From Petroclostridium xylanilyticum (GTDB lineage Bacteria; Bacillota; Clostridia; SK-Y3), in NCBI RefSeq assembly GCF_002252565.1, contig NZ_NPML01000031.1:1-64000 (forward strand): 64,000 nt of DNA, given 5' to 3'. Each line of letters begins with the position of its first letter. The stretch's first letter is position 1. The translations under genes and the position numbers were made by a program. This document shows positions 1-64,000 of the stretch, piece by piece. The notes beneath the pieces were generated by a model. It was not told the origin of the DNA and searched no databases. It saw only the letters and a list, made by a program, of their open reading frames with translations.

Positions 1-238
1 CAACATCATCTTCAGAAAAGAGATTGCAAATGCAGCTGATCCTGTTGCTACCAGAAATGAAAAAATTGAGGAATATAGAAATAAATTCGCCAACCCATAT
101 GTAGCTGCTGCAAGAGGCTATATCGATGACGTCATTGAACCCGATTCCACAAGGCCAAGAATTATCAGTGCGTTGGAAATGCTGGCAAGCAAAAGGGAAA
201 ACAGGCCGGCTAAAAAGCATGGAAATATCCCTGTATAA
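1..238 (+). CDS. mmdA: Carboxyltransferase (alpha) subunit of Na+-pumping decarboxylase, C-terminal end
   Basis: Only the last 78 codons are in the window; the reading frame is open from the first bases to TAA at 236-238. The tail contains NPYVAAARGYIDDVIEPD followed by TRPRIISALEML, the characteristic C-terminus of the acyl-CoA carboxyltransferase family (propionyl-CoA carboxylase beta, methylmalonyl-CoA decarboxylase alpha). The subunit moves the carboxyl group from the acyl-CoA to biotin on the carrier protein encoded downstream. The following genes are a small membrane subunit, a biotin carrier and a beta-type membrane subunit, which favours a decarboxylase over a carboxylase. Substrate (methylmalonyl-CoA rather than glutaconyl-CoA) is inferred from family resemblance. 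Confidence 0.85.
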   Translation, partial: NIIFRKEIANAADPVATRNEKIEEYRNKFANPYVAAARGYIDDVIEPDSTRPRIISALEMLASKRENRPAKKHGNIPV

Positions 239-353
239 AAGTAGGGAGTGGACAGTGGGGAGTAAAACCACTGCACAGGTTCTTTTGTCAATATCTACAG
301 CCTTTTAAAGGCAGGTCAGGGTGGTTAAATAAAATCAGAGCGGGGTGATTTAG
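239..353. repeat. Intergenic spacer with GGGAGTGGACAGTGG repeat
   Basis: This spacer inside the decarboxylase operon carries GGGAGTGGACAGTGGGGAG followed by CCACTGCAC, able to pair back. A similar GGGAGTGGACAGTGG unit with an inverted partner recurs near 50977-51030. No gene is seen. Confidence 0.5.
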
Positions 354-722
354 TTGGAACATTTAAACGAAGGCCTGGCGGTCACTGTAATTGGTATGGG
401 TACGGTGTTTTCGGTGCTGATTCTCCTCTGGATACTATTAGAAGGTATGAGAATTGTCTTTTACAAGCCAGAGGTAAAAGCTCCGGTTACAGTGGAAAAG
501 CCGGAAGTAAAACAAGAAGTCATACAGCAACCAGCTGTATCTACGGAAGAGCTTGATGAGTTAGATGAAGACGAATTAATTGCAGTCCTAACTGCTGCAG
601 TAGCGTCAAGTCTTAATCAATCTACTTACAACCTAAATATTAAATCCTTCAGGAGAATAGAACAAACTTCTCCCATATGGAATACGGTAAGCAGAAAAGA
701 ACAATTAGAAAGCAGACTATAA
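354..722 (+). CDS. mmdD: Sodium pump decarboxylase gamma/delta-type small membrane subunit (OadG family)
   Basis: A 122-residue protein starting with TTG, preceded by a GGGGTGA ribosome site. It has one N-terminal membrane helix (about residues 8-30), then a Pro/Val/Glu-rich linker and an acidic stretch (ELDELDEDELIAVLTAAVA) leading into a helical tail. This layout is typical of OadG/MmdD subunits, which hold the carboxyltransferase and biotin carrier to the membrane beta subunit. It lies between the carboxyltransferase and biotin carrier genes, the usual place. Sequence conservation in this family is low, so the assignment rests on topology and context. Confidence 0.82.
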   Translation: MEHLNEGLAVTVIGMGTVFSVLILLWILLEGMRIVFYKPEVKAPVTVEKPEVKQEVIQQPAVSTEELDELDEDELIAVLTAAVASSLNQSTYNLNIKSFRRIEQTSPIWNTVSRKEQLESRL

Positions 723-759
723 ATTTTAAAAAATTCAATAAGTCAGGAGGATGTTAAAC

Positions 760-1158
760 ATGAGGAAATTTATAATAAACGTAAATGGAAAATCTTACGA
801 GGTAGAAGTTGAAGAAATAAGAGATGGTGCACCTGTTGCTGCACCGGTCAGCAGGCCTGCAGCTGTCCCGGCAACTGCTCCAAAGGCTGCTCCCGCTCCG
901 GCTGCGCCGGCTCCTAAAGCTGCTCCGGCTGCCGTACCGGCATCTGCCACCAGCATCACCGCTCCAATGCCGGGGACCATTATGGCCGTAAATGTAAAAG
1001 AAGGGGATACTGTAAAAGAAGGCGATGTAGTATGTATCCTTGAAGCAATGAAGATGGAAAATGAAATTATGGCACCTAAATCTGGAAAAGTTTTAGCTGT
1101 AAACGTTGCTAAGGGGGCTTCAGTAAATAGCGGGGATGTTCTTGTTGCAATTGGTTAA
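760..1158 (+). CDS. mmdC: Biotin carboxyl carrier protein of decarboxylase
   Basis: 132 residues. An in-frame ATG at 751 directly abuts the AGGAGG at 745-750, so the ATG at 760 is the better start. The protein has a short beta-rich N-terminus, a long Ala/Pro linker (about 24-68) and a C-terminal biotinyl domain with EAMKMEN; Lys98 is the biotin attachment site. The carrier shuttles carboxyl-biotin between the carboxyltransferase and the membrane beta subunit. The Ala/Pro linker gives a high-GC, low-complexity stretch that produces long open frames on the other strand. Position inside the A-D-C-B operon supports the role. Confidence 0.93.
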   Translation: MRKFIINVNGKSYEVEVEEIRDGAPVAAPVSRPAAVPATAPKAAPAPAAPAPKAAPAAVPASATSITAPMPGTIMAVNVKEGDTVKEGDVVCILEAMKMENEIMAPKSGKVLAVNVAKGASVNSGDVLVAIG

Positions 1159-1197
1159 AGCACAGGAATATTACCTGCTGAAATGGAGGGATAAGAC

Positions 1198-2370
1198 TTG
1201 GATCTGTTTTCACAAGCAATTGTAAAATTTTTAGATAAAACTGCTCTAAATGAAGTAACTCTTCCTACTTTAATCATGCTCTGTATATCGGGAATATTGA
1301 TATATCTGGCGATTGGCAAAAAATTCGAGCCGCTGCTGCTTTTACCAATTGCTTTCGGTATGCTGCTTGCAAACTTACCTAATGCAGGCCTCATCCATAT
1401 GGAGCTTTTTCAGGGAAAGCAGCTGGATATACAAAGAATTGCAAATGAGGGCGGCTTGTTAGACCTGCTCTATTTGGGAGTTAAACTGGGAATTTATCCA
1501 CCGTTGATATTTTTAGGTGTTGGAGCCATGACCGACTTCGGTCCGTTGATTGCAAATCCTAAGAGCTTGCTTTTAGGTGCAGCTGCCCAGCTAGGGATAT
1601 TTACTACATTTATAGGTGCAATATTACTGGGATTCAACGTAGCAGAAGCTTCATCCATCGGAATCATCGGCGGTGCCGACGGCCCGACAGCTATCTTTGT
1701 AACAAAGACCCTAGCCCCTCATCTGCTTGGAGCAATTGCCGTAGCAGCCTATTCCTACATGGCGCTTGTGCCAATCATACAACCGCCAATCATGAAAGCG
1801 TTGACTACGAAAAAAGAACGAATGATTGTCATGGAACAATTACGTCCTGTTAGCAAAATCGAAAAGATAGTATTTCCAATCGTTGTAACAGTTGTTGTTT
1901 CACTCATATTGCCCGATGCGGCAGCACTTGTAGGAATGTTGATGCTGGGTAACTTATTTAAAGAATGCGGCGTAGTGGATAGACTCAATAAAACAGCACA
2001 AAATGAGTTAATCAACATCATTACCATTTTCCTCGGCACCACGGTAGGAGCCACTGCAAACGCAGAAACCTTTTTAAAGCCACAAACACTGGGAATAATA
2101 GTGTTAGGCCTGCTGGCGTTCTCGATGAGTACCGCGGGCGGAGTAATTTTGGGGAAAATCATGTGCAAAGTTACCGGAGGAAAAGTGAATCCTCTCATTG
2201 GTTCTGCCGGTGTATCAGCAGTGCCGATGGCTGCCAGGGTTTCACAGGTTGTCGGACAAAAGGAGAATCCTGCAAACTTCCTGCTGATGCATGCAATGGG
2301 CCCGAATGTTGCAGGGGTTATCGGTTCTGCTGTTGCAGCAGGCGTATTTTTGGCATTGTATGCAAAATAG
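1198..2370 (+). CDS. mmdB: Na+-translocating decarboxylase beta subunit
   Basis: A 390-residue polytopic membrane protein starting with TTG, with GGAGGG about nine bases upstream. It decarboxylates carboxy-biotin and couples this to Na+ export. It carries the family signature [17 protein letters not shown], whose Asp is essential in this family, and the later conserved stretches [13 protein letters not shown] and [13 protein letters not shown]. Length is normal for MmdB/GcdB/OadB. It is the last gene of the operon; about 280 bases downstream a palindromic hairpin with a T-rich tail ends the unit. Substrate specificity is set by the alpha subunit and cannot be read here. Confidence 0.95.
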
Positions 2371-2410
2371 CTTGGAGTTCGGAGCTCGGAGTATGCGAGA
2401 CACAATAGGA

Positions 2411-2600
2411 CCGATTCGGATGGGTATCATCCTATATGGAATGTTGCAGCCGGAAAATCGCCATGGAGGGTGATTTTAGGCTTATCCCGGCACGGACGCC
2501 GGTATAAGCCGACGGCAAAACATGGAATATATGATGGTACCCATCCGAGAGATGTATTTTCATCATTATTTGTGCCGGGTGCGCCCGGCGTGGCAGTTAA
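2411..2600 (+). ncRNA. Unassigned structured RNA-like element between decarboxylase and rnf operons
   Basis: This non-coding stretch folds into a nested, multi-branched structure by eye. A closing stem pairs 2417-2426 (CGGATGGGTA) with 2538-2547; GCCG at 2449-2452 pairs with CGGC at 2513-2516; inside are two hairpins, 2454-2462/2469-2477 and 2479-2485/2504-2510 with inner CCGGC/GCCGG at 2487-2502. A separate hairpin GCCGGG-TGCG-CCCGGC follows at 2574-2589. It is more GC-rich than its surroundings and does not match riboswitch consensus sequences I know. It could be a mobile-element RNA (for example HEARO/omega-RNA-like or a MITE) or an unknown ncRNA; the strand is assumed. Confidence 0.5.
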
Positions 2601-2649
2601 TATGATATTTCCATTGAAATCGTACGTCCTTTTATATATAATAAAAAGA

Positions 2650-2680
2650 GTTGCTAAACTAGTTTAGCAACTTTCTTTCT
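2650..2680 (+). terminator. Palindromic terminator after the decarboxylase operon
   Basis: GTTGCTAAACT and AGTTTAGCAAC form a perfect 22-base palindrome (2650-2671) followed by TTTCTTTCT. It separates the decarboxylase operon and folded element from the rnf promoter. Confidence 0.75.
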
Positions 2681-2711
2681 ATCATAAAACTTTGTTAATA
2701 ATTTAATTAAT

Positions 2712-2740
2712 TTGTATTTTGTATACATTCATTGTATAAT
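2712..2740 (+). promoter_or_regulatory. Sigma-A type promoter of rnf operon
   Basis: TTGTAT at 2712-2717, a 17-base spacer and TATAAT at 2735-2740. Transcription would begin around 2747, which supports the GTG at 2779 as the rnfC start rather than the upstream ATG at 2746. Confidence 0.7.
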
Positions 2741-2778
2741 AATTTTTGTCATACATTATGAAAGAGGTGAGGTTAATA

Positions 2779-4104
2779 GTGAAGGCTTTGACATTTAAAG
2801 GCGGTATTCACCCTCATGATAATAAACATCATACAGAGAGAATACCAATTATGGAATTAAAAGCACCTGGTAAACTGATTTTCCCTGTACAGCAGCACAT
2901 TGGAGCGCCCTGCGAACCTCTGGTTGCCGTAGGGGATGAAGTGAAGGTAGGGCAGAAAATAGCCGATTCTAAAGCTTTTGTAAGTGCGCCTATTCACTCA
3001 AGTGTATCAGGAAAAGTAGTTGCAATTGAACCTGTGCTTCATCCGAACGGGTCAAAAGTGATGGCGATTGTCATTGAAAATGACGGTAAGGATATTGTAC
3101 ATGAAAGTGTAATTCCGAAGGGGGACCTTTCTACTCTTGAACCAAAGCAAATTATAGAAATTGTACGAGAAGCCGGTATCGTAGGTATGGGTGGCGCAGG
3201 ATTTCCAACCCATGTAAAGTTATCACCGCCGCCGGATAAGAAAATTGACTATGTTATTGTTAACGGTGCCGAATGTGAGCCTTATTTGACTTCAGACCAC
3301 AGGGTAATGCTTGAGACTCCGGAAGAAGTTATTTATGGGTTAAAAGCGATCATGAAGGTTTTTGGACTAAACAAAGGTTATATTGGCATTGAAGAAAACA
3401 AGATGGATGCAATCAAAGTCATGAAAGAACATGCAGCAAAAGAGAGCGGAATAGAAGTTGTAGTTCTTAAGACTAAATACCCTCAAGGGGCAGAAAAGCA
3501 GCTGATTAAGGTTATTACAGGCAGGGAAGTTCCTTCAGGGGGTCTTCCGGCTGATGTTGGAGCAATCGTAAATAATATCGATACATGTACTGCTATTGCC
3601 CGGGCAATAAAAACCGGTATGCCTCTGATCAGGCGCATTGTTACTGTATCAGGGTCTGCAGTTAAGGAACCTAGGAACTATGCTGTACGATTAGGTACAG
3701 CTTTCAAGGTATTATTTGAACAGTCTGGAGGCTTTGTAGAGGATCCTGCAAAGATTGTAATGGGTGGTCCAATGATGGGAATCGCCCAGTTTTCGATAGA
3801 TGTTCCGGTAGTAAAAGGTACATCGGGACTGTTAGCATTTACCAAGAAAGATGTAGCCTTTAAACCTGAGAGCCCATGTATAAGATGTGGTAAATGTGTA
3901 GATGCATGTCCTATGAACCTGCTGCCTATCTATTTAAGTGCCTATGCAATTAAGAATAATTTGGAAAAAGCGGAAGAATATAATGCGCTGGACTGTATAG
4001 AATGTGGAAGTTGCTCTTATGTCTGTCCATCCAAGAGACATTTGGTACAGTCTATAAGAGGGGCAAAGCAGGCGATTATTGCACAAAAAAGAGCAAGCAA
4101 GTAA
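2779..4104 (+). CDS. rnfC: Rnf complex subunit RnfC (NADH-side, Fe-S)
   Basis: 441 residues from GTG at 2779, preceded by AGAGGTGAGG; the protein begins MKALTFKGGIHPHDNKHHT, typical of RnfC. It has the N-terminal barrel-sandwich region, the glycine-rich GMGGAGFPTHVKL motif of the NADH/FMN-binding domain, and two C-terminal [4Fe-4S] motifs, CIRCGKCVDACP and CIECGSCSYVCP. In the Rnf complex it passes electrons to NAD+ from reduced ferredoxin by way of the membrane subunits. First gene of the six-gene operon C-D-G-E-A-B, the standard clostridial order. Confidence 0.97.
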   Translation: MKALTFKGGIHPHDNKHHTERIPIMELKAPGKLIFPVQQHIGAPCEPLVAVGDEVKVGQKIADSKAFVSAPIHSSVSGKVVAIEPVLHPNGSKVMAIVIENDGKDIVHESVIPKGDLSTLEPKQIIEIVREAGIVGMGGAGFPTHVKLSPPPDKKIDYVIVNGAECEPYLTSDHRVMLETPEEVIYGLKAIMKVFGLNKGYIGIEENKMDAIKVMKEHAAKESGIEVVVLKTKYPQGAEKQLIKVITGREVPSGGLPADVGAIVNNIDTCTAIARAIKTGMPLIRRIVTVSGSAVKEPRNYAVRLGTAFKVLFEQSGGFVEDPAKIVMGGPMMGIAQFSIDVPVVKGTSGLLAFTKKDVAFKPESPCIRCGKCVDACPMNLLPIYLSAYAIKNNLEKAEEYNALDCIECGSCSYVCPSKRHLVQSIRGAKQAIIAQKRASK

Positions 4105-4131
4105 GAAAGTAAGAAATAAGGGGGTTTGTAA

Positions 4132-5115
4132 ATGATAAACAATAGACTAATTGTTTCTTCATCTCCTCATGTGAGATCAGGAGAAACGGTAAGCAGCATC
4201 ATGTTTGATGTGGTACTTGCGCTCTGTCCGGCTCTTATTGCAGGAGCGTACTATTTTGGATTTAGAGCACTATTGGTTACTGCAATAACCGTACTCAGTT
4301 GTATAGCTGCCGAATATTTATGGCAGAAGCTATGCAAAAAGCCTATTACAATCAATGACTGGAGTGCAGTAGTAACAGGGATATTACTGGCGTTTAACCT
4401 TCCTGTTACAGTACCGTTATGGATGCCTGTAGTAGGCGGATTTTTTGCAATTATTGTTGTAAAACAATTGTTTGGTGGCTTAGGGCAGAATTTTATGAAT
4501 CCCGCGCTGGCAGCAAGAGCATTCCTTCTTGCTTCGTGGCCGGTATCAATGACCAAATGGGTCCAGCCTTTTACTCAGCTTCCCATTGCCGGTGCTGCGG
4601 ATGTAGTGAGTTCAGCTACTCCTTTAGCGATTTTAAAAGGAACTGAAGCTGTAGGACAGGCAATGCCAGGTTATTTGGATTTATTCATGGGGAATGTAGG
4701 AGGAAGTATAGGAGAAACGTCCGTTCTTATGCTTCTTTTAGGCGGTGGATACCTAATCTATAAAAAAGTAATCAGTTGGAGAATACCGGTAAGCTTTATT
4801 GCCACAGTGGCAGTATTTACTTTCATTTTCGGCAAAGACGGCTTTTTTACAGGAAATGCTATCTACCATGTACTTTCCGGTGGTCTAATCCTAGGGGCGT
4901 TTTTTATGGCAACCGATTATGCATCTTCTCCGGTCACACCAAAAGGACAGATTATTATGGGGATCGGCTGTGGACTAATTACCTCTGTTATAAGGTTATA
5001 CGGCGGATATCCTGAGGGGGTATCCTATTCCATACTGCTTATGAATGTGGTAACTCCTTTAATAGATAGGTATACAGCTCCTGTAAAATTCGGGGAGGTG
5101 AAGGCCCGTGCGTAA
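4132..5115 (+). CDS. rnfD: Rnf complex membrane subunit RnfD
   Basis: 327 residues, ATG after a GGGGG ribosome site. A polytopic NqrB/RnfD-family protein with conserved NPALAARAF and the flavin-attachment motif SSATPLA (Thr about 163), the expected covalent FMN site. It takes part in the ion-coupled electron path from ferredoxin to NAD+. The 3' end overlaps the rnfG start by eight bases, implying coupled translation. Confidence 0.97.
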   Translation: MINNRLIVSSSPHVRSGETVSSIMFDVVLALCPALIAGAYYFGFRALLVTAITVLSCIAAEYLWQKLCKKPITINDWSAVVTGILLAFNLPVTVPLWMPVVGGFFAIIVVKQLFGGLGQNFMNPALAARAFLLASWPVSMTKWVQPFTQLPIAGAADVVSSATPLAILKGTEAVGQAMPGYLDLFMGNVGGSIGETSVLMLLLGGGYLIYKKVISWRIPVSFIATVAVFTFIFGKDGFFTGNAIYHVLSGGLILGAFFMATDYASSPVTPKGQIIMGIGCGLITSVIRLYGGYPEGVSYSILLMNVVTPLIDRYTAPVKFGEVKARA

Positions 5116-5686
5116 TAATGAAATAGTAAGATTAGGCTTAATATTATTTTCTATTACATTTGTTGTAGCACTGGTACTGGCATTAGGTAATATGGCAACA
5201 GCCGGAAAGATAGAGGCGTTAAACCAGCAACTGCAGGATGAGGCAAGAAAATCTGTACTTCCTTCCGCTACGGAATTTGAAGAGGTAAAAGTTGAAGGCT
5301 TAGGTGAAGGCGATTATAAAATCGTTAAAAATATCTATGCAGGAAAAAGTGACGGAAAGGTTGTTGGTTATACTGTTGGTGTAGCACCAAATGGTTTTGG
5401 CGGACCTATTGACATGATCGTGGGCATCGATAGTTCTAAAAAGATTACCGGAATAAATATAGTGAACTTCCAGGAAACACCCGGACTTGGCACAAAAGCA
5501 ACTGAGCCAAAGTTCAAGGACCAATACAACGGAAAGTCTGTTGCGAGTCCGCTGGCTGTAATTAAGAATGGAACACCAAAAGACAATGAAATTGTAGCGA
5601 TTAGCGGTGCTACCATAACATCTAATGCTGTAACGCAAGGTGTTAATACTGCAACAAAAATAGTAAAAGAGAAATTAAATAAGTAA
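5108..5686 (+). CDS. rnfG: Rnf complex flavoprotein subunit RnfG
   Basis: 192 residues from GTG at 5108, with GGGGAGGTGAAGG just upstream. One N-terminal membrane helix (about 10-30) anchors an extracytoplasmic FMN-binding domain. The motif SGATITS (about 166-172) is the covalent FMN attachment site of this family. It mediates electron transfer between RnfD and the other membrane subunits. It overlaps rnfD and is 16 bases from rnfE. Confidence 0.96.
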   Translation: MRNNEIVRLGLILFSITFVVALVLALGNMATAGKIEALNQQLQDEARKSVLPSATEFEEVKVEGLGEGDYKIVKNIYAGKSDGKVVGYTVGVAPNGFGGPIDMIVGIDSSKKITGINIVNFQETPGLGTKATEPKFKDQYNGKSVASPLAVIKNGTPKDNEIVAISGATITSNAVTQGVNTATKIVKEKLNK

Positions 5687-5702
5687 CAGGGGGGAATGGA
5701 TT

Positions 5703-6308
5703 GTGAGTTTAAATAAAGAGATTTTCAAGGGTATCGTTAAGGAAAATCCTACATTTGTACAACTGATCGGAATGTGTCCCACCCTTGCTGTTACTACTTC
5801 AGTGGTAAATGGTATTGGTATGGGACTCTCAGCCACAGCAGTATTGATAGGTTCTAACGTTGTAATTTCTTTGCTGAGAAAGTTTATACCGTCTAAAGTT
5901 AGAATCCCGGCGTTTATTGTCATTATAGCCGGCTTCGTGACATTAATTGATATGCTTATCAAAGCATACTTTCCTGCTCTGTCAAAGTCTCTTGGCATAT
6001 TTATACCTTTGATAGTGGTTAACTGTATTATACTTGCCAGAGCAGAAGCATTTGCTTATAAGTTCGATGTTGGAAAATCGGCAGCCGATGGATTGGGAAT
6101 GGGTTTGGGATTTACACTTGCTCTTATTATTTTAGCAAGTGTGAGAGAAATATTGGGTAATGGAACATTTCTGGGAATGAAATTGTTTGGAGAGACTTTC
6201 CAACCGGCCCTTATTATGATTCTTCCTCCTGGTGGTTTCTTAACACTTGGAATTGTTTTAGGAATCATGAATTGGTGGTCAGAAAGAAAAAAGAGAGGTG
6301 AAGCTTAA
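5703..6308 (+). CDS. rnfE: Rnf complex membrane subunit RnfE
   Basis: 201 residues from GTG at 5703 ([16 protein letters not shown]), with GGGGGGAATGG upstream. A six-helix membrane protein of the RnfE/NqrD family, containing the typical [14 protein letters not shown] segment near the N-terminus. The paired proteins RnfE and RnfA are homologous, inverted membrane subunits thought to hold an Fe-S centre and to form the ion channel region. The stop codon shares one base with the rnfA start (TAATG). Confidence 0.96.
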
Positions 6309-6889
6309 TGATTAAAGAACTTATTGTAATAGCTTTAGGTGCGATCCTAATTGAAAACTTTGTACTAGTTAAGTTCTTGGGTATCTGTCCTTTCCTTGGG
6401 GTATCCAAGAAGGTAGAAACTGCCTTGGGAATGGGTATGGCAGTTACTTTCGTTATGGCATTGGCTTCACTGATTACCTGGCTCATACAGGCATTTATAT
6501 TGGTTCCATTTAATATTCAATATTTGCAGACTATTGCATTTATATTAGTTATTGCCGCACTGGTACAGTTTGTAGAAATGGTAATACAGAAGATGAGTCC
6601 TACCCTTTACCAGGCATTGGGGATTTACCTTCCTCTGATTACAACCAACTGTGCAGTACTAGGGGTAGCACTGTTAAACATTCAAAAAGAATTTAATTTT
6701 ATTAAGTCACTGGTATACGGAACAACAGCTGCGCTCGGATTTACACTTGCAATTGTCCTATTTGCAGGAGTAAGGGAAAGACTGGAGCTTTCGGATATTC
6801 CCAAGCCGTTGCAAGGATTTCCTATTGCATTAATTACAGCAGCACTGCTGTCAATAGCCTTCCTTGGATTCCAGGGACTGAAATTTTAA
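6308..6889 (+). CDS. rnfA: Rnf complex membrane subunit RnfA
   Basis: 193 residues, ATG overlapping the rnfE stop as TAATG. A six-helix membrane protein of the RnfA/NqrE family with the conserved [17 protein letters not shown] segment, whose Cys is the expected partner for the Fe-S centre shared with RnfE. Length is standard. It is followed by a 69-base spacer that carries an AATTGAGAATT-type repeat before rnfB. Confidence 0.96.
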
Positions 6890-6958
6890 TTGAGAGTGTA
6901 GAATTGGGAATAGAGAGATATCAATTCTCAATTATTTTAGAATGGGGTGAATTGATGT

Positions 6959-7933
6959 ATGATAGATAAAATACTTGCTCCTGTGTTGAGCCTGGGCGGA
7001 ATGGGTTTAGCTTTCGGTGCTCTGCTTGCTTATGCTTCACAGAAGTTTGCAGTAGAAGTTGATGAGAGGGTTCCAATGGTCCTTGAAGCTTTGCCTGGTG
7101 CAAACTGTGGAGGTTGTGGATACCCAGGATGCGGAGGATTAGCAGCTGCAATTGTAGAGGGTAAAGCACCTGTAAACGGCTGTCCTGTTGGAGGCGCGGC
7201 TTGTGCTGCTGCTATAGCCAAGATCATGGGTGTAACTGTTGAAGACACAGAGAGAATGGTTGCAAAAGTCCTCTGCCATGGTACTAAAGATAAAGCTAAA
7301 GAAAAATATGAATATTACGGGATTGATGATTGTGTAGCTGCTTCCAAGCTGGGTGGAGGTCCAAAAAGCTGTCCATACGGCTGTACCGGCTTGGGAACGT
7401 GCGTGAAGGTATGCCAGTTTGGGGCGATTAAGATAGAAAATGGTATCGCTGTAATAGATCCGGAAAAATGTACTGCCTGTGGAAAATGTGTAAAGGCATG
7501 TCCAAAGAATATAATAGAGCTTATACCTGCAAGTCAAGAGACTTGGGTAAGATGTAAATCAAAAGACAAAGGCGGCGAAGTGAAGAATTATTGTGACGTA
7601 GGCTGTATTGGATGTAAGATTTGCGAGAAGGCATGTAAGTTTGATGCAGTACACGTAGTAGACAATATTGCAATCATTGATTACAGCAAATGTGTAAACT
7701 GTTCACAGTGTGTTGTAAAATGTCCAAAGAAGATCATTCGGGGAAAAGCTGAAATTAAGAAAGCTTATATTAATGAGGACGCTTGTATAGGCTGTACAAT
7801 ATGCAAGAAGCAGTGTAAATTTGATGCGGTTGAAGGTGAACTCAAAAACAAGCATAGAATTATCGAAGATAAATGTGTAGGCTGTGAACAATGTGCAATC
7901 AAGTGTCCGAAGAAATGTATCGAAATGAGATGA
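6959..7933 (+). CDS. rnfB: Rnf complex ferredoxin-side subunit RnfB, multi-cluster
   Basis: 324 residues. An N-terminal membrane helix is followed by the RnfB/4Fe4S motif CGGCGYPGCGG with a later Cys-Pro (NGCP), then six ferredoxin-type cysteine motifs: CPYGCTGLGTCVKVC, CTACGKCVKACP, CIGCKICEKAC, CVNCSQCVVKCP, CIGCTICKKQC and CVGCEQCAIKCP. This suggests up to seven [4Fe-4S] clusters, the extended form seen in clostridial RnfB rather than the shorter proteobacterial one. It is the entry point for electrons from reduced ferredoxin. The ATG at 6959 is chosen because the nearby ATG at 6955 leads to a stop. Confidence 0.96.
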   Translation: MIDKILAPVLSLGGMGLAFGALLAYASQKFAVEVDERVPMVLEALPGANCGGCGYPGCGGLAAAIVEGKAPVNGCPVGGAACAAAIAKIMGVTVEDTERMVAKVLCHGTKDKAKEKYEYYGIDDCVAASKLGGGPKSCPYGCTGLGTCVKVCQFGAIKIENGIAVIDPEKCTACGKCVKACPKNIIELIPASQETWVRCKSKDKGGEVKNYCDVGCIGCKICEKACKFDAVHVVDNIAIIDYSKCVNCSQCVVKCPKKIIRGKAEIKKAYINEDACIGCTICKKQCKFDAVEGELKNKHRIIEDKCVGCEQCAIKCPKKCIEMR

Positions 7934-7941
7934 TTCGTTGC

Positions 7942-7974
7942 AGAAGAGTGTTAATTGAAGACACTCTTCTTTTT
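7942..7974 (+). terminator. Terminator of the rnf operon
   Basis: AGAAGAGTGT (7942-7951) pairs with ACACTCTTCT (7961-7970) and runs into TTTTAATTT, a standard intrinsic terminator directly after rnfB. Confidence 0.85.
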
Positions 7975-8087
7975 AATTTATAGTATAATGTTGGGGAATA
8001 CTATTTTTATGATTAAAGATATAAGTAGAGAATAAATTAATTTAAATTCTTTATCTTTATCTCTATAAAAGAAAAAGAGGTGATAGC

Positions 8088-9722
8088 ATGGATAAAGTAT
8101 TCGTAATAGGCCATAAAAATCCGGACAGTGATTCGATATGTGCCGCTATTGGCTATGCAGCATTCAAAAAAAAGCTGGGGAAAGAAAATTATGTTCCCTG
8201 CAGAATCGGGGAAATAAATGATGAGACAAAATACATACTGGACTACTTTAAAGTAGACCCTCCACTATTTATTGAAAACGTCAAACCACAGGTATCGGAT
8301 ATGGACTATTATACTGTTGATATTATCCCCCAGGATATGACCATCAAGGGAGCATGGGAAATCATCAGGGATAAAGGGCATACACTGCTGCCGGTAAGGG
8401 ATCAAAATAATCTATTTAAAGGTATTGTATCAGTAAGTGATATTACTCAGACCTATATCGCATTAAAGGATAATGACTTTCTGGAAAGATATAATGTAGA
8501 AATCAGTTCTATTATCGAAGTACTGGAGGCGCATGTTTTATGGGGGGAAGAATTAATAAAAAAAACGGCGGGAAGGCTGTTCATCTATCATAATATTACA
8601 TGGAATGATGCTATTGCCATTAAGAATAATGATCTTATTCTGGTAGCAGGCAATATAAGTAATGTGATAGAGAGTATGGAATACGATTCCAATTATATAT
8701 TTGTAGTAGGAAATCTCAAAGAAAAAGATGAGGAAGTGCTTGCCCAGTATGCCAGTATTAAGAATAAAGCGATTATAAAGGTAGAGCATGACTTGTTATC
8801 TGTAATCCGTCTGATAAGCCAGTGTATCTCTGTAAAAGAGATCATGAAGACAGAAAAAATTATATACTTTTATGATAATGAATACATTGACCAGATAAAA
8901 GATATTATGCTTGAATCGAGACATAGATATTTCCCTGTTATAGATTATAACAGGAATGTTGTTGGGGTTATTTCAAGAAAACAGCTTTTGACTTATAGGA
9001 AGAAAAAGGTGGTCTTAATAGACCACAATGAGACCAGTCAGACGGTTAAAGGGATTGACCAGGCAGAGATACTGGAGATTATAGATCACCATCGTCTGGG
9101 GGACATCCAGACAGGAAATCCTATTTTTGTCCGGAATGTACCTGTTGGAAGTTCATCCACTATTGTGGCAAACATGTATTTTGAGAACAATTTAAAGCCT
9201 GATAGAGAAATAGCAGGCTTATTATGTGCTGCAATTATTTCAGATACCCTGCTATTTAAATCTCCCACCTGTACAACGGTTGATATAGAAACCGCAAATC
9301 TGCTTGCTGAGATAGCAGATATTGACATTAATACTTTTGGTTATGAAATGCTTAAAGCAGGAGCTTCCATAGTAAAGAAAACCCCGGTGGAAATATTGAT
9401 GAATGATATTAAGGAATATAATCTAGGAAAATATAGGTTTAGTGTATCTCAAATTAATACAATGGACCTGGGTGAACTGGACGATAAGAGAGAACAACTA
9501 AAAGAATTAATGAAAGAAAAAGCAGAAAATGGGAAATATGATGCAGTTTTGCTGATGGTTACCGACCTATTAAGACAGGGTTCTGAATTGATTTTTGAGG
9601 GACCGGAAGTTGACCGGATAAGAACGGCCTTTGGTATTGAAGATGAGAAAAAATCCGTCTTTTTAGAAGGTGTGGTATCGAGGAAAAAACAGATCATTCC
9701 ACGTCTTGCGATGAATATTTAA
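8088..9722 (+). CDS. CBS-domain family II (manganese) inorganic pyrophosphatase
   Basis: 544 residues. N-terminal DHH phosphoesterase motif GHKNPDSDS (8-16), an inserted regulatory region with two CBS halves and a DRTGG-like domain (about 70-300), then the second metal motif IIDHHRLGD (about 330-337), GSSSTIVA, and a C-terminal DHHA2 domain ending SRKKQIIPRL. It splits pyrophosphate to phosphate in the cytoplasm. In CBS-pyrophosphatases the insert binds adenine nucleotides and adjusts activity. At about 540 residues it is much longer than the simple 310-residue family II enzymes. Preceded by GAAAAAGAGGTGATAGC. Single gene, downstream of rnf. Confidence 0.94.
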   Translation: MDKVFVIGHKNPDSDSICAAIGYAAFKKKLGKENYVPCRIGEINDETKYILDYFKVDPPLFIENVKPQVSDMDYYTVDIIPQDMTIKGAWEIIRDKGHTLLPVRDQNNLFKGIVSVSDITQTYIALKDNDFLERYNVEISSIIEVLEAHVLWGEELIKKTAGRLFIYHNITWNDAIAIKNNDLILVAGNISNVIESMEYDSNYIFVVGNLKEKDEEVLAQYASIKNKAIIKVEHDLLSVIRLISQCISVKEIMKTEKIIYFYDNEYIDQIKDIMLESRHRYFPVIDYNRNVVGVISRKQLLTYRKKKVVLIDHNETSQTVKGIDQAEILEIIDHHRLGDIQTGNPIFVRNVPVGSSSTIVANMYFENNLKPDREIAGLLCAAIISDTLLFKSPTCTTVDIETANLLAEIADIDINTFGYEMLKAGASIVKKTPVEILMNDIKEYNLGKYRFSVSQINTMDLGELDDKREQLKELMKEKAENGKYDAVLLMVTDLLRQGSELIFEGPEVDRIRTAFGIEDEKKSVFLEGVVSRKKQIIPRLAMNI

Positions 9723-10012
9723 AAGTTTTTTCCGGCTTCAATTGGAAGGATATTTATCAACCGCTGAGTAGTTACTATATTTAAAAAGAATAGTAAATAA
9801 TTAGTAAATAAAAAATGGAGGAATTTAAGGTTTTATGTCGAATAATAATACAAGTAAGCAACAGGTGAAACTTTTAAATGCTTGACTCTTAAAGTTAGTT
9901 GGGAGTGGTGAGATAATATTAAGAAAATATTTGTAGTATTTAATATATGCCGGTATTGATCAAAGTTCAATTATCATTAAAAAGGATTTGAATGAGAAAT
10001 GTAGGGTGAATT
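9723..10012. other. Intergenic stretch with a 15-codon ORF
   Basis: No conventional gene. A GGAGG at about 9818-9822 precedes a 15-codon frame, 9835-9885 (MSNNNTSKQQVKLLNA-like start, then TGA). The SD-to-ATG distance is long, so translation is doubtful. The first residues resemble the start of some small spore proteins, but the frame ends at once. Otherwise AT-rich and featureless. Confidence 0.25.
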
Positions 10013-11335
10013 ATGGGTGAATTTGTAAAAAGGTACAAAATTGTTTTTGTTTTAGTTGGGTTAGCAATTGCAATTATTTTATTGTCTTATTTGAGCATTG
10101 GAGGATTGAATAATAGACTCTTTGCAAAAGAACAGGCTCCTAAAAGTGAGACTGATATAAAAGAGCCGGAAAAGAATAATGAGAATGTTCCGGCGGAACC
10201 GAAACAGCAGACGGAACAGCCGCAGACCGATTCAAATACAAATCAGGAACCAGCAAAACAGGAACCTGTAAACCAAGAACCTGTTAAGCAGGAACCTGTA
10301 AAAAAAGAACCGGTAAAGGTCAAAGGGATATATGTTACAGGATGGATTGCAGGAACAAAAACTCGTTTTAACCAACTGGTAGATCTGGTTAATAGAACTG
10401 AACTTAATGCCATGGTAATAGACGTAAAAGAAGATAGGGGAAAAATGACTTATATATCCAACGTACTGTTAGCGAAAGAGCTTGGTGCAGCGGTAAATAT
10501 GGTTGGGGATATACAGCAGTTAATGGCTACATTAAAAGAAAATAACATATATCCTATAGCAAGGGTTGTAAGTTTTAAGGACCCTATAGCAAGTGAAAAG
10601 CGTCCTGAATTGGCTATAAAGACAAAGGACGGAACCATATGGAGAGATAAAAAAGGAAATGCATGGTTGAATCCATATAACAAGGAAACATGGAAATATT
10701 TAATAGATATTTCCAAAGAAGCCGTTCAGTTAGGATTTAAAGAAATCCAGTATGATTATGTGCGCTTTCCTACTGATGGGAATGTAAAAATAATAGACTA
10801 CGGTGAAATTGGAAAAACCAAGACTAAAGCCGAAGCAATATCCGAGTTTCTAGCTTATGCTAAAAAGGAACTGGAACCTTTAGGGATAGACGTATCTGCC
10901 GATATTTTCGGCATTGTTCCTGTAGTAGAAGGGGACTATGAACAAATAGGCCAAGACCTTGAGATGGTCTCAAAGGATATTGATTATATATGCCCGATGG
11001 TATATCCATCCCATTATGCAAATGTTGCTCAAAACGGGGTAGGACAAAAGGTTAACGGTGTGTTATTTAAGTATCCGGACCTGGAGCCTTATGGGGTTGT
11101 GTATAATACTTTAGTGCTTGCGAAAGAAAGGCTGGAAAAAAGTCAGGCCAAGGCAAAAATAAGGCCATGGCTGCAAGACTTTACCGCATCTTATCTTGGT
11201 AAAGGAAATTATCAAATTTACGGTGGACAACAGGTAAGACAGCAAATCAAAGCGACTTATGATGCGGGATTGGAAGAATGGATTTTATGGGATCCAGATA
11301 CCAAGTATTCAGAAGATGGATTGTTAAAGGAATAA
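10013..11335 (+). CDS. Membrane-anchored putative glycoside hydrolase (DUF4015 family)
   Basis: 440 residues, ATG after AGGGTGA. A hydrophobic helix at about 11-32 acts as signal anchor. Residues about 43-104 form a Glu/Pro/Gln/Lys-rich linker with repeated QEPV/KEPV units. The rest (about 105-440) begins VKGIYVTGW and contains KFKEIQYDYVRFP-type and VSADIFGIVP strands, as in the DUF4015 family, predicted to be TIM-barrel glycosidases related to GH13/GH10-like folds. It would act on a polysaccharide outside the membrane; the substrate is unknown. Monocistronic, followed by a clear terminator. Confidence 0.82.
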   Translation: MGEFVKRYKIVFVLVGLAIAIILLSYLSIGGLNNRLFAKEQAPKSETDIKEPEKNNENVPAEPKQQTEQPQTDSNTNQEPAKQEPVNQEPVKQEPVKKEPVKVKGIYVTGWIAGTKTRFNQLVDLVNRTELNAMVIDVKEDRGKMTYISNVLLAKELGAAVNMVGDIQQLMATLKENNIYPIARVVSFKDPIASEKRPELAIKTKDGTIWRDKKGNAWLNPYNKETWKYLIDISKEAVQLGFKEIQYDYVRFPTDGNVKIIDYGEIGKTKTKAEAISEFLAYAKKELEPLGIDVSADIFGIVPVVEGDYEQIGQDLEMVSKDIDYICPMVYPSHYANVAQNGVGQKVNGVLFKYPDLEPYGVVYNTLVLAKERLEKSQAKAKIRPWLQDFTASYLGKGNYQIYGGQQVRQQIKATYDAGLEEWILWDPDTKYSEDGLLKE

Positions 11336-11345
11336 TGCGTTTCAA

Positions 11346-11388
11346 AAAAGGCTTCACTATTTTAAAGTTTATTTGAAGCCTTTTTTAT
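11346..11388 (+). terminator. Terminator after DUF4015 gene
   Basis: AAGGCTTCA and TGAAGCCTTTTTT pair across an AT-rich loop and end in a T run. A degraded copy of the same block occurs at 15269-15322. Confidence 0.8.
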
Positions 11389-11390
11389 AA

Positions 11391-11489
11391 TTAACCAACT
11401 TTAATACTAAAGATTTAAATATTAAAGTTGGTTAATTTCATCGATAACTATATTAATTTATTTTTAACTTTAATATTGGTTATCGATAT
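11391..11489. repeat. Two-hairpin repeat, copy A
   Basis: First stem TTAACCAACTTTA (11391-11403) with TAAAGTTGGTTAA (11423-11435), then the constant hairpin ATCGATAAC (11440-11448) with GTTATCGAT (11479-11487). The second unit spans exactly 48 bases, as in copies B and C. The stem sequence differs from the other copies while pairing is kept. Confidence 0.75.
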
Positions 11490-11541
11490 TTTAAAAAATT
11501 TTTTTAAAAAAGAAGGATTTTTTGAATAGATGACGAATAAA

Positions 11542-11577
11542 TATAATTATACACAAACGATTGCACAAACCATTGCA
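11542..11577 (+). promoter_or_regulatory. -10 box and tandem LacI-type operators
   Basis: A TATAAT at 11542-11547 is followed by ACACAAACGATTG (operator core CAAACGATTG at 11554-11563) and a second, weaker core CAAACCATTG at 11566-11575, 12 bases on. The sites would lie over the transcription start, directly before the flavoenzyme gene. The same 13-mer precedes the lacI-type gene and the alcohol dehydrogenase. Confidence 0.7.
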
Positions 11578-11595
11578 TAGTTGGAGGGAAAAATG

Positions 11596-12963
11596 ATGTC
11601 AGAACATAAGCGATTTCAATATGAAGCAATTGGAGATATGAAAGCTGATATAGCAGCTTTAGGCCTTGACATCCCTTTGGATAAAAACCTTGAACTGTTA
11701 AAAAGACCTGTTCAAGTTGGCAACAAGGTCATCCCAAATGCTCTTGCTATCCATCCAATGGAAGGCTGTGATGGGACACTGGATGGTAAGCCGGATGAAC
11801 TTACCTTTAGGCGGTATGAGCGGTTTGCCAGGGGAGGAGCAGGCCTCCTGTGGGTAGAAGCAGCTGCCGTTGTCCATGAGGGCAGGGCTAATCCGCGGCA
11901 ATTATACATCTGTGCTCAAAATAAGGAATCATTTCAAAAATTATTGGATGATATGATAAAATCAGCAAAAAAAGAATTCGGCTCGGGTTATAAACCCTAT
12001 ACCGTGTTGCAATTAACACACTCAGGAAGGTACAGCAAACCGGAAGGAAAACCGGAACCAGTTATTGCAGCAAAAAATCCTTATCTGGATGGCAATTTAC
12101 CTAATGATTATCCTATTATTTCTGATGAAGAACTGGAGAAGCTGGAAGACCGTTTTGTAGAAGCCGCAGAACTTGCCAGGGAAATAGGATTTGATGCAGT
12201 AGATATTAAAAGCTGCCACCGCTATTTGAGTTCAGAGCTTTTATCAGCTTTTACGCGGGAAGGAAAATATGGGGGAAGCTTTGAAAACAGGACCAGATTT
12301 TTATTAAATATCGTTGATAAAATTAAAGCCAGATTAGGTAATTCTATTGATATTACACTCAGAATGAATGCCTATGATGCCATTCCCTATCCTTATGGCT
12401 GGGGGGTGAGCAAAGAGGATTCTCATAAACCTGACTTGTCTGAACCAATTCAATTAATAAAAATTCTTCATGATAAGGGAATTAAGTTGATTAATATAAG
12501 CTGTGGGAACCCTTATTATAATCCACATGTAGGCCGGCCCTATGATGTTGGTCCGTATACTCCTCCTCAACATCCATTAGAAGGAATCGCAAAGATGCTG
12601 AGGATTATAAGGGAGATTCAACAGAGTATACCGGATATGGCTGTGGTATCTACCGGTTTTAGCTGGCTCAGGGAATTTGCACCCTATGTTGCTGCTGGAG
12701 GAATCAAAGAAGGATGGTTCAAACTTGCAGGTTTTGGCCGCCAGGCCTTTGCCTACCCTGATTTTGCACGGGATATTATAGAAAAGGGTGCTATGGAAAG
12801 GGATAAATGCTGTATTGCTTGCAGCAATTGTACAGTAATTATGCGGGATGGCGGAAAAAGTGGTTGTGTACCTAAGGATGCAAAAGTGTATGGGCCTATT
12901 TATAAAGAAGGTAGGCAGGGAAAACCACCAATAAAGGGGGAACATGTTGCGGAACACATATAG
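11596..12963 (+). CDS. Old-yellow-enzyme-like flavin oxidoreductase with C-terminal Fe-S cysteines
   Basis: 455 residues. GGAGGG at 11583-11588 makes the ATG at 11596 (or 11593) the start. The protein is a FMN-binding TIM barrel of the NADH:flavin oxidoreductase type (LQLTHSGRYS, AAELAREIGFDAVDIKSCHRYLSSELLSAF split over two motifs, NRTRFLLNIV) followed by a Cys-rich segment CCIACSNC...GC that could bind a [4Fe-4S] cluster, as in 2,4-dienoyl-CoA reductase and BaiH-type enzymes. Unlike those, it ends soon after the cluster and lacks the FAD/NAD(P) domain. The gene downstream encodes a separate flavoprotein, which may supply electrons. Operators for a LacI regulator sit at its promoter. Likely reduces an activated double bond; substrate unknown. 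Confidence 0.8.
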   Translation: MSEHKRFQYEAIGDMKADIAALGLDIPLDKNLELLKRPVQVGNKVIPNALAIHPMEGCDGTLDGKPDELTFRRYERFARGGAGLLWVEAAAVVHEGRANPRQLYICAQNKESFQKLLDDMIKSAKKEFGSGYKPYTVLQLTHSGRYSKPEGKPEPVIAAKNPYLDGNLPNDYPIISDEELEKLEDRFVEAAELAREIGFDAVDIKSCHRYLSSELLSAFTREGKYGGSFENRTRFLLNIVDKIKARLGNSIDITLRMNAYDAIPYPYGWGVSKEDSHKPDLSEPIQLIKILHDKGIKLINISCGNPYYNPHVGRPYDVGPYTPPQHPLEGIAKMLRIIREIQQSIPDMAVVSTGFSWLREFAPYVAAGGIKEGWFKLAGFGRQAFAYPDFARDIIEKGAMERDKCCIACSNCTVIMRDGGKSGCVPKDAKVYGPIYKEGRQGKPPIKGEHVAEHI

Positions 12964-13060
12964 GGAATTGAGCATTGAAAATTGAGAATTAAGAATTAGC
13001 AAGTTCATAGTTCACTGTTCACAGCAAAATATACATTTAATACTGGGAATTGTAAACTGA
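12964..13060. repeat. Intergenic repeats between the two flavoenzyme genes
   Basis: Contains AATTGAGCATTGAAAATTGAG (AATTGAGAATT family) directly followed by AAGTTCATAGTTCACTGTTCA (GTTCACAGTTAACAG family). Both families recur in other spacers of the window. No terminator is evident, so the two flavoenzymes are probably cotranscribed. Confidence 0.55.
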
Positions 13061-13075
13061 GAGAGGAGAATAACG

Positions 13076-15082
13076 TTGAAAAAAGATTGTATTGAGTTGC
13101 AAGGAATAAAAATTGACGTTTATTCTTTAAATACCGTTATTGTCGGTTCGGGGGCGGCGGGGTTGAATGCTGCAGATCGTTTGTATACTTTTGGACAAAA
13201 GGATATTGCGCTTGTGACCGAAGGGCTGAACATGGGTACGTCCAGGAATACCGGTTCGGATAAACAGACCTATTATAAGTTAACTCTAGCCGGAGAAACA
13301 AAGGATTCAGTCATGGATATGGCAAAAACCCTGTACGATGGAGGCAGCATGGATGGTGACATTGCCCTGGTTGAGGCAGCTTTATCGCCACAAGCTTTCT
13401 ATCGTCTTGTAGATATTGGAGTTCCTTTTCCACATAATCGCTACGGTGAGTATGTAGGTTATAAAACAGACCATGATCCCCGTCAAAGAGCTACTTCCGC
13501 AGGACCTTTGACGTCAAAATACATGACTGAAAAGCTTCAGGAACAGGTTATGCAAAAGGGTATTACGATTTTTGACGGATACCAGGTTATCGGAATTCTG
13601 ACAGATAGAGATAAAGATAGAGATTCAGATTCAGTTAAAGCGATTGGGCTTATAGCTTTAAACCTAAATGGATTAGAAGACCCGGATAGAAGGTATGTTC
13701 TTTTCAATTGTACGAACATTGTCTATGCAACCGGAGGGCCGGCGGGAATTTACGCTACTTCTGTATATCCCGAAAGTCAAACCGGGGCTAGTGGAATTGC
13801 CTTTGAGGCAGGGGTTAAAGGAAAGAATTTAACTGAATCCCAGTATGGAATTGCTTCTGTTAAATTCCGGTGGAATTTATCCGGGACCTTCCAGCAGGTA
13901 CTTCCACGGTACATTTCAACAAACCGGGATGGTAGTGATGAAAGGGAATTTTTAGAAGAATATTTTGATAGTCCTGGCAGGATGCTTGATGCAATCTTTC
14001 TAAAAGGATATCAGTGGCCTTTTGATCCAAGAAAAGTAATGAATTATGGTTCATCATTGATTGATATTCTTGTATATCATGAATCAGTTGTTAAAGGAAG
14101 GCGTGTATTTTTAGACTATACCAAAAATCCTGCCTGGGGAAGTCAGGATGGTAAACTGGATTTCTCATTGCTGGGGAAGGAGAGTTATGAATATCTTAAA
14201 AATTCTAATGCACTATTTGGTACTCCCATTGAGCGGTTAGCGCATATGAATCAACCGGCAATCAACCTGTATAAAGATCATGGCATTGACTTGTATAAGG
14301 AATATTTGGAAATTGCGGTTTGTGCACAACACAACAATGGAGGTTTGTGCGGCAATATCTGGTGGGAGAGCAACATAAAACACTTTTTTCCGGTTGGAGA
14401 AGTAAATGGGAGCCATGGTGTATACCGGCCCGGGGGAAGTGCTTTGAACTCAGGGCAGGTAGGAAGTATTCGGGCAGCCCAGTTTATTGCAGCCCGTTAC
14501 AAAGATGAACCCCTAAGTTTGTACGAGTTTTTAAAAGCCGCCCGGGATAAGATAGAGGAAAAACTTGATTTAGGCAGGAAATTTTTAACCTATTTAAGCA
14601 GTAAAAGCAATATCATTCAAATTCGTAAGGAAATCGGAGAACGGATGACGAAGATGGGGGCGCATATCCGTTCGCTTGACTCAGCACAAAGTGGAGCGGA
14701 ACAAGCCAGGAAGACGCTGGCTGCGCTGCCGGACATGTCGACGCTTTCTAGTGTGCAGGATTTACCTTACGCTTACCAAAATTGGGATTTGCTTGTTGCC
14801 CAGTATGTGTATTTTTGTGCTATAGCTGACTATATCCAAAAGGGTGGCGGAAGCCGAGGCTCCTATTTAATACATAATAGTACCGGACAAATACCGGTAG
14901 AAGGCTTGGGTGATAATTTTCGTTTTGTATTGGACAGTGGGGTGCTGGGCAATGTAATTCAAGAAGTTGCATACGTTGGCGGACAATGCATATTTGAATG
15001 GAGACACGCCCGGCCTATACCGGATGAGGAACACTGGTTTGAAAATACCTGGAATGCTTTTATGAGGGATGAGATCATATAA
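13076..15082 (+). CDS. FAD-dependent oxidoreductase of fumarate reductase/succinate dehydrogenase flavoprotein type
   Basis: 668 residues from TTG at 13076, with GAGAGGAG upstream. The N-terminus has the dinucleotide-binding motif VIVGSGAAGLNAADRLY (about 20-36), a Gly/Ser/Thr-rich substrate region (TSRNTGSDKQTYYK), the second FAD strand IVYATGGPAGIY, and a late conserved GGLCGNIWWESNIKHFFPVG stretch with EVNGSHGVYRPGGSALNSGQ, matching the FAD-binding C-terminal region of the family. No signal peptide, membrane helix or Fe-S motif is present, so it is a soluble cytoplasmic flavoprotein. It follows the OYE-like gene and may form a two-component enzyme with it. Actual substrate not known. Confidence 0.82.
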   Translation: MKKDCIELQGIKIDVYSLNTVIVGSGAAGLNAADRLYTFGQKDIALVTEGLNMGTSRNTGSDKQTYYKLTLAGETKDSVMDMAKTLYDGGSMDGDIALVEAALSPQAFYRLVDIGVPFPHNRYGEYVGYKTDHDPRQRATSAGPLTSKYMTEKLQEQVMQKGITIFDGYQVIGILTDRDKDRDSDSVKAIGLIALNLNGLEDPDRRYVLFNCTNIVYATGGPAGIYATSVYPESQTGASGIAFEAGVKGKNLTESQYGIASVKFRWNLSGTFQQVLPRYISTNRDGSDEREFLEEYFDSPGRMLDAIFLKGYQWPFDPRKVMNYGSSLIDILVYHESVVKGRRVFLDYTKNPAWGSQDGKLDFSLLGKESYEYLKNSNALFGTPIERLAHMNQPAINLYKDHGIDLYKEYLEIAVCAQHNNGGLCGNIWWESNIKHFFPVGEVNGSHGVYRPGGSALNSGQVGSIRAAQFIAARYKDEPLSLYEFLKAARDKIEEKLDLGRKFLTYLSSKSNIIQIRKEIGERMTKMGAHIRSLDSAQSGAEQARKTLAALPDMSTLSSVQDLPYAYQNWDLLVAQYVYFCAIADYIQKGGGSRGSYLIHNSTGQIPVEGLGDNFRFVLDSGVLGNVIQEVAYVGGQCIFEWRHARPIPDEEHWFENTWNAFMRDEII

Positions 15083-15118
15083 AATTCACATTAAAAAATT
15101 TTTTAAAGATTTTATTAT

Positions 15119-15218
15119 AATGAATCAACTTTAAAGCTAAATATTTAATTTTAAAGTTGATTCATTTCATCGATAACTACATTAATTTATTTATAATTTT
15201 GATATTGGTTATCGATAT
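15119..15218. repeat. Two-hairpin repeat, copy B
   Basis: First stem AATGAATCAACTTTA (15119-15133) with TAAAGTTGATTCATT (15152-15166); constant hairpin ATCGATAAC (15169-15177) with GTTATCGAT (15208-15216), 48 bases overall. Compared with copy A, base changes in the first stem are compensated on the other arm. Confidence 0.75.
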
Positions 15219-15268
15219 AATGTATAGGAAAGCATAAATTTTTCCTTATATATTACTTTCCGTCATGT

Positions 15269-15322
15269 GTTTCAAAAAAGGCTTCATTATTTTAAAATTT
15301 ATTTTAAACCTTTTTTTATAAA
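15269..15322. repeat. Degraded copy of the 11339-11390 terminator block
   Basis: GTTTCAAAAAAGGCTTCA matches 11339-11356 and the rest is alignable, but the 3' arm reads TTTTAAACC instead of TTTGAAGCC, so it no longer pairs well and is probably not a working terminator. Confidence 0.65.
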
Positions 15323-15365
15323 AAGCAGGAATTTTTAAAGCCATATCGAATATATCATTTATAAC

Positions 15366-15381
15366 ACACAAACGATTGTAT
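15366..15381 (+). promoter_or_regulatory. LacI-type operator before the regulator gene
   Basis: ACACAAACGATTG with core CAAACGATTG at 15369-15378, identical to the core before the OYE-like and alcohol dehydrogenase genes. It suggests autoregulation of the downstream LacI-family gene. Confidence 0.7.
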
Positions 15382-15400
15382 TAACCGAAAGGAAATGAAT

Positions 15401-16393
15401 ATGGTTACTATTAAAGATGTAGCTCAAAGGGCTGGCGTGTCACCCAGCACCGTTTCACGGGCTCTAAGCGGGAAAATCCCTGTAGATAAAGAAACAAAAG
15501 AAAAAGTAATGGAGGCAGTTCGGGCTCTTAATTACCAACCCAATGTACTGGCAAAGGGTTTAAAAGAGGGACGGACCAATACTATTGGACTAATAATCCC
15601 TAATATTCGCAATCCGGTATTTCCAGCAGTTGCAAGAGGTGTAGAGGATGTAGCAAGAAGAAATGGGTTTACCGTTATATTATGCAATACTGATGAGGAC
15701 TTGCGGGTAGAACTGGATTATGTAGATAAATTACAAAAACGATGGGTAGACGGACTAATTTTTGCTACAGCTCAAAAAGATAGTCATCATATTCTGGAAC
15801 TTAAGGAAAAGGACTTTCCGGTGGTGCTGCTGGTAAGGCACATGGAAGACAAAGTGGATGCAGTAATTAGCAATAATTTCAAGGGTGCGTATGAAGCTGT
15901 TTCTTACTTGATTAAAACCGGACATAAGAAGATTGCTATTGTTAACGGCAGCCTAGGGTTAACCCTATATCGTGAACGCTTTGAAGGATATAAAAAAGCG
16001 CTTCAGGATGCGGGGTTGCCGGTTATTGATGAATTTATTATTGACGGGGTTTCAGACAATGGAAACGGATACTATTCTATGCTTGGACTTTTAGAGCAGG
16101 GAAGTGTACCGGATGCCGTGTTTGCAACCAGTGACCCTAAGGCCATAGGTATTATCCGGGCAATAAAGGACTACGGCTTGAGGGTACCGGAAGACGTTTC
16201 GGTAATAGGTTTTGATAATTTGGAAATTAGTGCATTGCTTGATCCTCCGCTTACAACGGTAGCACAACCGCTGTATGAGATGGGGGCAAATGCAGCAAAC
16301 AAACTTATTCGCTTAATTAATAGCAAACGGGCTAAAAAACCAACGGTAGATGTCATGGAAGTTGAGCTAATTATACGCAAATCAACTCGATAA
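15401..16393 (+). CDS. LacI-family transcriptional regulator
   Basis: 330 residues. Of two in-frame ATGs, the one at 15401 has the better distance from GAAAGG (15387-15392). N-terminal helix-turn-helix TIKDVAQRAGVSPSTVSRAL, hinge helix region PNVLAKGLKEGRTN, then a periplasmic-binding-protein-like ligand domain (TIGLIIPNIRNPVFP, VIGFDNLEISALLDPPLTTV). It most likely controls the flanking oxidoreductase genes through the shared CAAACGATTG operators, one of which is in its own promoter. The effector is likely a sugar or sugar-like molecule by family, which would make the nearby oxidoreductases part of carbohydrate metabolism; this is inference. Confidence 0.93.
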   Translation: MVTIKDVAQRAGVSPSTVSRALSGKIPVDKETKEKVMEAVRALNYQPNVLAKGLKEGRTNTIGLIIPNIRNPVFPAVARGVEDVARRNGFTVILCNTDEDLRVELDYVDKLQKRWVDGLIFATAQKDSHHILELKEKDFPVVLLVRHMEDKVDAVISNNFKGAYEAVSYLIKTGHKKIAIVNGSLGLTLYRERFEGYKKALQDAGLPVIDEFIIDGVSDNGNGYYSMLGLLEQGSVPDAVFATSDPKAIGIIRAIKDYGLRVPEDVSVIGFDNLEISALLDPPLTTVAQPLYEMGANAANKLIRLINSKRAKKPTVDVMEVELIIRKSTR

Positions 16394-16408
16394 GACGACA
16401 AAACAGAA

Positions 16409-16531
16409 TTATATATTTACTGATAATGATTTTACATGGCAGATAAAGTCAATAAGTTCACGGTTCACAGTAAAAGCTATTAAATCGTTTGCTACTGTGA
16501 ACTGAAAACTGTTAACTGTGAACTATATAGT
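16409..16531. repeat. About 120-bp intergenic repeat (inverted partner at 41748-41881)
   Basis: From TATATATTTACTGATAATG to TAACTGTGAACTATATAG this block is near-identical to the reverse complement of 41748-41881, with about 14 bases fewer in the GTTCACGGTTCAC part. Inner arms TTCACGGTTCACAGTAAAAG and the later GCTACTGTGAACTG can pair. It belongs to the GTTCACAGTTAACAG family found in several spacers. Confidence 0.8.
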
Positions 16532-16548
16532 ATATATTTTTTAAGTTT

Positions 16549-16564
16549 ACACAAACGATTGCAT
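16549..16564 (+). promoter_or_regulatory. LacI-type operator before the alcohol dehydrogenase
   Basis: ACACAAACGATTG with core CAAACGATTG at 16552-16561 and following GCAT, matching the sites at 11554 and 15369. It lies about 30 bases upstream of the start codon. Confidence 0.7.
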
Positions 16565-16593
16565 AAGTATCAATTTCAAAGAAGGTGAAAAAG

Positions 16594-17682
16594 TTGAAGA
16601 GCAGAGCAATGGTATTAACCGGTTTTAAAAAGCCTTTGGAAGTATCAGAAATAGAAATTCCTCTTCTGGATGAAGGACAAGTGCTTGTAAAAATAAATGC
16701 AGCCGGAGTTTGCGGCTCGGATGTGCATATGTGGAAAGGAGAAGACCCCCGCACACCGCTGCCAATCATATTGGGCCATGAGGGAATTGGGACCATAGCA
16801 GATATCAAAGGAAAACGTGAATGCGTCGGAGGGGGAAGTCTTAAAATTGGTGATCTGGTGTTGTGGAACCGTGGAATTACTTGCGGCAGGTGTTTTGCCT
16901 GTAAAGTTTTAAACGATCCATCATTGTGCCAGAACCGGAAGGTCTATGGGATAAATCGCTCTTGCAATATAGCTCCTTATTTAAATGGATGCTATGAAGA
17001 GTATGTAATTTTGACGGCTGATACAGATATTTTCAAAGTAAAGGAAAAAGTGGATCCTGCTATCCTGGTTTCAGCTTCTTGCTCGGGGGCTACCATTGCG
17101 CATGCCTTTGATATAGTTAAATCCTCAGTAGGAGACACTGTCCTGATACAGGGACCCGGACCGTTAGGAGTATATGCAGTAGCTTTTGCCAGGAGTTTGG
17201 GCGCTTCAGAAATAATTGTTATTGGTGGTTCAACAGGGCGGCTAGAACTTTGTAAAGAGTTTGGAGCAACTGTTACTTTAAATCGTAAGGAAACAACTGC
17301 TGAGGAAAGAAAAGAGCAGGTTATGAATCTAACTCATGGACGTGGAGTGGATTTGGTGATAGAAGCTGTGGGTTCCAAGGGTGTGGTTGAGGAAGGGATT
17401 AAACTTTTAAGGACCGGGGGGACATACTTATCTACCGGTTATGCTCAACCGGCAGGAGTAGAACAAGTTGACTTTTACCTGGACATAGTGCGTAAAAATG
17501 TTAAAATCCAGGGAGTTTGGGTAAGTGATACACGTCATACCTACCAGGCTATGCATTTAGTACTTAATAATAAAGAGTTATTCAGCAAAATGATTACCCA
17601 TCGTTTTCCATTAGAACAGGCTAACGAGGCACTTGCTGTAATGGACAGTAGAGATGCTTTAAAAGCTGTATTATTGCCTTAA
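16594..17682 (+). CDS. Zinc-dependent alcohol dehydrogenase (MDR family)
   Basis: 362 residues from TTG at 16594, eight to ten bases after AGAAGG; the upstream in-frame GTG at 16585 touches the ribosome site. Catalytic zinc region CGSDVHMWKG with GHE (LGHEGIGTIA), the four structural zinc cysteines in CGRCFACKVLNDPSLC, and a Rossmann fold with GPGPLGVYAVAFARSLGA. It oxidises a secondary or sugar alcohol with NAD(P)+. The LacI-type operator ahead of it ties it to the neighbouring regulator and flavoenzymes. Similarity is to sorbitol/threonine dehydrogenase-like enzymes, but the substrate cannot be named. Confidence 0.9.
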   Translation: MKSRAMVLTGFKKPLEVSEIEIPLLDEGQVLVKINAAGVCGSDVHMWKGEDPRTPLPIILGHEGIGTIADIKGKRECVGGGSLKIGDLVLWNRGITCGRCFACKVLNDPSLCQNRKVYGINRSCNIAPYLNGCYEEYVILTADTDIFKVKEKVDPAILVSASCSGATIAHAFDIVKSSVGDTVLIQGPGPLGVYAVAFARSLGASEIIVIGGSTGRLELCKEFGATVTLNRKETTAEERKEQVMNLTHGRGVDLVIEAVGSKGVVEEGIKLLRTGGTYLSTGYAQPAGVEQVDFYLDIVRKNVKIQGVWVSDTRHTYQAMHLVLNNKELFSKMITHRFPLEQANEALAVMDSRDALKAVLLP

Positions 17683-17957
17683 AAACTGTTAAAATCACCT
17701 TTTATACTAAAAACCATATCTAAAACAATATCTTATCAAAAATATACTTTTATAAACAAATATGTTAATTATTTCACAGATAACATCTATACTTGCAAAA
17801 GCATCAAATTTAATGTATATTATATATAATTGTAAAACACTGCATAAGTGGCTGTAATCATATAAATTTTAGAAACTGTTATGTAAAATTCATAGCAAAT
17901 ATTTTGCAGGAGCTTTGGGGGAGTCCTTGCAATTTTAAAGATTTAGGGAGGGTCAAG
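17683..17957. other. AT-rich spacer before nfnAB
   Basis: No gene. TTGCAA near 17793 and overlapping TATATT/TATAAT boxes around 17817-17829 could form the nfnAB promoter. The ribosome site AGGGAGGGTC is directly before the ATG at 17958. Confidence 0.4.
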
Positions 17958-20190
<2,233 letters not shown>

Positions 20191-20198
20191 GTTTATAG

Positions 20199-20266
20199 TT
20201 CACAGTTAACAGTTCACAGAATTTTTGTAAAGTAAAAACAGGTGAATTGTTAACTGTGAATTTTTT
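20199..20266 (+). terminator. Repeat-derived terminator after nfnAB
   Basis: TTCACAGTTAACAGTTCAC (20199-20217) pairs with GTGAATTGTTAACTGTGAA (20242-20260) with one mismatch and is followed by TTTTTT. The arms are GTTCACAGTTAACAG-family repeats, so a dispersed repeat here serves as terminator. Confidence 0.75.
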
Positions 20267-20505
20267 ATCGGCAAATAAGAAAAAATACATAAAGAAGAAG
20301 TAAGATTTGGAATATTTTATGTCACATGAATTTTGCAATTTTTATTGCATTTATTGCAAGTTTTTTATAAAAAAAAGCAAAAAACATGTGTATGTATACA
20401 ATGAAATATATTTAAACACGTGATAGATAGCAAATGGAGACACAGAACACCTCTTGCATTGTTGTTTTTTGCTGGTCTTAATTTTGAAATTTTTATGAAA
20501 ACCTA

Positions 20506-20534
20506 TTGCAAAATTTGATCGAGTGCAATATAAT
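20506..20534 (+). promoter_or_regulatory. Strong sigma-A promoter of gdhA
   Basis: TTGCAA (20506-20511), exact 17-base spacer, TATAAT (20529-20534). The start of transcription would be about 20541, 120 bases before the gdhA start codon. Confidence 0.8.
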
Positions 20535-20540
20535 TATACT

Positions 20541-20648
20541 AAGTTTTTGGCAAACTTGTGCTGTCGGCTATACAGCATGAGTTTTGATGAATTCGTTTGG
20601 GGAAGCGAAGGAAATCTGCAGCCAAAAAACTGAGTTCAATTAATTTAC
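20541..20648 (+). ncRNA. Folded 5' leader of gdhA
   Basis: The predicted transcript starts inside AGTTTTTGGC (20542-20551), which can pair with GCCAAAAAACT at 20621-20631 and enclose an inner hairpin TGCTGT...ACAGCA (20559-20577) and a GA-rich segment. A mutually exclusive small hairpin AAGTTT-TTGGC-AAACTT (20541-20557) uses the same 5' bases. Two competing folds at the very 5' end suggest a regulatory leader, though I do not recognise a known riboswitch class and no terminator is seen before the AAGGGGGT ribosome site. Confidence 0.45.
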
Positions 20649-20663
20649 AAGGGGGTAAATTAA

Positions 20664-22013
<1,350 letters not shown>

Positions 22014-22035
22014 AAATGGTTTCAAGTCAGTTATG

Positions 22036-22069
22036 AAAAGCGATAAGGATATATCCTTATCGCTTTTTT
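22036..22069 (+). terminator. gdhA terminator
   Basis: AAAAGCGATAAGGAT and ATCCTTATCGCTTTT form a near-perfect stem ending in TTTTTT. Confidence 0.88.
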
Positions 22070-22256
22070 GGTAAAATACCATTAACTTCATAATAGTCCT
22101 TTACAATTAGTATATCTTGCATAAGTAAATTATGATATAATATATATACCAACTCCCTTATTTCATATAATCATACAGGTAACAACATTAGATTATAGTA
22201 TCTTATAGTTATAATTACTAGGGATTTTCATTTTTGCTTGATGGGGGATATAGTCT

Positions 22257-23891
22257 ATGTATAAACTGCTAGTTGTTGATGATGAATTGATGCACCGAAA
22301 AGGGTTGGCCAATATGATTAGAAAACTTAGACCCACTTATGAAGTATTTGAGGCTAAAAATGGTAAAGAAGCCTTAGAATTGATTACATCAAATACTATG
22401 GATATTGTTGTTACAGACGTAAAAATGCCTATTATGGATGGATTAGAACTAATTGAAAAACTTGGTGATAGGGCAAATAAAATGAAAGTTATTATACTAA
22501 GCGGTTACAGGTATTTTGAATATGCTCAAAAGGCTATTGGTTTAGGAGCATTTGATTATTTAATCAAACCGGTCCGTGAAGAGAAAATCGTCGAGATGTT
22601 AAAGAAAGTAGAGACAAGCATTGAACAAGACTTAATAAAAATTCGTGAGAGAGAAGACCTAATGAAACAGTTAAATAGCACCCTGCCAATTTATTTTGAG
22701 CATCAAATGAATAAATGGGTAAACGGACATCTAAGTGAAACTGAATTGAATGAAATAGGACAAATATTTCCGTACAGGGGAAGAGGAGCGGTTATTGCTG
22801 TATCCATCAGTAAATACGAGACTTTAATTAGAAATTATACCAGTGAAGCCCTAGATGAGATTAAACTGAATATGAAATATTATATGAAAGAAATTTTGGA
22901 TGCTTTAGGACATTCAATTTCTTTTTTTCTAGAGGATAAGAAAAATATTATGATATCAATACTTACCACAGATAATCGATTAGATTTATTGTCCGGGGCA
23001 AGTATAGAAAAGCTTAATAAATATATAAATCACTTAAAAATCAAATATGGGTTTGATGCTACTATTGGAATTAGCTGTGAATGTGAAAATATATTTAGTG
23101 AAGTTAAGACTTCGTTTCAACAGGCGTTAACCGCTTTATCTTATAAATTCTTTTATGGAATTGGAAGTATTATTTCGTATTCCAATATTTACCGTAATAT
23201 TAATAATCAATTTTTTGATATTTCCAAGGAAGAGGAGTCTTTAAAAGAAGCTATCCGGCAGATGAAAAGTAATATAGTGACCTCTACTATCAGCGGTATT
23301 TTTGAAAGGATTACGGAGAATAAATACTCTCTACCGCACCAATTTATTAAAAATATTATTCATATGACTTTAAATTTGGCAACAACTATCCGAAATTACG
23401 TAGATAACGAGTATTATAACCAGTTTATTGTAGATATTGAAAAACGGTTAAATGAGTGTGAAGAATACAACGAACTAAAAACAAAAGTGAATGATTTCTT
23501 ATTGCGAATGATTAGTATACTTGAGAATACAAAAAACCATAAGCATGAGTTTATTGTGCAAAAATGCATGCAATATATTGAGCAGCATTTTATGGAAGAG
23601 ATCTCACTGGAAACGGTTGCTGAAGCAATTTATTTTAGTCCATGTTATTTTAGCAGCATTTTTAAACACCATACAGGCATGACATTCAGCCAATATCTTT
23701 CACAGTTAAGGATTAAAAAAGCTCTGGAATTATTGGAGAATACAGATTATAAAGTATATGAAATCGCATCTAAAGTAGGTTACAAAGATGATAAATATTT
23801 TTATAGGGTGTTTAAGAAAGAATTTGGAGTTACGCCTGATGAATATCGACGACGTATTATAAATAACACTAATTTAGAGGGGATCTTATGA
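22257..23891 (+). CDS. AraC-type response regulator (YesN-like)
   Basis: 544 residues. N-terminal receiver domain with acidic pocket VVDDE and phospho-acceptor Asp54 in VVTDVKMP; Lys in YLIKPVREEK. A long middle region of about 280 residues follows, then a C-terminal AraC pair of helix-turn-helix motifs (about 435-535) with the family signature IASKVGYKDDKYFYRVFKKE. It overlaps the histidine kinase gene by four bases (ATGA). By family such regulators control extracellular carbohydrate uptake, here probably the ABC transporter and GH32 enzyme downstream. Confidence 0.93.
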   Translation: MYKLLVVDDELMHRKGLANMIRKLRPTYEVFEAKNGKEALELITSNTMDIVVTDVKMPIMDGLELIEKLGDRANKMKVIILSGYRYFEYAQKAIGLGAFDYLIKPVREEKIVEMLKKVETSIEQDLIKIREREDLMKQLNSTLPIYFEHQMNKWVNGHLSETELNEIGQIFPYRGRGAVIAVSISKYETLIRNYTSEALDEIKLNMKYYMKEILDALGHSISFFLEDKKNIMISILTTDNRLDLLSGASIEKLNKYINHLKIKYGFDATIGISCECENIFSEVKTSFQQALTALSYKFFYGIGSIISYSNIYRNINNQFFDISKEEESLKEAIRQMKSNIVTSTISGIFERITENKYSLPHQFIKNIIHMTLNLATTIRNYVDNEYYNQFIVDIEKRLNECEEYNELKTKVNDFLLRMISILENTKNHKHEFIVQKCMQYIEQHFMEEISLETVAEAIYFSPCYFSSIFKHHTGMTFSQYLSQLRIKKALELLENTDYKVYEIASKVGYKDDKYFYRVFKKEFGVTPDEYRRRIINNTNLEGIL

Positions 23892-25744
23892 AGTTATTTA
23901 AGCGTATAATAGATCGCTATTTAAATTTACAGTTTAAAACAAAATTAACTATTTCTTATATTATATTAATCGTTGTACCGCTATCTATTTTAGGAATAGG
24001 ATACTATAATAAAAGCTCTGATATCATTCTGCAGAATGCTAGGGAAAATATTTTAAATATTATAAAGAGAAGTAATGAAACTCTCAATGCAAGATTTATC
24101 TTAGCTGAAAATAGTGCTATATTTATGCATATTGATGAGGACCTTTTTGAAATTTTTAGTAATTTTGATGGACTCGACCTCAATAATCACAATAAATATA
24201 TGGAAGCGGACAGGAGAATCACCAAGACTATATTAAAGTATTTTCCCTTCTCCGAAGATATTTACTCTGTTAACATTGTTACCAGGCAGTTTACCTTTGG
24301 ACAAGACCTGCCCTTCTGGATCCCCAAAAATGGTTTTTCCAATTCAAATGTTTATTCTGTAGGATTGGAATCAAAGGACAGGCTTAAATGGATACCTACC
24401 TACGACCTTTTAGAAGAGTTTGATATACGAGAAAAAGAACAGTTGAGCCTGAAAAGGCATTCGCAATATGTTTTTTCTGCTGTACGACTGCTTAACAGTG
24501 CTATTATTAGAAACAATCTACTGGTAACTATGAATAAAGAGATAGAACGTCCCGTTCTAATTATTAATTTTAAAGAAGAAATGTTAAAGAAAACTTTTAA
24601 AGAAAGCACTTATATAGAAGGATCTTATTATTATGTTTTAACAAAAAACGGTGATGTTGTATCCCATTCTGATTCTGCTGAACCGGTTTCTTTCAATAAT
24701 ACACAGTGGTGGAACGATATAATTACCAAAGGAAGTGGGACAAATTTTATTTATATTAACGGCAAAAAAATGTTGGTATGTTTTGATACTATGAATATAA
24801 CCGGCTGGATTTCTGTTGTATTCGTTCCATATGATAAATTATTAAAAACCTTACCTACCATGCACCTTTATACCTTTTATATGACTATGGTGATCATATT
24901 AATATCTGCTGTGCTTGCTTCTTTCATATCAGGAAGGGTTACACTGCCTATAAAAAAGTTACTCTTAGCTATTAAAAGTATGGGAGAAGGAAATTTTAAT
25001 TCTAAAGTTGAAGAAATGGGAAATGGTGAATTGTCATATCTAATCTATAAATTTAATGAAATGAACGATAAAATTCAAAGGTTGATTGAAGAGAATTACC
25101 AGGTAAAAATTAAAGAAAAAGAAGCAGAGATAAAGGCTCTCAACTTTCAATTTAATCCCCATTTTATGTATAATACACTAAACATTATCAATTGGATGGC
25201 TATAGAAAATAATCAGGAAGAAATTAGCAAAATGCTTGTCAATTTATCGGAAATGCTTGAATATACAGCAAAAGATCATAAGGGTATGATTAATTTCATG
25301 GAAGATATGGAATATTTAAAGAGTTATGTTTATATTATGATGAAAAGGTTTGTAGGAAGATTTGCTGTACAATATGATATTGACCCTCAATTGTATAACT
25401 ATGATGTGCCCAAATTTTTTCTCCAGCCGTTTATAGAAAATGCATTAATTCATGGATTTGAAGAGATAGAAGAGGGTGGATTGATAAAAATATCCGGATG
25501 GATTGAGGATAATAAAAGATATTTCTGTGTAGAAGATAATGGAAAGGGAATGAGTGCTGAAAAAATTAAGGAAATTATGGAAATAGAAGAGGAGTCAGCA
25601 GGATCAGATAAGTCCATTGGAATAGATAATGTAAATAAAAGAGTCCAATTATTATACGGTAAACAGTATGGTGTGCATATAGAGTCTGAACTCTATAAGG
25701 GCACAAAGATAACCATTATTATACCACTTGAATCTACAACTTAA
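23888..25744 (+). CDS. Sensor histidine kinase (YesM-like)
   Basis: 618 residues. Membrane helices at about 18-40 and 320-345 flank an extracellular sensing domain; then HAMP, and a HisKA_7TM-independent His_kinase domain with the phospho-acceptor motif FQFNPHFMYNTLNIINW and ATPase motifs FIENALIHGF and VEDNGKGMS. This is the YesM type that pairs with AraC-type regulators. Translationally coupled to the regulator gene. It likely senses extracellular sugar directly or with the binding protein encoded next. Confidence 0.93.
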   Translation: MKLFKRIIDRYLNLQFKTKLTISYIILIVVPLSILGIGYYNKSSDIILQNARENILNIIKRSNETLNARFILAENSAIFMHIDEDLFEIFSNFDGLDLNNHNKYMEADRRITKTILKYFPFSEDIYSVNIVTRQFTFGQDLPFWIPKNGFSNSNVYSVGLESKDRLKWIPTYDLLEEFDIREKEQLSLKRHSQYVFSAVRLLNSAIIRNNLLVTMNKEIERPVLIINFKEEMLKKTFKESTYIEGSYYYVLTKNGDVVSHSDSAEPVSFNNTQWWNDIITKGSGTNFIYINGKKMLVCFDTMNITGWISVVFVPYDKLLKTLPTMHLYTFYMTMVIILISAVLASFISGRVTLPIKKLLLAIKSMGEGNFNSKVEEMGNGELSYLIYKFNEMNDKIQRLIEENYQVKIKEKEAEIKALNFQFNPHFMYNTLNIINWMAIENNQEEISKMLVNLSEMLEYTAKDHKGMINFMEDMEYLKSYVYIMMKRFVGRFAVQYDIDPQLYNYDVPKFFLQPFIENALIHGFEEIEEGGLIKISGWIEDNKRYFCVEDNGKGMSAEKIKEIMEIEEESAGSDKSIGIDNVNKRVQLLYGKQYGVHIESELYKGTKITIIIPLESTT

Positions 25745-25930
25745 AATAAAATTCCACTAATATAAAAATATTAGAGTGTAAATTTCACTTATTATTTATT
25801 ATAATCAAAGTAAATAGAGAAAGACTCATGAGTCCATCGAACTATGTAAAAAGGGGTGAAAATAACAATTCCTATATAAATTCCTTATAAACCTGTAAAA
25901 CTATTTTTAAATAAAGAAGGAGGATTTTTC

Positions 25931-27274
25931 GTGAAGCGTATTATTTCCATATTAATAGTTATGATAATGGTTATGGCATTATTTGCTGGATGCGGGTCAA
26001 ATAACCAGAAAAAAGCTGAAGATAATGCTGCAAGTAGCAACAATACAGCTAACAATTCCAGTTCAACCAGTAATTCCGACAAAGGTAAAGTAGTAGAAAT
26101 TACTTTTTGGCGTCCTCAAGCTAATGAAAATGAAGATAATTGGTATAAACAGAGAGTGGAAGATTTTAATAAAGCAAATGAAGGTAAAATACATCTTACT
26201 ATGGAAACCATTACAAGAGGTAACTCCTTTGCTTATGAAGACAAGGTTAATGCAGCTATTGCATCTCACACATTGCCTGATTTGATTTCTTTGGATGGTC
26301 CTAATGTTTCTAACTATGCAGCGTCAAACATTATTATTCCTTTAGACGAATATTATACAAAAGAAGAAATGGAAGATTTCGTACCTTCACTTATCCAACA
26401 AGGTACATACAACGGTAAGTTCTATGCAGTAGGTTTATGTGAATCTTCAGTTGTATTATTTTACAACAAGAAGATGTTCAAGGAAGCAGGCATTGAACCT
26501 CCTACAAAGCTTGAAGATGCCTGGACCTGGGATCAATGGTATGATGTAATGAAAAAAGTTGCCAAAGATGGTATCTATGGTACAAACATGATCAATGACA
26601 AGGGCGAATGGATGACTTATGCTTTTGAGCAGCTCTGGATTTCTAATGGAACAGATATCATCAATAAAGAAGGAACACAGGCTGAAGGTTGGGTAAATAG
26701 TCCTCAAGGTATCGAAGCTGCAGAGTTTCTACAAAAGCTTGCAAAAGAAAAGCTCTTTAATATCGATCCTACTCCTACCGAATTTGAAGAAGGAAAAGCA
26801 GCAACAAAACTTGGGGGGCCCTGGAATATTCCTGGATTCAAGAACTTCCCAGACTTAGAATGGGGAATTACATATTTTCCTTACAAAGCAGGAGGCAAGA
26901 AAACATCACCGTCCGGAAGCTGGGCGCTTGGTGTAACTTCTGACAGCAAGAATGCTAAAGAAGCAGTTGAAGCACTGAAGTTTTTAACGAATAAGGAAAG
27001 TTCAGTTGGTTTGGCAAAGGCAATCAGTATGCCTGCCAGCAGGAAGTCTGCATACGACAGTTTGCCTGAATACAATGATTTACCAATGAGAGTTATAAAG
27101 GATCAAGTAACCCAAATCTCAAATGCAAGACCTCGAACACCTGTATATCCTGTATTGACTCAAAAGTTTGCAGAAGCACTTAATGATATTATGATGGGGG
27201 CAGATGTGAAGAAAGCACTTGATAATGTAGCCAAGACTGTTGATGAAGAATACAAGAAAAATTACGCAAAATAA
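25931..27274 (+). CDS. Extracellular sugar-binding lipoprotein (ABC transporter)
   Basis: 447 residues from GTG, with AAGAAGGAGG upstream. Signal peptide with lipobox LFAGC (Cys21), then a Ser/Asn/Thr-rich linker and a family 1 solute-binding fold (VVEITFWRPQANENEDNWY, VVLFYNKKMFKEAGIEPPTK). It captures sugar outside the cell for the two permeases encoded downstream. Located between the two-component genes and permeases; probably binds fructo-oligosaccharides or sucrose given the GH32 gene, which is inference. Confidence 0.93.
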   Translation: MKRIISILIVMIMVMALFAGCGSNNQKKAEDNAASSNNTANNSSSTSNSDKGKVVEITFWRPQANENEDNWYKQRVEDFNKANEGKIHLTMETITRGNSFAYEDKVNAAIASHTLPDLISLDGPNVSNYAASNIIIPLDEYYTKEEMEDFVPSLIQQGTYNGKFYAVGLCESSVVLFYNKKMFKEAGIEPPTKLEDAWTWDQWYDVMKKVAKDGIYGTNMINDKGEWMTYAFEQLWISNGTDIINKEGTQAEGWVNSPQGIEAAEFLQKLAKEKLFNIDPTPTEFEEGKAATKLGGPWNIPGFKNFPDLEWGITYFPYKAGGKKTSPSGSWALGVTSDSKNAKEAVEALKFLTNKESSVGLAKAISMPASRKSAYDSLPEYNDLPMRVIKDQVTQISNARPRTPVYPVLTQKFAEALNDIMMGADVKKALDNVAKTVDEEYKKNYAK

Positions 27275-27300
27275 ATTGAAATTATTCTGAATTGGTGAAT

Positions 27301-27358
27301 AAAATATGCTGCGGCATTACAATGTTATTTAAAATATGTGTACTGCCGCACATATTTT
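27301..27358 (+). terminator. Hairpin between binding protein and permease genes
   Basis: AAAATATG-CT-GCGGCA pairs with TGCCGC-A-CATATTTT over 14 base pairs and ends in a short T-rich stretch. Such hairpins commonly keep the binding-protein mRNA more abundant than the permease mRNA by partial termination or 3' end protection. Confidence 0.6.
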
Positions 27359-27427
27359 ATTAAATTACCAACTATGACTTTAATATTAAAAGGGAGTAAG
27401 AAATTTTTGAATTAAGGGTGGACTTTT

Positions 27428-28348
27428 ATGGCAATGGAAAATTTAAGTTTGGCAAAGAAGTCTAAAGTGTCGTCGGTGAGCCTTTACAGAAAACAGGAGA
27501 CTGTAATGGGTTATGCTTTTATCATACCTGCAGTTGTACTAATAATAGTTTTTTTACTCTTACCGGCTGCTTTGGCATTTATATATAGTTTGACTGATTT
27601 CTATCTTTTGAAGCCTGATAAAATGAAATTTATAGGCATTGAAAACTATGCAAAACTGATAAAAGACGAGCTTTTTTATAAATCTTTATATAATACTTTT
27701 TATTTTACGTTGGTTGTAGTACCTTATCAATGCGGACTGGCGCTGTTTTTGGCAATATTAATCAATAAAAAACTTAAGTTTACAAATTTATTCAGAATAG
27801 CTTACTTCAGCCCGCTGATTACCTCCATGACGGTTGTAGCTATTCTATGGATATTCCTTTATAATCCTAATCAAGGTCTTATTAATTCTGCATTAAATCA
27901 TTTAGGTATACCCAATCAGCCATTTTTAAGAAGTGCTAAACAGGCTATGAACTCTATCATCTTTATGTCGGCATGGCAGGCGGCAGGCTATCAAATGATG
28001 ATATTTTTGGCAGGGTTACAAAATATACCAAAAGATTTATATGAAGCTGCTTCCATTGATGGTGCAAACGCATTCCAGCAGTTTAGGTATGTTACGTTAC
28101 CTGGATTATACAATGTGACGGTATTTGTATTAATGATAACCACTATTCAGGCTATGAAGCTATTCACCCAACCTTATATAATGACGCAGGGCGGTCCAGA
28201 AAACACCACAAGAACTCTCGCCTACTACATCTATCAACATGGATTTCAGTTTAGAAGCGTAGGTTATGCTTCAGCATTGTCAGTTGTATTTTTCTTGGTG
28301 GTTGTATGCATTTCTATGTTTATGAGAAGATTTATTAAAGAAGATTAG
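27428..28348 (+). CDS. Sugar ABC transporter permease, UgpA/MalF type
   Basis: 306 residues with six predicted membrane helices. The conserved EAA loop reads YEAASIDGANAFQQFRYVTLPG, the contact site for the ATPase. First of two permeases; the second begins 24 bases later. No ATPase gene is present in the locus, so a shared MsiK/UgpC-type ATPase encoded elsewhere is expected. Confidence 0.94.
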   Translation: MAMENLSLAKKSKVSSVSLYRKQETVMGYAFIIPAVVLIIVFLLLPAALAFIYSLTDFYLLKPDKMKFIGIENYAKLIKDELFYKSLYNTFYFTLVVVPYQCGLALFLAILINKKLKFTNLFRIAYFSPLITSMTVVAILWIFLYNPNQGLINSALNHLGIPNQPFLRSAKQAMNSIIFMSAWQAAGYQMMIFLAGLQNIPKDLYEAASIDGANAFQQFRYVTLPGLYNVTVFVLMITTIQAMKLFTQPYIMTQGGPENTTRTLAYYIYQHGFQFRSVGYASALSVVFFLVVVCISMFMRRFIKED

Positions 28349-28372
28349 TACGCAAAATGGAGGTGCTGTCTT

Positions 28373-29215
28373 ATGTCATTTAAGTTAAACAAAACATTGG
28401 GTAAATCCTTATATTATTTATTTAATATTATCATGTCATTTTTATTTATAGCTCCCCTTTTATGGATGGTGGTGTCATCCTTAAAACCGGAAAACCGCAT
28501 ATTTGCAGATTTAAGTTCTTTTAATGCGTTTTTGCCCCTGGATTTTACATTTGAAAATTACTTCAAAGCGTTTAAGAGAATACCTATGATGAAATACTTA
28601 TTTAACAGCATCTTTTATGTTACAGTAATTGTTATAAGCGGTCTGGTTGTAAACTCAATTTGCGGATATGCCTTGGCGAAGCTGCATTTTAAAGGAAGAG
28701 ATTTTATTCTCACGGTTATTATCGTTTTAATAATCGTCCCTTTTGAAAGTATAATTTTACCTCTTTATTTAATTGTAAACAGCTTCAGATGGGTTAATAC
28801 ATGGTATGCACTTATTGTACCGTTTATTGCAAATTGCTTTAGTATTTTTATGTTTAGACAATTCTTTGTTGATATACCAAACGAATTATTAGAGGCTGCT
28901 GCGATTGACGGCGCATCACCTATGAAAACTTTTATTACAATTGTAATACCTGCGTCTTACCCCGTTTTCGCAACAGTGTTTATATTAGACTACGTTTCTC
29001 ACTGGGGAGATTTTATGTGGCCTATATTGGTTTCTACAGGAGAATCAATGCGAAACATTCAGTTAGGTATTCAAACGTTTTTTACGTTGCCTCCAATTTA
29101 TTATGGTCAGATCATGGCAACCTTAACGGTAACAACTTTACCAATGGCTTTATTATTCCTGTTCTTCCAAAAATACTATGTCCAGGGTATTACAAGTACA
29201 GGTATAAAAGGTTAA
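28373..29215 (+). CDS. Sugar ABC transporter permease, UgpE/MalG type
   Basis: 280 residues, six helices, with EAA-loop sequence LEAAAIDGASPMKTFITIVIP. Preceded by TGGAGGTGC. It pairs with the upstream permease to form the channel for the binding-protein-delivered sugar. Short spacing to both neighbours supports one transcript with the GH32 gene. Confidence 0.94.
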   Translation: MSFKLNKTLGKSLYYLFNIIMSFLFIAPLLWMVVSSLKPENRIFADLSSFNAFLPLDFTFENYFKAFKRIPMMKYLFNSIFYVTVIVISGLVVNSICGYALAKLHFKGRDFILTVIIVLIIVPFESIILPLYLIVNSFRWVNTWYALIVPFIANCFSIFMFRQFFVDIPNELLEAAAIDGASPMKTFITIVIPASYPVFATVFILDYVSHWGDFMWPILVSTGESMRNIQLGIQTFFTLPPIYYGQIMATLTVTTLPMALLFLFFQKYYVQGITSTGIKG

Positions 29216-29293
29216 AGAAATGTATACTTATTATAGATGATTGATTATAGAACTGAGTATAAATAGAGCACGAAAAAGTAAGGAGAGTTTAAA

Positions 29294-30676
29294 ATGGACC
29301 TTCATAGACCAATTTATCATTTTTTACCTGAAAAAAACTGGATGAATGACCCCAACGGTACTATTTTTTATAAAGGAGAACATCATTTGTTTTATCAATA
29401 TAATCCGTACGGCTATAAATGGGATCATATGCATTGGGGGCATGCAAAAAGCAAGGATTTAATTCATTGGGAAAGGCTGCCTATCGCTTTGTATCCATCC
29501 AATGAGTTGGGAGAACTGCATTGTTTTTCGGGCTGCTGTGTTTTAAATGAGGGAGAGCCTACTATCTTTTATACAAGCATTGGAGAAAATGAAAGAAATC
29601 CTGCTATAGGAGCACAGCAATGGATGGCAACCAGTAATGATGACATGCTTACATGGCAAAAACATCCCGGTAATCCTATTTTGGACATTAAATGCCATGG
29701 TGATATGGAAATTAAGGAGTGGAGAGACCCTTTTATATGGAAAGAAAATAATACGTGGTTTATGGTACTGGCCGGCACACATGGAAAAGAAGGCTGTATA
29801 CTCATTTATAGTTCAGAGGATTTGATGAACTGGAAATATCTGAATAAATTCTATAAGGAAGATGATGTTATTCTGGAATGTCCAAATGTAGTTGTTTTTG
29901 GAAAGAAATATCTATTAGTTTATTCAGTAATTGAAGAGCAGCAAGTAAAATACTGTTTAGGGACAATGCAGGATGATTACACATTGCATGTTGAGCAAAA
30001 AGGCTGTATAGATTATGGAAAGAAATGCTATTATGCCACAAATATTTCTTTCGACGATAAGGACAGGATACTCCTATGGGGTTGGCTCAATGAATCTGCG
30101 AGGGGTGAACTTCCATCTGCAGGGGAGTGGTCAGGTATCCAGAGCTTGCCGCGTATTTTGGAATTAAAAGGAGATAACGCACTGGGCATAAAACCTATCC
30201 CGGAAATCAAGGCTATTAGAGGTCAACATTTTAATATAAGCAATATCACATTACAAAAAGAAACAAGAGATATCAGCTTGAGTGGAAAAGCAATAGAGAT
30301 TCAGGCTGAATTTGAAAACAGTGAAAACGTAAAGGATTTTGGAATAAAGCTGCTGTGTTCTCCCGATGGCCGGGAAGAGACGGTAATTAATTTTAATGTA
30401 CCGGAAAAAGTTTTTAGTATAGATAGAAGTAAATCAAGTTTATCCCAGCAAGTAAGTAAAGACACCCAAAGGGGAAGTTATAAGGAGAAAAACGGTATTA
30501 TAAAAGTACATATTTTGGTAGACTATTCTTGTATAGAGGTTTTTGTAAATGACGAGGCTTGCATGTCGGCAAGGGTCTATCCGCTGCTTGAAGAAAGTAA
30601 TTTAGTTAAAATTTATTCGGATGGTAAAATAAAAGTAAATCAATTTGACATATGGGAACTGAAATCAATTTGGTAA
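29294..30676 (+). CDS. Glycoside hydrolase family 32 (beta-fructosidase)
   Basis: 460 residues. The nucleophile motif WMNDPNG (about 16-22), transition-state motif WRDP (about 140) and acid/base motif ECPN (about 196) are all intact in a five-bladed propeller, followed by the C-terminal beta-sandwich. It hydrolyses terminal beta-fructosyl bonds in sucrose, inulin or levan oligosaccharides. There is no signal peptide, so it acts in the cytoplasm on imported oligosaccharides. No fructokinase gene is nearby. Sucrose-6-phosphate hydrolase activity is less likely because import is by ABC transporter, not PTS. Confidence 0.94.
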   Translation: MDLHRPIYHFLPEKNWMNDPNGTIFYKGEHHLFYQYNPYGYKWDHMHWGHAKSKDLIHWERLPIALYPSNELGELHCFSGCCVLNEGEPTIFYTSIGENERNPAIGAQQWMATSNDDMLTWQKHPGNPILDIKCHGDMEIKEWRDPFIWKENNTWFMVLAGTHGKEGCILIYSSEDLMNWKYLNKFYKEDDVILECPNVVVFGKKYLLVYSVIEEQQVKYCLGTMQDDYTLHVEQKGCIDYGKKCYYATNISFDDKDRILLWGWLNESARGELPSAGEWSGIQSLPRILELKGDNALGIKPIPEIKAIRGQHFNISNITLQKETRDISLSGKAIEIQAEFENSENVKDFGIKLLCSPDGREETVINFNVPEKVFSIDRSKSSLSQQVSKDTQRGSYKEKNGIIKVHILVDYSCIEVFVNDEACMSARVYPLLEESNLVKIYSDGKIKVNQFDIWELKSIW

Positions 30677-30724
30677 GAATGGCTTGACTAACAGCCTGGG
30701 AGTTTAAACAATGACAGGAGTAAC

Positions 30725-30763
30725 AAAAAGCGAAGAGAAAAAACTCATCGCTTTTTCTTTTTT
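30725..30763. terminator. Bidirectional terminator between GH32 and minus-strand gene
   Basis: AAAAAGCGA (30725-30733) pairs with TCGCTTTTT (30748-30756), with GAG/CTC inside. T run on the + strand and A run on the left can end transcription from both sides. Confidence 0.75.
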
Positions 30764-31029
30764 TCTTCTTTAATCAACTCAATTTCAAAAGCGTCAAACT
30801 CTATCTCCTCAATAAAAGCATCGGCCCTGAAAGTAACTCTGCCATATCCGGCAAAATCTCTTTCATGCAAAGAAAACCACATAGGTTGTTGGATATCAAA
30901 CTCTCTACAAATTTCTTCTATACATAATTCAAGCATTTCTTTTTGAGATAGGTTATTTCTGTCGCATTGAGCAATGTACTGTTTAATAATTCGATTATTC
31001 TTTATAATTTTCCCCCATAATCTAAACAT
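30745..31029 (-). CDS. Conserved hypothetical 94-residue protein
   Basis: On the minus strand, ATG preceded by AGGATGA at a suitable distance. The protein has a basic N-terminus (FRLWGKIIKNNRIIKQ), a helical middle (MLELCIEEICREFDIQQPMWF), then beta-type segments including RVTFRADAFIEEIEFDAFEIELI and a Lys-rich tail. No membrane helix or recognised catalytic motif. Similar small proteins of unknown function are common in Clostridia. Its 3' end lies within the shared terminator, and it stands alone on this strand. Confidence 0.72.
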   Translation of the reverse strand: MFRLWGKIIKNNRIIKQYIAQCDRNNLSQKEMLELCIEEICREFDIQQPMWFSLHERDFAGYGRVTFRADAFIEEIEFDAFEIELIKEEKKKKR

Positions 31030-31075
31030 AATATCATCCTATCTATTTAATAATATACTATTTTGCTTATAATGA

Positions 31076-31173
31076 GCGAAGTTTAAAATTCAATATTTCC
31101 TTAATACAAACTTCGCGAATTTCATCGATAACTACCTTAATTTATTTATAATTTTAAAGTGAGTTATCGATAT
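31076..31173. repeat. Two-hairpin repeat, copy C
   Basis: First stem GCGAAGTTT (31076-31084) with AAACTTCGC (31108-31116); constant hairpin ATCGATAAC (31124-31132) with GTTATCGAT (31163-31171), again 48 bases. The first stem shares no more than its general form with copies A and B, yet pairs perfectly. Confidence 0.75.
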
Positions 31174-31268
31174 AAAACAGTATAACAAAATTTAATTTCA
31201 ATCTCAATCTTAAGCACCACCCACGCAATTCTAGGCACAAAGTCCTATAGAAAATATTGCTAAAAATA

Positions 31269-31296
31269 TTGACAGGATTTTCTTGTGTGATACAAT
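31269..31296 (+). promoter_or_regulatory. Promoter of class II ribonucleotide reductase gene
   Basis: TTGACA (31269-31274), 16-base spacer, TACAAT (31291-31296). ACAATATATAGCG across the -10 region loosely resembles an NrdR box, but only one is seen where pairs are usual. Confidence 0.6.
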
Positions 31297-31350
31297 ATAT
31301 AGCGTAGCAACTTAGATTATATACCAAATATAGGAATGGGAGTGGTTGGA

Positions 31351-33660
31351 TTGAATTTAACCGAAAATGCTGTCAAAGTACTGGAAAAAAGATATCTTGC
31401 AAAAGATGAGCACGGCAATCTTTTAGAAACCCCTGAAGGGATGTTTAGAAGGGTTGCTAAAGCGATAGCCCAGTCTGATAGATTATATGATAAAAATGCT
31501 GACATGGAAAAAACTGAACAAGAGTTTTTTGATATGATGTCCAATCTTGAGTTTTTGCCTAATTCTCCAACCCTTATGAATGCAGGGAGACCCTTAGGGC
31601 AATTAAGTGCCTGCTTTGTACTTCCTGTAGAAGATAGTATGGAAGGGATTTTTGAAGCGATTAAGCAAGCGGCGATGATACATAAAAGTGGAGGCGGAAC
31701 CGGCTTCAGCTTTTCACGCTTAAGACCAAAAGGTTCCACAGTGAACTCTACCGGAGGAGTAGCCAGTGGCCCTATAAGTTTTATGAAGGTTTTTAATGCT
31801 GCTACTGAAGCCGTCAAACAGGGCGGTACCCGAAGGGGAGCCAACATGGGGATATTAAGGGTAGATCACCCTGATATATTAGAGTTTATTTCCTGTAAAC
31901 AGGACAACGCTGAGATCAATAACTTTAATATAAGTGTGGGTATCACTGAAGAATTCATGCAGGCAGTTGAGGAAAATAGAACATATGACCTGATTGATCC
32001 GCATCTCAAAAGAATGGTAGGTAAACTTAATGCGCGGGAAGTATTCAACAAGATTGTAGATGCAGCCTGGCGAAACGGTGAACCAGGTATTATCTTTTTA
32101 GATCGTTTGAATAAAGATAATGTGGTTCCTGAGTTAGGGGAGATAGAAAGTACTAATCCCTGTGGGGAACAGCCTCTATTGCCTTTTGAATCGTGTAATC
32201 TAGGCTCTATTAATTTATCAATTATGACTAAGGAGTCTAATGGCAAAGTTGAGATAGACTTTGAAAAACTAGGAGATACAGTAAGGAAGGCTGTACATTT
32301 TCTCGATAATGTTATCGATGTAAATCAATACCCTCTGGATAAAATTGACCAGATGACCAAGTTCACAAGAAAAATAGGACTGGGAGTTATGGGTTTTGCA
32401 GACCTGTTGTTCAAGTTAGGAATACCTTATAATTCCTCCAGAGGAGTAGATCTTGCTGAAAAAATTATGCACTTTATAAGTGAGCGTGGCAGGAATGCAA
32501 GTATTGAACTGGCAGAGCAGAGAGGTGCTTTCCCTCTATATGAGAAAAGCATATATAAAGCGTCAGGAGTTAAGGTGAGGAATGCAACAGTAACAACTAT
32601 AGCACCAACAGGGACACTAAGTATTATAGCCGGCGTTTCCAGTGGCGTTGAACCTATATTTGCATTATCATATATTAGAAATGTAATGGATAATGATGAA
32701 TTAATAGAAGTAAATCCTATATTTAAAGAAGTAGCACAAAAAGAAGGGTTTTACTCTAATGAGTTAATGAGAAAAATTGCACAGGTGGGACATATTTATG
32801 ATTTCAAAGAAATTCCTCAGCATGTTAAGGAAGTATTTGTTACTGCCCATGAAATTTCACCGGAGTGGCATATAAAGATGCAGGCAGCATTTCAAAAATA
32901 CACGGATAATGCTGTGTCCAAAACAGTTAATTTTAAAAATGAGGCAACCCGAGAAGAAGTTGCCAGGGTATTTGAATTAGCCTATAAATTAGGATGTAAA
33001 GGTGTCACCATCTATCGTGATGGCAGCCGTGACTTGCAGGTACTTAATATAGGCAAAGTAAAGGGTAAGGAAAACAGTGGACAGACAAGCAAAGAAGTTG
33101 TACAGCATCATATTGTACCGCGTCCAAGACCGGATATTACAACAGGTTTTACCGAAAAGGTAAGGATAGGCTGCGGAAACCTGTACATAACAGTAAACTA
33201 TGATGACCAGGGAATTTGTGAAGTATTTACCAATACCGGCAGGGCCGGAGGATGCCCATCTCAGTCAGAAGCAACAAGTAGGCTGGTATCTATAGCATTA
33301 AGAGCCGGAATGGATGTTAAAGCAATTATTGAACAACTAAAAGGAATAAGATGCCCATCTACTATCAGACAACGGGATTTAAAAGTAATGTCCTGTCCGG
33401 ACGCGATTGCCAGGGTAATAGAAAAGGTAATAGCGTTGCAAAATGGAAGTGGCTATAAAGATATAAAATTGACAGAAGAAGAAAAAGAAAAGATCACCTG
33501 CGTATCCGATTGTGCAGTATGTACTATGAGAGATTTCTGTAATAATCCTGATAGGAAGGAAGTAGGGATAGGAAAGTACTGTCCCGATTGCGGTAAACTA
33601 GTTGAACATGAAGGTGGGTGTGTGGTTTGCAGGAATTGCGGGTATTCAAAATGTGGATGA
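31351..33660 (+). CDS. nrdJ: Adenosylcobalamin-dependent ribonucleotide reductase (class II)
   Basis: About 769 residues from TTG at 31351, placed after GGGAGTGG; an ATG at 31336 is the alternative. The catalytic barrel has PTLMNAGRPLGQLSACF and NPCGEQPLLPFESCNLGSINLS, with the conserved radical-site region, and ATVTTIAPTGTLSIIAGVSSG. The C-terminal part contains a TSCPD domain (SEATSRLVSIALRAGMDV) and a Cys-rich tail ending YCPDCGKLVEH...CRNCGYSKCG, used for thiol exchange or zinc binding. It makes deoxyribonucleotides without oxygen using vitamin B12. Single-gene unit; no cobalamin riboswitch was found in front. Confidence 0.95.
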   Translation: MNLTENAVKVLEKRYLAKDEHGNLLETPEGMFRRVAKAIAQSDRLYDKNADMEKTEQEFFDMMSNLEFLPNSPTLMNAGRPLGQLSACFVLPVEDSMEGIFEAIKQAAMIHKSGGGTGFSFSRLRPKGSTVNSTGGVASGPISFMKVFNAATEAVKQGGTRRGANMGILRVDHPDILEFISCKQDNAEINNFNISVGITEEFMQAVEENRTYDLIDPHLKRMVGKLNAREVFNKIVDAAWRNGEPGIIFLDRLNKDNVVPELGEIESTNPCGEQPLLPFESCNLGSINLSIMTKESNGKVEIDFEKLGDTVRKAVHFLDNVIDVNQYPLDKIDQMTKFTRKIGLGVMGFADLLFKLGIPYNSSRGVDLAEKIMHFISERGRNASIELAEQRGAFPLYEKSIYKASGVKVRNATVTTIAPTGTLSIIAGVSSGVEPIFALSYIRNVMDNDELIEVNPIFKEVAQKEGFYSNELMRKIAQVGHIYDFKEIPQHVKEVFVTAHEISPEWHIKMQAAFQKYTDNAVSKTVNFKNEATREEVARVFELAYKLGCKGVTIYRDGSRDLQVLNIGKVKGKENSGQTSKEVVQHHIVPRPRPDITTGFTEKVRIGCGNLYITVNYDDQGICEVFTNTGRAGGCPSQSEATSRLVSIALRAGMDVKAIIEQLKGIRCPSTIRQRDLKVMSCPDAIARVIEKVIALQNGSGYKDIKLTEEEKEKITCVSDCAVCTMRDFCNNPDRKEVGIGKYCPDCGKLVEHEGGCVVCRNCGYSKCG

Positions 33661-33704
33661 TTCCGCAATTCTGTGTTACCAAATCATAATATTCTATGCG
33701 ACAT

Positions 33705-33770
33705 TGCGACATGGGGACGGTTCCTCAGTCGCATGAAAAGCGCATTCGACAGACGAACCGTCCCCAAGTT
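33705..33770. repeat. REP-like palindrome GGGGACGGTTC
   Basis: GGGGACGGTTC (33713-33723) and GAACCGTCCCC (33755-33765) frame an inner GTCG/CGAC hairpin. TGCGACATGGGGACGGTT is repeated, inverted, at 55889-55908. It may also end nrdJ transcription, though it lacks a T run. ACCTGTCCCCTTG at 33816-33828 is a further arm of the related family. Confidence 0.7.
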
Positions 33771-33922
33771 GCAGCCCTTCTTTCTGCTAAACCGGACTTT
33801 TTCAGTGGTTTCGTACCTGTCCCCTTGTCTTTTTGTTTCTTGACACTGAGGGTAAGTTATAATAGAATAAACATTAATTAGAAAATTATTACATATTGGC
33901 TGGAGGAAAGGAAGGGGAAGCC

Positions 33923-34231
33923 ATGATTGTTACAGTAGTAGAAGTTTATGTTCAGGAAGCCCATATTGAAGATTTTAAGAAGGCAACCATTGAAAACCAT
34001 CAGGCATCAATACAGGAGCCGGGTAATCTACGTTTTGATATCCTGCAAAGTATAGATGATCCTACACGCTTTACCTTATATGAAGCCTATGAATCGGAAG
34101 AGGCAGCAGCAGAACATAAAAAAACAGCTCATTATTTAAAATGGCGTGAAATGGTAGAAGACTGGATGGCAAAACCAAGAAAAGGTATCCCACATAAAGT
34201 TATTGTGCCGGAGGAACGAAATAAATGGTAA
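33923..34231 (+). CDS. Antibiotic biosynthesis monooxygenase (ABM/YgiN-like) domain protein
   Basis: 102 residues; the ATG at 33923 follows GGAAAGGAAGGGG and starts the domain exactly (MIVTVVEVYVQEAHIEDF). A dimeric alpha-beta barrel of the ABM family, with RFDILQSIDDPTRFTLYEAYESEEAAAEHKKT spread over its central strands and a conserved HYLKWREMV helix. Family members act as cofactor-free monooxygenases or isomerases such as LsrG; in an anaerobe an isomerase-like role is plausible. It overlaps the iron alcohol dehydrogenase gene by seven bases, so the two are coupled. Substrate unknown. Confidence 0.85.
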   Translation: MIVTVVEVYVQEAHIEDFKKATIENHQASIQEPGNLRFDILQSIDDPTRFTLYEAYESEEAAAEHKKTAHYLKWREMVEDWMAKPRKGIPHKVIVPEERNKW

Positions 34232-35409
34232 TCAAATCCTTTGCGTTTGCAAGCACGCCTAAAATTTTATTTGGAGCTGGGATGTTTGAAAAATTAGACG
34301 AAATCACTTTAAAATATGGGAATAAAGTCCTTATTGTTACCGGCGGCTCTTCACTTCGTAGGACAGGCAAATTTGACGAACTGCTTAATCGCTTAAAGGA
34401 GCGTTCAATCCAAACGTTTAGTATTTCGGTTAAAGGAGAACCTTCACCGGAGTTGGTAGATGAGGCAGTTGATAAATATAGAAAAGAGCATGTTGATGTG
34501 GTAGTAGCCATTGGTGGAGGAAGTGTGCTGGATGCTGGAAAAGCGATTTCCGCCATGTTGCCTCAAAGTGATTCAGTAATGGAATATCTTGAAGGTGTAG
34601 GAAGTGAAAAAAAACATAACGGCATAAAAGTGCCTTTTGTTGCTGTACCAACAACTGCGGGAACTGGCAGTGAAGCAACAAAAAATGCAGTACTCAGTAA
34701 AATTGGTGAAAACGGATTTAAAAGTTCGTTGCGGCACGACAATTTTGTACCTGATGTTGCAATGCTGGACCCGGCACTTGCAATATCCTGTCCGCCAAGT
34801 GTAACAGCTGCAAGTGGGTTAGATGCGTTTACTCAGTTGCTTGAAGCTTATGTATCTACGGAAGCGTCTCCAATGACTGATGCACTCGCTTTTAACGGGT
34901 TGGAATATGTGAAAGAAAACTTAGTTCCTGCATGTACAACGGATATGGAAAATGTCAGTGTGCGGGGCGGGATGGCGTATGCATCCCTGATGTCCGGTAT
35001 TGTACTTGCAAATGCCGGCTTAGGTGTTGTGCATGGATTGGCAGGTCCAATAGGCGGTTATTTTGATATACCGCATGGAGTGGTTTGCGGCACATTAATA
35101 GGAGAGGCCGTTAAGATGAATATTCATCTTTTGCGTCAAGCAGGGGAAGTGGGAAACAAGTATCTGGAAAAATACGCAAAAGTAGGAGCTATGCTGTCGG
35201 ACTTGGATGAAAAGGATGTTGACAGGTGCTGCAACCAACTGGTGCAAAAAATTGAAGAATGGATTAAATTACTTAAAATTCCACGATTAAGTGAGTATGG
35301 CATATCCAAGAATGATTTAGATAAAATTGTTGAAAAGTCAGGAAATAAAAATAATCCTGTTAAGTTGGGAAAAGAACATATCAAGCAATTGCTATTGAAT
35401 AGATTGTAG
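34225..35409 (+). CDS. Iron-containing alcohol dehydrogenase
   Basis: 394 residues of the group III Fe-ADH family. NAD-binding motif AIGGGSVLDAGKAIS, TTAGTGSEAT, and metal-binding region VHGLAGPIGGYFDIPHGVVCG with the characteristic histidines. It reduces aldehydes or oxidises alcohols with NAD(P)H. Starts inside the end of the ABM gene, suggesting both act on the same compound. A strong terminator follows. Confidence 0.93.
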   Translation: MVIKSFAFASTPKILFGAGMFEKLDEITLKYGNKVLIVTGGSSLRRTGKFDELLNRLKERSIQTFSISVKGEPSPELVDEAVDKYRKEHVDVVVAIGGGSVLDAGKAISAMLPQSDSVMEYLEGVGSEKKHNGIKVPFVAVPTTAGTGSEATKNAVLSKIGENGFKSSLRHDNFVPDVAMLDPALAISCPPSVTAASGLDAFTQLLEAYVSTEASPMTDALAFNGLEYVKENLVPACTTDMENVSVRGGMAYASLMSGIVLANAGLGVVHGLAGPIGGYFDIPHGVVCGTLIGEAVKMNIHLLRQAGEVGNKYLEKYAKVGAMLSDLDEKDVDRCCNQLVQKIEEWIKLLKIPRLSEYGISKNDLDKIVEKSGNKNNPVKLGKEHIKQLLLNRL

Positions 35410-35454
35410 ATTTAGGAAATAATTAGGACCATCATTTTTAAATAAATACATGGA

Positions 35455-35490
35455 AAGAGATAGGTTACGGGACAACCTATCTCTTTTTCT
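35455..35490 (+). terminator. Terminator after Fe-ADH gene
   Basis: AAAGAGATAGGTT pairs with AACCTATCTCTTTT around ACGGGAC and ends in a T run. Confidence 0.88.
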
Positions 35491-35674
35491 TTTGTGGGTA
35501 TTCCGCATACATCATCTCGTTTCAAGAGGCGACTCTGCTAACGATTGGTTTATTATGCCATAATATAAAATAAAAATTAAGGAAAATATGGAATTTTAAT
35601 TTAATAAAATAGTAAGGGATAAAAGGATATTGTGAAGTTGGCGAATTAACATTATATGAAGGGGTGGAAAGGTT

Positions 35675-36613
35675 ATGAAAAAGATAACTATTTTTGTAAT
35701 GTTGCTGTGTTTGTTTGCTGTTGCAGGCTGTGAGGAAAAAGAAACGATGCAGAATATTGCTTCGATGGATTCTCGTACCGCGAGTTATGATGTGACCATG
35801 AAGCGGGACCTTTTGTGCTTGATGATGGCTTACCCCGAGTATATTACCGATGTGAAAAGAGAGATAAACGGCAGTGTATATGTGATAATGAAATCAGGAA
35901 AACGCATCCTTTACGACGATAAAAAGGAGAAGAACCATAATGAAAAACTGGCCAATGCGGATTTGCAAGACATGATGGAGCAGATTTATCCCCTCTCGGA
36001 TATTACAAACCTGATGGCTGAAGATTTTGATCCCGGACGTGCCAGGGTATATGCCTTGTTGAAAGAGGTCTATGGTGGTTCCAAAGGACAGGTAGAGAAG
36101 AATCTTATACCTGTAAAGGTCGGTTATAAAAACTATTCCTTTAACCGTAACAATAAAGCAGCCGAAGCTTTGCAGTCAGTTATGAAAGAGCTTGTGCTGC
36201 TGACCGAAAAGCGGCAGGACATCCGTTCTTGTGTATTTCCGGCGAGCGGTACTTTTAACTACCGTGTTATTGCAGGAACCAATCAATTAAGTGCTCACTC
36301 CTTTGGGATTGCGATTGACCTTGCAAGTGATAAAAGGGATTACTGGAAGTGGACTTCACGGAAGGAAGGAGAAAGAAGGTTAAATTCCTATCCGCGGGAA
36401 ATTGTGCAGATTTTTGAAAAGAACAATTTTATTTGGGGTGGCAAATGGGGGCATTTTGATATCCTGCATTTCGAATACCGGCCGGAGTTGACCCTGAAAT
36501 CCCGGTACTTTGCGGATGAACCTGCCGCTGGGAAGCCATGGTATGACGGATTGCCTTCTGAAGATGCTGTCATAAAAAACTATATTTGGCTGATTGAAAA
36601 AGCGTTGGAATAA
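35675..36613 (+). CDS. M15-family peptidase lipoprotein (peptidoglycan LD/DD-peptidase)
   Basis: 312 residues. Signal peptide with lipobox VAGC (Cys19), followed by an N-terminal domain of about 140 residues. The C-terminal M15 domain has the zinc ligands in SAHSFGIAIDLA (His and Asp) and WGHFDILHFEYRPE (His), and the conserved YRVIAGTNQLSAHS region. It probably cuts peptide side chains of peptidoglycan outside the membrane. GGGGTGG ribosome site upstream. Monocistronic. Confidence 0.87.
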   Translation: MKKITIFVMLLCLFAVAGCEEKETMQNIASMDSRTASYDVTMKRDLLCLMMAYPEYITDVKREINGSVYVIMKSGKRILYDDKKEKNHNEKLANADLQDMMEQIYPLSDITNLMAEDFDPGRARVYALLKEVYGGSKGQVEKNLIPVKVGYKNYSFNRNNKAAEALQSVMKELVLLTEKRQDIRSCVFPASGTFNYRVIAGTNQLSAHSFGIAIDLASDKRDYWKWTSRKEGERRLNSYPREIVQIFEKNNFIWGGKWGHFDILHFEYRPELTLKSRYFADEPAAGKPWYDGLPSEDAVIKNYIWLIEKALE

Positions 36614-36658
36614 AAATGCCATAAAGAGTGCTTTTTTAAAAAATTTTTTACAAAAATC

Positions 36659-36687
36659 TTTACAAATGAAATATTTTGTCTTAAAAT
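36659..36687 (+). promoter_or_regulatory. Promoter of ileS leader
   Basis: TTTACA (36659-36664), 17-base spacer, TAAAAT (36682-36687), placed just upstream of the T-box leader. Confidence 0.55.
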
Positions 36688-36734
36688 ATATTACAATGAG
36701 TTTAAAATATAATATTGGTTTATAAATGCAAAGA

Positions 36735-36985
36735 AAGAGAAGAGTAGATATTTGTTGAAGGTTCAGCGAGTTGGGGATGGTGGAAGCCCAATCCGAGGTA
36801 GCAAATATTGAAGATCACTCTGGAGCAGCAGGCCGAACCATAGTAGGTTTTGTCGTAATCCCGACGTTATATGGGAAGCATATAGATTGAGGCTGTATGT
36901 GGTGAGATGGATACGCTATGTATCAAATCAGGTGGTACCGCGGAAATACCCTTTCGTCCTGTTATGGATGAAAGGTTTTTTTATT
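36735..36985 (+). promoter_or_regulatory. T-box leader, isoleucine-specific
   Basis: Stem I contains the AG-rich bulge and the GGTTCAGCGAGTTGGGGATGG apical region in pieces, with the specifier ATC at 36814-36816 in GAAGATCACTCTGG. The antiterminator T-box AGGTGGTACCGCGG is at 36930-36943. The terminator stem CCCTTTCGTCC/GGATGAAAGG with TTTTTTT lies at 36950-36982. Uncharged tRNA-Ile is expected to stabilise the antiterminator and let ileS be read. Specifier and downstream gene agree. Confidence 0.95.
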
Positions 36986-37031
36986 GCTTGAAAGTTAATG
37001 ATTAGTTATGTAAAGGAATGGAGGTATTTAC

Positions 37032-40000
37032 ATGTATGAAAAAGTATCGACCAACCTTAATTTTGGCGATAGGGAATTAGAAGTATTAAAATACTGGAAA
37101 GAAAATAATATTTTTGAAAAAAGCATAAAAATGAGGGAGAATGCGCCTACTTTTACTTTCTATGACGGTCCGCCTACCGCTAATGGAAAGCCTCATATCG
37201 GCCACATTTTAACCCGTGTAATGAAAGATATTATCCCAAGATACAAAACCATGAAGGGATATAAGGTGCTCCGTAAAGCAGGATGGGATACCCATGGTCT
37301 CCCTGTAGAATTGGAAGTAGAAAAGCAGTTGGGGATTGACGGTAAACCCGAAATCGAAAAATACGGGGTAGAACCTTTTATCAAGGAATGTAAGAAAAGT
37401 GTATGGAAGTACCAAAAAGAATGGGAAAAGATGAGTGACCGTGTAGGGTTCTGGGTAGATATGGATAATCCCTATATCACCTATGACAATAACTATATTG
37501 AATCTGTGTGGTGGGCATTGAAACAAATATGGGATAAAGGTTTATTATATAAGGGACATAAAATTGTGCCCTATTGTCCTCGCTGTGGGACTGCTCTTTC
37601 CAGCCATGAAGTTGCACAGGGCTATAAAGATGTAAAAGACCCATCCATATATGTTAAATTCCAGGTAAAAGGACAAAAGCAGGTATACCTGATGGCGTGG
37701 ACGACTACACCATGGACATTGCCTTCCAACGTTGCCCTTACAGTAAATCCGGGTGAGACTTATATAAAAGCAAAGTGTGCAGATGAAGTGTATATTCTGG
37801 CAGAGGCACTGGCACCAACAGTATTAAATGAGGAATTTGAAGTGCAGGAAAAAATGCTGGGTAAAGATTTGGTAGGTATGGAATATGAACCGCTGTTTGA
37901 TTTTGTAAAGCCGGAGAAAAAAGCCTACTATGTGGTAGCAGACAATTTCGTAACATTGACTGACGGTACAGGGATTGTACACACTGCCCCGGCTTTTGGT
38001 GAAGACGACGCGAAAGTAGGAAGAGCATACGACCTTCCTTTTGTTCAGCTTGTTAATGAGCAGGGAGAATTTGTAGACAGCGTAGAACCATGGAAGGGTG
38101 TTTTCGTTAAAGACGCAGACCCGCTTATCATAAAAAATTTAGATGGAAGAAATCTTTTATATAAGGCGGTAGATTACGAACACGCCTATCCGTTCTGCTG
38201 GAGATGTGACACACCGTTATTGTATTATGCCCGCGATACATGGTTTATCAAAATGACCGCTGTAAAAGAAAATCTGTTAAAGAATAATAATAAGATTAAC
38301 TGGCTGCCTGACAACATTAAAGATGGACGTTTTGGAAACTTCCTTGAAAATGTAATTGACTGGGGCTTAAGCCGTGAAAGATACTGGGGAACTCCGCTGC
38401 CTATCTGGGAGTGTGAATGCGGACACCGTCATGTTGTAGGAAGTATTGACGAGTTAAAGGAAATGGGCCAAAATGTTCCTGAAAACATTGAACTGCACAA
38501 GCCATATATTGACAATGTATATTTGAATTGCCCCGAGTGTAAAACCGGAACCATGAAAAGAGTAAGTGAGGTAATTGATTGCTGGTTTGATTCCGGATCT
38601 ATGCCTTTTGCACAATGGCATTATCCCTTTGAGAATAAGGAAATCTTTGAACAGAATTTCCCGGCAGATTTTATCAGTGAAGCAGTAGACCAGACGAGGG
38701 GGTGGTTCTACACCTTGCTTGCCATTTCAACCCTCATATTTGACGAGCCGTCATATAAGAACGTTATCGTCTTAGGCCATGTGCAGGATAAGGATGGGCA
38801 GAAAATGAGCAAGCACAAGGGAAATGTGGTAGACCCATGGACAATACTTGACAAGCAGGGGGCGGATGCAGTCCGCTGGTATTTCTACACAAGCAGTGCA
38901 CCATGGCTGCCCAGCCGTTTCTATGAAGAAGCGGTAAGCGAAGGACAAAGAAAATTTATGGGGACCTTGTGGAATACCTATGCCTTCTTTGTACTGTATG
39001 CAAATATTGATAAGTTTAATCCAAATAATTATAAATTAGAATATGACAAATTACAGGTAATTGATAAATGGATTTTATCCAGGCTGCATTCACTGGTTGC
39101 AATGGTAGAAAAAAATCTGGATAATTACCGCATTACAGAACCGGCAAGAGCCATCCAGGAATTTGTAGATGAATTGAGTAACTGGTATGTAAGAAGAAGC
39201 AGGGAACGTTTCTGGCAGGAAGAAATGACACAGGATAAAATTAATGCATATATGACACTTTATACTGTGCTTGAAACGCTGTCCAAGCTTATTGCACCCT
39301 TTGTGCCATTTATGGCAGAGGAAATTTACAAAAACCTGGTACTGAATGTGGACAGTTCTGCTCCGGAGAGTGTACATCTTTGCGACTATCCGCAGGCAGA
39401 TGAGAAATTTATCGACAAGGAACTGGAAGAAAACATGGATTTTGTACTCAAGCTGGTAGTACAGGGCCGTGCTTGCAGAAATAAAGCAAGTATTAAGAAT
39501 CGTCAGCCTATAGGAACAATGTATGTAAAAGCTAAAACAAAGCTTCCTGATATGTTCAGAGACCTGGTTGCTGACGAATTAAATGTAAAAGAAATTGTTT
39601 TCACCGATAATGTAAGTGCTTTTACAACTTATAAGTTCAAACCACAGCTTAGGACCCTTGGTCCGAAATATGGGAAACTGGTCCCTAAGATTGCCGAAGC
39701 GCTTAATAATGTAGATGGTAACGAAGTTATGGCATTGTTCAAGAAAGGTGAGACGGTAACTTTAGAAGTAGAAGGAACTAAAGTAGAGCTTGCAGAACAG
39801 GATGTGCTCAGTGAGTCGGTTGACAAAGCAGGGATGGTGGCAGAAACAGACTACGGTGTCACTGTTGTACTGGATACGAATCTCACTCCTGAACTTATCG
39901 AAGAGGGATTTGTACGTGAAATTATCAGCAAAATTCAGACCATGAGGAAAGAAGCCGGTTTTGAAATTCAGGATAATATTCATGTATATTATAGCAATAA

Positions 40001-40151
40001 TGCTAGAATTGCAGAGATCATGAAGAAGAATGAAAAAGAAATTGCTAAAGAAGTATTGGCACTGGCAATGACTGAAGGCAGTGCAGAGGGTTATACAAAA
40101 GAATGGAATGTAAACGGAGAAAAAGTAAAGATTACAGTTGCTAAGATATGA
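37032..40151 (+). CDS. ileS: Isoleucyl-tRNA synthetase
   Basis: 1039 residues. Class I signatures: HIGH-type motif GKPHIGHIL near residue 52 and KMSKHKG (about 595-601). The editing (CP1) domain with TWTTPWTLPSN-type signature lies at about 220. An anticodon-binding domain follows (WILSRLHSLV). The long form without the bacterial C-terminal zinc finger is the eukaryote-like IleS2 type often linked with mupirocin resistance; that subtype call is inference from length and the RWYFYTSSAPWLPSRF region. Charges tRNA-Ile; controlled by the T-box ahead. Confidence 0.96.
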   Translation: MYEKVSTNLNFGDRELEVLKYWKENNIFEKSIKMRENAPTFTFYDGPPTANGKPHIGHILTRVMKDIIPRYKTMKGYKVLRKAGWDTHGLPVELEVEKQLGIDGKPEIEKYGVEPFIKECKKSVWKYQKEWEKMSDRVGFWVDMDNPYITYDNNYIESVWWALKQIWDKGLLYKGHKIVPYCPRCGTALSSHEVAQGYKDVKDPSIYVKFQVKGQKQVYLMAWTTTPWTLPSNVALTVNPGETYIKAKCADEVYILAEALAPTVLNEEFEVQEKMLGKDLVGMEYEPLFDFVKPEKKAYYVVADNFVTLTDGTGIVHTAPAFGEDDAKVGRAYDLPFVQLVNEQGEFVDSVEPWKGVFVKDADPLIIKNLDGRNLLYKAVDYEHAYPFCWRCDTPLLYYARDTWFIKMTAVKENLLKNNNKINWLPDNIKDGRFGNFLENVIDWGLSRERYWGTPLPIWECECGHRHVVGSIDELKEMGQNVPENIELHKPYIDNVYLNCPECKTGTMKRVSEVIDCWFDSGSMPFAQWHYPFENKEIFEQNFPADFISEAVDQTRGWFYTLLAISTLIFDEPSYKNVIVLGHVQDKDGQKMSKHKGNVVDPWTILDKQGADAVRWYFYTSSAPWLPSRFYEEAVSEGQRKFMGTLWNTYAFFVLYANIDKFNPNNYKLEYDKLQVIDKWILSRLHSLVAMVEKNLDNYRITEPARAIQEFVDELSNWYVRRSRERFWQEEMTQDKINAYMTLYTVLETLSKLIAPFVPFMAEEIYKNLVLNVDSSAPESVHLCDYPQADEKFIDKELEENMDFVLKLVVQGRACRNKASIKNRQPIGTMYVKAKTKLPDMFRDLVADELNVKEIVFTDNVSAFTTYKFKPQLRTLGPKYGKLVPKIAEALNNVDGNEVMALFKKGETVTLEVEGTKVELAEQDVLSESVDKAGMVAETDYGVTVVLDTNLTPELIEEGFVREIISKIQTMRKEAGFEIQDNIHVYYSNNARIAEIMKKNEKEIAKEVLALAMTEGSAEGYTKEWNVNGEKVKITVAKI

Positions 40152-40231
40152 TATAAATAATGGGAGGAGCTTATTGCTTCTTCCATTATTTTTGAAAATA
40201 ACAGTTTGTTTTAAAAAAGGAGCTTTTGAAC

Positions 40232-41152
40232 ATGGATTTTTTTGTTACTTTTAATCAAATACTTATACTTTTTATTATGTTGGTAGTTGGATTTGTTGTA
40301 AAAAAGCTGAACATAGTAGATGCATCATTTAGTAAAAATCTTTCTAATTTATTGTTTAATATTGTGTTACCGGCTATGATTATTCGTGGTATGAGCTATC
40401 CCTTTTCGCCCCAAGTTTTAATGGAAGGTTTTTGGCTGATTGTGATATCTGTAGGCACCATAATATTTTCTTTTATAGTTGCTATTATAACCGTTAAACT
40501 GTTAAAAGTAGATCCATTATCTCGAAATATATATCAATTTGGTATTATGTTTTCCAATTTTGCTTTTATGGGTTATCCGGTTGTAGAAGCATTGTTTGGA
40601 GAGCAAGGAATCCTTTATGCATCTTTATTTAGTATTCCAATTTATTTTTTATTTAACTCTTTAGGTATCATGATAATAAAGAGAGGAAAAGCGAAATATA
40701 TAAATATGGATTTAAAAAATATTGTTAATCCACCTTTTATGGCAGTCATAATAGGTTTTTGTATTTTTATTTTTTCTCTAAAAATTCCTAAGCCGGTAGC
40801 CATGTCTATCAATATGCTTGCTTCTACAACTACGCCGCTTTCAATGATTCTTGCAGGATTAATCTTGGCAAATGCAAAATTTTCAGAATTATTTAACAAT
40901 TATCAAGTATATGTGGTGACCTCTATTCGTTTGATTCTTTTACCTGTAAGCTTGCTCTTTTTTCTAAAAGCTTTTGATTTGAATTTGATGATGACAGGCA
41001 TACCTGTTGTTATTACTGCTATGCCTATTGCTGCCAATGCATCTATATTGGCAGAAAAATATGACGGAAACTCGTATTTGGGTGCCCAATGTGTATTTAT
41101 TTCCACACTGCTGTCGGTATTAACTATTCCTATTATTGCTTATTTTCTATGA
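40232..41152 (+). CDS. AEC-family transporter (auxin efflux carrier-like)
   Basis: 306 residues; AAGGAG at 40217-40222 fits the ATG at 40232 better than the TTG at 40226. About ten hydrophobic helices in two halves, with the conserved Asn-Pro/Ala motifs NIVLPAMIIRGM and MPIAANASILAEKY that line the family's cross-over region. Members export organic acids such as malate or malonate, or amino-acid derivatives. No linked catabolic gene gives a substrate. The spacing to ileS is about 80 bases. Confidence 0.9.
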   Translation: MDFFVTFNQILILFIMLVVGFVVKKLNIVDASFSKNLSNLLFNIVLPAMIIRGMSYPFSPQVLMEGFWLIVISVGTIIFSFIVAIITVKLLKVDPLSRNIYQFGIMFSNFAFMGYPVVEALFGEQGILYASLFSIPIYFLFNSLGIMIIKRGKAKYINMDLKNIVNPPFMAVIIGFCIFIFSLKIPKPVAMSINMLASTTTPLSMILAGLILANAKFSELFNNYQVYVVTSIRLILLPVSLLFFLKAFDLNLMMTGIPVVITAMPIAANASILAEKYDGNSYLGAQCVFISTLLSVLTIPIIAYFL

Positions 41153-41164
41153 TGATAAAAGGGT

Positions 41165-41392
41165 TTACAATCTACAAATTGACATAATAGTAAATCTATA
41201 ATCAAATTGTACAAATGCAAGTTTTTTATATACGTCAACCAGCGCAAGCTGACGTTCATAAGTTTCTATACTCATTATAACTAAATTACCATACCCATTT
41301 TTTGTAATATAAATAGGTTCCCTATATTTATGGCATATTTCTGATATTTCATTTGTATTTCTTAAATCTGTTATAGGTCTTATTTGTGGCAT
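41165..41392 (-). pseudogene. Truncated Phd/YefM-type antitoxin copy
   Basis: Residues 1-58 match the intact antitoxin at 47562-47828 almost completely (one N-to-D change), then the sequence diverges at GCAAGTTTTTTAT (about 41217) and reads into unrelated codons before a stop. The promoter, palindromic operator (41420-41440) and ribosome site (weakened to AGAGATGAT) are duplicated too. It is a partial duplication rather than an independent gene; a truncated product might still bind DNA because the N-terminal part does that in this family. No toxin gene is adjacent. Confidence 0.85.
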
Positions 41393-41419
41393 AGTATTAT
41401 CATCTCTAGTTTATTATGT

Positions 41420-41440
41420 CATTATTATAGCATAATAATG
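41420..41440. promoter_or_regulatory. Palindromic operator of truncated antitoxin copy
   Basis: CATTATTAT-AGC-ATAATAATG, perfect 9-base arms, matching the palindrome before the intact antitoxin except for the middle base. Confidence 0.65.
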
Positions 41441-41581
41441 TATAAATTATAATTAGTATCGTTCTAATTATATTATTTTATGGACGTATATTTTTTAGTA
41501 TCTTTATTCTTTTAAAATTGGCTAACTTAAAAAAAGAATATTAAAAATGTGAACAAATTTTTAAAATTATAAAATTATCTC

Positions 41582-41645
41582 TTGACAACGTAAAATATAT
41601 TTAATAAAATTTTAATTGTTAGCACTCATGAATATTGAGTGCTAA
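41582..41645 (+). promoter_or_regulatory. Orphan heat-shock promoter with CIRCE (HrcA operator)
   Basis: TTGACA (41582-41587), 17-base spacer, TAAAAT (41605-41610), then a perfect CIRCE element TTAGCACTC-N9-GAGTGCTAA at 41619-41645. HrcA normally binds this before groESL or dnaK operons. No chaperone gene follows; the next features are a repeat, a 12-codon ORF and the GH130 operon. Confidence 0.93.
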
Positions 41646-41747
41646 CAAAACAAATTATTTTTCTAATAATGCCGGGTTGAAAACACATTTCTAGATTTAG
41701 TAGCTTATTTCTTTATTAACAATATTGGATATGTTTAATGGTACTAT

Positions 41748-41881
41748 ATAGTTCACAGTTAACAGTTCTCAGTTCATAGTAGTAAACGATTTAATAGCTT
41801 TTACTGTGAACTGTGAACCGTGAACTGTGAACTTATTGACTTTATCTGCCATGTAAAATCATTATCAGTAAATATATAGTA
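41748..41881. repeat. About 130-bp intergenic repeat (inverted partner of 16409-16531)
   Basis: Reverse complement aligns end to end with 16409-16531, including CTATATAGTTCACAGTTAAC at one end and CATTATCAGTAAATATATAG at the other, with an extra 14-base GTGAACCGTGAACT-type unit. It lies between the CIRCE promoter and the 12-codon ORF. Confidence 0.82.
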
Positions 41882-41932
41882 CTTAAAGTTGTAATATAAA
41901 ACATTAAAATATTGTTAAGGAGGAATACATAT

Positions 41933-41971
41933 ATGAAAAGCATATTTTTTATTTCTGAAAAAAATAACTGA
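41933..41971 (+). CDS. 12-codon ORF with strong ribosome site
   Basis: AAGGAGG at 41917-41923 is followed by ATG and 12 codons, MKSIFFISEKNN, then TGA. The ribosome site is as good as any in the window, so translation is likely if the region is transcribed. It may be the remnant 5' end of a lost gene (possibly the heat-shock gene that belonged to the CIRCE promoter) or a small leader peptide. No match to a known start such as GroES is seen. Confidence 0.35.
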   Translation: MKSIFFISEKNN

Positions 41972-42011
41972 GTCAATATCCATTTCTAAAATTATTTCAC
42001 AATAACAAATT

Positions 42012-42062
42012 TATATCGATAACCAAAATCAATTTAATAAAGTCTTAATATTTATAGATAAT
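42012..42062 (-). repeat. Partial, degraded two-hairpin repeat, copy D
   Basis: Read on the minus strand, TTTTGGTTATCGATAT at one end matches the 3' arm of copies A-C, and the rest is loosely similar (TTATTAAATTGAT). The other arm is eroded to ATTATCTAT, and the variable first stem is not seen. Confidence 0.45.
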
Positions 42063-42067
42063 GTTAC

Positions 42068-42081
42068 TGCAAATGCTTGCA
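42068..42081 (+). promoter_or_regulatory. Candidate LacI-type operator before GH130 operon
   Basis: TGCAAATGCTTGCA has 5-base arms TGCAA/TTGCA typical of LacI/GalR-family sites. It lies about 135 bases upstream of the GH130 gene. Confidence 0.4.
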
Positions 42082-42214
42082 CATACAAAATACAAAGTTA
42101 TTGTAAAATCTTTAGTGTGTTCAATATAGTTTTAAAGTCAGTTAATTATTTATAATAAAAATTAAAAATGCATTTTGACAGCTTTGAGCTTATGTTGAAT
42201 AGGAGGGGCGCTTT

Positions 42215-43234
42215 ATGTCGCATAAAGGGTTTCAGACAAGATTAAAAAGCAGCGATAATACATATAAAGAGCTGTTTAAAAGGCATTCAAATAATCCCAT
42301 ATTGACATCCAAAGATTGGCCTTATGCAGCCAATACGGTTTTCAATCCGGCAGTAACCCTTTACAATGACAAGGTATTATTACTTGCCCGGGTAGAAGAC
42401 AGGAGAGGTTTTTCACACTTAACCAAAGCTATCAGTGAAGACGGAGTAAGCAACTGGCAGATTGATCCTTCGCCCACCTTGGAACCGGACCCTGAGCATT
42501 ATCCAGAAGAAGCATGGGGAATTGAAGATCCAAGAATTACATGGATAGAAGAACTGGGAAAATGGGCAATCACTTATACTGCCTATTCTCATGGAGGACC
42601 GCTGGTAGCACTGGCATTAACAAAGGATTTTGTCACTTTTGAGAGATTAGGACCTATTATGCCGCCGGAAGATAAAGATGCCGCACTATTTCCAAGGCGG
42701 TTTGACGGTAAATGGGTGTTAATACATCGGCCGATTCCTGCTTTTAAAGGTGCAGGTGCCCATATATGGGTTTCAAGCTCTAATGACTTAAAATACTGGG
42801 GGGATCATCAGATATTAATAAATGCACGCCAGGGAGGGTGGTGGGATGCTAATAAAGTTGGCCTTTCTCCACAACCTCTTGAAACACCGGAAGGGTGGCT
42901 GATCCTTTACCACGGGGTAAGGCAAACTGTTGCTGGAGCAATCTATAGACTCGGACTTGCCCTGCTCGACTTAGAAAATCCTTTTAAGGTCTTGAGAAGA
43001 AGTGACGAGTGGGTGTTTGGGCCATCAGAGCCATATGAGAGGGAGGGGGATGTTGATGATGTGGTATTTCCCTGTGGATGGATTCTAGATAAGGAAAGCG
43101 GAATTGTCAGAATGTATTATGGCGGGGCAGATACTTGCATAGCCTTGGCTACGGCAAACTTGAGTGATCTGCTTGAATATATCAAAAGATGCCCACAACC
43201 CAAAGAAAACGAACAATTAAGCACAGCAGATTAG
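42215..43234 (+). CDS. Glycoside hydrolase family 130 (mannoside phosphorylase-like)
   Basis: 339 residues with GGAGGGG upstream. Five-bladed propeller sequence motifs: NPAVTLYNDKVLLLARVEDRRG split by blades, EAWGIEDPRI (catalytic Asp region), ALFPRRFDGKWVLIHRP and GWLILYHGVR. GH130 enzymes cleave beta-mannosides with phosphate, releasing mannose 1-phosphate (some members hydrolyse). No signal peptide, so intracellular. First gene of a coupled set with a nucleotidyltransferase, which could use mannose 1-phosphate. The exact linkage is unknown. Confidence 0.9.
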   Translation: MSHKGFQTRLKSSDNTYKELFKRHSNNPILTSKDWPYAANTVFNPAVTLYNDKVLLLARVEDRRGFSHLTKAISEDGVSNWQIDPSPTLEPDPEHYPEEAWGIEDPRITWIEELGKWAITYTAYSHGGPLVALALTKDFVTFERLGPIMPPEDKDAALFPRRFDGKWVLIHRPIPAFKGAGAHIWVSSSNDLKYWGDHQILINARQGGWWDANKVGLSPQPLETPEGWLILYHGVRQTVAGAIYRLGLALLDLENPFKVLRRSDEWVFGPSEPYEREGDVDDVVFPCGWILDKESGIVRMYYGGADTCIALATANLSDLLEYIKRCPQPKENEQLSTAD

Positions 43235-43321
43235 GTTATCTTAACATGTAAAATCAATAAAAGTTTTCATCTTAGTACAATAGTACAATAAACTAACCCA
43301 TTGATTCAAGGAGGGATACAT

Positions 43322-44380
43322 ATGAAAGCACTTCTTCTTGCCGGCGGCAGAGGGACAAGACTGCAGCCGCTCACAAACAACATTCCAAAACCTATGGTTC
43401 CCATTGTAGGTAAGCCTCTTTTGGAAAGAACCATAGCAAATCTCAAAAAAAACGGGATTAATGAAATTATCCTTAGTACCTGCTATCAGTCCCAGTATAT
43501 TAAAAATTATTTTGGTGATGGAAAACAATTTGGAGTAAAGATTCATTATATCAGCGAAGACATACCTCTCGGTACGGGAGGTGCAGTTAAGCAGGCAGAA
43601 AAATATTTTGATGATACTTTTGTCGTATTGAATTCGGATATTTTAAGCGATATAGATGTTGGACAATTGATTGAACACCATAGGAATAAATCCTGTATAG
43701 CGACGATTGCTGTAACCGAAGTTAAAAATCCATCCCAGTATGGAGTAATTGAATATGACAGCCATCACTATATCACTTCATTCAAGGAAAAGCCGCAGGC
43801 ACATGAAATCGCATCTAATTTCATCAACGCAGGCATTTATGTATTCGAGCCTCAAATATTTAACGAAATTCCATCAAATAGGGTGGTTTCAATAGAAAAA
43901 GAAACATATCCTATGCTGCTAAATAAAGGCTATAAGATGGCTGCATATGAGATGCGTTGCTACTGGATGGACATTGGTACACCTGAAAAATATATTCAGG
44001 CACATAAAGATATTTTAAATGCCGAGTGTAAGATATTTAGCGATTGTTTAATGGGTTGCAGTCACGTAGGTGACCTCATTTTAAAAGGAAAAAATACAAG
44101 AATCCATCCTGAAGCAAAAATTGTGGGGCCTGTATATGTGGGTGAGAATGTTAACATAGAAGCTTATGCTTTTGTAGGACCTCATGCAGTAATAGGAGAT
44201 GGATCAAGTATTGCGATGGGAAGCAGGGTTGTAGGAAGCGTCTTATGGGACCATGTGAGAGTTGGCAGGGGAGCCAGACTGGTTAACACCGTCATAGCTT
44301 CCAACTGCAGAATAGATGGTAGTGAAGAAGTTTATAACACGGTATATACAGAAGATGTTCTTCAGCCTGTAGCAATATAA
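43322..44380 (+). CDS. NDP-sugar pyrophosphorylase (mannose-1-phosphate guanylyltransferase-like)
   Basis: 352 residues from ATG at 43322 after AAGGAGGG; an upstream TTG overlaps the ribosome site. N-terminal nucleotidyltransferase motif LLAGGRGTRLQPLTNNIPKP, with VLNSDILSDID and FINAGIYVFEP, and a C-terminal left-handed beta-helix of hexapeptide repeats (about 240-345). It activates a sugar 1-phosphate to an NDP-sugar. Mannose 1-phosphate is a reasonable substrate given the GH130 neighbour, but glucose 1-phosphate cannot be excluded. Confidence 0.9.
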   Translation: MKALLLAGGRGTRLQPLTNNIPKPMVPIVGKPLLERTIANLKKNGINEIILSTCYQSQYIKNYFGDGKQFGVKIHYISEDIPLGTGGAVKQAEKYFDDTFVVLNSDILSDIDVGQLIEHHRNKSCIATIAVTEVKNPSQYGVIEYDSHHYITSFKEKPQAHEIASNFINAGIYVFEPQIFNEIPSNRVVSIEKETYPMLLNKGYKMAAYEMRCYWMDIGTPEKYIQAHKDILNAECKIFSDCLMGCSHVGDLILKGKNTRIHPEAKIVGPVYVGENVNIEAYAFVGPHAVIGDGSSIAMGSRVVGSVLWDHVRVGRGARLVNTVIASNCRIDGSEEVYNTVYTEDVLQPVAI

Positions 44381-44416
44381 ATAATTTATAGTATAAAAGA
44401 TTGAAGGAGGTATATG

Positions 44417-45595
44417 ATGGTTACGACAAACAGAAAAAGAAATGTAGCTTTTCTAAGTACCTATCCGCCCAGGGAATGTGGGCTGGCTACCTTTACTCAG
44501 GATTTAATAAATGAACTGGATAATGTAAAATTGTTAAATACACCTAAAATAGTTGCAGTAAGCAATGATAAATATCACTATGATGAAAAGGTTATTGTTG
44601 AACTGGATCAATTTGACCGTCAAAATTATATTGATTTAGCAGAAAAACTTAATCAGTCGGATATTGATCTATTAGTAATTGAACATGAATACGGAATTTT
44701 TGGTGGAGAATGCGGTGAATATCTGATTGACCTTGTTGAGAATTTAAAAATACCATTTGTAACAACTTTACACACTGTGTTGCCTCACCCCAATGACAAA
44801 CAAAGAACCATATTAAAGATTTTGGGAGAAAAAAGCTTAAAGGTTATCACCATGGCGAGAAATACAGTTGATATTTTAAAAAGCGTATATGAAATAGATA
44901 TAGGAAACATTGAGGTAATCCACCACGGTGTACCATTCCGTATTATGGATTCCAGGGATAGGCTTAAAGAAAGATATGGGTATAAAAACAGGCAGATTAT
45001 AAGCACCTTTGGGTTGATAAGTCCGGGCAAGGGACTTGAGTACGGGATTGAAGCGATTGCAAAAGTAGTGCAAGATCATGAAGATATCTTGTACCTCATT
45101 CTGGGTCAAACACATCCGTGCGTGAAAAAAGAACATGGTGAATCGTACAGGGAAAAACTTATACATTTAGTATCGGAGCTGGGTTTGCAGGGACATGTAC
45201 AGTTTATTGACAAATACCTGACGAGAGAAGAAATTATACAGTATCTTCAACTATCGGATATCTATATGACGCCATACCTGGGTAAAGACCAGGCTGTAAG
45301 CGGTACCCTGGCCTATGCAGTAGGCTATGGGAGGGTTATTGTTTCAACTCCTTACAGCTATGCAAGAGAAATGCTGGAGGATGGAAGAGGACTTTTAGCT
45401 GAATTTAGAAATTCAGACTCACTTGCAAAATGTATCCGATATATACTTGAAAATCCTGACAAGAAAAAAGAGATGGAAACCAAGACAACTGCCTTAGGTA
45501 AGTCTATGATGTGGAATAATGTTGCAAAGCAGTATACAAAACTGTTTTTAGATATCATTGAAAATAATCAATCCTGCAAAGAGCAGGTAGTTTGA
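44417..45595 (+). CDS. Glycosyltransferase family 4
   Basis: 392 residues; of ATGs at 44414 and 44417 the second is better spaced from AAGGAGG. GT-B fold: N-terminal FLSTYPPRECGLATFTQDL, acceptor-side HTVLPHPND, then HHGVPF, donor-binding GLISPGKGLEYGIEAI and YLGKDQAVSGTLAYAVGYGR. It transfers sugar from an NDP-sugar, probably made by the upstream enzyme. The stop codon overlaps the next start as TGATG. Confidence 0.91.
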   Translation: MVTTNRKRNVAFLSTYPPRECGLATFTQDLINELDNVKLLNTPKIVAVSNDKYHYDEKVIVELDQFDRQNYIDLAEKLNQSDIDLLVIEHEYGIFGGECGEYLIDLVENLKIPFVTTLHTVLPHPNDKQRTILKILGEKSLKVITMARNTVDILKSVYEIDIGNIEVIHHGVPFRIMDSRDRLKERYGYKNRQIISTFGLISPGKGLEYGIEAIAKVVQDHEDILYLILGQTHPCVKKEHGESYREKLIHLVSELGLQGHVQFIDKYLTREEIIQYLQLSDIYMTPYLGKDQAVSGTLAYAVGYGRVIVSTPYSYAREMLEDGRGLLAEFRNSDSLAKCIRYILENPDKKKEMETKTTALGKSMMWNNVAKQYTKLFLDIIENNQSCKEQVV

Positions 45596-46758
45596 TGACT
45601 GCAATAAAAAAAATTCAATTTAATTGCGACCACATATTTAGACTTACCGATGATACCGGCATATTCCAGCATGCCAAATATGGAGTGCCTGATCCTACCA
45701 AAGGGTATACCACCGATGACAATGCAAGGGCCTTGATAGCAGCTGCAGCTTTATATGGACGGTTCCGGGATAAGAAATACCTTGAATTGACGTACAGATA
45801 CCTATCTTTTATCCTTAACGCCCAGAACCCAAAGGGCAAGTTTAAAAACTTTATGAATTATAACAGGGAATTCATAGAAGAGGAAGGTTCTGAAGATTGC
45901 TTTGGCAGGTGTTTATGGGCTCTAGGCTATGCCCTGTCCAGGAATTCTGTTCCACAGGATATAAAAAAAACCTGCAGGTATATTATTGGCAAAGCCCTGC
46001 CCAATGTAAATCATTTAAATTTCCCGAGGGCAAAAGCTTATTCCATCCTGGGAATGGGATATATGGCTTCGCAGCCGCATCGTAAATTTTGTGTCAAGTG
46101 CTGCGGTTCGGTATTCCATAAATACAGCTTCTTCTGTAGTGATAATAGCCGGATACAGGATATTTACAGCTGTATTAACAAATTATCGGAAGAACTGGTA
46201 GAGCGATATGAACAATTTTGTACGGATGATTGGCATTGGTTTGAAGATATTATCACATACAGCAATGCTGTTTTACCCTGGTCCTTGCTCGTAGCCTATA
46301 AAATATTAAAAAGTAAAAAATATCTGGAAATAGCTTTGGAAAGTTTGAACTTTCTTGAGAAAATAACATTTGCAAATGGGTACTTTAAACCTGTAGGCTG
46401 CAAGGGATGGATGTCTAGAGGGAAAGAACCGGCTGCATTTGATGAACAACCCTTGGAGGCATGTGAGACAACACTTATGTATTTACAGGCTTATGAAATT
46501 TTAAAGGAGAAAAAATATCTGGAAAAAGCCAGAGAATGTTTTGAATGGTATCATGGGAAAAATTCAAAGAATATAAAACTCATAGACCGGCAATCCGGGG
46601 GATGTTATGATGGTATCACAGACAATGGCGTTAACCTGAACCAGGGTGCTGAAAGTATCATTTCCTACTGCATCGCTCATATGGCTCTATTAGATTACAT
46701 TCCTTTTATTAAGAGAAAGGTCTTAAGAAAAGGACAGCATGAGGAGGAATTAAAATGA
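45595..46758 (+). CDS. Glycosyltransferase-associated alpha/alpha-barrel type protein, function unknown
   Basis: 387 residues; ATG at 45595 overlaps the GT4 stop. The sequence starts FRLTDDTGIFQHAKYGVPDP and GYTTDDNARALIAAA, then helical repeats with LWALGYALS, KCCGSVFHKYSFF and DDWHWFEDIITYSNAVLPW. The repeated helices with aromatic and acidic residues suggest a (alpha/alpha)6 toroid as in mannanases, cellobiose epimerases or glycosidases. Similar proteins are encoded next to, or fused with, GT4 enzymes. No signal peptide. A role in trimming or epimerising the glycan made by the operon is inference. Confidence 0.75.
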   Translation: MTAIKKIQFNCDHIFRLTDDTGIFQHAKYGVPDPTKGYTTDDNARALIAAAALYGRFRDKKYLELTYRYLSFILNAQNPKGKFKNFMNYNREFIEEEGSEDCFGRCLWALGYALSRNSVPQDIKKTCRYIIGKALPNVNHLNFPRAKAYSILGMGYMASQPHRKFCVKCCGSVFHKYSFFCSDNSRIQDIYSCINKLSEELVERYEQFCTDDWHWFEDIITYSNAVLPWSLLVAYKILKSKKYLEIALESLNFLEKITFANGYFKPVGCKGWMSRGKEPAAFDEQPLEACETTLMYLQAYEILKEKKYLEKARECFEWYHGKNSKNIKLIDRQSGGCYDGITDNGVNLNQGAESIISYCIAHMALLDYIPFIKRKVLRKGQHEEELK

Positions 46759-47315
46759 GTGAAACATTTATAAGAGCGATTGAAAGGACAGAAAAACCCA
46801 AGAAAGCCAGAAGGGACGGATTTGCCCCGGGCGTCATTTATGGAGAGGGGTATGAAAATGGTCTGCCTGTTAAATTTGAGATGCTAAAGCTCAAGAGAAT
46901 CTTAAAAAAACAGGGACAGAATACGAAAATCTGGATTAAGATAGGCGAGCAAACTAAATACGGAGTTATTAAAGATATTCAGAGAGACCCTATAACTGGG
47001 GATATTGTTCATATAGACATACAAACTATTTCACAAAATGATGATGTAAAATTAAAGCTTCCTATTGTATTTACCGGAAGAAATAAATTGGAAGAAAGAA
47101 AGCTTTTACTGCAAGTTCTTATTCCTGAAATAGAAGTTTTAGGAAAAGCCAGTGAATTGCCTGAGTTTATTACTATAGATGTGAGCGGCAAAAAGTCAGG
47201 TGAAAAAATCACTGTCAATGATATACGGATGACTGAGCAAATTAGAGTTCTTAGTGATACAAAAGATGTTCTAGCCATTGTAATTGAACCAAAAGAATTG
47301 AGTATTGCAAGTTAA
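46755..47315 (+). CDS. Ribosomal protein L25 / general stress protein Ctc
   Basis: 186 residues, the two-domain CTC type. The N-terminal L25 domain (KPKKARRDGFAPGVIYGEG...) binds 5S rRNA; the C-terminal beta domain runs about 95-186. GAGGAGG ribosome site lies in the end of the preceding gene, and the genes overlap by four bases (ATGA). Coupling L25/Ctc to a glycan operon is unusual; it is often near prs or pth. In Bacillus, Ctc is stress induced, which fits the heat-shock operator further upstream only loosely. Confidence 0.92.
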   Translation: MSETFIRAIERTEKPKKARRDGFAPGVIYGEGYENGLPVKFEMLKLKRILKKQGQNTKIWIKIGEQTKYGVIKDIQRDPITGDIVHIDIQTISQNDDVKLKLPIVFTGRNKLEERKLLLQVLIPEIEVLGKASELPEFITIDVSGKKSGEKITVNDIRMTEQIRVLSDTKDVLAIVIEPKELSIAS

Positions 47316-47323
47316 TAAAAATC

Positions 47324-47387
47324 AAGGGGACAGGTATACCGATTATTAAAGTTATAATCAACCAACCTGTCCTTTTGACTTTTTGTG
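47324..47387 (+). terminator. REP-like terminator after L25
   Basis: AAGGGGACAGGT (47324-47335) pairs with ACCTGTCCTTTT (47365-47376) and is followed by TTTTTG. It is of the GGGGACAGG family seen elsewhere in the window. Confidence 0.75.
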
Positions 47388-47432
47388 TAAAAATTTGTAG
47401 GAAAATTTCGGAAAATAATTACATTGTTGGTA

Positions 47433-47462
47433 TTGACATCCTTGTATGAAATTTTTTATAAT
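47433..47462 (+). promoter_or_regulatory. Consensus promoter of candidate small RNA
   Basis: TTGACA (47433-47438), 18-base spacer, TATAAT (47457-47462): the best consensus match in the window, yet no protein gene follows on this strand for over 500 bases. Confidence 0.7.
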
Positions 47463-47468
47463 AAATGC

Positions 47469-47542
47469 AGACTTGTATAAGTTTTTGAATTAATATTGAC
47501 TTTGCAGGTGTTTGGTACATTTAAATTTTCGCCTGCTTTTTG
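47469..47542 (+). ncRNA. Candidate small RNA of about 74 nt
   Basis: From the expected start (about 47469) the transcript would end at the hairpin GCAGGTG (47504-47510) with CGCCTGC (47530-47536) followed by TTTTT. There is no ribosome site or ORF. The terminator lies about 20 bases beyond the 3' end of the convergent antitoxin gene, so the RNA could alternatively regulate or insulate it. Existence is inferred from promoter plus terminator only. Confidence 0.45.
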
Positions 47543-47561
47543 AGTAAATTTTAAACTATAA

Positions 47562-47828
47562 CTACTTTGTTGCATATTTATCCCTCAGGTTTTTGAAAAC
47601 CTCTTCTCCATCTAACAGTGGAACACCTTTTGTAATTTGTGCTTCTGCCTCTGCAAGTTTTTTATATACGTCAACCAGCGCAAGCTGACGCTCATAAGTT
47701 TCTATACTCATTATAACTAAATCACCATACCCATTTTTTGTAATATAAATAGGTTCTCTATATTTATGGCATATTTCTGATATTTCATTTGTATTTCTTA
47801 AATCTGTTATAGGTCTTATTTGTGGCAT
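47562..47828 (-). CDS. Orphan Phd/YefM-family antitoxin
   Basis: 88 residues on the minus strand, preceded by AGAGGTGAT. N-terminal Phd/YefM DNA-binding domain (PQIRPITDLRNTNEISEICH, IYITKNGYGDLVIMSIETYE) followed by a C-terminal helical tail (EGEEVFKNL-type) that in this family wraps the toxin. A perfect palindrome sits in the promoter, as expected for autoregulation. No RelE/Doc-like toxin gene lies on either side, so it is an orphan or acts on a toxin elsewhere. A truncated duplicate lies at 41165-41392. Confidence 0.87.
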   Translation of the reverse strand: MPQIRPITDLRNTNEISEICHKYREPIYITKNGYGDLVIMSIETYERQLALVDVYKKLAEAEAQITKGVPLLDGEEVFKNLRDKYATK

Positions 47829-47855
47829 AGTATTATCACCTCTAATTTATTATGT

Positions 47856-47876
47856 CATTATTATAACATAATAATG
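47856..47876. promoter_or_regulatory. Palindromic operator of antitoxin gene
   Basis: CATTATTAT-AAC-ATAATAATG with perfect 9-base arms, 28 bases upstream of the antitoxin start codon; duplicated at 41420-41440. Confidence 0.7.
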
Positions 47877-47996
47877 TACAAATTACAATTAGTATCTTTA
47901 TTCTGGGATAATTAAATCCAAAGAGTTGCAAAAAACACAAGATAAGATATAATTAGGAGACAGAGGAAAATTAAATTACAAAGGAGATTTTAAGTA

Positions 47997-48590
47997 ATGG
48001 ACAGTGAAAGATTGAAAAGGCAAATTGATTTTATCGTAGAAATTGATAAGTTAAAGCATATTTACCGTCAGACAATCTTAATGGACGGTTCGAGAAATGA
48101 AAATGATGCAGAGCATTCATGGCACCTGGCTGTAATGGCTGTATTGCTTTCCGAATATGCAGCAGAAAAGAACATTGATGTCCTGCGTGTTATAAAAATG
48201 GTTTTAATTCATGACCTTGTAGAAATTGATGCAGGAGATACCTTCTGCTATGATGAAAAGGGGAATGAAGATAAAGCATGCAGGGAACAGAAAGCAGCAG
48301 ACAGGATATTTAATATTTTGCCTCCGGACCAGGCCAAAGAGATCCATGATTTATGGGAAGAGTTTGAAAAAAGGGAGACCTCTGAGGCACGCTTTGCAGC
48401 TTCCCTGGATAGACTGCAGCCTTTACTGCATAATTATAATACGAAAGGACATACATGGGTAAAGCATAACGTAAAAAGTGATAAAGTTTTAAAGCGAAAC
48501 CAGCCTATAGAAGAAGGTGCTCCTGTACTTTGGGAGTATGTAAAGGAGATTATTGAGGATTCAATTAGTAAAGGATATTTGCAACGGTAG
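47997..48590 (+). CDS. HD-domain phosphohydrolase (YfbR-like)
   Basis: 197 residues, AAGGAG ribosome site. HD signature: AEHSWHLAVMA (first His), LIHDLVEIDAGD (His-Asp) and later ASLDRLQPLLHN (Asp), all metal ligands. Related to YfbR-type 5'-deoxynucleotidases that dephosphorylate dNMPs or similar. Alone between the antitoxin and the Xre regulator. Substrate inferred from family only. Confidence 0.9.
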   Translation: MDSERLKRQIDFIVEIDKLKHIYRQTILMDGSRNENDAEHSWHLAVMAVLLSEYAAEKNIDVLRVIKMVLIHDLVEIDAGDTFCYDEKGNEDKACREQKAADRIFNILPPDQAKEIHDLWEEFEKRETSEARFAASLDRLQPLLHNYNTKGHTWVKHNVKSDKVLKRNQPIEEGAPVLWEYVKEIIEDSISKGYLQR

Positions 48591-48700
48591 TTTATAATTT
48601 TTGAGCATTTTTTAAGATTAAGATAAAGTCAATTTTTGTTGTCCCTGATTACAGAGGCACTTTTTCAGTAATTTCGATTCGAAAGGTTCCCAAATTTCTA

Positions 48701-48729
48701 TTGAGAAATATAATAGTTGGCATTATAAT
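48701..48729 (+). promoter_or_regulatory. Promoter of Xre/S24-like regulator
   Basis: TTGAGA (48701-48706), 17-base spacer, TATAAT (48724-48729), about 40 bases before the start codon. Confidence 0.65.
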
Positions 48730-48770
48730 ATAAAAAATGAATAACCTAAGATTCAAGAAGGCGGGATAAA

Positions 48771-49484
48771 ATGAGCAGAATAGGATCAAAAATTAGCAGT
48801 ATTAGAATACAAAGAGGGATGGCTCAGAAGGAACTGGCAAAAAAACTGGGTGTATCAGAGAAGTTTATTATTGAAGTAGAAGAAGGTAGAAGAATTTTAA
48901 ATGATGCTCTAATTGAAAGAATTTCTAAAATTTTTGGGCAAAATATAGATGATGAGATGTTGTATGAAATAGAAGAAAAAGGTGAAAAGCTACAGGGAAA
49001 GAAAGACATAGAGGAGATCAGGAAAGCAGCAGAGCAAAAGTTGCGCGAAGCACAAAAGGCCCAGGAGCCTCCAAAGGTGCAGGAGGTTTGGAATGATGCA
49101 CTTGAATCAGTATTAAAGAATGTTCCTGTTTATTCCTATGACCTAAGTACAATTGTAGATGTCAGGCCTTTACCTGTTATATCAAATAAAATAGAAGGAT
49201 ATTCTAAAGATAAAGTATTGTTTTTGAGGATAGAAGATGATGATATGATAGGTTTTAGAATAGCAAAAGGAGATATAGCCTTTGGGCATATAATGCACGA
49301 GATAGAAAACAATGCAATATGCCTTGTTGAATATGGCGGTCAAAGGCTAATAAGACAGATAAAAAGATTGGATAGCAACAATATATTGCTTGTGAGCAAT
49401 AAAAGAAGTTTAACAACTGAAACTGTTCAGGTAAAAAGCATAAAAGTATTGGTTAAATTGGATAAAGTTGAGATAAAATTATAA
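48771..49484 (+). CDS. Xre-family regulator with inactive-looking S24/LexA-type C-terminal domain
   Basis: 237 residues. N-terminal helix-turn-helix (IRIQRGMAQKELAKKLGVSEKFIIEVEEG), a charged helical linker (about 65-110), then a C-terminal beta domain with LRIEDDDMIGFRIAKGDIAFG and GQRLIRQIKRL. These correspond to the regions holding the Ser-Lys dyad of S24 peptidases, but the Ser position reads Asp (DDDM) and the Lys position is shifted or Arg. So the domain probably serves dimerisation or ligand sensing, not self-cleavage. Own promoter and perfect terminator; no linked prophage genes. Confidence 0.85.
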   Translation: MSRIGSKISSIRIQRGMAQKELAKKLGVSEKFIIEVEEGRRILNDALIERISKIFGQNIDDEMLYEIEEKGEKLQGKKDIEEIRKAAEQKLREAQKAQEPPKVQEVWNDALESVLKNVPVYSYDLSTIVDVRPLPVISNKIEGYSKDKVLFLRIEDDDMIGFRIAKGDIAFGHIMHEIENNAICLVEYGGQRLIRQIKRLDSNNILLVSNKRSLTTETVQVKSIKVLVKLDKVEIKL

Positions 49485-49485
49485 T

Positions 49486-49516
49486 AAAAAACCCACCGGC
49501 CGGTGGGTTTTTTATT
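49486..49516 (+). terminator. Perfect palindromic terminator
   Basis: AAAAAACCCACCGG and CCGGTGGGTTTTTT form an uninterrupted 28-base palindrome directly after the regulator gene. Confidence 0.93.
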
Positions 49517-49600
49517 AAATCTTTTGAAAAATGATTTTATAATAATTTCTTTCATTTTCCATACATATAATCTTATCAGTGGTATAATTGGAGGGATGAT

Positions 49601-50734
49601 ATGTTTGTCTTTATTACAATAAAAAAATGGACTTTGATTTGTTTTACATGTTTAATGGTAGTTTGCATTTTTTTTATATTATGCCTATATAAGTTCATGC
49701 CTGGTCCACCCGATAAACCTGAAGCATCTACTACATTTGTCAACGAAGAAATTTCACAGGTGATACAGAAAATTTTTGAAATTAGAAATAGGGCAATACT
49801 AGAGGGAGATTTAGATGCAGTAAAACCCCTCTATAATCTAAGCACGAAATATGGGACATGGGCATACGAGCATGAAGTAAAGAAAACGAAATATCTTCAT
49901 AAATGGTCTGATAAGCAGGGGGTAAAATTTAAAGACATTCATTCTACGCTGGTAATCAGGTATGGCAAAGAAAAAGGTTCAGTTTTTTCTGTTAATTTTA
50001 TTGCTTCAACAGAGTATAAATACGCATATGAAAATGAACCGGACACTGTTAACTCTTTTAGAATTGGTACGTATCATATAGTAGATCTTATTCAAAAGGA
50101 CGGGCAATGGCTAATAGCAAAAGAGTGGTATACAGACCCTTTTGCAGATTCACTGAGTCTGGATGATATAAAAAGCCAGGAAATTAAGACGTATATTTTA
50201 TCCGGAAAGCCCAGGGATTTTTCCGGTCTGAGTGAAAGAAGGATACAGGCTGTTGAATACGCAGACCGGTATTGCGGTGCTGCCAGCGAAGAAAAATATG
50301 GTTTTAAATATAATGAGAAGTACAGGGATTATAACCCTCAAGGGGGAGACTGTGCAAATTTTGCTTCCCAAATTTTATATGAGGGCGGCAAATTTAAAAA
50401 AACACATACGTGGAATTATGATAGCGGTGGAGCAAGCAAAGCATGGGTAAATGCGCATGCATTTAATAGTTATATGCTAAATAGCGGAAGGGCATCCCGG
50501 ATAGCCTATGGCTCATATAACCAGGTCTATAAGGCATCATATAAGCTGCAGCCCGGAGATTATATTGCATATGAAAAGAAGGGAAAAATTACACATATAT
50601 CTGTTGTAACGGGAGCGGATTCCAAAGGCTATACACTGGTAAGCTGTCATAATACGGACAGAAATAGAGTACCATGGGACCTTGGGTGGAGTGACAAAGG
50701 AATAAAATTCTGGTTGGTACACGTTAATTATTAA
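49601..50734 (+). CDS. Membrane-anchored amidase-domain (CHAP/amidase_6-like) protein
   Basis: 377 residues. Hydrophobic helix at about 8-30 near the N-terminus, then an NTF2-like domain of about 150 residues (QVIQKIFEIRNRAILEGDLDAV...), and a C-terminal putative amidase domain with catalytic Cys in GGDCANFASQIL and His in KITHISVVTG. Such proteins are predicted cell-wall or peptide amidases in spore-formers. It would act outside the membrane. Monocistronic; GGAGGGATG ribosome site. Confidence 0.85.
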   Translation: MFVFITIKKWTLICFTCLMVVCIFFILCLYKFMPGPPDKPEASTTFVNEEISQVIQKIFEIRNRAILEGDLDAVKPLYNLSTKYGTWAYEHEVKKTKYLHKWSDKQGVKFKDIHSTLVIRYGKEKGSVFSVNFIASTEYKYAYENEPDTVNSFRIGTYHIVDLIQKDGQWLIAKEWYTDPFADSLSLDDIKSQEIKTYILSGKPRDFSGLSERRIQAVEYADRYCGAASEEKYGFKYNEKYRDYNPQGGDCANFASQILYEGGKFKKTHTWNYDSGGASKAWVNAHAFNSYMLNSGRASRIAYGSYNQVYKASYKLQPGDYIAYEKKGKITHISVVTGADSKGYTLVSCHNTDRNRVPWDLGWSDKGIKFWLVHVNY

Positions 50735-51109
50735 AAAAATAAATTCACGGTCCACAGTTAACAGTTTACAGTAATTGATTTAAACTCTAAAAAATTAGAG
50801 ATATATGAGAAGGTTGCGTAACATTAGTGAATTTTAAGTTGAGAAGAGGCATCATTACATTTATTATGCCTAAATGTGTTTTACAATTTGATTTTTGAAA
50901 GGTATAATAAGGTTATTGGAGATAGCATATATATTTCATAAAAGATTTTACATGAAAATTAATGTAGTAGTGGGGAGTGGACAGTGGAGAGAGAAACAGG
51001 AAAACTCCCCACTAGCCACTCCCCACTGCATCATTGATGCATTTGAAATGTTTTAATGTAACTTATATAGATTAGAAAACGTATTATAAGCTAAGAAAAG
51101 GTGTGGGAT
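50735..51109. repeat. Intergenic spacer with two repeat families
   Basis: Contains one GTTCACAGTTAACAG-type unit (50743-50776, CACGGTCCACAGTTAACAG) and a GGGGAGTGGACAGTGG unit (50972-50990) with inverted partner CCACTCCCCACTGC (51015-51029), similar to 241-290. No gene or clear terminator otherwise. AAAAGGTGTGG before 51110 is the U32 gene's ribosome site. Confidence 0.55.
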
Positions 51110-53035
51110 ATGAGCAGGTTTTTGAATGGAAAAGAGGTTGAACTTCTGGCACCGGCAGGGAATTTTGAAATTTTTAACCAGGTAATTGACAGCGGTGCCG
51201 ATGCGGTATATTTGGGCGGAAAACAGTTTAATATGCGCATGCACCGAAAAGATTATAACCTGACAAATGATGAAATTCGTGAAGCGGTATCTATTGCTCA
51301 TTCAAAGGGAAAGAAGATATACATTACTTTTAATAATATGATGAGTGATACTGAAATAGATGAAGCCAAAGATTATCTTTTGTTTTTGCAGCAGGTCCAT
51401 CCAGATGCCCTTATTATCCAGGATATGGGCGCATTGGAAGCAATCAAGGAGCTGGGGATTAATATTCCTTTGCATGCAAGTGTTATGATGAATGTCCATA
51501 ATAAGCAAATGATTGATAGATTATGGGAGTTAGGAATCTCAAGAGTAGTAATGTCAAGAGAAGTAAGTCTTGAAACCATTAAATGCTTGTCAGGAGCAAC
51601 ATCAATGGAATTTGAGTATTTTGTTCATGGTGACATGTGTGCTGTCCACGGGGCACAGTGTTTGTACAGCGGAGTACTCTTTGGTAAAAGCAGCAACCGT
51701 GGTTTGTGTATGAAACCCTGCCGCTGGCCTTTCCGAATTAAAGGAAAAGATGATGAAACACAAATGCCAAAACATTATCTGGCTGTAAAAGATATGTGCA
51801 TGTATAGACATATTCCTGAATTAATTCATGCGGGTGTAAATTCTTTTAAAGTTGAGGGCAGAATGCGTGACAGCCAGTATCTCACAGCGTTAATTAATAT
51901 ATACCGCAAAGCCATAGATAGATATATAGATGACCCTGCAGGGTATTATGTAGATGAAGAAGATTTTAAAAAATTATATGACGGCAGGGTTAGAGACCTC
52001 TCTACCTGTTATGCTTTTAAAATTCCGGGGAAGGCAAATATTGAACTAAGTGGAAAAAGAGAGCCCAGAATATTTAGTAATGCAGTCGAGGAGTTTGAAA
52101 TAAATATGGGTAGAATCCAAGAGATAAAAGATAGAATACATATCAAAAAATTGGGCCGGCCCCTGCTAACTGTAAAAGTAAATAATATTGATGCTTTAAA
52201 ACAGGCTGTTGACAGCGGTGCAGATGAGGTATACATAGCCGGGGAAGTGTTTAGAAGAGACAGGCCGTTTACCAGGAGCCAGATAAGGGAAGCCGTCTGT
52301 TATGCGAGGGATAAAAAAGTGTATCTGTCTCTGCCAAGGATGATGTTTGACCGACAGTTTAATGATTATCAAGCGTTGATAAATAAATACAATGAATTGG
52401 GAATAACAGGTGTTATTATTTCTAACCTTGGGGCAGTACAAGCTTTTAGAAACAGCGGATTAAAGCTTATAGGTGATTATTCTCTTAATTGCTATAATAG
52501 CAAGACGGCAGAGTTTTATAGCCGTGAGGGATTGAGCAGAATAACAGCATCCGTTGAAACTTCTGTAAATGTATTAAAAAATATTTTGCAGCGCAGCAGT
52601 ATACCGATTGAAATTGTGGTGCAGGGTGCGCCGGTAGTAATGTATATGGAGCACTGCGTATATGCGGCAAGTGAATCGAATTTAACTGCCCAGGACTGCT
52701 GCCAGGATTTCTGTGAAAGCCAGACTATTTGTCTTATTGATGAACGGGGATGTGAGCATTCCGTATACGCCGACCAATACTGCAGAAACCATATGATTAC
52801 TTCCAAAGATATATGTTTACTGCCGCTTGTAGGGAAATTATGCAGCTTAGGGACTGCGGCTGTAAGAGTGGAAGGACAGCACTATCGTCCTGATGTGTTA
52901 GGAAAAGTGATTTCAATATACAGGCATGCCATCGATTGCATCTGTGAAAAAAGAGAAGCTGATGCTGATTTAATCAATCAGCTAAAGCAGATCACCGGAA
53001 GAGGGCAAAGTTTGGGGGCATTAAACTTTGATTAA
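51110..53035 (+). CDS. Peptidase U32 family protein (tRNA/rRNA hydroxylation-type)
   Basis: 641 residues from ATG at 51110. Two related TIM-barrel halves: ELLAPAGNFEIFNQVIDSGADAVYLG (start) and PLLTVKVNNIDALKQAVDSGADEVYIAG (about 350). The first half holds the U32 signature EYFVHGDMCAVHGAQCLYSG and SSNRGLCMKPCRWPF with conserved cysteines likely binding an Fe-S cluster, as in TrhP/RlhA. These proteins hydroxylate tRNA or rRNA bases anaerobically using prephenate; protease activity is doubtful. Followed closely by an aminotransferase gene. Confidence 0.88.
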   Translation: MSRFLNGKEVELLAPAGNFEIFNQVIDSGADAVYLGGKQFNMRMHRKDYNLTNDEIREAVSIAHSKGKKIYITFNNMMSDTEIDEAKDYLLFLQQVHPDALIIQDMGALEAIKELGINIPLHASVMMNVHNKQMIDRLWELGISRVVMSREVSLETIKCLSGATSMEFEYFVHGDMCAVHGAQCLYSGVLFGKSSNRGLCMKPCRWPFRIKGKDDETQMPKHYLAVKDMCMYRHIPELIHAGVNSFKVEGRMRDSQYLTALINIYRKAIDRYIDDPAGYYVDEEDFKKLYDGRVRDLSTCYAFKIPGKANIELSGKREPRIFSNAVEEFEINMGRIQEIKDRIHIKKLGRPLLTVKVNNIDALKQAVDSGADEVYIAGEVFRRDRPFTRSQIREAVCYARDKKVYLSLPRMMFDRQFNDYQALINKYNELGITGVIISNLGAVQAFRNSGLKLIGDYSLNCYNSKTAEFYSREGLSRITASVETSVNVLKNILQRSSIPIEIVVQGAPVVMYMEHCVYAASESNLTAQDCCQDFCESQTICLIDERGCEHSVYADQYCRNHMITSKDICLLPLVGKLCSLGTAAVRVEGQHYRPDVLGKVISIYRHAIDCICEKREADADLINQLKQITGRGQSLGALNFD

Positions 53036-53118
53036 ATTTTATCTATTTCTAAAATCTGAATCTTAAAAAAGGTTTTAAGTTTTTCAAATTATCAATTTTA
53101 ATAAAGGGTGAACGTCAG

Positions 53119-54414
53119 ATGAACAAAGACTATATAGGTCCGGATAAAATTATTGAGAAAAAGAAAGAATACTTAATCCCTTGTTCCTATCATTTTTATT
53201 CTCGCCCCGTACAGGTGGTAAGGGGAAATATGCAGTATCTTTACGATAGTGATGGGAAACGGTATATTGATTTTTTTGCCGGTGTATCGGTAATGAACTG
53301 CGGGCATTGCAACCCGGATATACTGGAAAAAACAATTGAACAGATGAGAACACTGCAGCATACTACTACAATATATCTTACCCAGCCCATTGTAGATCTG
53401 GCTGAAAAACTGGCTCAAATTACACCGGGCAATTTGAAGAAAACTTTTTTTTGCGGCACGGGTTCGGAAGCGAATGAAGGGGCGCTGCTTCTAGCCAGGC
53501 TGCACACCGGAAAAAGTGAATTCATATCCATGTATAATGGCCTTCATGGAAGGACGCATCTTACCATGAGCGTAACAGGGCTGGGGATGTGGAGGACTGA
53601 TCCAAACCCTGCAGGAGGTATCAGTTTTGTACCCAATCCATATTGTTACCGGTGTCCATATAAATCAAGCAGTGAGGAATGTAGTCTGGAATGTGTCAGC
53701 CAGGTAGAAAATGTTATAAAAAAGACTTCTTCAGGCAGGATAGCTGCTATGATTGCCGAACCTATTCAAGGTAATGGAGGTATTATTACACCACCGCAGG
53801 GTTATTTTAAAGCGCTCAAAGAAGTTCTGGAGAAATATGAAATATTGCTTATAATAGATGAAGTGCAGACCGGCTTTGCAAGAACGGGGAAAATGTTCGC
53901 CATAGAACATTATGGCATACAACCTGATATCATGACTATGGCAAAAGCCTTGGGCAACGGCGTGCCAATTGCAGCTTATACTGCAACCGATGAGATTGCA
54001 TCCTCTTTTACACGTCCGTCAGCATCTACATTGGGAGGAAATCCGGTATCTGCCGCTGCAGGCCTTGCCGTACTTGAGTATATTCATAAAAATGATTTAT
54101 GTCAGAGGGCTGAAGCGTTGGGTAAAAAAATTAAGTACGGTTTATTGAAACTGAAAGAAAAATATGATATTATTGGAGATGTAAGAGGTATTGGTTTAAT
54201 GCTTGGAGCAGAGTTGGTTAAAGATGGAAAAGAACCTGCGCCTAAAGAAACTGATATGATTCTTGAAATTCTAAAAGATAAAGGTATTCTAATCGGTAAA
54301 AACGGTGAATACAGGAATGTTTTAGCATTTCAGCCTCCACTGGTTGTTACCGGGGAGGATGTAGAAGTACTGTTATATGAACTGGATAAGGCTTTTCAGG
54401 CGGTAAAGATATAA
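53119..54414 (+). CDS. Class III PLP aminotransferase
   Basis: 431 residues. Class III pattern: GTGSEANEGALLLAR, YNGLHGRTHLTMS, IIDEVQTGFARTGKM, and PLP Lys in DIMTMAKALGNGVPI. Resembles alanine-glyoxylate/4-aminobutyrate aminotransferases. A Cys-rich insertion YCYRCPYKSSSEECSLECVS (about 176-195) is notable. It lies 83 bases after the U32 gene and may be cotranscribed. Amino donor and acceptor cannot be read from sequence. Confidence 0.9.
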   Translation: MNKDYIGPDKIIEKKKEYLIPCSYHFYSRPVQVVRGNMQYLYDSDGKRYIDFFAGVSVMNCGHCNPDILEKTIEQMRTLQHTTTIYLTQPIVDLAEKLAQITPGNLKKTFFCGTGSEANEGALLLARLHTGKSEFISMYNGLHGRTHLTMSVTGLGMWRTDPNPAGGISFVPNPYCYRCPYKSSSEECSLECVSQVENVIKKTSSGRIAAMIAEPIQGNGGIITPPQGYFKALKEVLEKYEILLIIDEVQTGFARTGKMFAIEHYGIQPDIMTMAKALGNGVPIAAYTATDEIASSFTRPSASTLGGNPVSAAAGLAVLEYIHKNDLCQRAEALGKKIKYGLLKLKEKYDIIGDVRGIGLMLGAELVKDGKEPAPKETDMILEILKDKGILIGKNGEYRNVLAFQPPLVVTGEDVEVLLYELDKAFQAVKI

Positions 54415-54433
54415 AAAAAGATATAAAAAATGT

Positions 54434-54457
54434 TAGGCTATATAGCCTATTTTTTTA
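54434..54457 (+). terminator. Terminator after aminotransferase gene
   Basis: TAGGCTATATAGCCTA palindrome (54434-54449) followed by TTTTTTT. Confidence 0.85.
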
Positions 54458-54538
54458 CTCTATGTAAAGTTGTATAATATAAGTAAAGAGCAACAGTAGT
54501 TTTGCAGCATTGCAAACTGACTGAAGGAGATGGATTGC

Positions 54539-54694
54539 ATGAGTAGCAAAAAAGAAGAAATAAAAAAGGAAATTGTAGTAATGCAAGACCAGCTTAATAA
54601 ACTAATTGAGAATGAAGACCCTTCTTCGGAAGAAATTTTAGAATTAAGCCAACGGTTGGACGAATTAATTTTTAAGTATATGAAGAGTGCCTAG
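54539..54694 (+). CDS. Spo0E-like sporulation regulatory phosphatase
   Basis: 51 residues, ATG about 13 bases after AAGGAGATGG. Two helices ending in the Spo0E signature LSQRLDELIFKY, in which S-Q-x-L-D is the catalytic motif that removes phosphate from Spo0A~P. Length is typical for this family (50-90). It has its own terminator, so it is a separate gene. It supports a spore-forming host. Confidence 0.88.
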   Translation: MSSKKEEIKKEIVVMQDQLNKLIENEDPSSEEILELSQRLDELIFKYMKSA

Positions 54695-54763
54695 TATAAA
54701 AATATAAAAATATATTCAATTTATGGTAAAGGGATAATAAATATAAAAGAGTAATAAAAGAGC

Positions 54764-54840
54764 CACTAATATGCTACCTTATAAAGTGTAAAATATTTCA
54801 CAAATTTATAAGATAAGATGATATTAGTGTCTTTTTTTAT
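54764..54840 (+). terminator. Terminator after Spo0E-like gene
   Basis: CACTAATAT (54764-54772) pairs with ATATTAGTG (54821-54829), inner CTTATAAA/TTTATAAG, followed by CTTTTTTTAT. Confidence 0.65.
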
Positions 54841-54896
54841 TATTTTTACTTAGTAATTTTTTATATTGAAAATTTGCGTTGAAGTGATGTTTAAAT

Positions 54897-55133
54897 CTAC
54901 AAGTTCAGCAGTGTAAACAATCCGTCGTATATACTGCTAACTACAGGGTTAGTAATATATGATGCAATAGGGGTTGCAATAATAGCTATTAAAATAAATC
55001 GGCTAAATTGTTGCAGCCGATAGAGCTTTTGGCGGTTGCTGTAAGGGACGAAATTAGAGAGAACGTGGTAACCGTCCAGGGGATGAATCGGGAGCAGACC
55101 TGTGTGTCTGCCCTCCACAACCCTCGATATCAC
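54897..55133 (-). pseudogene. Remnant of M50 site-2-type membrane protease
   Basis: 78 residues on the minus strand. LLPIHPLDGYHVLSNFVPYSNRQKLYRLQQ followed by a membrane helix resembles the C-terminal third of M50 proteases (NPxPPLDGxxVL metal-ligand region then a helix), split here over two motif halves. The catalytic HExxH part is missing upstream, where the BON gene now lies. The GTG overlaps the BON stop as GTGA. Probably a truncated leftover, though the overlap means it could be translated. Confidence 0.7.
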
Positions 55134-55786
55134 AATCTCCTAATTTTCAATTGATTACTTACATGCATAACTCCTTCAACATCTGCAGCCAGTTCGATAG
55201 CCAGTTCCATGTCACCCATATTGGAGACATAACCCTTTAAAGTAACTTTTCCGTTGTTTACTTCAGTTTGGATGTCAGGGGTGCTTAAGCGCGTGCCTGA
55301 GAAGACCTGGCTTATTTTGTTTTTTATAGTAGCATCATCGTAATTATGAGTGGATACAATATCAAGATTACTCGCAACGCTTTTGACACCTCTTACACTT
55401 TTTGCTAGTTCAATAGCATGCATTTCATCTGCCAGAGTATTCACATAACCTGTTAAAACAGCACTGCCTCCCGAGACTTTGGAACTGACTCTTTTGAGGC
55501 TTTTGGCATATTTGCTGTGTTTAATAGTTCTATCTATTTCAGCATTAATATGGCTATCACTGATTTCGCCATCCAGAGCGATTGTAAGGTTATTTTCAAT
55601 GTTATGAACTCCGTCCATTCCCTTTACAATTTCTTCTGCGAAAGTTTTTTCGGCCAGCACATCTACAAAACCGGATAAATGAACGAACCCATTTTGGTAT
55701 TCAACATTTATATCCATAGCACTGGCACCCATTTTTTCTTCCAGTTTATCTTTAATTATTTTTGTCATCTTAGCATCTTTATCCAT
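55130..55786 (-). CDS. Triple BON-domain protein
   Basis: 218 residues on the minus strand, with GGAGGT upstream. Three BON repeats (about 5-70, 75-145, 150-218), each with the VHLSGFV / AVLTGYVN / VTLKGYVS core and a helix. BON domains bind phospholipids or carbohydrate-like surfaces. There is no signal peptide or membrane helix, so it is probably cytoplasmic, as in Clostridia with OsmY/BON-like proteins. Function unknown. Confidence 0.9.
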   Translation of the reverse strand: MDKDAKMTKIIKDKLEEKMGASAMDINVEYQNGFVHLSGFVDVLAEKTFAEEIVKGMDGVHNIENNLTIALDGEISDSHINAEIDRTIKHSKYAKSLKRVSSKVSGGSAVLTGYVNTLADEMHAIELAKSVRGVKSVASNLDIVSTHNYDDATIKNKISQVFSGTRLSTPDIQTEVNNGKVTLKGYVSNMGDMELAIELAADVEGVMHVSNQLKIRRL

Positions 55787-55810
55787 ATTCTACCTCCATA
55801 TTATATAAAA

Positions 55811-55998
55811 ATAAGCTCACGGCTTACAGTTCACAACAATAAATCCGAAAATTGAATAAACAGGCTCTTGAATGTAAATAATTTACATAACCGTCCCCAT
55901 GTCGCATTCCTGACCAGTTATGCAAAATCGTTCATGCAATTTTTATATTTTTAATTGATAGTTTACTGTGGATTATGAACAGTGAACTGTTAACTACA
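55811..55998. repeat. Intergenic repeats (GTTCACAG family and REP-like arm)
   Basis: CTCACGGCTTACAGTTCACA (55813-55832) and GTGAACTGTTAACTAC (55982-55997) belong to the GTTCACAGTTAACAG family. AACCGTCCCCATGTCGCA at 55889-55906 is the inverse of 33705-33722. No gene in 55787-56137. Confidence 0.6.
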
Positions 55999-56074
55999 AT
56001 TATCATTTGTACAAGTTAACCAATTTATGCGACTAAATTACTATGCTTTTTATTTGAAAAAAAATAAAAAAATG

Positions 56075-56104
56075 CTGACAACTTCCTAATAAAAACGGTA
56101 TAAT
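56075..56104 (+). promoter_or_regulatory. Promoter of cdaA operon
   Basis: CTGACA (56075-56080), 18-base spacer, TATAAT (56099-56104), about 34 bases before the cdaA start. Confidence 0.55.
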
Positions 56105-56137
56105 TTAATTAAAAGATAGTTTAAGAGGTGCACGGCT

Positions 56138-56986
56138 TTGTTACAGAATGTTTATGAATTCATAATTCATTTTATAAAATTTGTGAAACTAAGCGATATT
56201 GTTGATGTTATGATAGTCGGCTATGTAATTTATAAGGCGATCAAGCTCATCCGGGAGACCAGGGCGGAACAGCTTATAAAAGGTATTGTTATTTTACTTG
56301 TGGTAACCCAGCTTAGTGATTGGTTGAAATTAAATACAATTAATTTCATATTGAGAAACACCATGCAGGTTGGCGTTCTTGCACTTTTGGTTGTATTCCA
56401 GCCGGAGTTAAGGCGCGCGTTGGAGCAAATGGGACGAAGCCGGTTTGGTAATATGTTCAACTTTGAAGAATACAATACCGAGGGTAATATTGCGATGGCA
56501 ATTGAGGAAATTGCAAAAGCTGTACACACTCTTTCACAAAACCGCATTGGAGCACTAATGGTCATAGAGAGAGATACGAAAATTGGCGACATTATCAGGA
56601 CCGGTATCACCATGGATTCATTAATTAGTGCCGAACTATTGGTAAACATATTTATTCCCAACACGCCCTTGCACGATGGGGCTGTAATTATACGGGAAAA
56701 TAAAATAAAGGCAGCTGCATGCTTTTTGCCACTAACCCAAAACCAAAATCTTAGCAAAGAATTGGGAACAAGGCATAGAGCGGCTTTAGGCATTTCAGAA
56801 AATTCAGACGCTGTTGTTATAGTAGTTTCAGAAGAGACGGGGAAAATATCTGTTGCACTGGACGGGGACCTTACCAGGAATCTTACTATTGAGACGTTGA
56901 AGAAAGCACTCAATAAGACACTTCAGACCAATAGAGATAAAAAGAGCAAGAAAAAGCTATTGTCATGGAAGGGGAAAGGCAAGTGA
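56138..56986 (+). CDS. cdaA: Diadenylate cyclase CdaA
   Basis: 282 residues from TTG with AGAGGTG eight bases upstream. Three N-terminal membrane helices precede the DAC domain with the catalytic motifs DGA (LHDGAVIIRENKI) and RHR (GTRHRAALG). It makes c-di-AMP from two ATP at the membrane. The gene overlaps cdaR by four bases (GTGA), and glmM lies downstream, matching the conserved cdaA-cdaR-glmM cluster in Firmicutes, here with two extra genes between. Confidence 0.96.
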   Translation: MLQNVYEFIIHFIKFVKLSDIVDVMIVGYVIYKAIKLIRETRAEQLIKGIVILLVVTQLSDWLKLNTINFILRNTMQVGVLALLVVFQPELRRALEQMGRSRFGNMFNFEEYNTEGNIAMAIEEIAKAVHTLSQNRIGALMVIERDTKIGDIIRTGITMDSLISAELLVNIFIPNTPLHDGAVIIRENKIKAAACFLPLTQNQNLSKELGTRHRAALGISENSDAVVIVVSEETGKISVALDGDLTRNLTIETLKKALNKTLQTNRDKKSKKKLLSWKGKGK

Positions 56987-58278
56987 AAGGAATTTTAAAT
57001 AAAGATATTACCCTGAAAATTATTTCTGGTCTTATTGCTGTTATTTTGTGGCTTTATGTGGTAGACATCCAGAATCCTGAGACTGAAACAACTTTAAAAG
57101 ATATTCCTGTAAATATTATTGGGACTGAAGCAATCGCAGAGTCCGGTTTATTTATTCTCAGCGATTCCAACCAGACAGTTAGTCTAAAGGTCAAGGGACG
57201 AAGGAAGACGCTCGCAGGTCTAAGTGAACAGAGTTTTAAAGCTGTAGCTGATTTGAGAGGGCTTAGCCGGACGGGTGAACATTCTGTTCCGATACAGGTG
57301 GAACCTTCTATTGAAGGGGTTACAATTCTGGAGAAAAAGCCGTACTACGCTACAGTTAAGCTGGATAAAATGATGGAGATACAGAAAACGATTAATGTAA
57401 TAACGAAAGGGGAAGTTAAAGAACCATATGTTGCACTTGATCCTCAAATTACGCCTAATGTTGTTACATTAAGAGGCCCTTCATCTATTATTAGTACAAT
57501 AGGAAGTTTGCGTGTTTCGGTTGACATATCAGGGCAAAATAAAGATATAGTAACGAAACAAAAGTATGAAATATACAATAAGAATGAAGAAAAGATTAAC
57601 AGCAGCTATATCACTAAAGATGTTGAAACGGTCCAAATTGTATATCCTATTTTGAAATCAAAACAGGTTCCGGTTGTACCGCAGTTAGCAGGTTCAGTTG
57701 CTGAAAATTATGTTATTGCAAAGACTGAGGTTTTTCCTAGTACAGTAAAAATTGCAGGTAAAAGTGAAGTAATAGACAGCATATCCCAAATTTTTACCGA
57801 GCCGGTTACTATTAATAGGATTGAAAAAGATGTTGAGGTAGATGTTCCTATCCATGTGACTGAAGGATTAAAGCTAGTTGAGCCGGTGAATACTGTAAAA
57901 ATAAAAATTGATGTAGAAAGACAAATATTACGCACCCTTACAGTGCAAAATATAAGAGTAGATAATGTACCGGAGAATCTAAGTTATAAGTTGATCACAA
58001 AGCAGTTGGAAGTAACACTAAAAGGTATTGAAAGCAACATAAACACCCTCAGAAGCAACGATATATATGCTGCCATTGATATAAAAAATCTAGGGGAAGG
58101 CCAGCACGAAGTGCCCGTTGATATTAAGGTATTTTCAGATGTTCAAGTTGTGGGAAGCCATGTTGTTACCGTAAAGCTATCCAGGCAGGTGGGAGAAGAT
58201 ACAAAGCCTGTAGGCAACAATGACCAAAATACGAATTCTAACACGAATAGTGGCTATAGCAATTCACCGGGAGGCTAA
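56983..58278 (+). CDS. cdaR: CdaR (YbbR-domain) regulator of CdaA
   Basis: 431 residues from GTG at 56983, which gives a GTGA overlap with cdaA and sits after GGAAGGGGAAAGG; an upstream in-frame ATG at 56965 is less likely. One N-terminal membrane helix (SGLIAVILWLYVVDIQ) then four YbbR repeats outside the membrane, ending in an Asn/Ser/Gly-rich tail. It binds and restrains or modulates CdaA. Confidence 0.94.
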   Translation: MKGILNKDITLKIISGLIAVILWLYVVDIQNPETETTLKDIPVNIIGTEAIAESGLFILSDSNQTVSLKVKGRRKTLAGLSEQSFKAVADLRGLSRTGEHSVPIQVEPSIEGVTILEKKPYYATVKLDKMMEIQKTINVITKGEVKEPYVALDPQITPNVVTLRGPSSIISTIGSLRVSVDISGQNKDIVTKQKYEIYNKNEEKINSSYITKDVETVQIVYPILKSKQVPVVPQLAGSVAENYVIAKTEVFPSTVKIAGKSEVIDSISQIFTEPVTINRIEKDVEVDVPIHVTEGLKLVEPVNTVKIKIDVERQILRTLTVQNIRVDNVPENLSYKLITKQLEVTLKGIESNINTLRSNDIYAAIDIKNLGEGQHEVPVDIKVFSDVQVVGSHVVTVKLSRQVGEDTKPVGNNDQNTNSNTNSGYSNSPGG

Positions 58279-58284
58279 TAGTAT

Positions 58285-59886
58285 ATGAGTTTGCAAATTA
58301 ACAATATAAGGTTATCAATTAATGAAGATATCACCTCTTTGAGAGAAATTGCAACAAAGAAACTAAGAGTAGGGGAAAGTGATATAAAAAATCTTCGTAT
58401 TGTGAAAGAGTCGGTAGATGCAAGGCGTAAAGGTAAAATAGACTTTGTATATTCAATTTTAGTTGATTTGTATAAAAATGAGGATAGGATTGTAAAAAAA
58501 CTTGCTGACCATGATGTACGGCTTATAGTTCCACAGCCAGAGCAACCTATCTATCCCGGTACGGAAAAAATATCGGGCAGACCTATTATCATTGGAACAG
58601 GACCGGCAGGATTATTTGCCGGTCTTATTTTAGCTTTAAACGGTTATAAACCTCTTCTTTTGGAAAGAGGTGGTGATGTAGATGAGCGGAGTAAAAAAGT
58701 TCACCATTTCTGGAGGACAAATGAGCTTGACCTTGAATCCAATGTTCAATTTGGAGAAGGAGGAGCCGGGACATTTTCCGATGGTAAGTTAACCACAAGA
58801 ATCAATGATAAAAGGAGCGAGCGGGTTTTAAAGGAACTGGTTGAAGCGGGAGCACCGGATGAAATCCTATATAAAGGCAAGCCGCATATTGGCACCGACC
58901 TCCTGAAGGGTGTTGTTAAAAATATGCGTAATCGGATTATTTCTTTAGGAGGTGAAGTAAGATTTCATTCAAAATTAACCGATATATATTTCTCGAATGG
59001 TATTGTAAAAGGAATTCAAATAAATAATGAAGAGGAGATTTCAACCAATGTAGTTGTGCTGGCAATAGGACACAGTGCGAGAGATACCTATGAGATGCTG
59101 CTTCAAAAAGGGGTTCAAATCATACAAAAGCCGTTTTCAATCGGGGTGCGCATAGAACATCCTCAAAGAACTATTGACTTTGCGCAATATGGAGACTATG
59201 CAGGACATCCGAGATTAAAGGCAGCAGATTATCAATTGGTTTACAAAGGCACGGATAGGGCCTGTTATTCTTTTTGCATGTGTCCCGGTGGTGTGGTGGT
59301 AGCGGCAGTTTCGGAATATAATTCTATTGTAACAAATGGTATGAGTGAATTTGCAAGAGATAGAGAAAATGCAAATAGTGCACTGGTAGTTTCGGTGGGA
59401 CCCAAAGATTTTGGAAGTGCACATCCGCTGGCTGGCGTGGAATTTCAGAGAAAGTGGGAAAGGCTTGCTTTTAAAGTAGGAGGAAATAATTATAGTGCTC
59501 CGGTACAACTGGTAGGGAACTTTTTACAGGGTGTACCGTCAAAGCATATTGGAAATGTGAAGCCCAGTTATACTGGGAATGTAATTCCTGCTGACCTTGC
59601 AAAATGCCTGCCGGAGTATGTGATTAAGACAATGAGGGATGGTCTAAGATATTTCGAAAAAAAGGTAAAGGGGTATTCCGATGCCAATGTAATTATGACA
59701 GGAGTGGAAACCAGAACCTCGGCGCCAATTCGTATATCCAGAGGGGAAACGGGAGAAGCAGTTAACCTATCAGGACTTTTTCCTGCCGGAGAAGGGGCCG
59801 GTTATGCCGGGGGGATTGTAAGTGCAGCAGTGGATGGTATAAGGACAGCGGAGCAAATTATTAAAAAATATGCACCAATCACCTAA
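58285..59886 (+). CDS. FAD-dependent oxidoreductase, COG2509 type
   Basis: 533 residues. N-terminal domain of about 90 residues, then FAD motif IIGTGPAGLFAGLILALNG (about 92-110), the VQFGEGGAGTFSDGKL signature and C-terminal LFPAGEGAGYAGGIVSAAVDG. This uncharacterised flavoprotein family is often found in the cda/glm region of Clostridia. Cytoplasmic, no Fe-S or membrane motif. Only six bases after cdaR, so part of the operon. Confidence 0.9.
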   Translation: MSLQINNIRLSINEDITSLREIATKKLRVGESDIKNLRIVKESVDARRKGKIDFVYSILVDLYKNEDRIVKKLADHDVRLIVPQPEQPIYPGTEKISGRPIIIGTGPAGLFAGLILALNGYKPLLLERGGDVDERSKKVHHFWRTNELDLESNVQFGEGGAGTFSDGKLTTRINDKRSERVLKELVEAGAPDEILYKGKPHIGTDLLKGVVKNMRNRIISLGGEVRFHSKLTDIYFSNGIVKGIQINNEEEISTNVVVLAIGHSARDTYEMLLQKGVQIIQKPFSIGVRIEHPQRTIDFAQYGDYAGHPRLKAADYQLVYKGTDRACYSFCMCPGGVVVAAVSEYNSIVTNGMSEFARDRENANSALVVSVGPKDFGSAHPLAGVEFQRKWERLAFKVGGNNYSAPVQLVGNFLQGVPSKHIGNVKPSYTGNVIPADLAKCLPEYVIKTMRDGLRYFEKKVKGYSDANVIMTGVETRTSAPIRISRGETGEAVNLSGLFPAGEGAGYAGGIVSAAVDGIRTAEQIIKKYAPIT

Positions 59887-59889
59887 CCG

Positions 59890-59976
59890 CTGAGTAAAAT
59901 AGAATTGAGAATAGAGAATTATATTTTTTTTAAACAATTTTTAATTCTCAATTGGCAATTCTCAATTCGTGTTGGG
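59890..59976. repeat. AATTGAGAATT-type inverted repeat
   Basis: GAATTGAGAATAGAGAATTA and TAATTCTCAATTGGCAATTC lie on either side of a TTTTTTTAAA stretch, so they can form a long hairpin in front of the patatin gene. Related units occur at 6895-6938, 12964-12995 and 62434-62590. Confidence 0.6.
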
Positions 59977-59985
59977 GTGGTTTCA

Positions 59986-60963
59986 ATGAAAATAGGGCTT
60001 GCGTTATCAGGCGGAGGTATTAGAGGTGCTGCACATATAGGGGTTTTAAAGGCGCTTGAAGAAGGTGGAGTGCCGGTACATATGATATCAGGTACCAGTG
60101 CCGGAAGTATAGTGGCATCCTTGTATGCATCAGGCTATACGCCGCGGGAGATAGAGGAAATATTTCTAAAATTCGATTCAGGAGTAGCAGACCCTGATTT
60201 TGGTAAGGCTGCACCGTTTCTTGTTGATTTAATACTATTTAAAAGAAGTAAGGCCAGAGAAAGACTAGACCTGGTAGATTTTGATTTTTTAGGGGTAATT
60301 GTTTTCATTGTTAATTGGATTTTAAGACGAAACGCAAAAGTTGACGGTTTTATCAAAGGAAATATAATAGAAAATACAGTAAGAAAGTATTGTTATGATA
60401 AAGAGGTTTATTTAACGAAAGATACCATAATTCCTTTGGCAATTCCGGCAGTAGATATTAATACGGCGCAGACCATCATGTTTGTGTCTAATAAATTTTT
60501 AATGCAAGATACAAAGCATATGATATATATTGATGATGCCTATGTTTGGGAGGCAGTGAGGGCAAGTGCAGCATTTCCGGTAGTGTTCAAACCCAAAATG
60601 TTTCGCGGAAGAAGACTGGTAGATGGCGGAATTACCGATAATGTTCCTGGGGATATTCTAAAGCATATGGGTGCAGATAGGGTGCTTGCAGTGAATTTAG
60701 GCTACTCCGGCTACCCCAGGGAGGAAATAGATAATATTTTTGAAATTGCTGCCCAGTCTATAGACGTTATGGCCTACCAATTATCAAAATTCAAGTTAAG
60801 CGATGTAGATTATGTGTTGAAGCCTGAAATATATGACGTAAAGCTTTTAGAATCCAGCAGAATAAAGGAATGCATAGACCGGGGATATATAGCTGCAAAA
60901 AAAGCTTTGCCGGAAATAAAGAGGAGATTGGGACTGAATAGCATTTATGTTAGAACGAGTTAA
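59986..60963 (+). CDS. Patatin-like phospholipase
   Basis: 325 residues; ATG at 59986 is preceded by GGGGTGG, and the in-frame upstream ATG would read through the repeat. Begins MKIGLALSGGGIRGAAHIGVL (split motif of oxyanion hole GGGIRG), nucleophile GTSAGS (about 38) and catalytic Asp in VDGGITDN. A soluble lipid acyl hydrolase of the RssA/YlbK type. Location between cda and glm genes is typical; substrate unknown. Confidence 0.93.
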   Translation: MKIGLALSGGGIRGAAHIGVLKALEEGGVPVHMISGTSAGSIVASLYASGYTPREIEEIFLKFDSGVADPDFGKAAPFLVDLILFKRSKARERLDLVDFDFLGVIVFIVNWILRRNAKVDGFIKGNIIENTVRKYCYDKEVYLTKDTIIPLAIPAVDINTAQTIMFVSNKFLMQDTKHMIYIDDAYVWEAVRASAAFPVVFKPKMFRGRRLVDGGITDNVPGDILKHMGADRVLAVNLGYSGYPREEIDNIFEIAAQSIDVMAYQLSKFKLSDVDYVLKPEIYDVKLLESSRIKECIDRGYIAAKKALPEIKRRLGLNSIYVRTS

Positions 60964-61006
60964 AGTTTGTTAAAGTTTATTGTGAATAATTCTACAAACA
61001 TACCAG

Positions 61007-61034
61007 TTGAGTATTTAAATAAAAGTGATATAAT
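61007..61034 (+). promoter_or_regulatory. Promoter of glmM
   Basis: TTGAGT (61007-61012), 16-base spacer, TATAAT (61029-61034), about 45 bases before the glmM start. Confidence 0.6.
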
Positions 61035-61081
61035 AGATTAGGATTGAGATTGAGTACTATATGGAAGGAGTACATAAATAA

Positions 61082-62431
61082 ATGGGTAGATTATTTGGAA
61101 CCGATGGAGTCAGGGGAGTGGCCAACACTGAGCTTACACCAGAGCTTGCGTTTAAAGTGGGGCAGGCAGGCGCATATGTATTGACTGAAGAGACCCATCA
61201 TAGACCTAAAATATTGGTAGGAAAAGACACGCGCATTTCAGGAGATATGCTGGAGGCTGCTTTAATTGCAGGAATATGTTCTGTAGGTGCAGAGGCTATT
61301 TCTATAGGGGTGGTACCTACACCTGCGGTAGCATATTTAACAAGGCTGTATAATGCTGATGCAGGAGTAGTGATATCTGCTTCTCATAATCCGGTAGAGT
61401 ATAACGGAATCAAATATTTTAATAATAAAGGTTATAAATTAAGTGATGCTATTGAAGAAAGAATAGAGGCTATTATTCTTGATAACGCAGAGGAAATACC
61501 TGCGCCTGTAGGTGCTGAAATCGGGCATAAAACAGAAAATGAAAATGCATTGGATGATTATGTTAAGTTTATAAAAAGTACTATAGACTGTAACTTAGAA
61601 GGACTGAAAATTGCAATAGATTGCGCAAATGGAGCTTCCTACGAATCTGCCCCTATTGCTCTTTTTGAACTGGGTGCCGAAGTAAGCGTAATTAACAATG
61701 AACCGGATGGCACTAACATTAATTTAAACTGTGGATCTACTCATATAGAGCAGTTGCAGAAGTTTGTAATAGAATCCAGTGCTGATGTCGGACTTGCTTT
61801 TGATGGAGATGCAGATAGAGTGCTGGCCATAGACGAAAAAGGGAATTTGGTAGATGGTGACCAAATTATGGCGATCTGTGCTCTAGATCTTATGGAACAA
61901 GGCAAATTAAAAGATAATACACTTGTTACGACTGTAATGAGTAACCTAGGCTTGTTCATTATGGCTAAAGAAAAAGGCCTAAAAGTTGTACAGACGAAAG
62001 TTGGAGATAGATATGTGCTGGAGGAAATGCTTGATAAGGGGTATGTTCTAGGTGGAGAACAATCAGGGCATATCATTTTTCTGCAGCATAATACGACGGG
62101 AGATGGAATGATTACTGCTCTTCAACTGTTATCCGTACTTAAGAAATCCGGCAAAAAGCTATCTGAGCTTGCATCGGTGATGCAGGTATTGCCACAGGTA
62201 TTAGTTAATGCTAAAGTAAGTAATGAAAAGAAAAATACATATATGGAAGATGAAATTATAGCAAAGGCCATAAAGAGCCTTGAGGACACCTTTGCAGGCA
62301 ACGGCAGAGTACTGATAAGGCCCTCAGGAACCGAACCACTGGTACGTGTAATGATTGAAGGACAAGATAAAAATTTCCTACAGGAGAAAGCTGAAGAATT
62401 GGCAAGGTTAATAGAAGAAAGACTGAAATAG
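61082..62431 (+). CDS. glmM: Phosphoglucosamine mutase
   Basis: 449 residues, normal length. Starts [18 protein letters not shown]; active-site Ser in [11 protein letters not shown] (about 100), metal-binding DGDADR (about 240), substrate loop GGEQSGHI and phosphate-binding [11 protein letters not shown]. Converts glucosamine 6-phosphate to glucosamine 1-phosphate for peptidoglycan. In related bacteria GlmM and CdaA interact, consistent with their closeness here. Confidence 0.97.
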
Positions 62432-62433
62432 AG

Positions 62434-62665
62434 TTGAGAATGGAAGATTGATAATTGAGAATTAATATACAATTAAAATTAGCAGTATAATTTCAACATT
62501 TATAATAGTTATGACAGGGAATTTGATTTTAGAGGCTTTAAAATTATAAGCTTGTACTTATTAATAATTGTCAATTCTCAATTATCAATTAATTTTTGGG
62601 GGGTGAGGCCATTGGGAAGATGACAGGGGACATTTCTTATGAGAAGAGATGTGACCCCTCAATAA
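62434..62665. repeat. AATTGAGAATT repeats and REP-like hairpin
   Basis: AATTGAGAATTAATATACAA (62454-62473) and TGTCAATTCTCAATTATCAA (62568-62587) are inverted. GGGGACATTTCTT (62627-62639) and AAGAGATGTGACCCC (62644-62658) form a REP-like hairpin. This fills the space between glmM and the ribozyme. Confidence 0.6.
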
Positions 62666-62671
62666 TCGAAA

Positions 62672-62812
62672 ATAAAAGCGCCTGGGCTGTATAATATACA
62701 GTTGACGAGGATGAGGTTTATCGGATTTTCGGCGGATGCCTCACGGTGACATACCACCGATAAAGGTCTTACAAACCCGCAAGCGATTGCGGTCCAAAAG
62801 AGGCCGGGTATG
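62672..62812 (+). promoter_or_regulatory. glmS ribozyme (glucosamine-6-phosphate sensing)
   Basis: AGCGCCTGGGCT starts the core; self-cleavage is expected between A62677 and G62678. Conserved segments AGTTGACGAGGATGAGGTT, TCGGCGGATGCCTC and ACAAACCCGCAAG follow in the right order, ending near AGGCCGGGT. On binding glucosamine 6-phosphate the RNA cuts itself and the glmS mRNA is degraded, giving feedback control of amino-sugar synthesis. Confidence 0.96.
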
Positions 62813-62862
62813 AATAGGATGAAAATAGAAAAATATACTATTCATTAATGGAGGTTTCAAGT

Positions 62863-64000
62863 ATGTGTGGTATTGTTGGATATATAGGTGACAGACAGGC
62901 GGCACCTATACTTTTGGAAGGATTAAAAAAGCTTGAATATAGAGGATATGATTCTGCCGGAGTGGCAGTATATAATGATAATCAGGTAAATGTTGTAAAA
63001 GCAAAGGGAAGATTGAAAATCCTTGATGATAAACTGGATGGCGGGAAAAACTTACCGGGTACAATGGGAATAGGACATACGCGATGGGCCACACACGGTG
63101 CACCATCTGACGTAAATTCGCATCCTCATACCAGTTCATCTGGAAATATTGCAGTAGTTCACAATGGTATTATTGAGAACTACTTAAAGTTAAGAGAATA
63201 TCTTATCGGGAAGGGATATGAATTTGTATCTGATACTGACACCGAAGTTGTAGCGCATCTGGCAGATTATTATTATAACGGCGATTTGATTGATACGATT
63301 ATTAAAGTAATCAATAGGGTAGAAGGTTCCTATGCTTTAGGTATCGTATGCAAGGATAAACCGGACGAATTGGTTGCAGTAAGGAAGGATAGTCCGTTAA
63401 TAGTTGGTTTAGGTGAGAATGAAAACTTTATTGCTTCAGATATTCCGGCTATTTTGGAGCATACAAGAAATATTTACCTTTTAGAGGATAAAGAGATTGT
63501 TCTCCTCAAGAAAGATGAAGTTAAAATTTTTAATATTGATAAAGAAGAAATCAAAAAAGAAGTATTTACTGTTAACTGGGATGTATCTGCTGCGGAAAAA
63601 GGCGGCTATGAGCATTTCATGATTAAAGAGATATGTGAACAACCTAAAGTAATAAAGGATACAGTTAGTCCACGGTTAAAAGACGGAACCATTGTATTAG
63701 ATGATATTAAGCTTACTAAAGAAGATGTCGACAGCATTAAGAAGATCTATATTGTGGCTTGTGGTACTGCTTCTTATGCCGGCATGGTAGGAAAATATGT
63801 AATTGAAAAATTGGTAAGAATTCCTGTTGAAGTAGATGTAGCTTCAGAATTCAGATATAGAAATCCTATCATAGACCAGGATACACTTGTTATCTTGATC
63901 AGCCAGTCCGGGGAAACTGCAGATACACTGGCTGCTTTGAGAGAAGCAAAGAAGCAGGGGGCAAGAATATTATCTGTAGTAAATGTTGTTGGCAGTTCAA
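62863..64000 (+). CDS. glmS: Glutamine-fructose-6-phosphate aminotransferase, partial
   Basis: First 379 codons; continues beyond the window. The Cys2 nucleophile in MCGIVGYIGDRQA marks the class II glutaminase domain, with GHTRWATHG and HNGIIEN. The first SIS domain begins near IVACGTASYAG, with sugar-phosphate contact SQSGETADT. Makes glucosamine 6-phosphate. GGAGG lies at 62850-62854; controlled by the ribozyme upstream. Confidence 0.97.
   Translation, partial: MCGIVGYIGDRQAAPILLEGLKKLEYRGYDSAGVAVYNDNQVNVVKAKGRLKILDDKLDGGKNLPGTMGIGHTRWATHGAPSDVNSHPHTSSSGNIAVVHNGIIENYLKLREYLIGKGYEFVSDTDTEVVAHLADYYYNGDLIDTIIKVINRVEGSYALGIVCKDKPDELVAVRKDSPLIVGLGENENFIASDIPAILEHTRNIYLLEDKEIVLLKKDEVKIFNIDKEEIKKEVFTVNWDVSAAEKGGYEHFMIKEICEQPKVIKDTVSPRLKDGTIVLDDIKLTKEDVDSIKKIYIVACGTASYAGMVGKYVIEKLVRIPVEVDVASEFRYRNPIIDQDTLVILISQSGETADTLAALREAKKQGARILSVVNVVGSS

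Follow-up and report, generated by a model that had tools for sequence, protein, structure and literature searches.

The class I heat-shock regulon of Firmicutes, which places groESL and hrcA-grpE-dnaK-dnaJ under the repressor HrcA and its operator CIRCE, is usually regarded as chaperone-centred, and its mechanism, GroEL titration, is known from Bacillus. The GH130 mannoside phosphorylases, such as RaMP2 (5ayd), UhgbMP (4udg), TM1225 (1vkd), and Lin0857 (5b0p), are carbohydrate enzymes; our literature search returned no report linking GH130 or mannoside phosphorylase to HrcA, CIRCE, or heat shock, which is weak evidence of novelty, as subscription papers lay mostly outside the search. Here, we describe a GH130 operon in the window (the whole 64-kb stretch of DNA that was analyzed) that is preceded at 41.6 kb by CIRCE. 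This CIRCE is very probably a functional HrcA operator, serving a conserved carbohydrate operon that is coregulated with chaperones; this assessment covers HrcA control of the operon and not the sugar product. Coordinates are collected in Table 1.

Table 1. Features of the GH130 operon and its control region (window coordinates unless a locus is named)
Feature	Position	Strand	Remarks
SigmaA-type promoter, TTGACA-N17-TAAAAT	41582..41610	+	11/12 consensus matches
CIRCE, predicted HrcA operator, perfect 9-9-9	41619..41645	.	0 mismatches; conserved before orthologous operon
Copy of dispersed ~100-bp palindromic repeat in operon leader	41740..41845	.	Arms 41750-41781 / 41802-41833
Ribosome site AAGGAGG and 12-codon ORF	41914..41971	+	ATG at 41933; probable decayed nucleotidyltransferase start
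GH130 mannoside phosphorylase-type enzyme, first intact operon gene	42215..43234	+	PF04041, E=7.9e-57
Sugar-1-phosphate nucleotidyltransferase with hexapeptide domain, mannose-1-phosphate guanylyltransferase-like	43322..44380	+	PF00483
GT4 glycosyltransferase	44414..45595	+	PF00534/PF13692
(alpha/alpha)6-barrel protein, AGE/cellobiose-2-epimerase-like fold	45595..46758	+	AlphaFold pLDDT 87.6
bL25/Ctc, extra copy closing operon	46755..47315	+	TIGR00731 above cut-off
groESL as operon tail	L071:13441-15362; L074:14856-16778	operon direction	Second groESL of genome

The -35 hexamer (41582-41587) and the -10 hexamer (41605-41610) are separated by a 17-nt spacer and form the top promoter-like site of the region. 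CIRCE starts 8 nt behind the -10 hexamer and reads TTAGCACTC-ATGAATATT-GAGTGCTAA (full sequence, TTAGCACTCATGAATATTGAGTGCTAA), which places the inverted repeat TTAGCACTC-N9-GAGTGCTAA characteristic of the HrcA/CIRCE regulon near the predicted transcription start. The promoter-operator module reported in the preliminary description (41582-41645) is thus confirmed, and the downstream elements listed there, namely, a repeat, a 12-codon open reading frame (ORF) with an excellent ribosome site, and a GH130 operon ending in L25/Ctc (42215-47315), are all present. With ≤3 mismatches allowed, the window contains a single CIRCE (shuffles gave 0.02 on average); genome-wide (3.86 Mb), there are five, every one a perfect match, and a reversed control pattern gave no genome-wide hits at the same threshold.

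The other four sites bear on one of the readings first proposed for this promoter, that it is a relic: CIRCE would formerly have driven groESL or another chaperone that has since disappeared or relocated, with the GH130 operon ending up behind it by chance. Signs of rearrangement in the leader (a dispersed repeat, a decayed start codon, and a truncated antitoxin-gene copy just upstream) speak for such a history, as does the presence of groESL after the operon in two relatives. Against it, three of the other sites front htpG (L046), hrcA-grpE-dnaK (L048), and groES-groEL (L049). Thus, every main chaperone operon of the genome retains its own perfect CIRCE, all standard HrcA targets are present, and the loss of a chaperone has nothing to explain. 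The groEL gene, which the preliminary description had suggested locating, is single (C29:72121-73626) and lies behind its own CIRCE, as does the gene for HrcA itself (L048:1932-2990; PF01628, E=5.7e-69). CIRCE before GH130 moreover recurs in Desulforamulus, Acetivibrio, Pseudobacteroides, Thermoclostridium, Caproiciproducens, and others, and genes of the operon are listed as heat induced in Acetivibrio thermocellus (PMC3848806, Table 2). We therefore regard a relic as very unlikely. The fifth site of the genome (L047:3001-3027), also perfect, looks truly orphan; it precedes a frame-broken gene that by eye resembles a chemotaxis receptor.

CIRCE and GH130 are 570 bp apart in the window, with a strong hairpin repeat between them. 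The repeat occurs in at least 40 places in the genome at 82 to 100% identity (40 scored from 144 candidates), and the leader copy is predicted to fold at -39.7 kcal/mol; a further site within the window lies at 16456-16532 (arms of ∼32 bp). Beyond it, the 12-codon ORF (41933-41971) encodes M-K-S-I-F-F-I-S-E-K-N-N. The preliminary description had suggested that HrcA might control this small peptide, and a regulatory or stress peptide would fit the very good ribosome site and the proper spacing of its ATG. However, the ribosome site and first codons are the same as those of the nucleotidyltransferase gene that lies right behind CIRCE in G001, the nearest relative (L044): the alignment scored 71, a value equaled by 0 of 1,000 dinucleotide shuffles, and an unrelated leader used as control scored at chance. 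In addition, an unsystematic look at the aligned leaders revealed no corresponding short ORF. HrcA control of such a peptide is thus exceedingly unlikely, and the ORF is best read, from these alignments, as the decayed remnant of a nucleotidyltransferase start, which a rearrangement that put GH130 first would have left behind. A common GH130 leader in the window and G001 was not above chance (122 of 1,000 shuffles). As a separate observation, a Phd/YefM antitoxin gene region flanks the whole operon as two direct copies (41216-41463 and 47652-47899) that are 96% identical, the left copy being truncated.

The length of this leader and the strength of its hairpin may weaken GH130 expression or its coupling to the promoter in the window organism. 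Carried further, this would mean that the promoter is intact but uncoupled, with the palindrome and long leader stopping most transcripts and GH130 being read from a promoter nearer 42.1 kb, where a site with 9/12 promoter matches is found (42101-42130). We judge such an arrangement improbable: an intrinsic terminator between CIRCE and GH130 was looked for and not found, sites of the 9/12 class also arise readily when sequence of like composition is shuffled (17 found, 11 expected), and promoter and operator are both intact, which argues for selection.

To gauge conservation, 84,980 species genomes were scanned by GH130 alignment, which yielded 80 loci, including 39 from Firmicutes (L066-L104) that were drawn by GH130 alone. 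Of the 39, 13 have CIRCE with 0 to 2 mismatches at a distance of 75 to 348 bp upstream of GH130 (L066, L067, L071-L076, L078, L083, L090, L102, and L103), among them Desulforamulus putei (L067), Thermoclostridium caenicola (L071), Acetivibrio straminisolvens (L073), Pseudobacteroides cellulosolvens (L074), and Caproiciproducens galactitolivorans (L103). Two perfect cases outside this set, L192 (G221) and A. thermocellus (L190), bring the total besides the window to 15 genomes, or 17 if L084 and L094 are counted, where the operon is reordered and CIRCE, with 2 to 3 mismatches, precedes its first gene by ∼430 bp. The promoter-CIRCE module, whose conservation in relatives the preliminary description had raised as a question, is therefore found before the same operon in ∼15 to 17 other Firmicutes genomes: a TTGACA-type -35/-10 pair with CIRCE 4 to 14 nt behind is conserved in most CIRCE-bearing orthologues and is weakest in L102 and L103. 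The distribution is all-or-none, as negative leaders reached 6 to 9 mismatches at best, like shuffled DNA, and none of ∼1,680 shuffled 600-bp leaders fell below 4 mismatches.

Within the family, CIRCE adjoins GH130 in both members with a close GH130 orthologue, G001 (L066; 82% identity) and G002 (L076; 76% identity). In G002, it has 2 mismatches and is upstream of GH130; in G001, a perfect copy lies between divergent GH130 and nucleotidyltransferase genes, so that GH130 of the nearest relative is oriented away from the promoter, which counts against HrcA control. The operator is accordingly conserved before orthologous genes in a subset of orthologues. Many orthologous operons lack it, including every Sporomusa and Pelosinus locus; HrcA control is therefore no inherent property of these enzymes. 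Within the fetched flanks of non-Firmicutes orthologues, no CIRCE was found. When mapped on a quick GH130 tree, CIRCE-bearing loci fall on multiple Firmicutes branches and require at least 8 state changes, a count that does not separate gains from losses. CtsR-type boxes did not exceed shuffled sequence in the leaders of CIRCE-negative orthologues, which thus yielded no other heat-shock operator.

Across these genomes, the operon core consists of GH130, nucleotidyltransferase, GT4, and the (alpha/alpha)6-barrel protein, with tails that vary among L25/Ctc (window, L066, L067, L103, and L192), phosphomannomutase (PMM) and/or the mannose-6-phosphate isomerase ManA (several loci), and groESL. The last arrangement, found in T. 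caenicola and P. cellulosolvens, joins the operon in the same direction to groES-groEL; in both, the sole CIRCE of the stretch is the one before GH130, and a second groEL is encoded elsewhere in the genome. In G002, the operon comes after hrcA-grpE-dnaK-dnaJ-prmA-rsmE. The cluster of this GH130 clade is also present in planctomycetes, deltaproteobacteria, and archaea. Among more distant loci, a Chloroflexi metagenome-assembled genome carries groES-groEL-GT4-GH130 on one strand (L116:4504-9966), in which CIRCE was not found, and a deltaproteobacterial locus (L139) is followed by two Hsp20 genes and groEL. Putative Hsp20 genes beside planctomycete clusters were rejected, the short flanking frames looking by eye like chance frames.

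Expression data are available for the orthologous operon of A. thermocellus, where a perfect CIRCE is followed by GH130, nucleotidyltransferase, GT4, barrel, and ManA genes. Separated from this five-gene operon by three genes lies pyruvate:ferredoxin oxidoreductase, which we take to be Cthe_3120 of strain ATCC 27405; by gene order, the operon then corresponds to Cthe_3112-3116, with Cthe_3112 and Cthe_3116 as its first and fifth genes. Both are among the ten most heat-induced genes in Table 2 of a heat-shock array study, beside Hsp20 (PMC3848806). The tabulated log2 values, given as control minus heat at 30, 60, and 120 min, are -2.61, -2.52, and -1.71 for Cthe_3112 (“Glycosidase related protein”) and -2.78, -2.84, and -2.11 for Cthe_3116 (“Mannose-6-phosphate isomerase, class I”), a negative value denoting higher expression under stress according to the table footnote (PMC3848806). 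The parts of that article considered here list the two genes singly and name neither the operon nor CIRCE; no hrcA mutant was noticed in them, so the array does not itself tie the heat induction to HrcA.

Several relatives carry a further element, an RNA hairpin of ∼100 nt (AAAGCGTTTTAATATTCCTTT ... AAGGAGTTTTAAAGCGCTTTTT) directly behind CIRCE (L190:1533-1635; also L072-L076 and L078). In A. thermocellus, CIRCE and hairpin together are predicted to fold at -59.7 kcal/mol (z score, -13.3). Both arms are conserved; a covarying RNA was considered, but the aligned leaders showed no compensatory changes at any pair, and the hairpin had no Rfam match. In G001, a predicted hairpin behind CIRCE (L044:6630-6730) includes the first gene's ribosome site, as another (L067:8920-9000) appears to do; such structures would fit candidate RNA thermometers acting beside HrcA. 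Rfam matches in the window itself are a T-box leader before ileS (36722-36964), a glmS ribozyme (62666-62815), and a TwoAYGGAY RNA (2409-2555).

The first operon gene belongs to GH130 by its PF04041 score (193 bits against a cut-off of 26), and its product aligns with TM1225, RaMP2, and UhgbMP, DPR motif included. Its best NCBIfam model scored 232 bits against an equivalog cut-off of 550, a threshold that concerns substrate class and is not required for family membership; the enzyme thus matched none of the characterized substrate classes. The nucleotidyltransferase matched NF052502 (man1P_GTase) best, below that model's cut-off, and the predicted structure of the barrel protein retrieved YPO2471 and cellobiose 2-epimerases in Foldseek. 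A second L25 gene is located elsewhere in the genome (C7:238656-238913). Given a guanylyltransferase-like enzyme, GT4, GH130, and a barrel enzyme, with PMM and ManA added in relatives, the operon most likely serves to synthesize a mannose-containing glycoside or oligosaccharide within the cell and to recycle it by phosphorolysis, the compound acting as a thermoprotectant or heat-stress carbon reserve. From gene content, the predicted substrate extends as far as a mannose-type sugar. Under the same HrcA control, the product could instead be an envelope glycan, or one destined for protein glycosylation, that is required on heat damage, a view that differs in the product only and draws on the use of GT4 and GDP-mannose-type genes for envelope glycans. 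We consider it rather unlikely, as no signal peptide or membrane anchor was evident by eye in the translated proteins, no flippase or polymerase gene lies within the operon, and the phosphorylase-type enzyme suggests that turnover takes place inside the cell.

HrcA control of the glycan operon, the remaining proposal of the preliminary description, is strongly supported by conservation, by the joining of groESL in two species, and by the heat induction listed for A. thermocellus. By extension from Bacillus, HrcA bound to CIRCE just behind the -10 hexamer would block transcription at normal temperature. On heat exposure, unfolded protein would titrate GroEL, HrcA would lose activity, and the operon would be expressed along with groESL and dnaK. 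Its enzymes would then make or recycle a mannoside via GDP-mannose-type synthesis, for which we infer a protective role. Since the operator is kept in distantly related clostridia and cluster genes are heat induced in one of them, making or recycling a mannose compound appears to belong to the chaperone response of these bacteria. More tentatively, and short of an even chance, the class I heat-shock response of Clostridia may include a chemical-chaperone arm in the form of a dedicated mannoside cycle under HrcA control, comprising GDP-mannose-type synthesis, GT4 transfer, and GH130 phosphorolysis, with a physical link to groESL in some species and an extra layer from leader-RNA hairpins in several. 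A metabolic operon conserved under a chaperone operator across distant clostridial families suggests that a mannose-based compound acts in this response as protectant or reserve, and it gives an uncharacterized GH130 clade a physiological context.

Compared with the class I regulon of Firmicutes, the window has the same perfect 9-9-9 repeat just behind a sigmaA -10 hexamer, in a genome that encodes an intact HrcA and has its groESL and dnaK operons behind CIRCE, but the genes of the operon encode carbohydrate enzymes rather than chaperones. With the described GH130 phosphorylases, the window enzyme shares PF04041 and the aligned DPR motif; it differs in belonging to a separate, highly conserved clade (69 to 83% identity within Firmicutes) that falls far under the NCBIfam equivalog cut-offs and in being encoded together with sugar-nucleotide and GT4 genes of the same operon, under predicted heat-shock control. 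Cthe_3112-3116 of A. thermocellus has the orthologous GH130-nucleotidyltransferase-GT4-barrel order and a perfect CIRCE, whereas it ends with ManA instead of L25/Ctc and has a compact leader with the conserved hairpin, unlike that of the window. The mannogen system of Leishmania, which relies on GT108 mannosyltransferase/phosphorylases related to GH130, belongs to a eukaryote and uses different enzymes and a beta-1,2-mannan; what the two would have in common is the idea of an intracellular mannose oligomer, phosphorylase-type turnover, and a link to heat tolerance.
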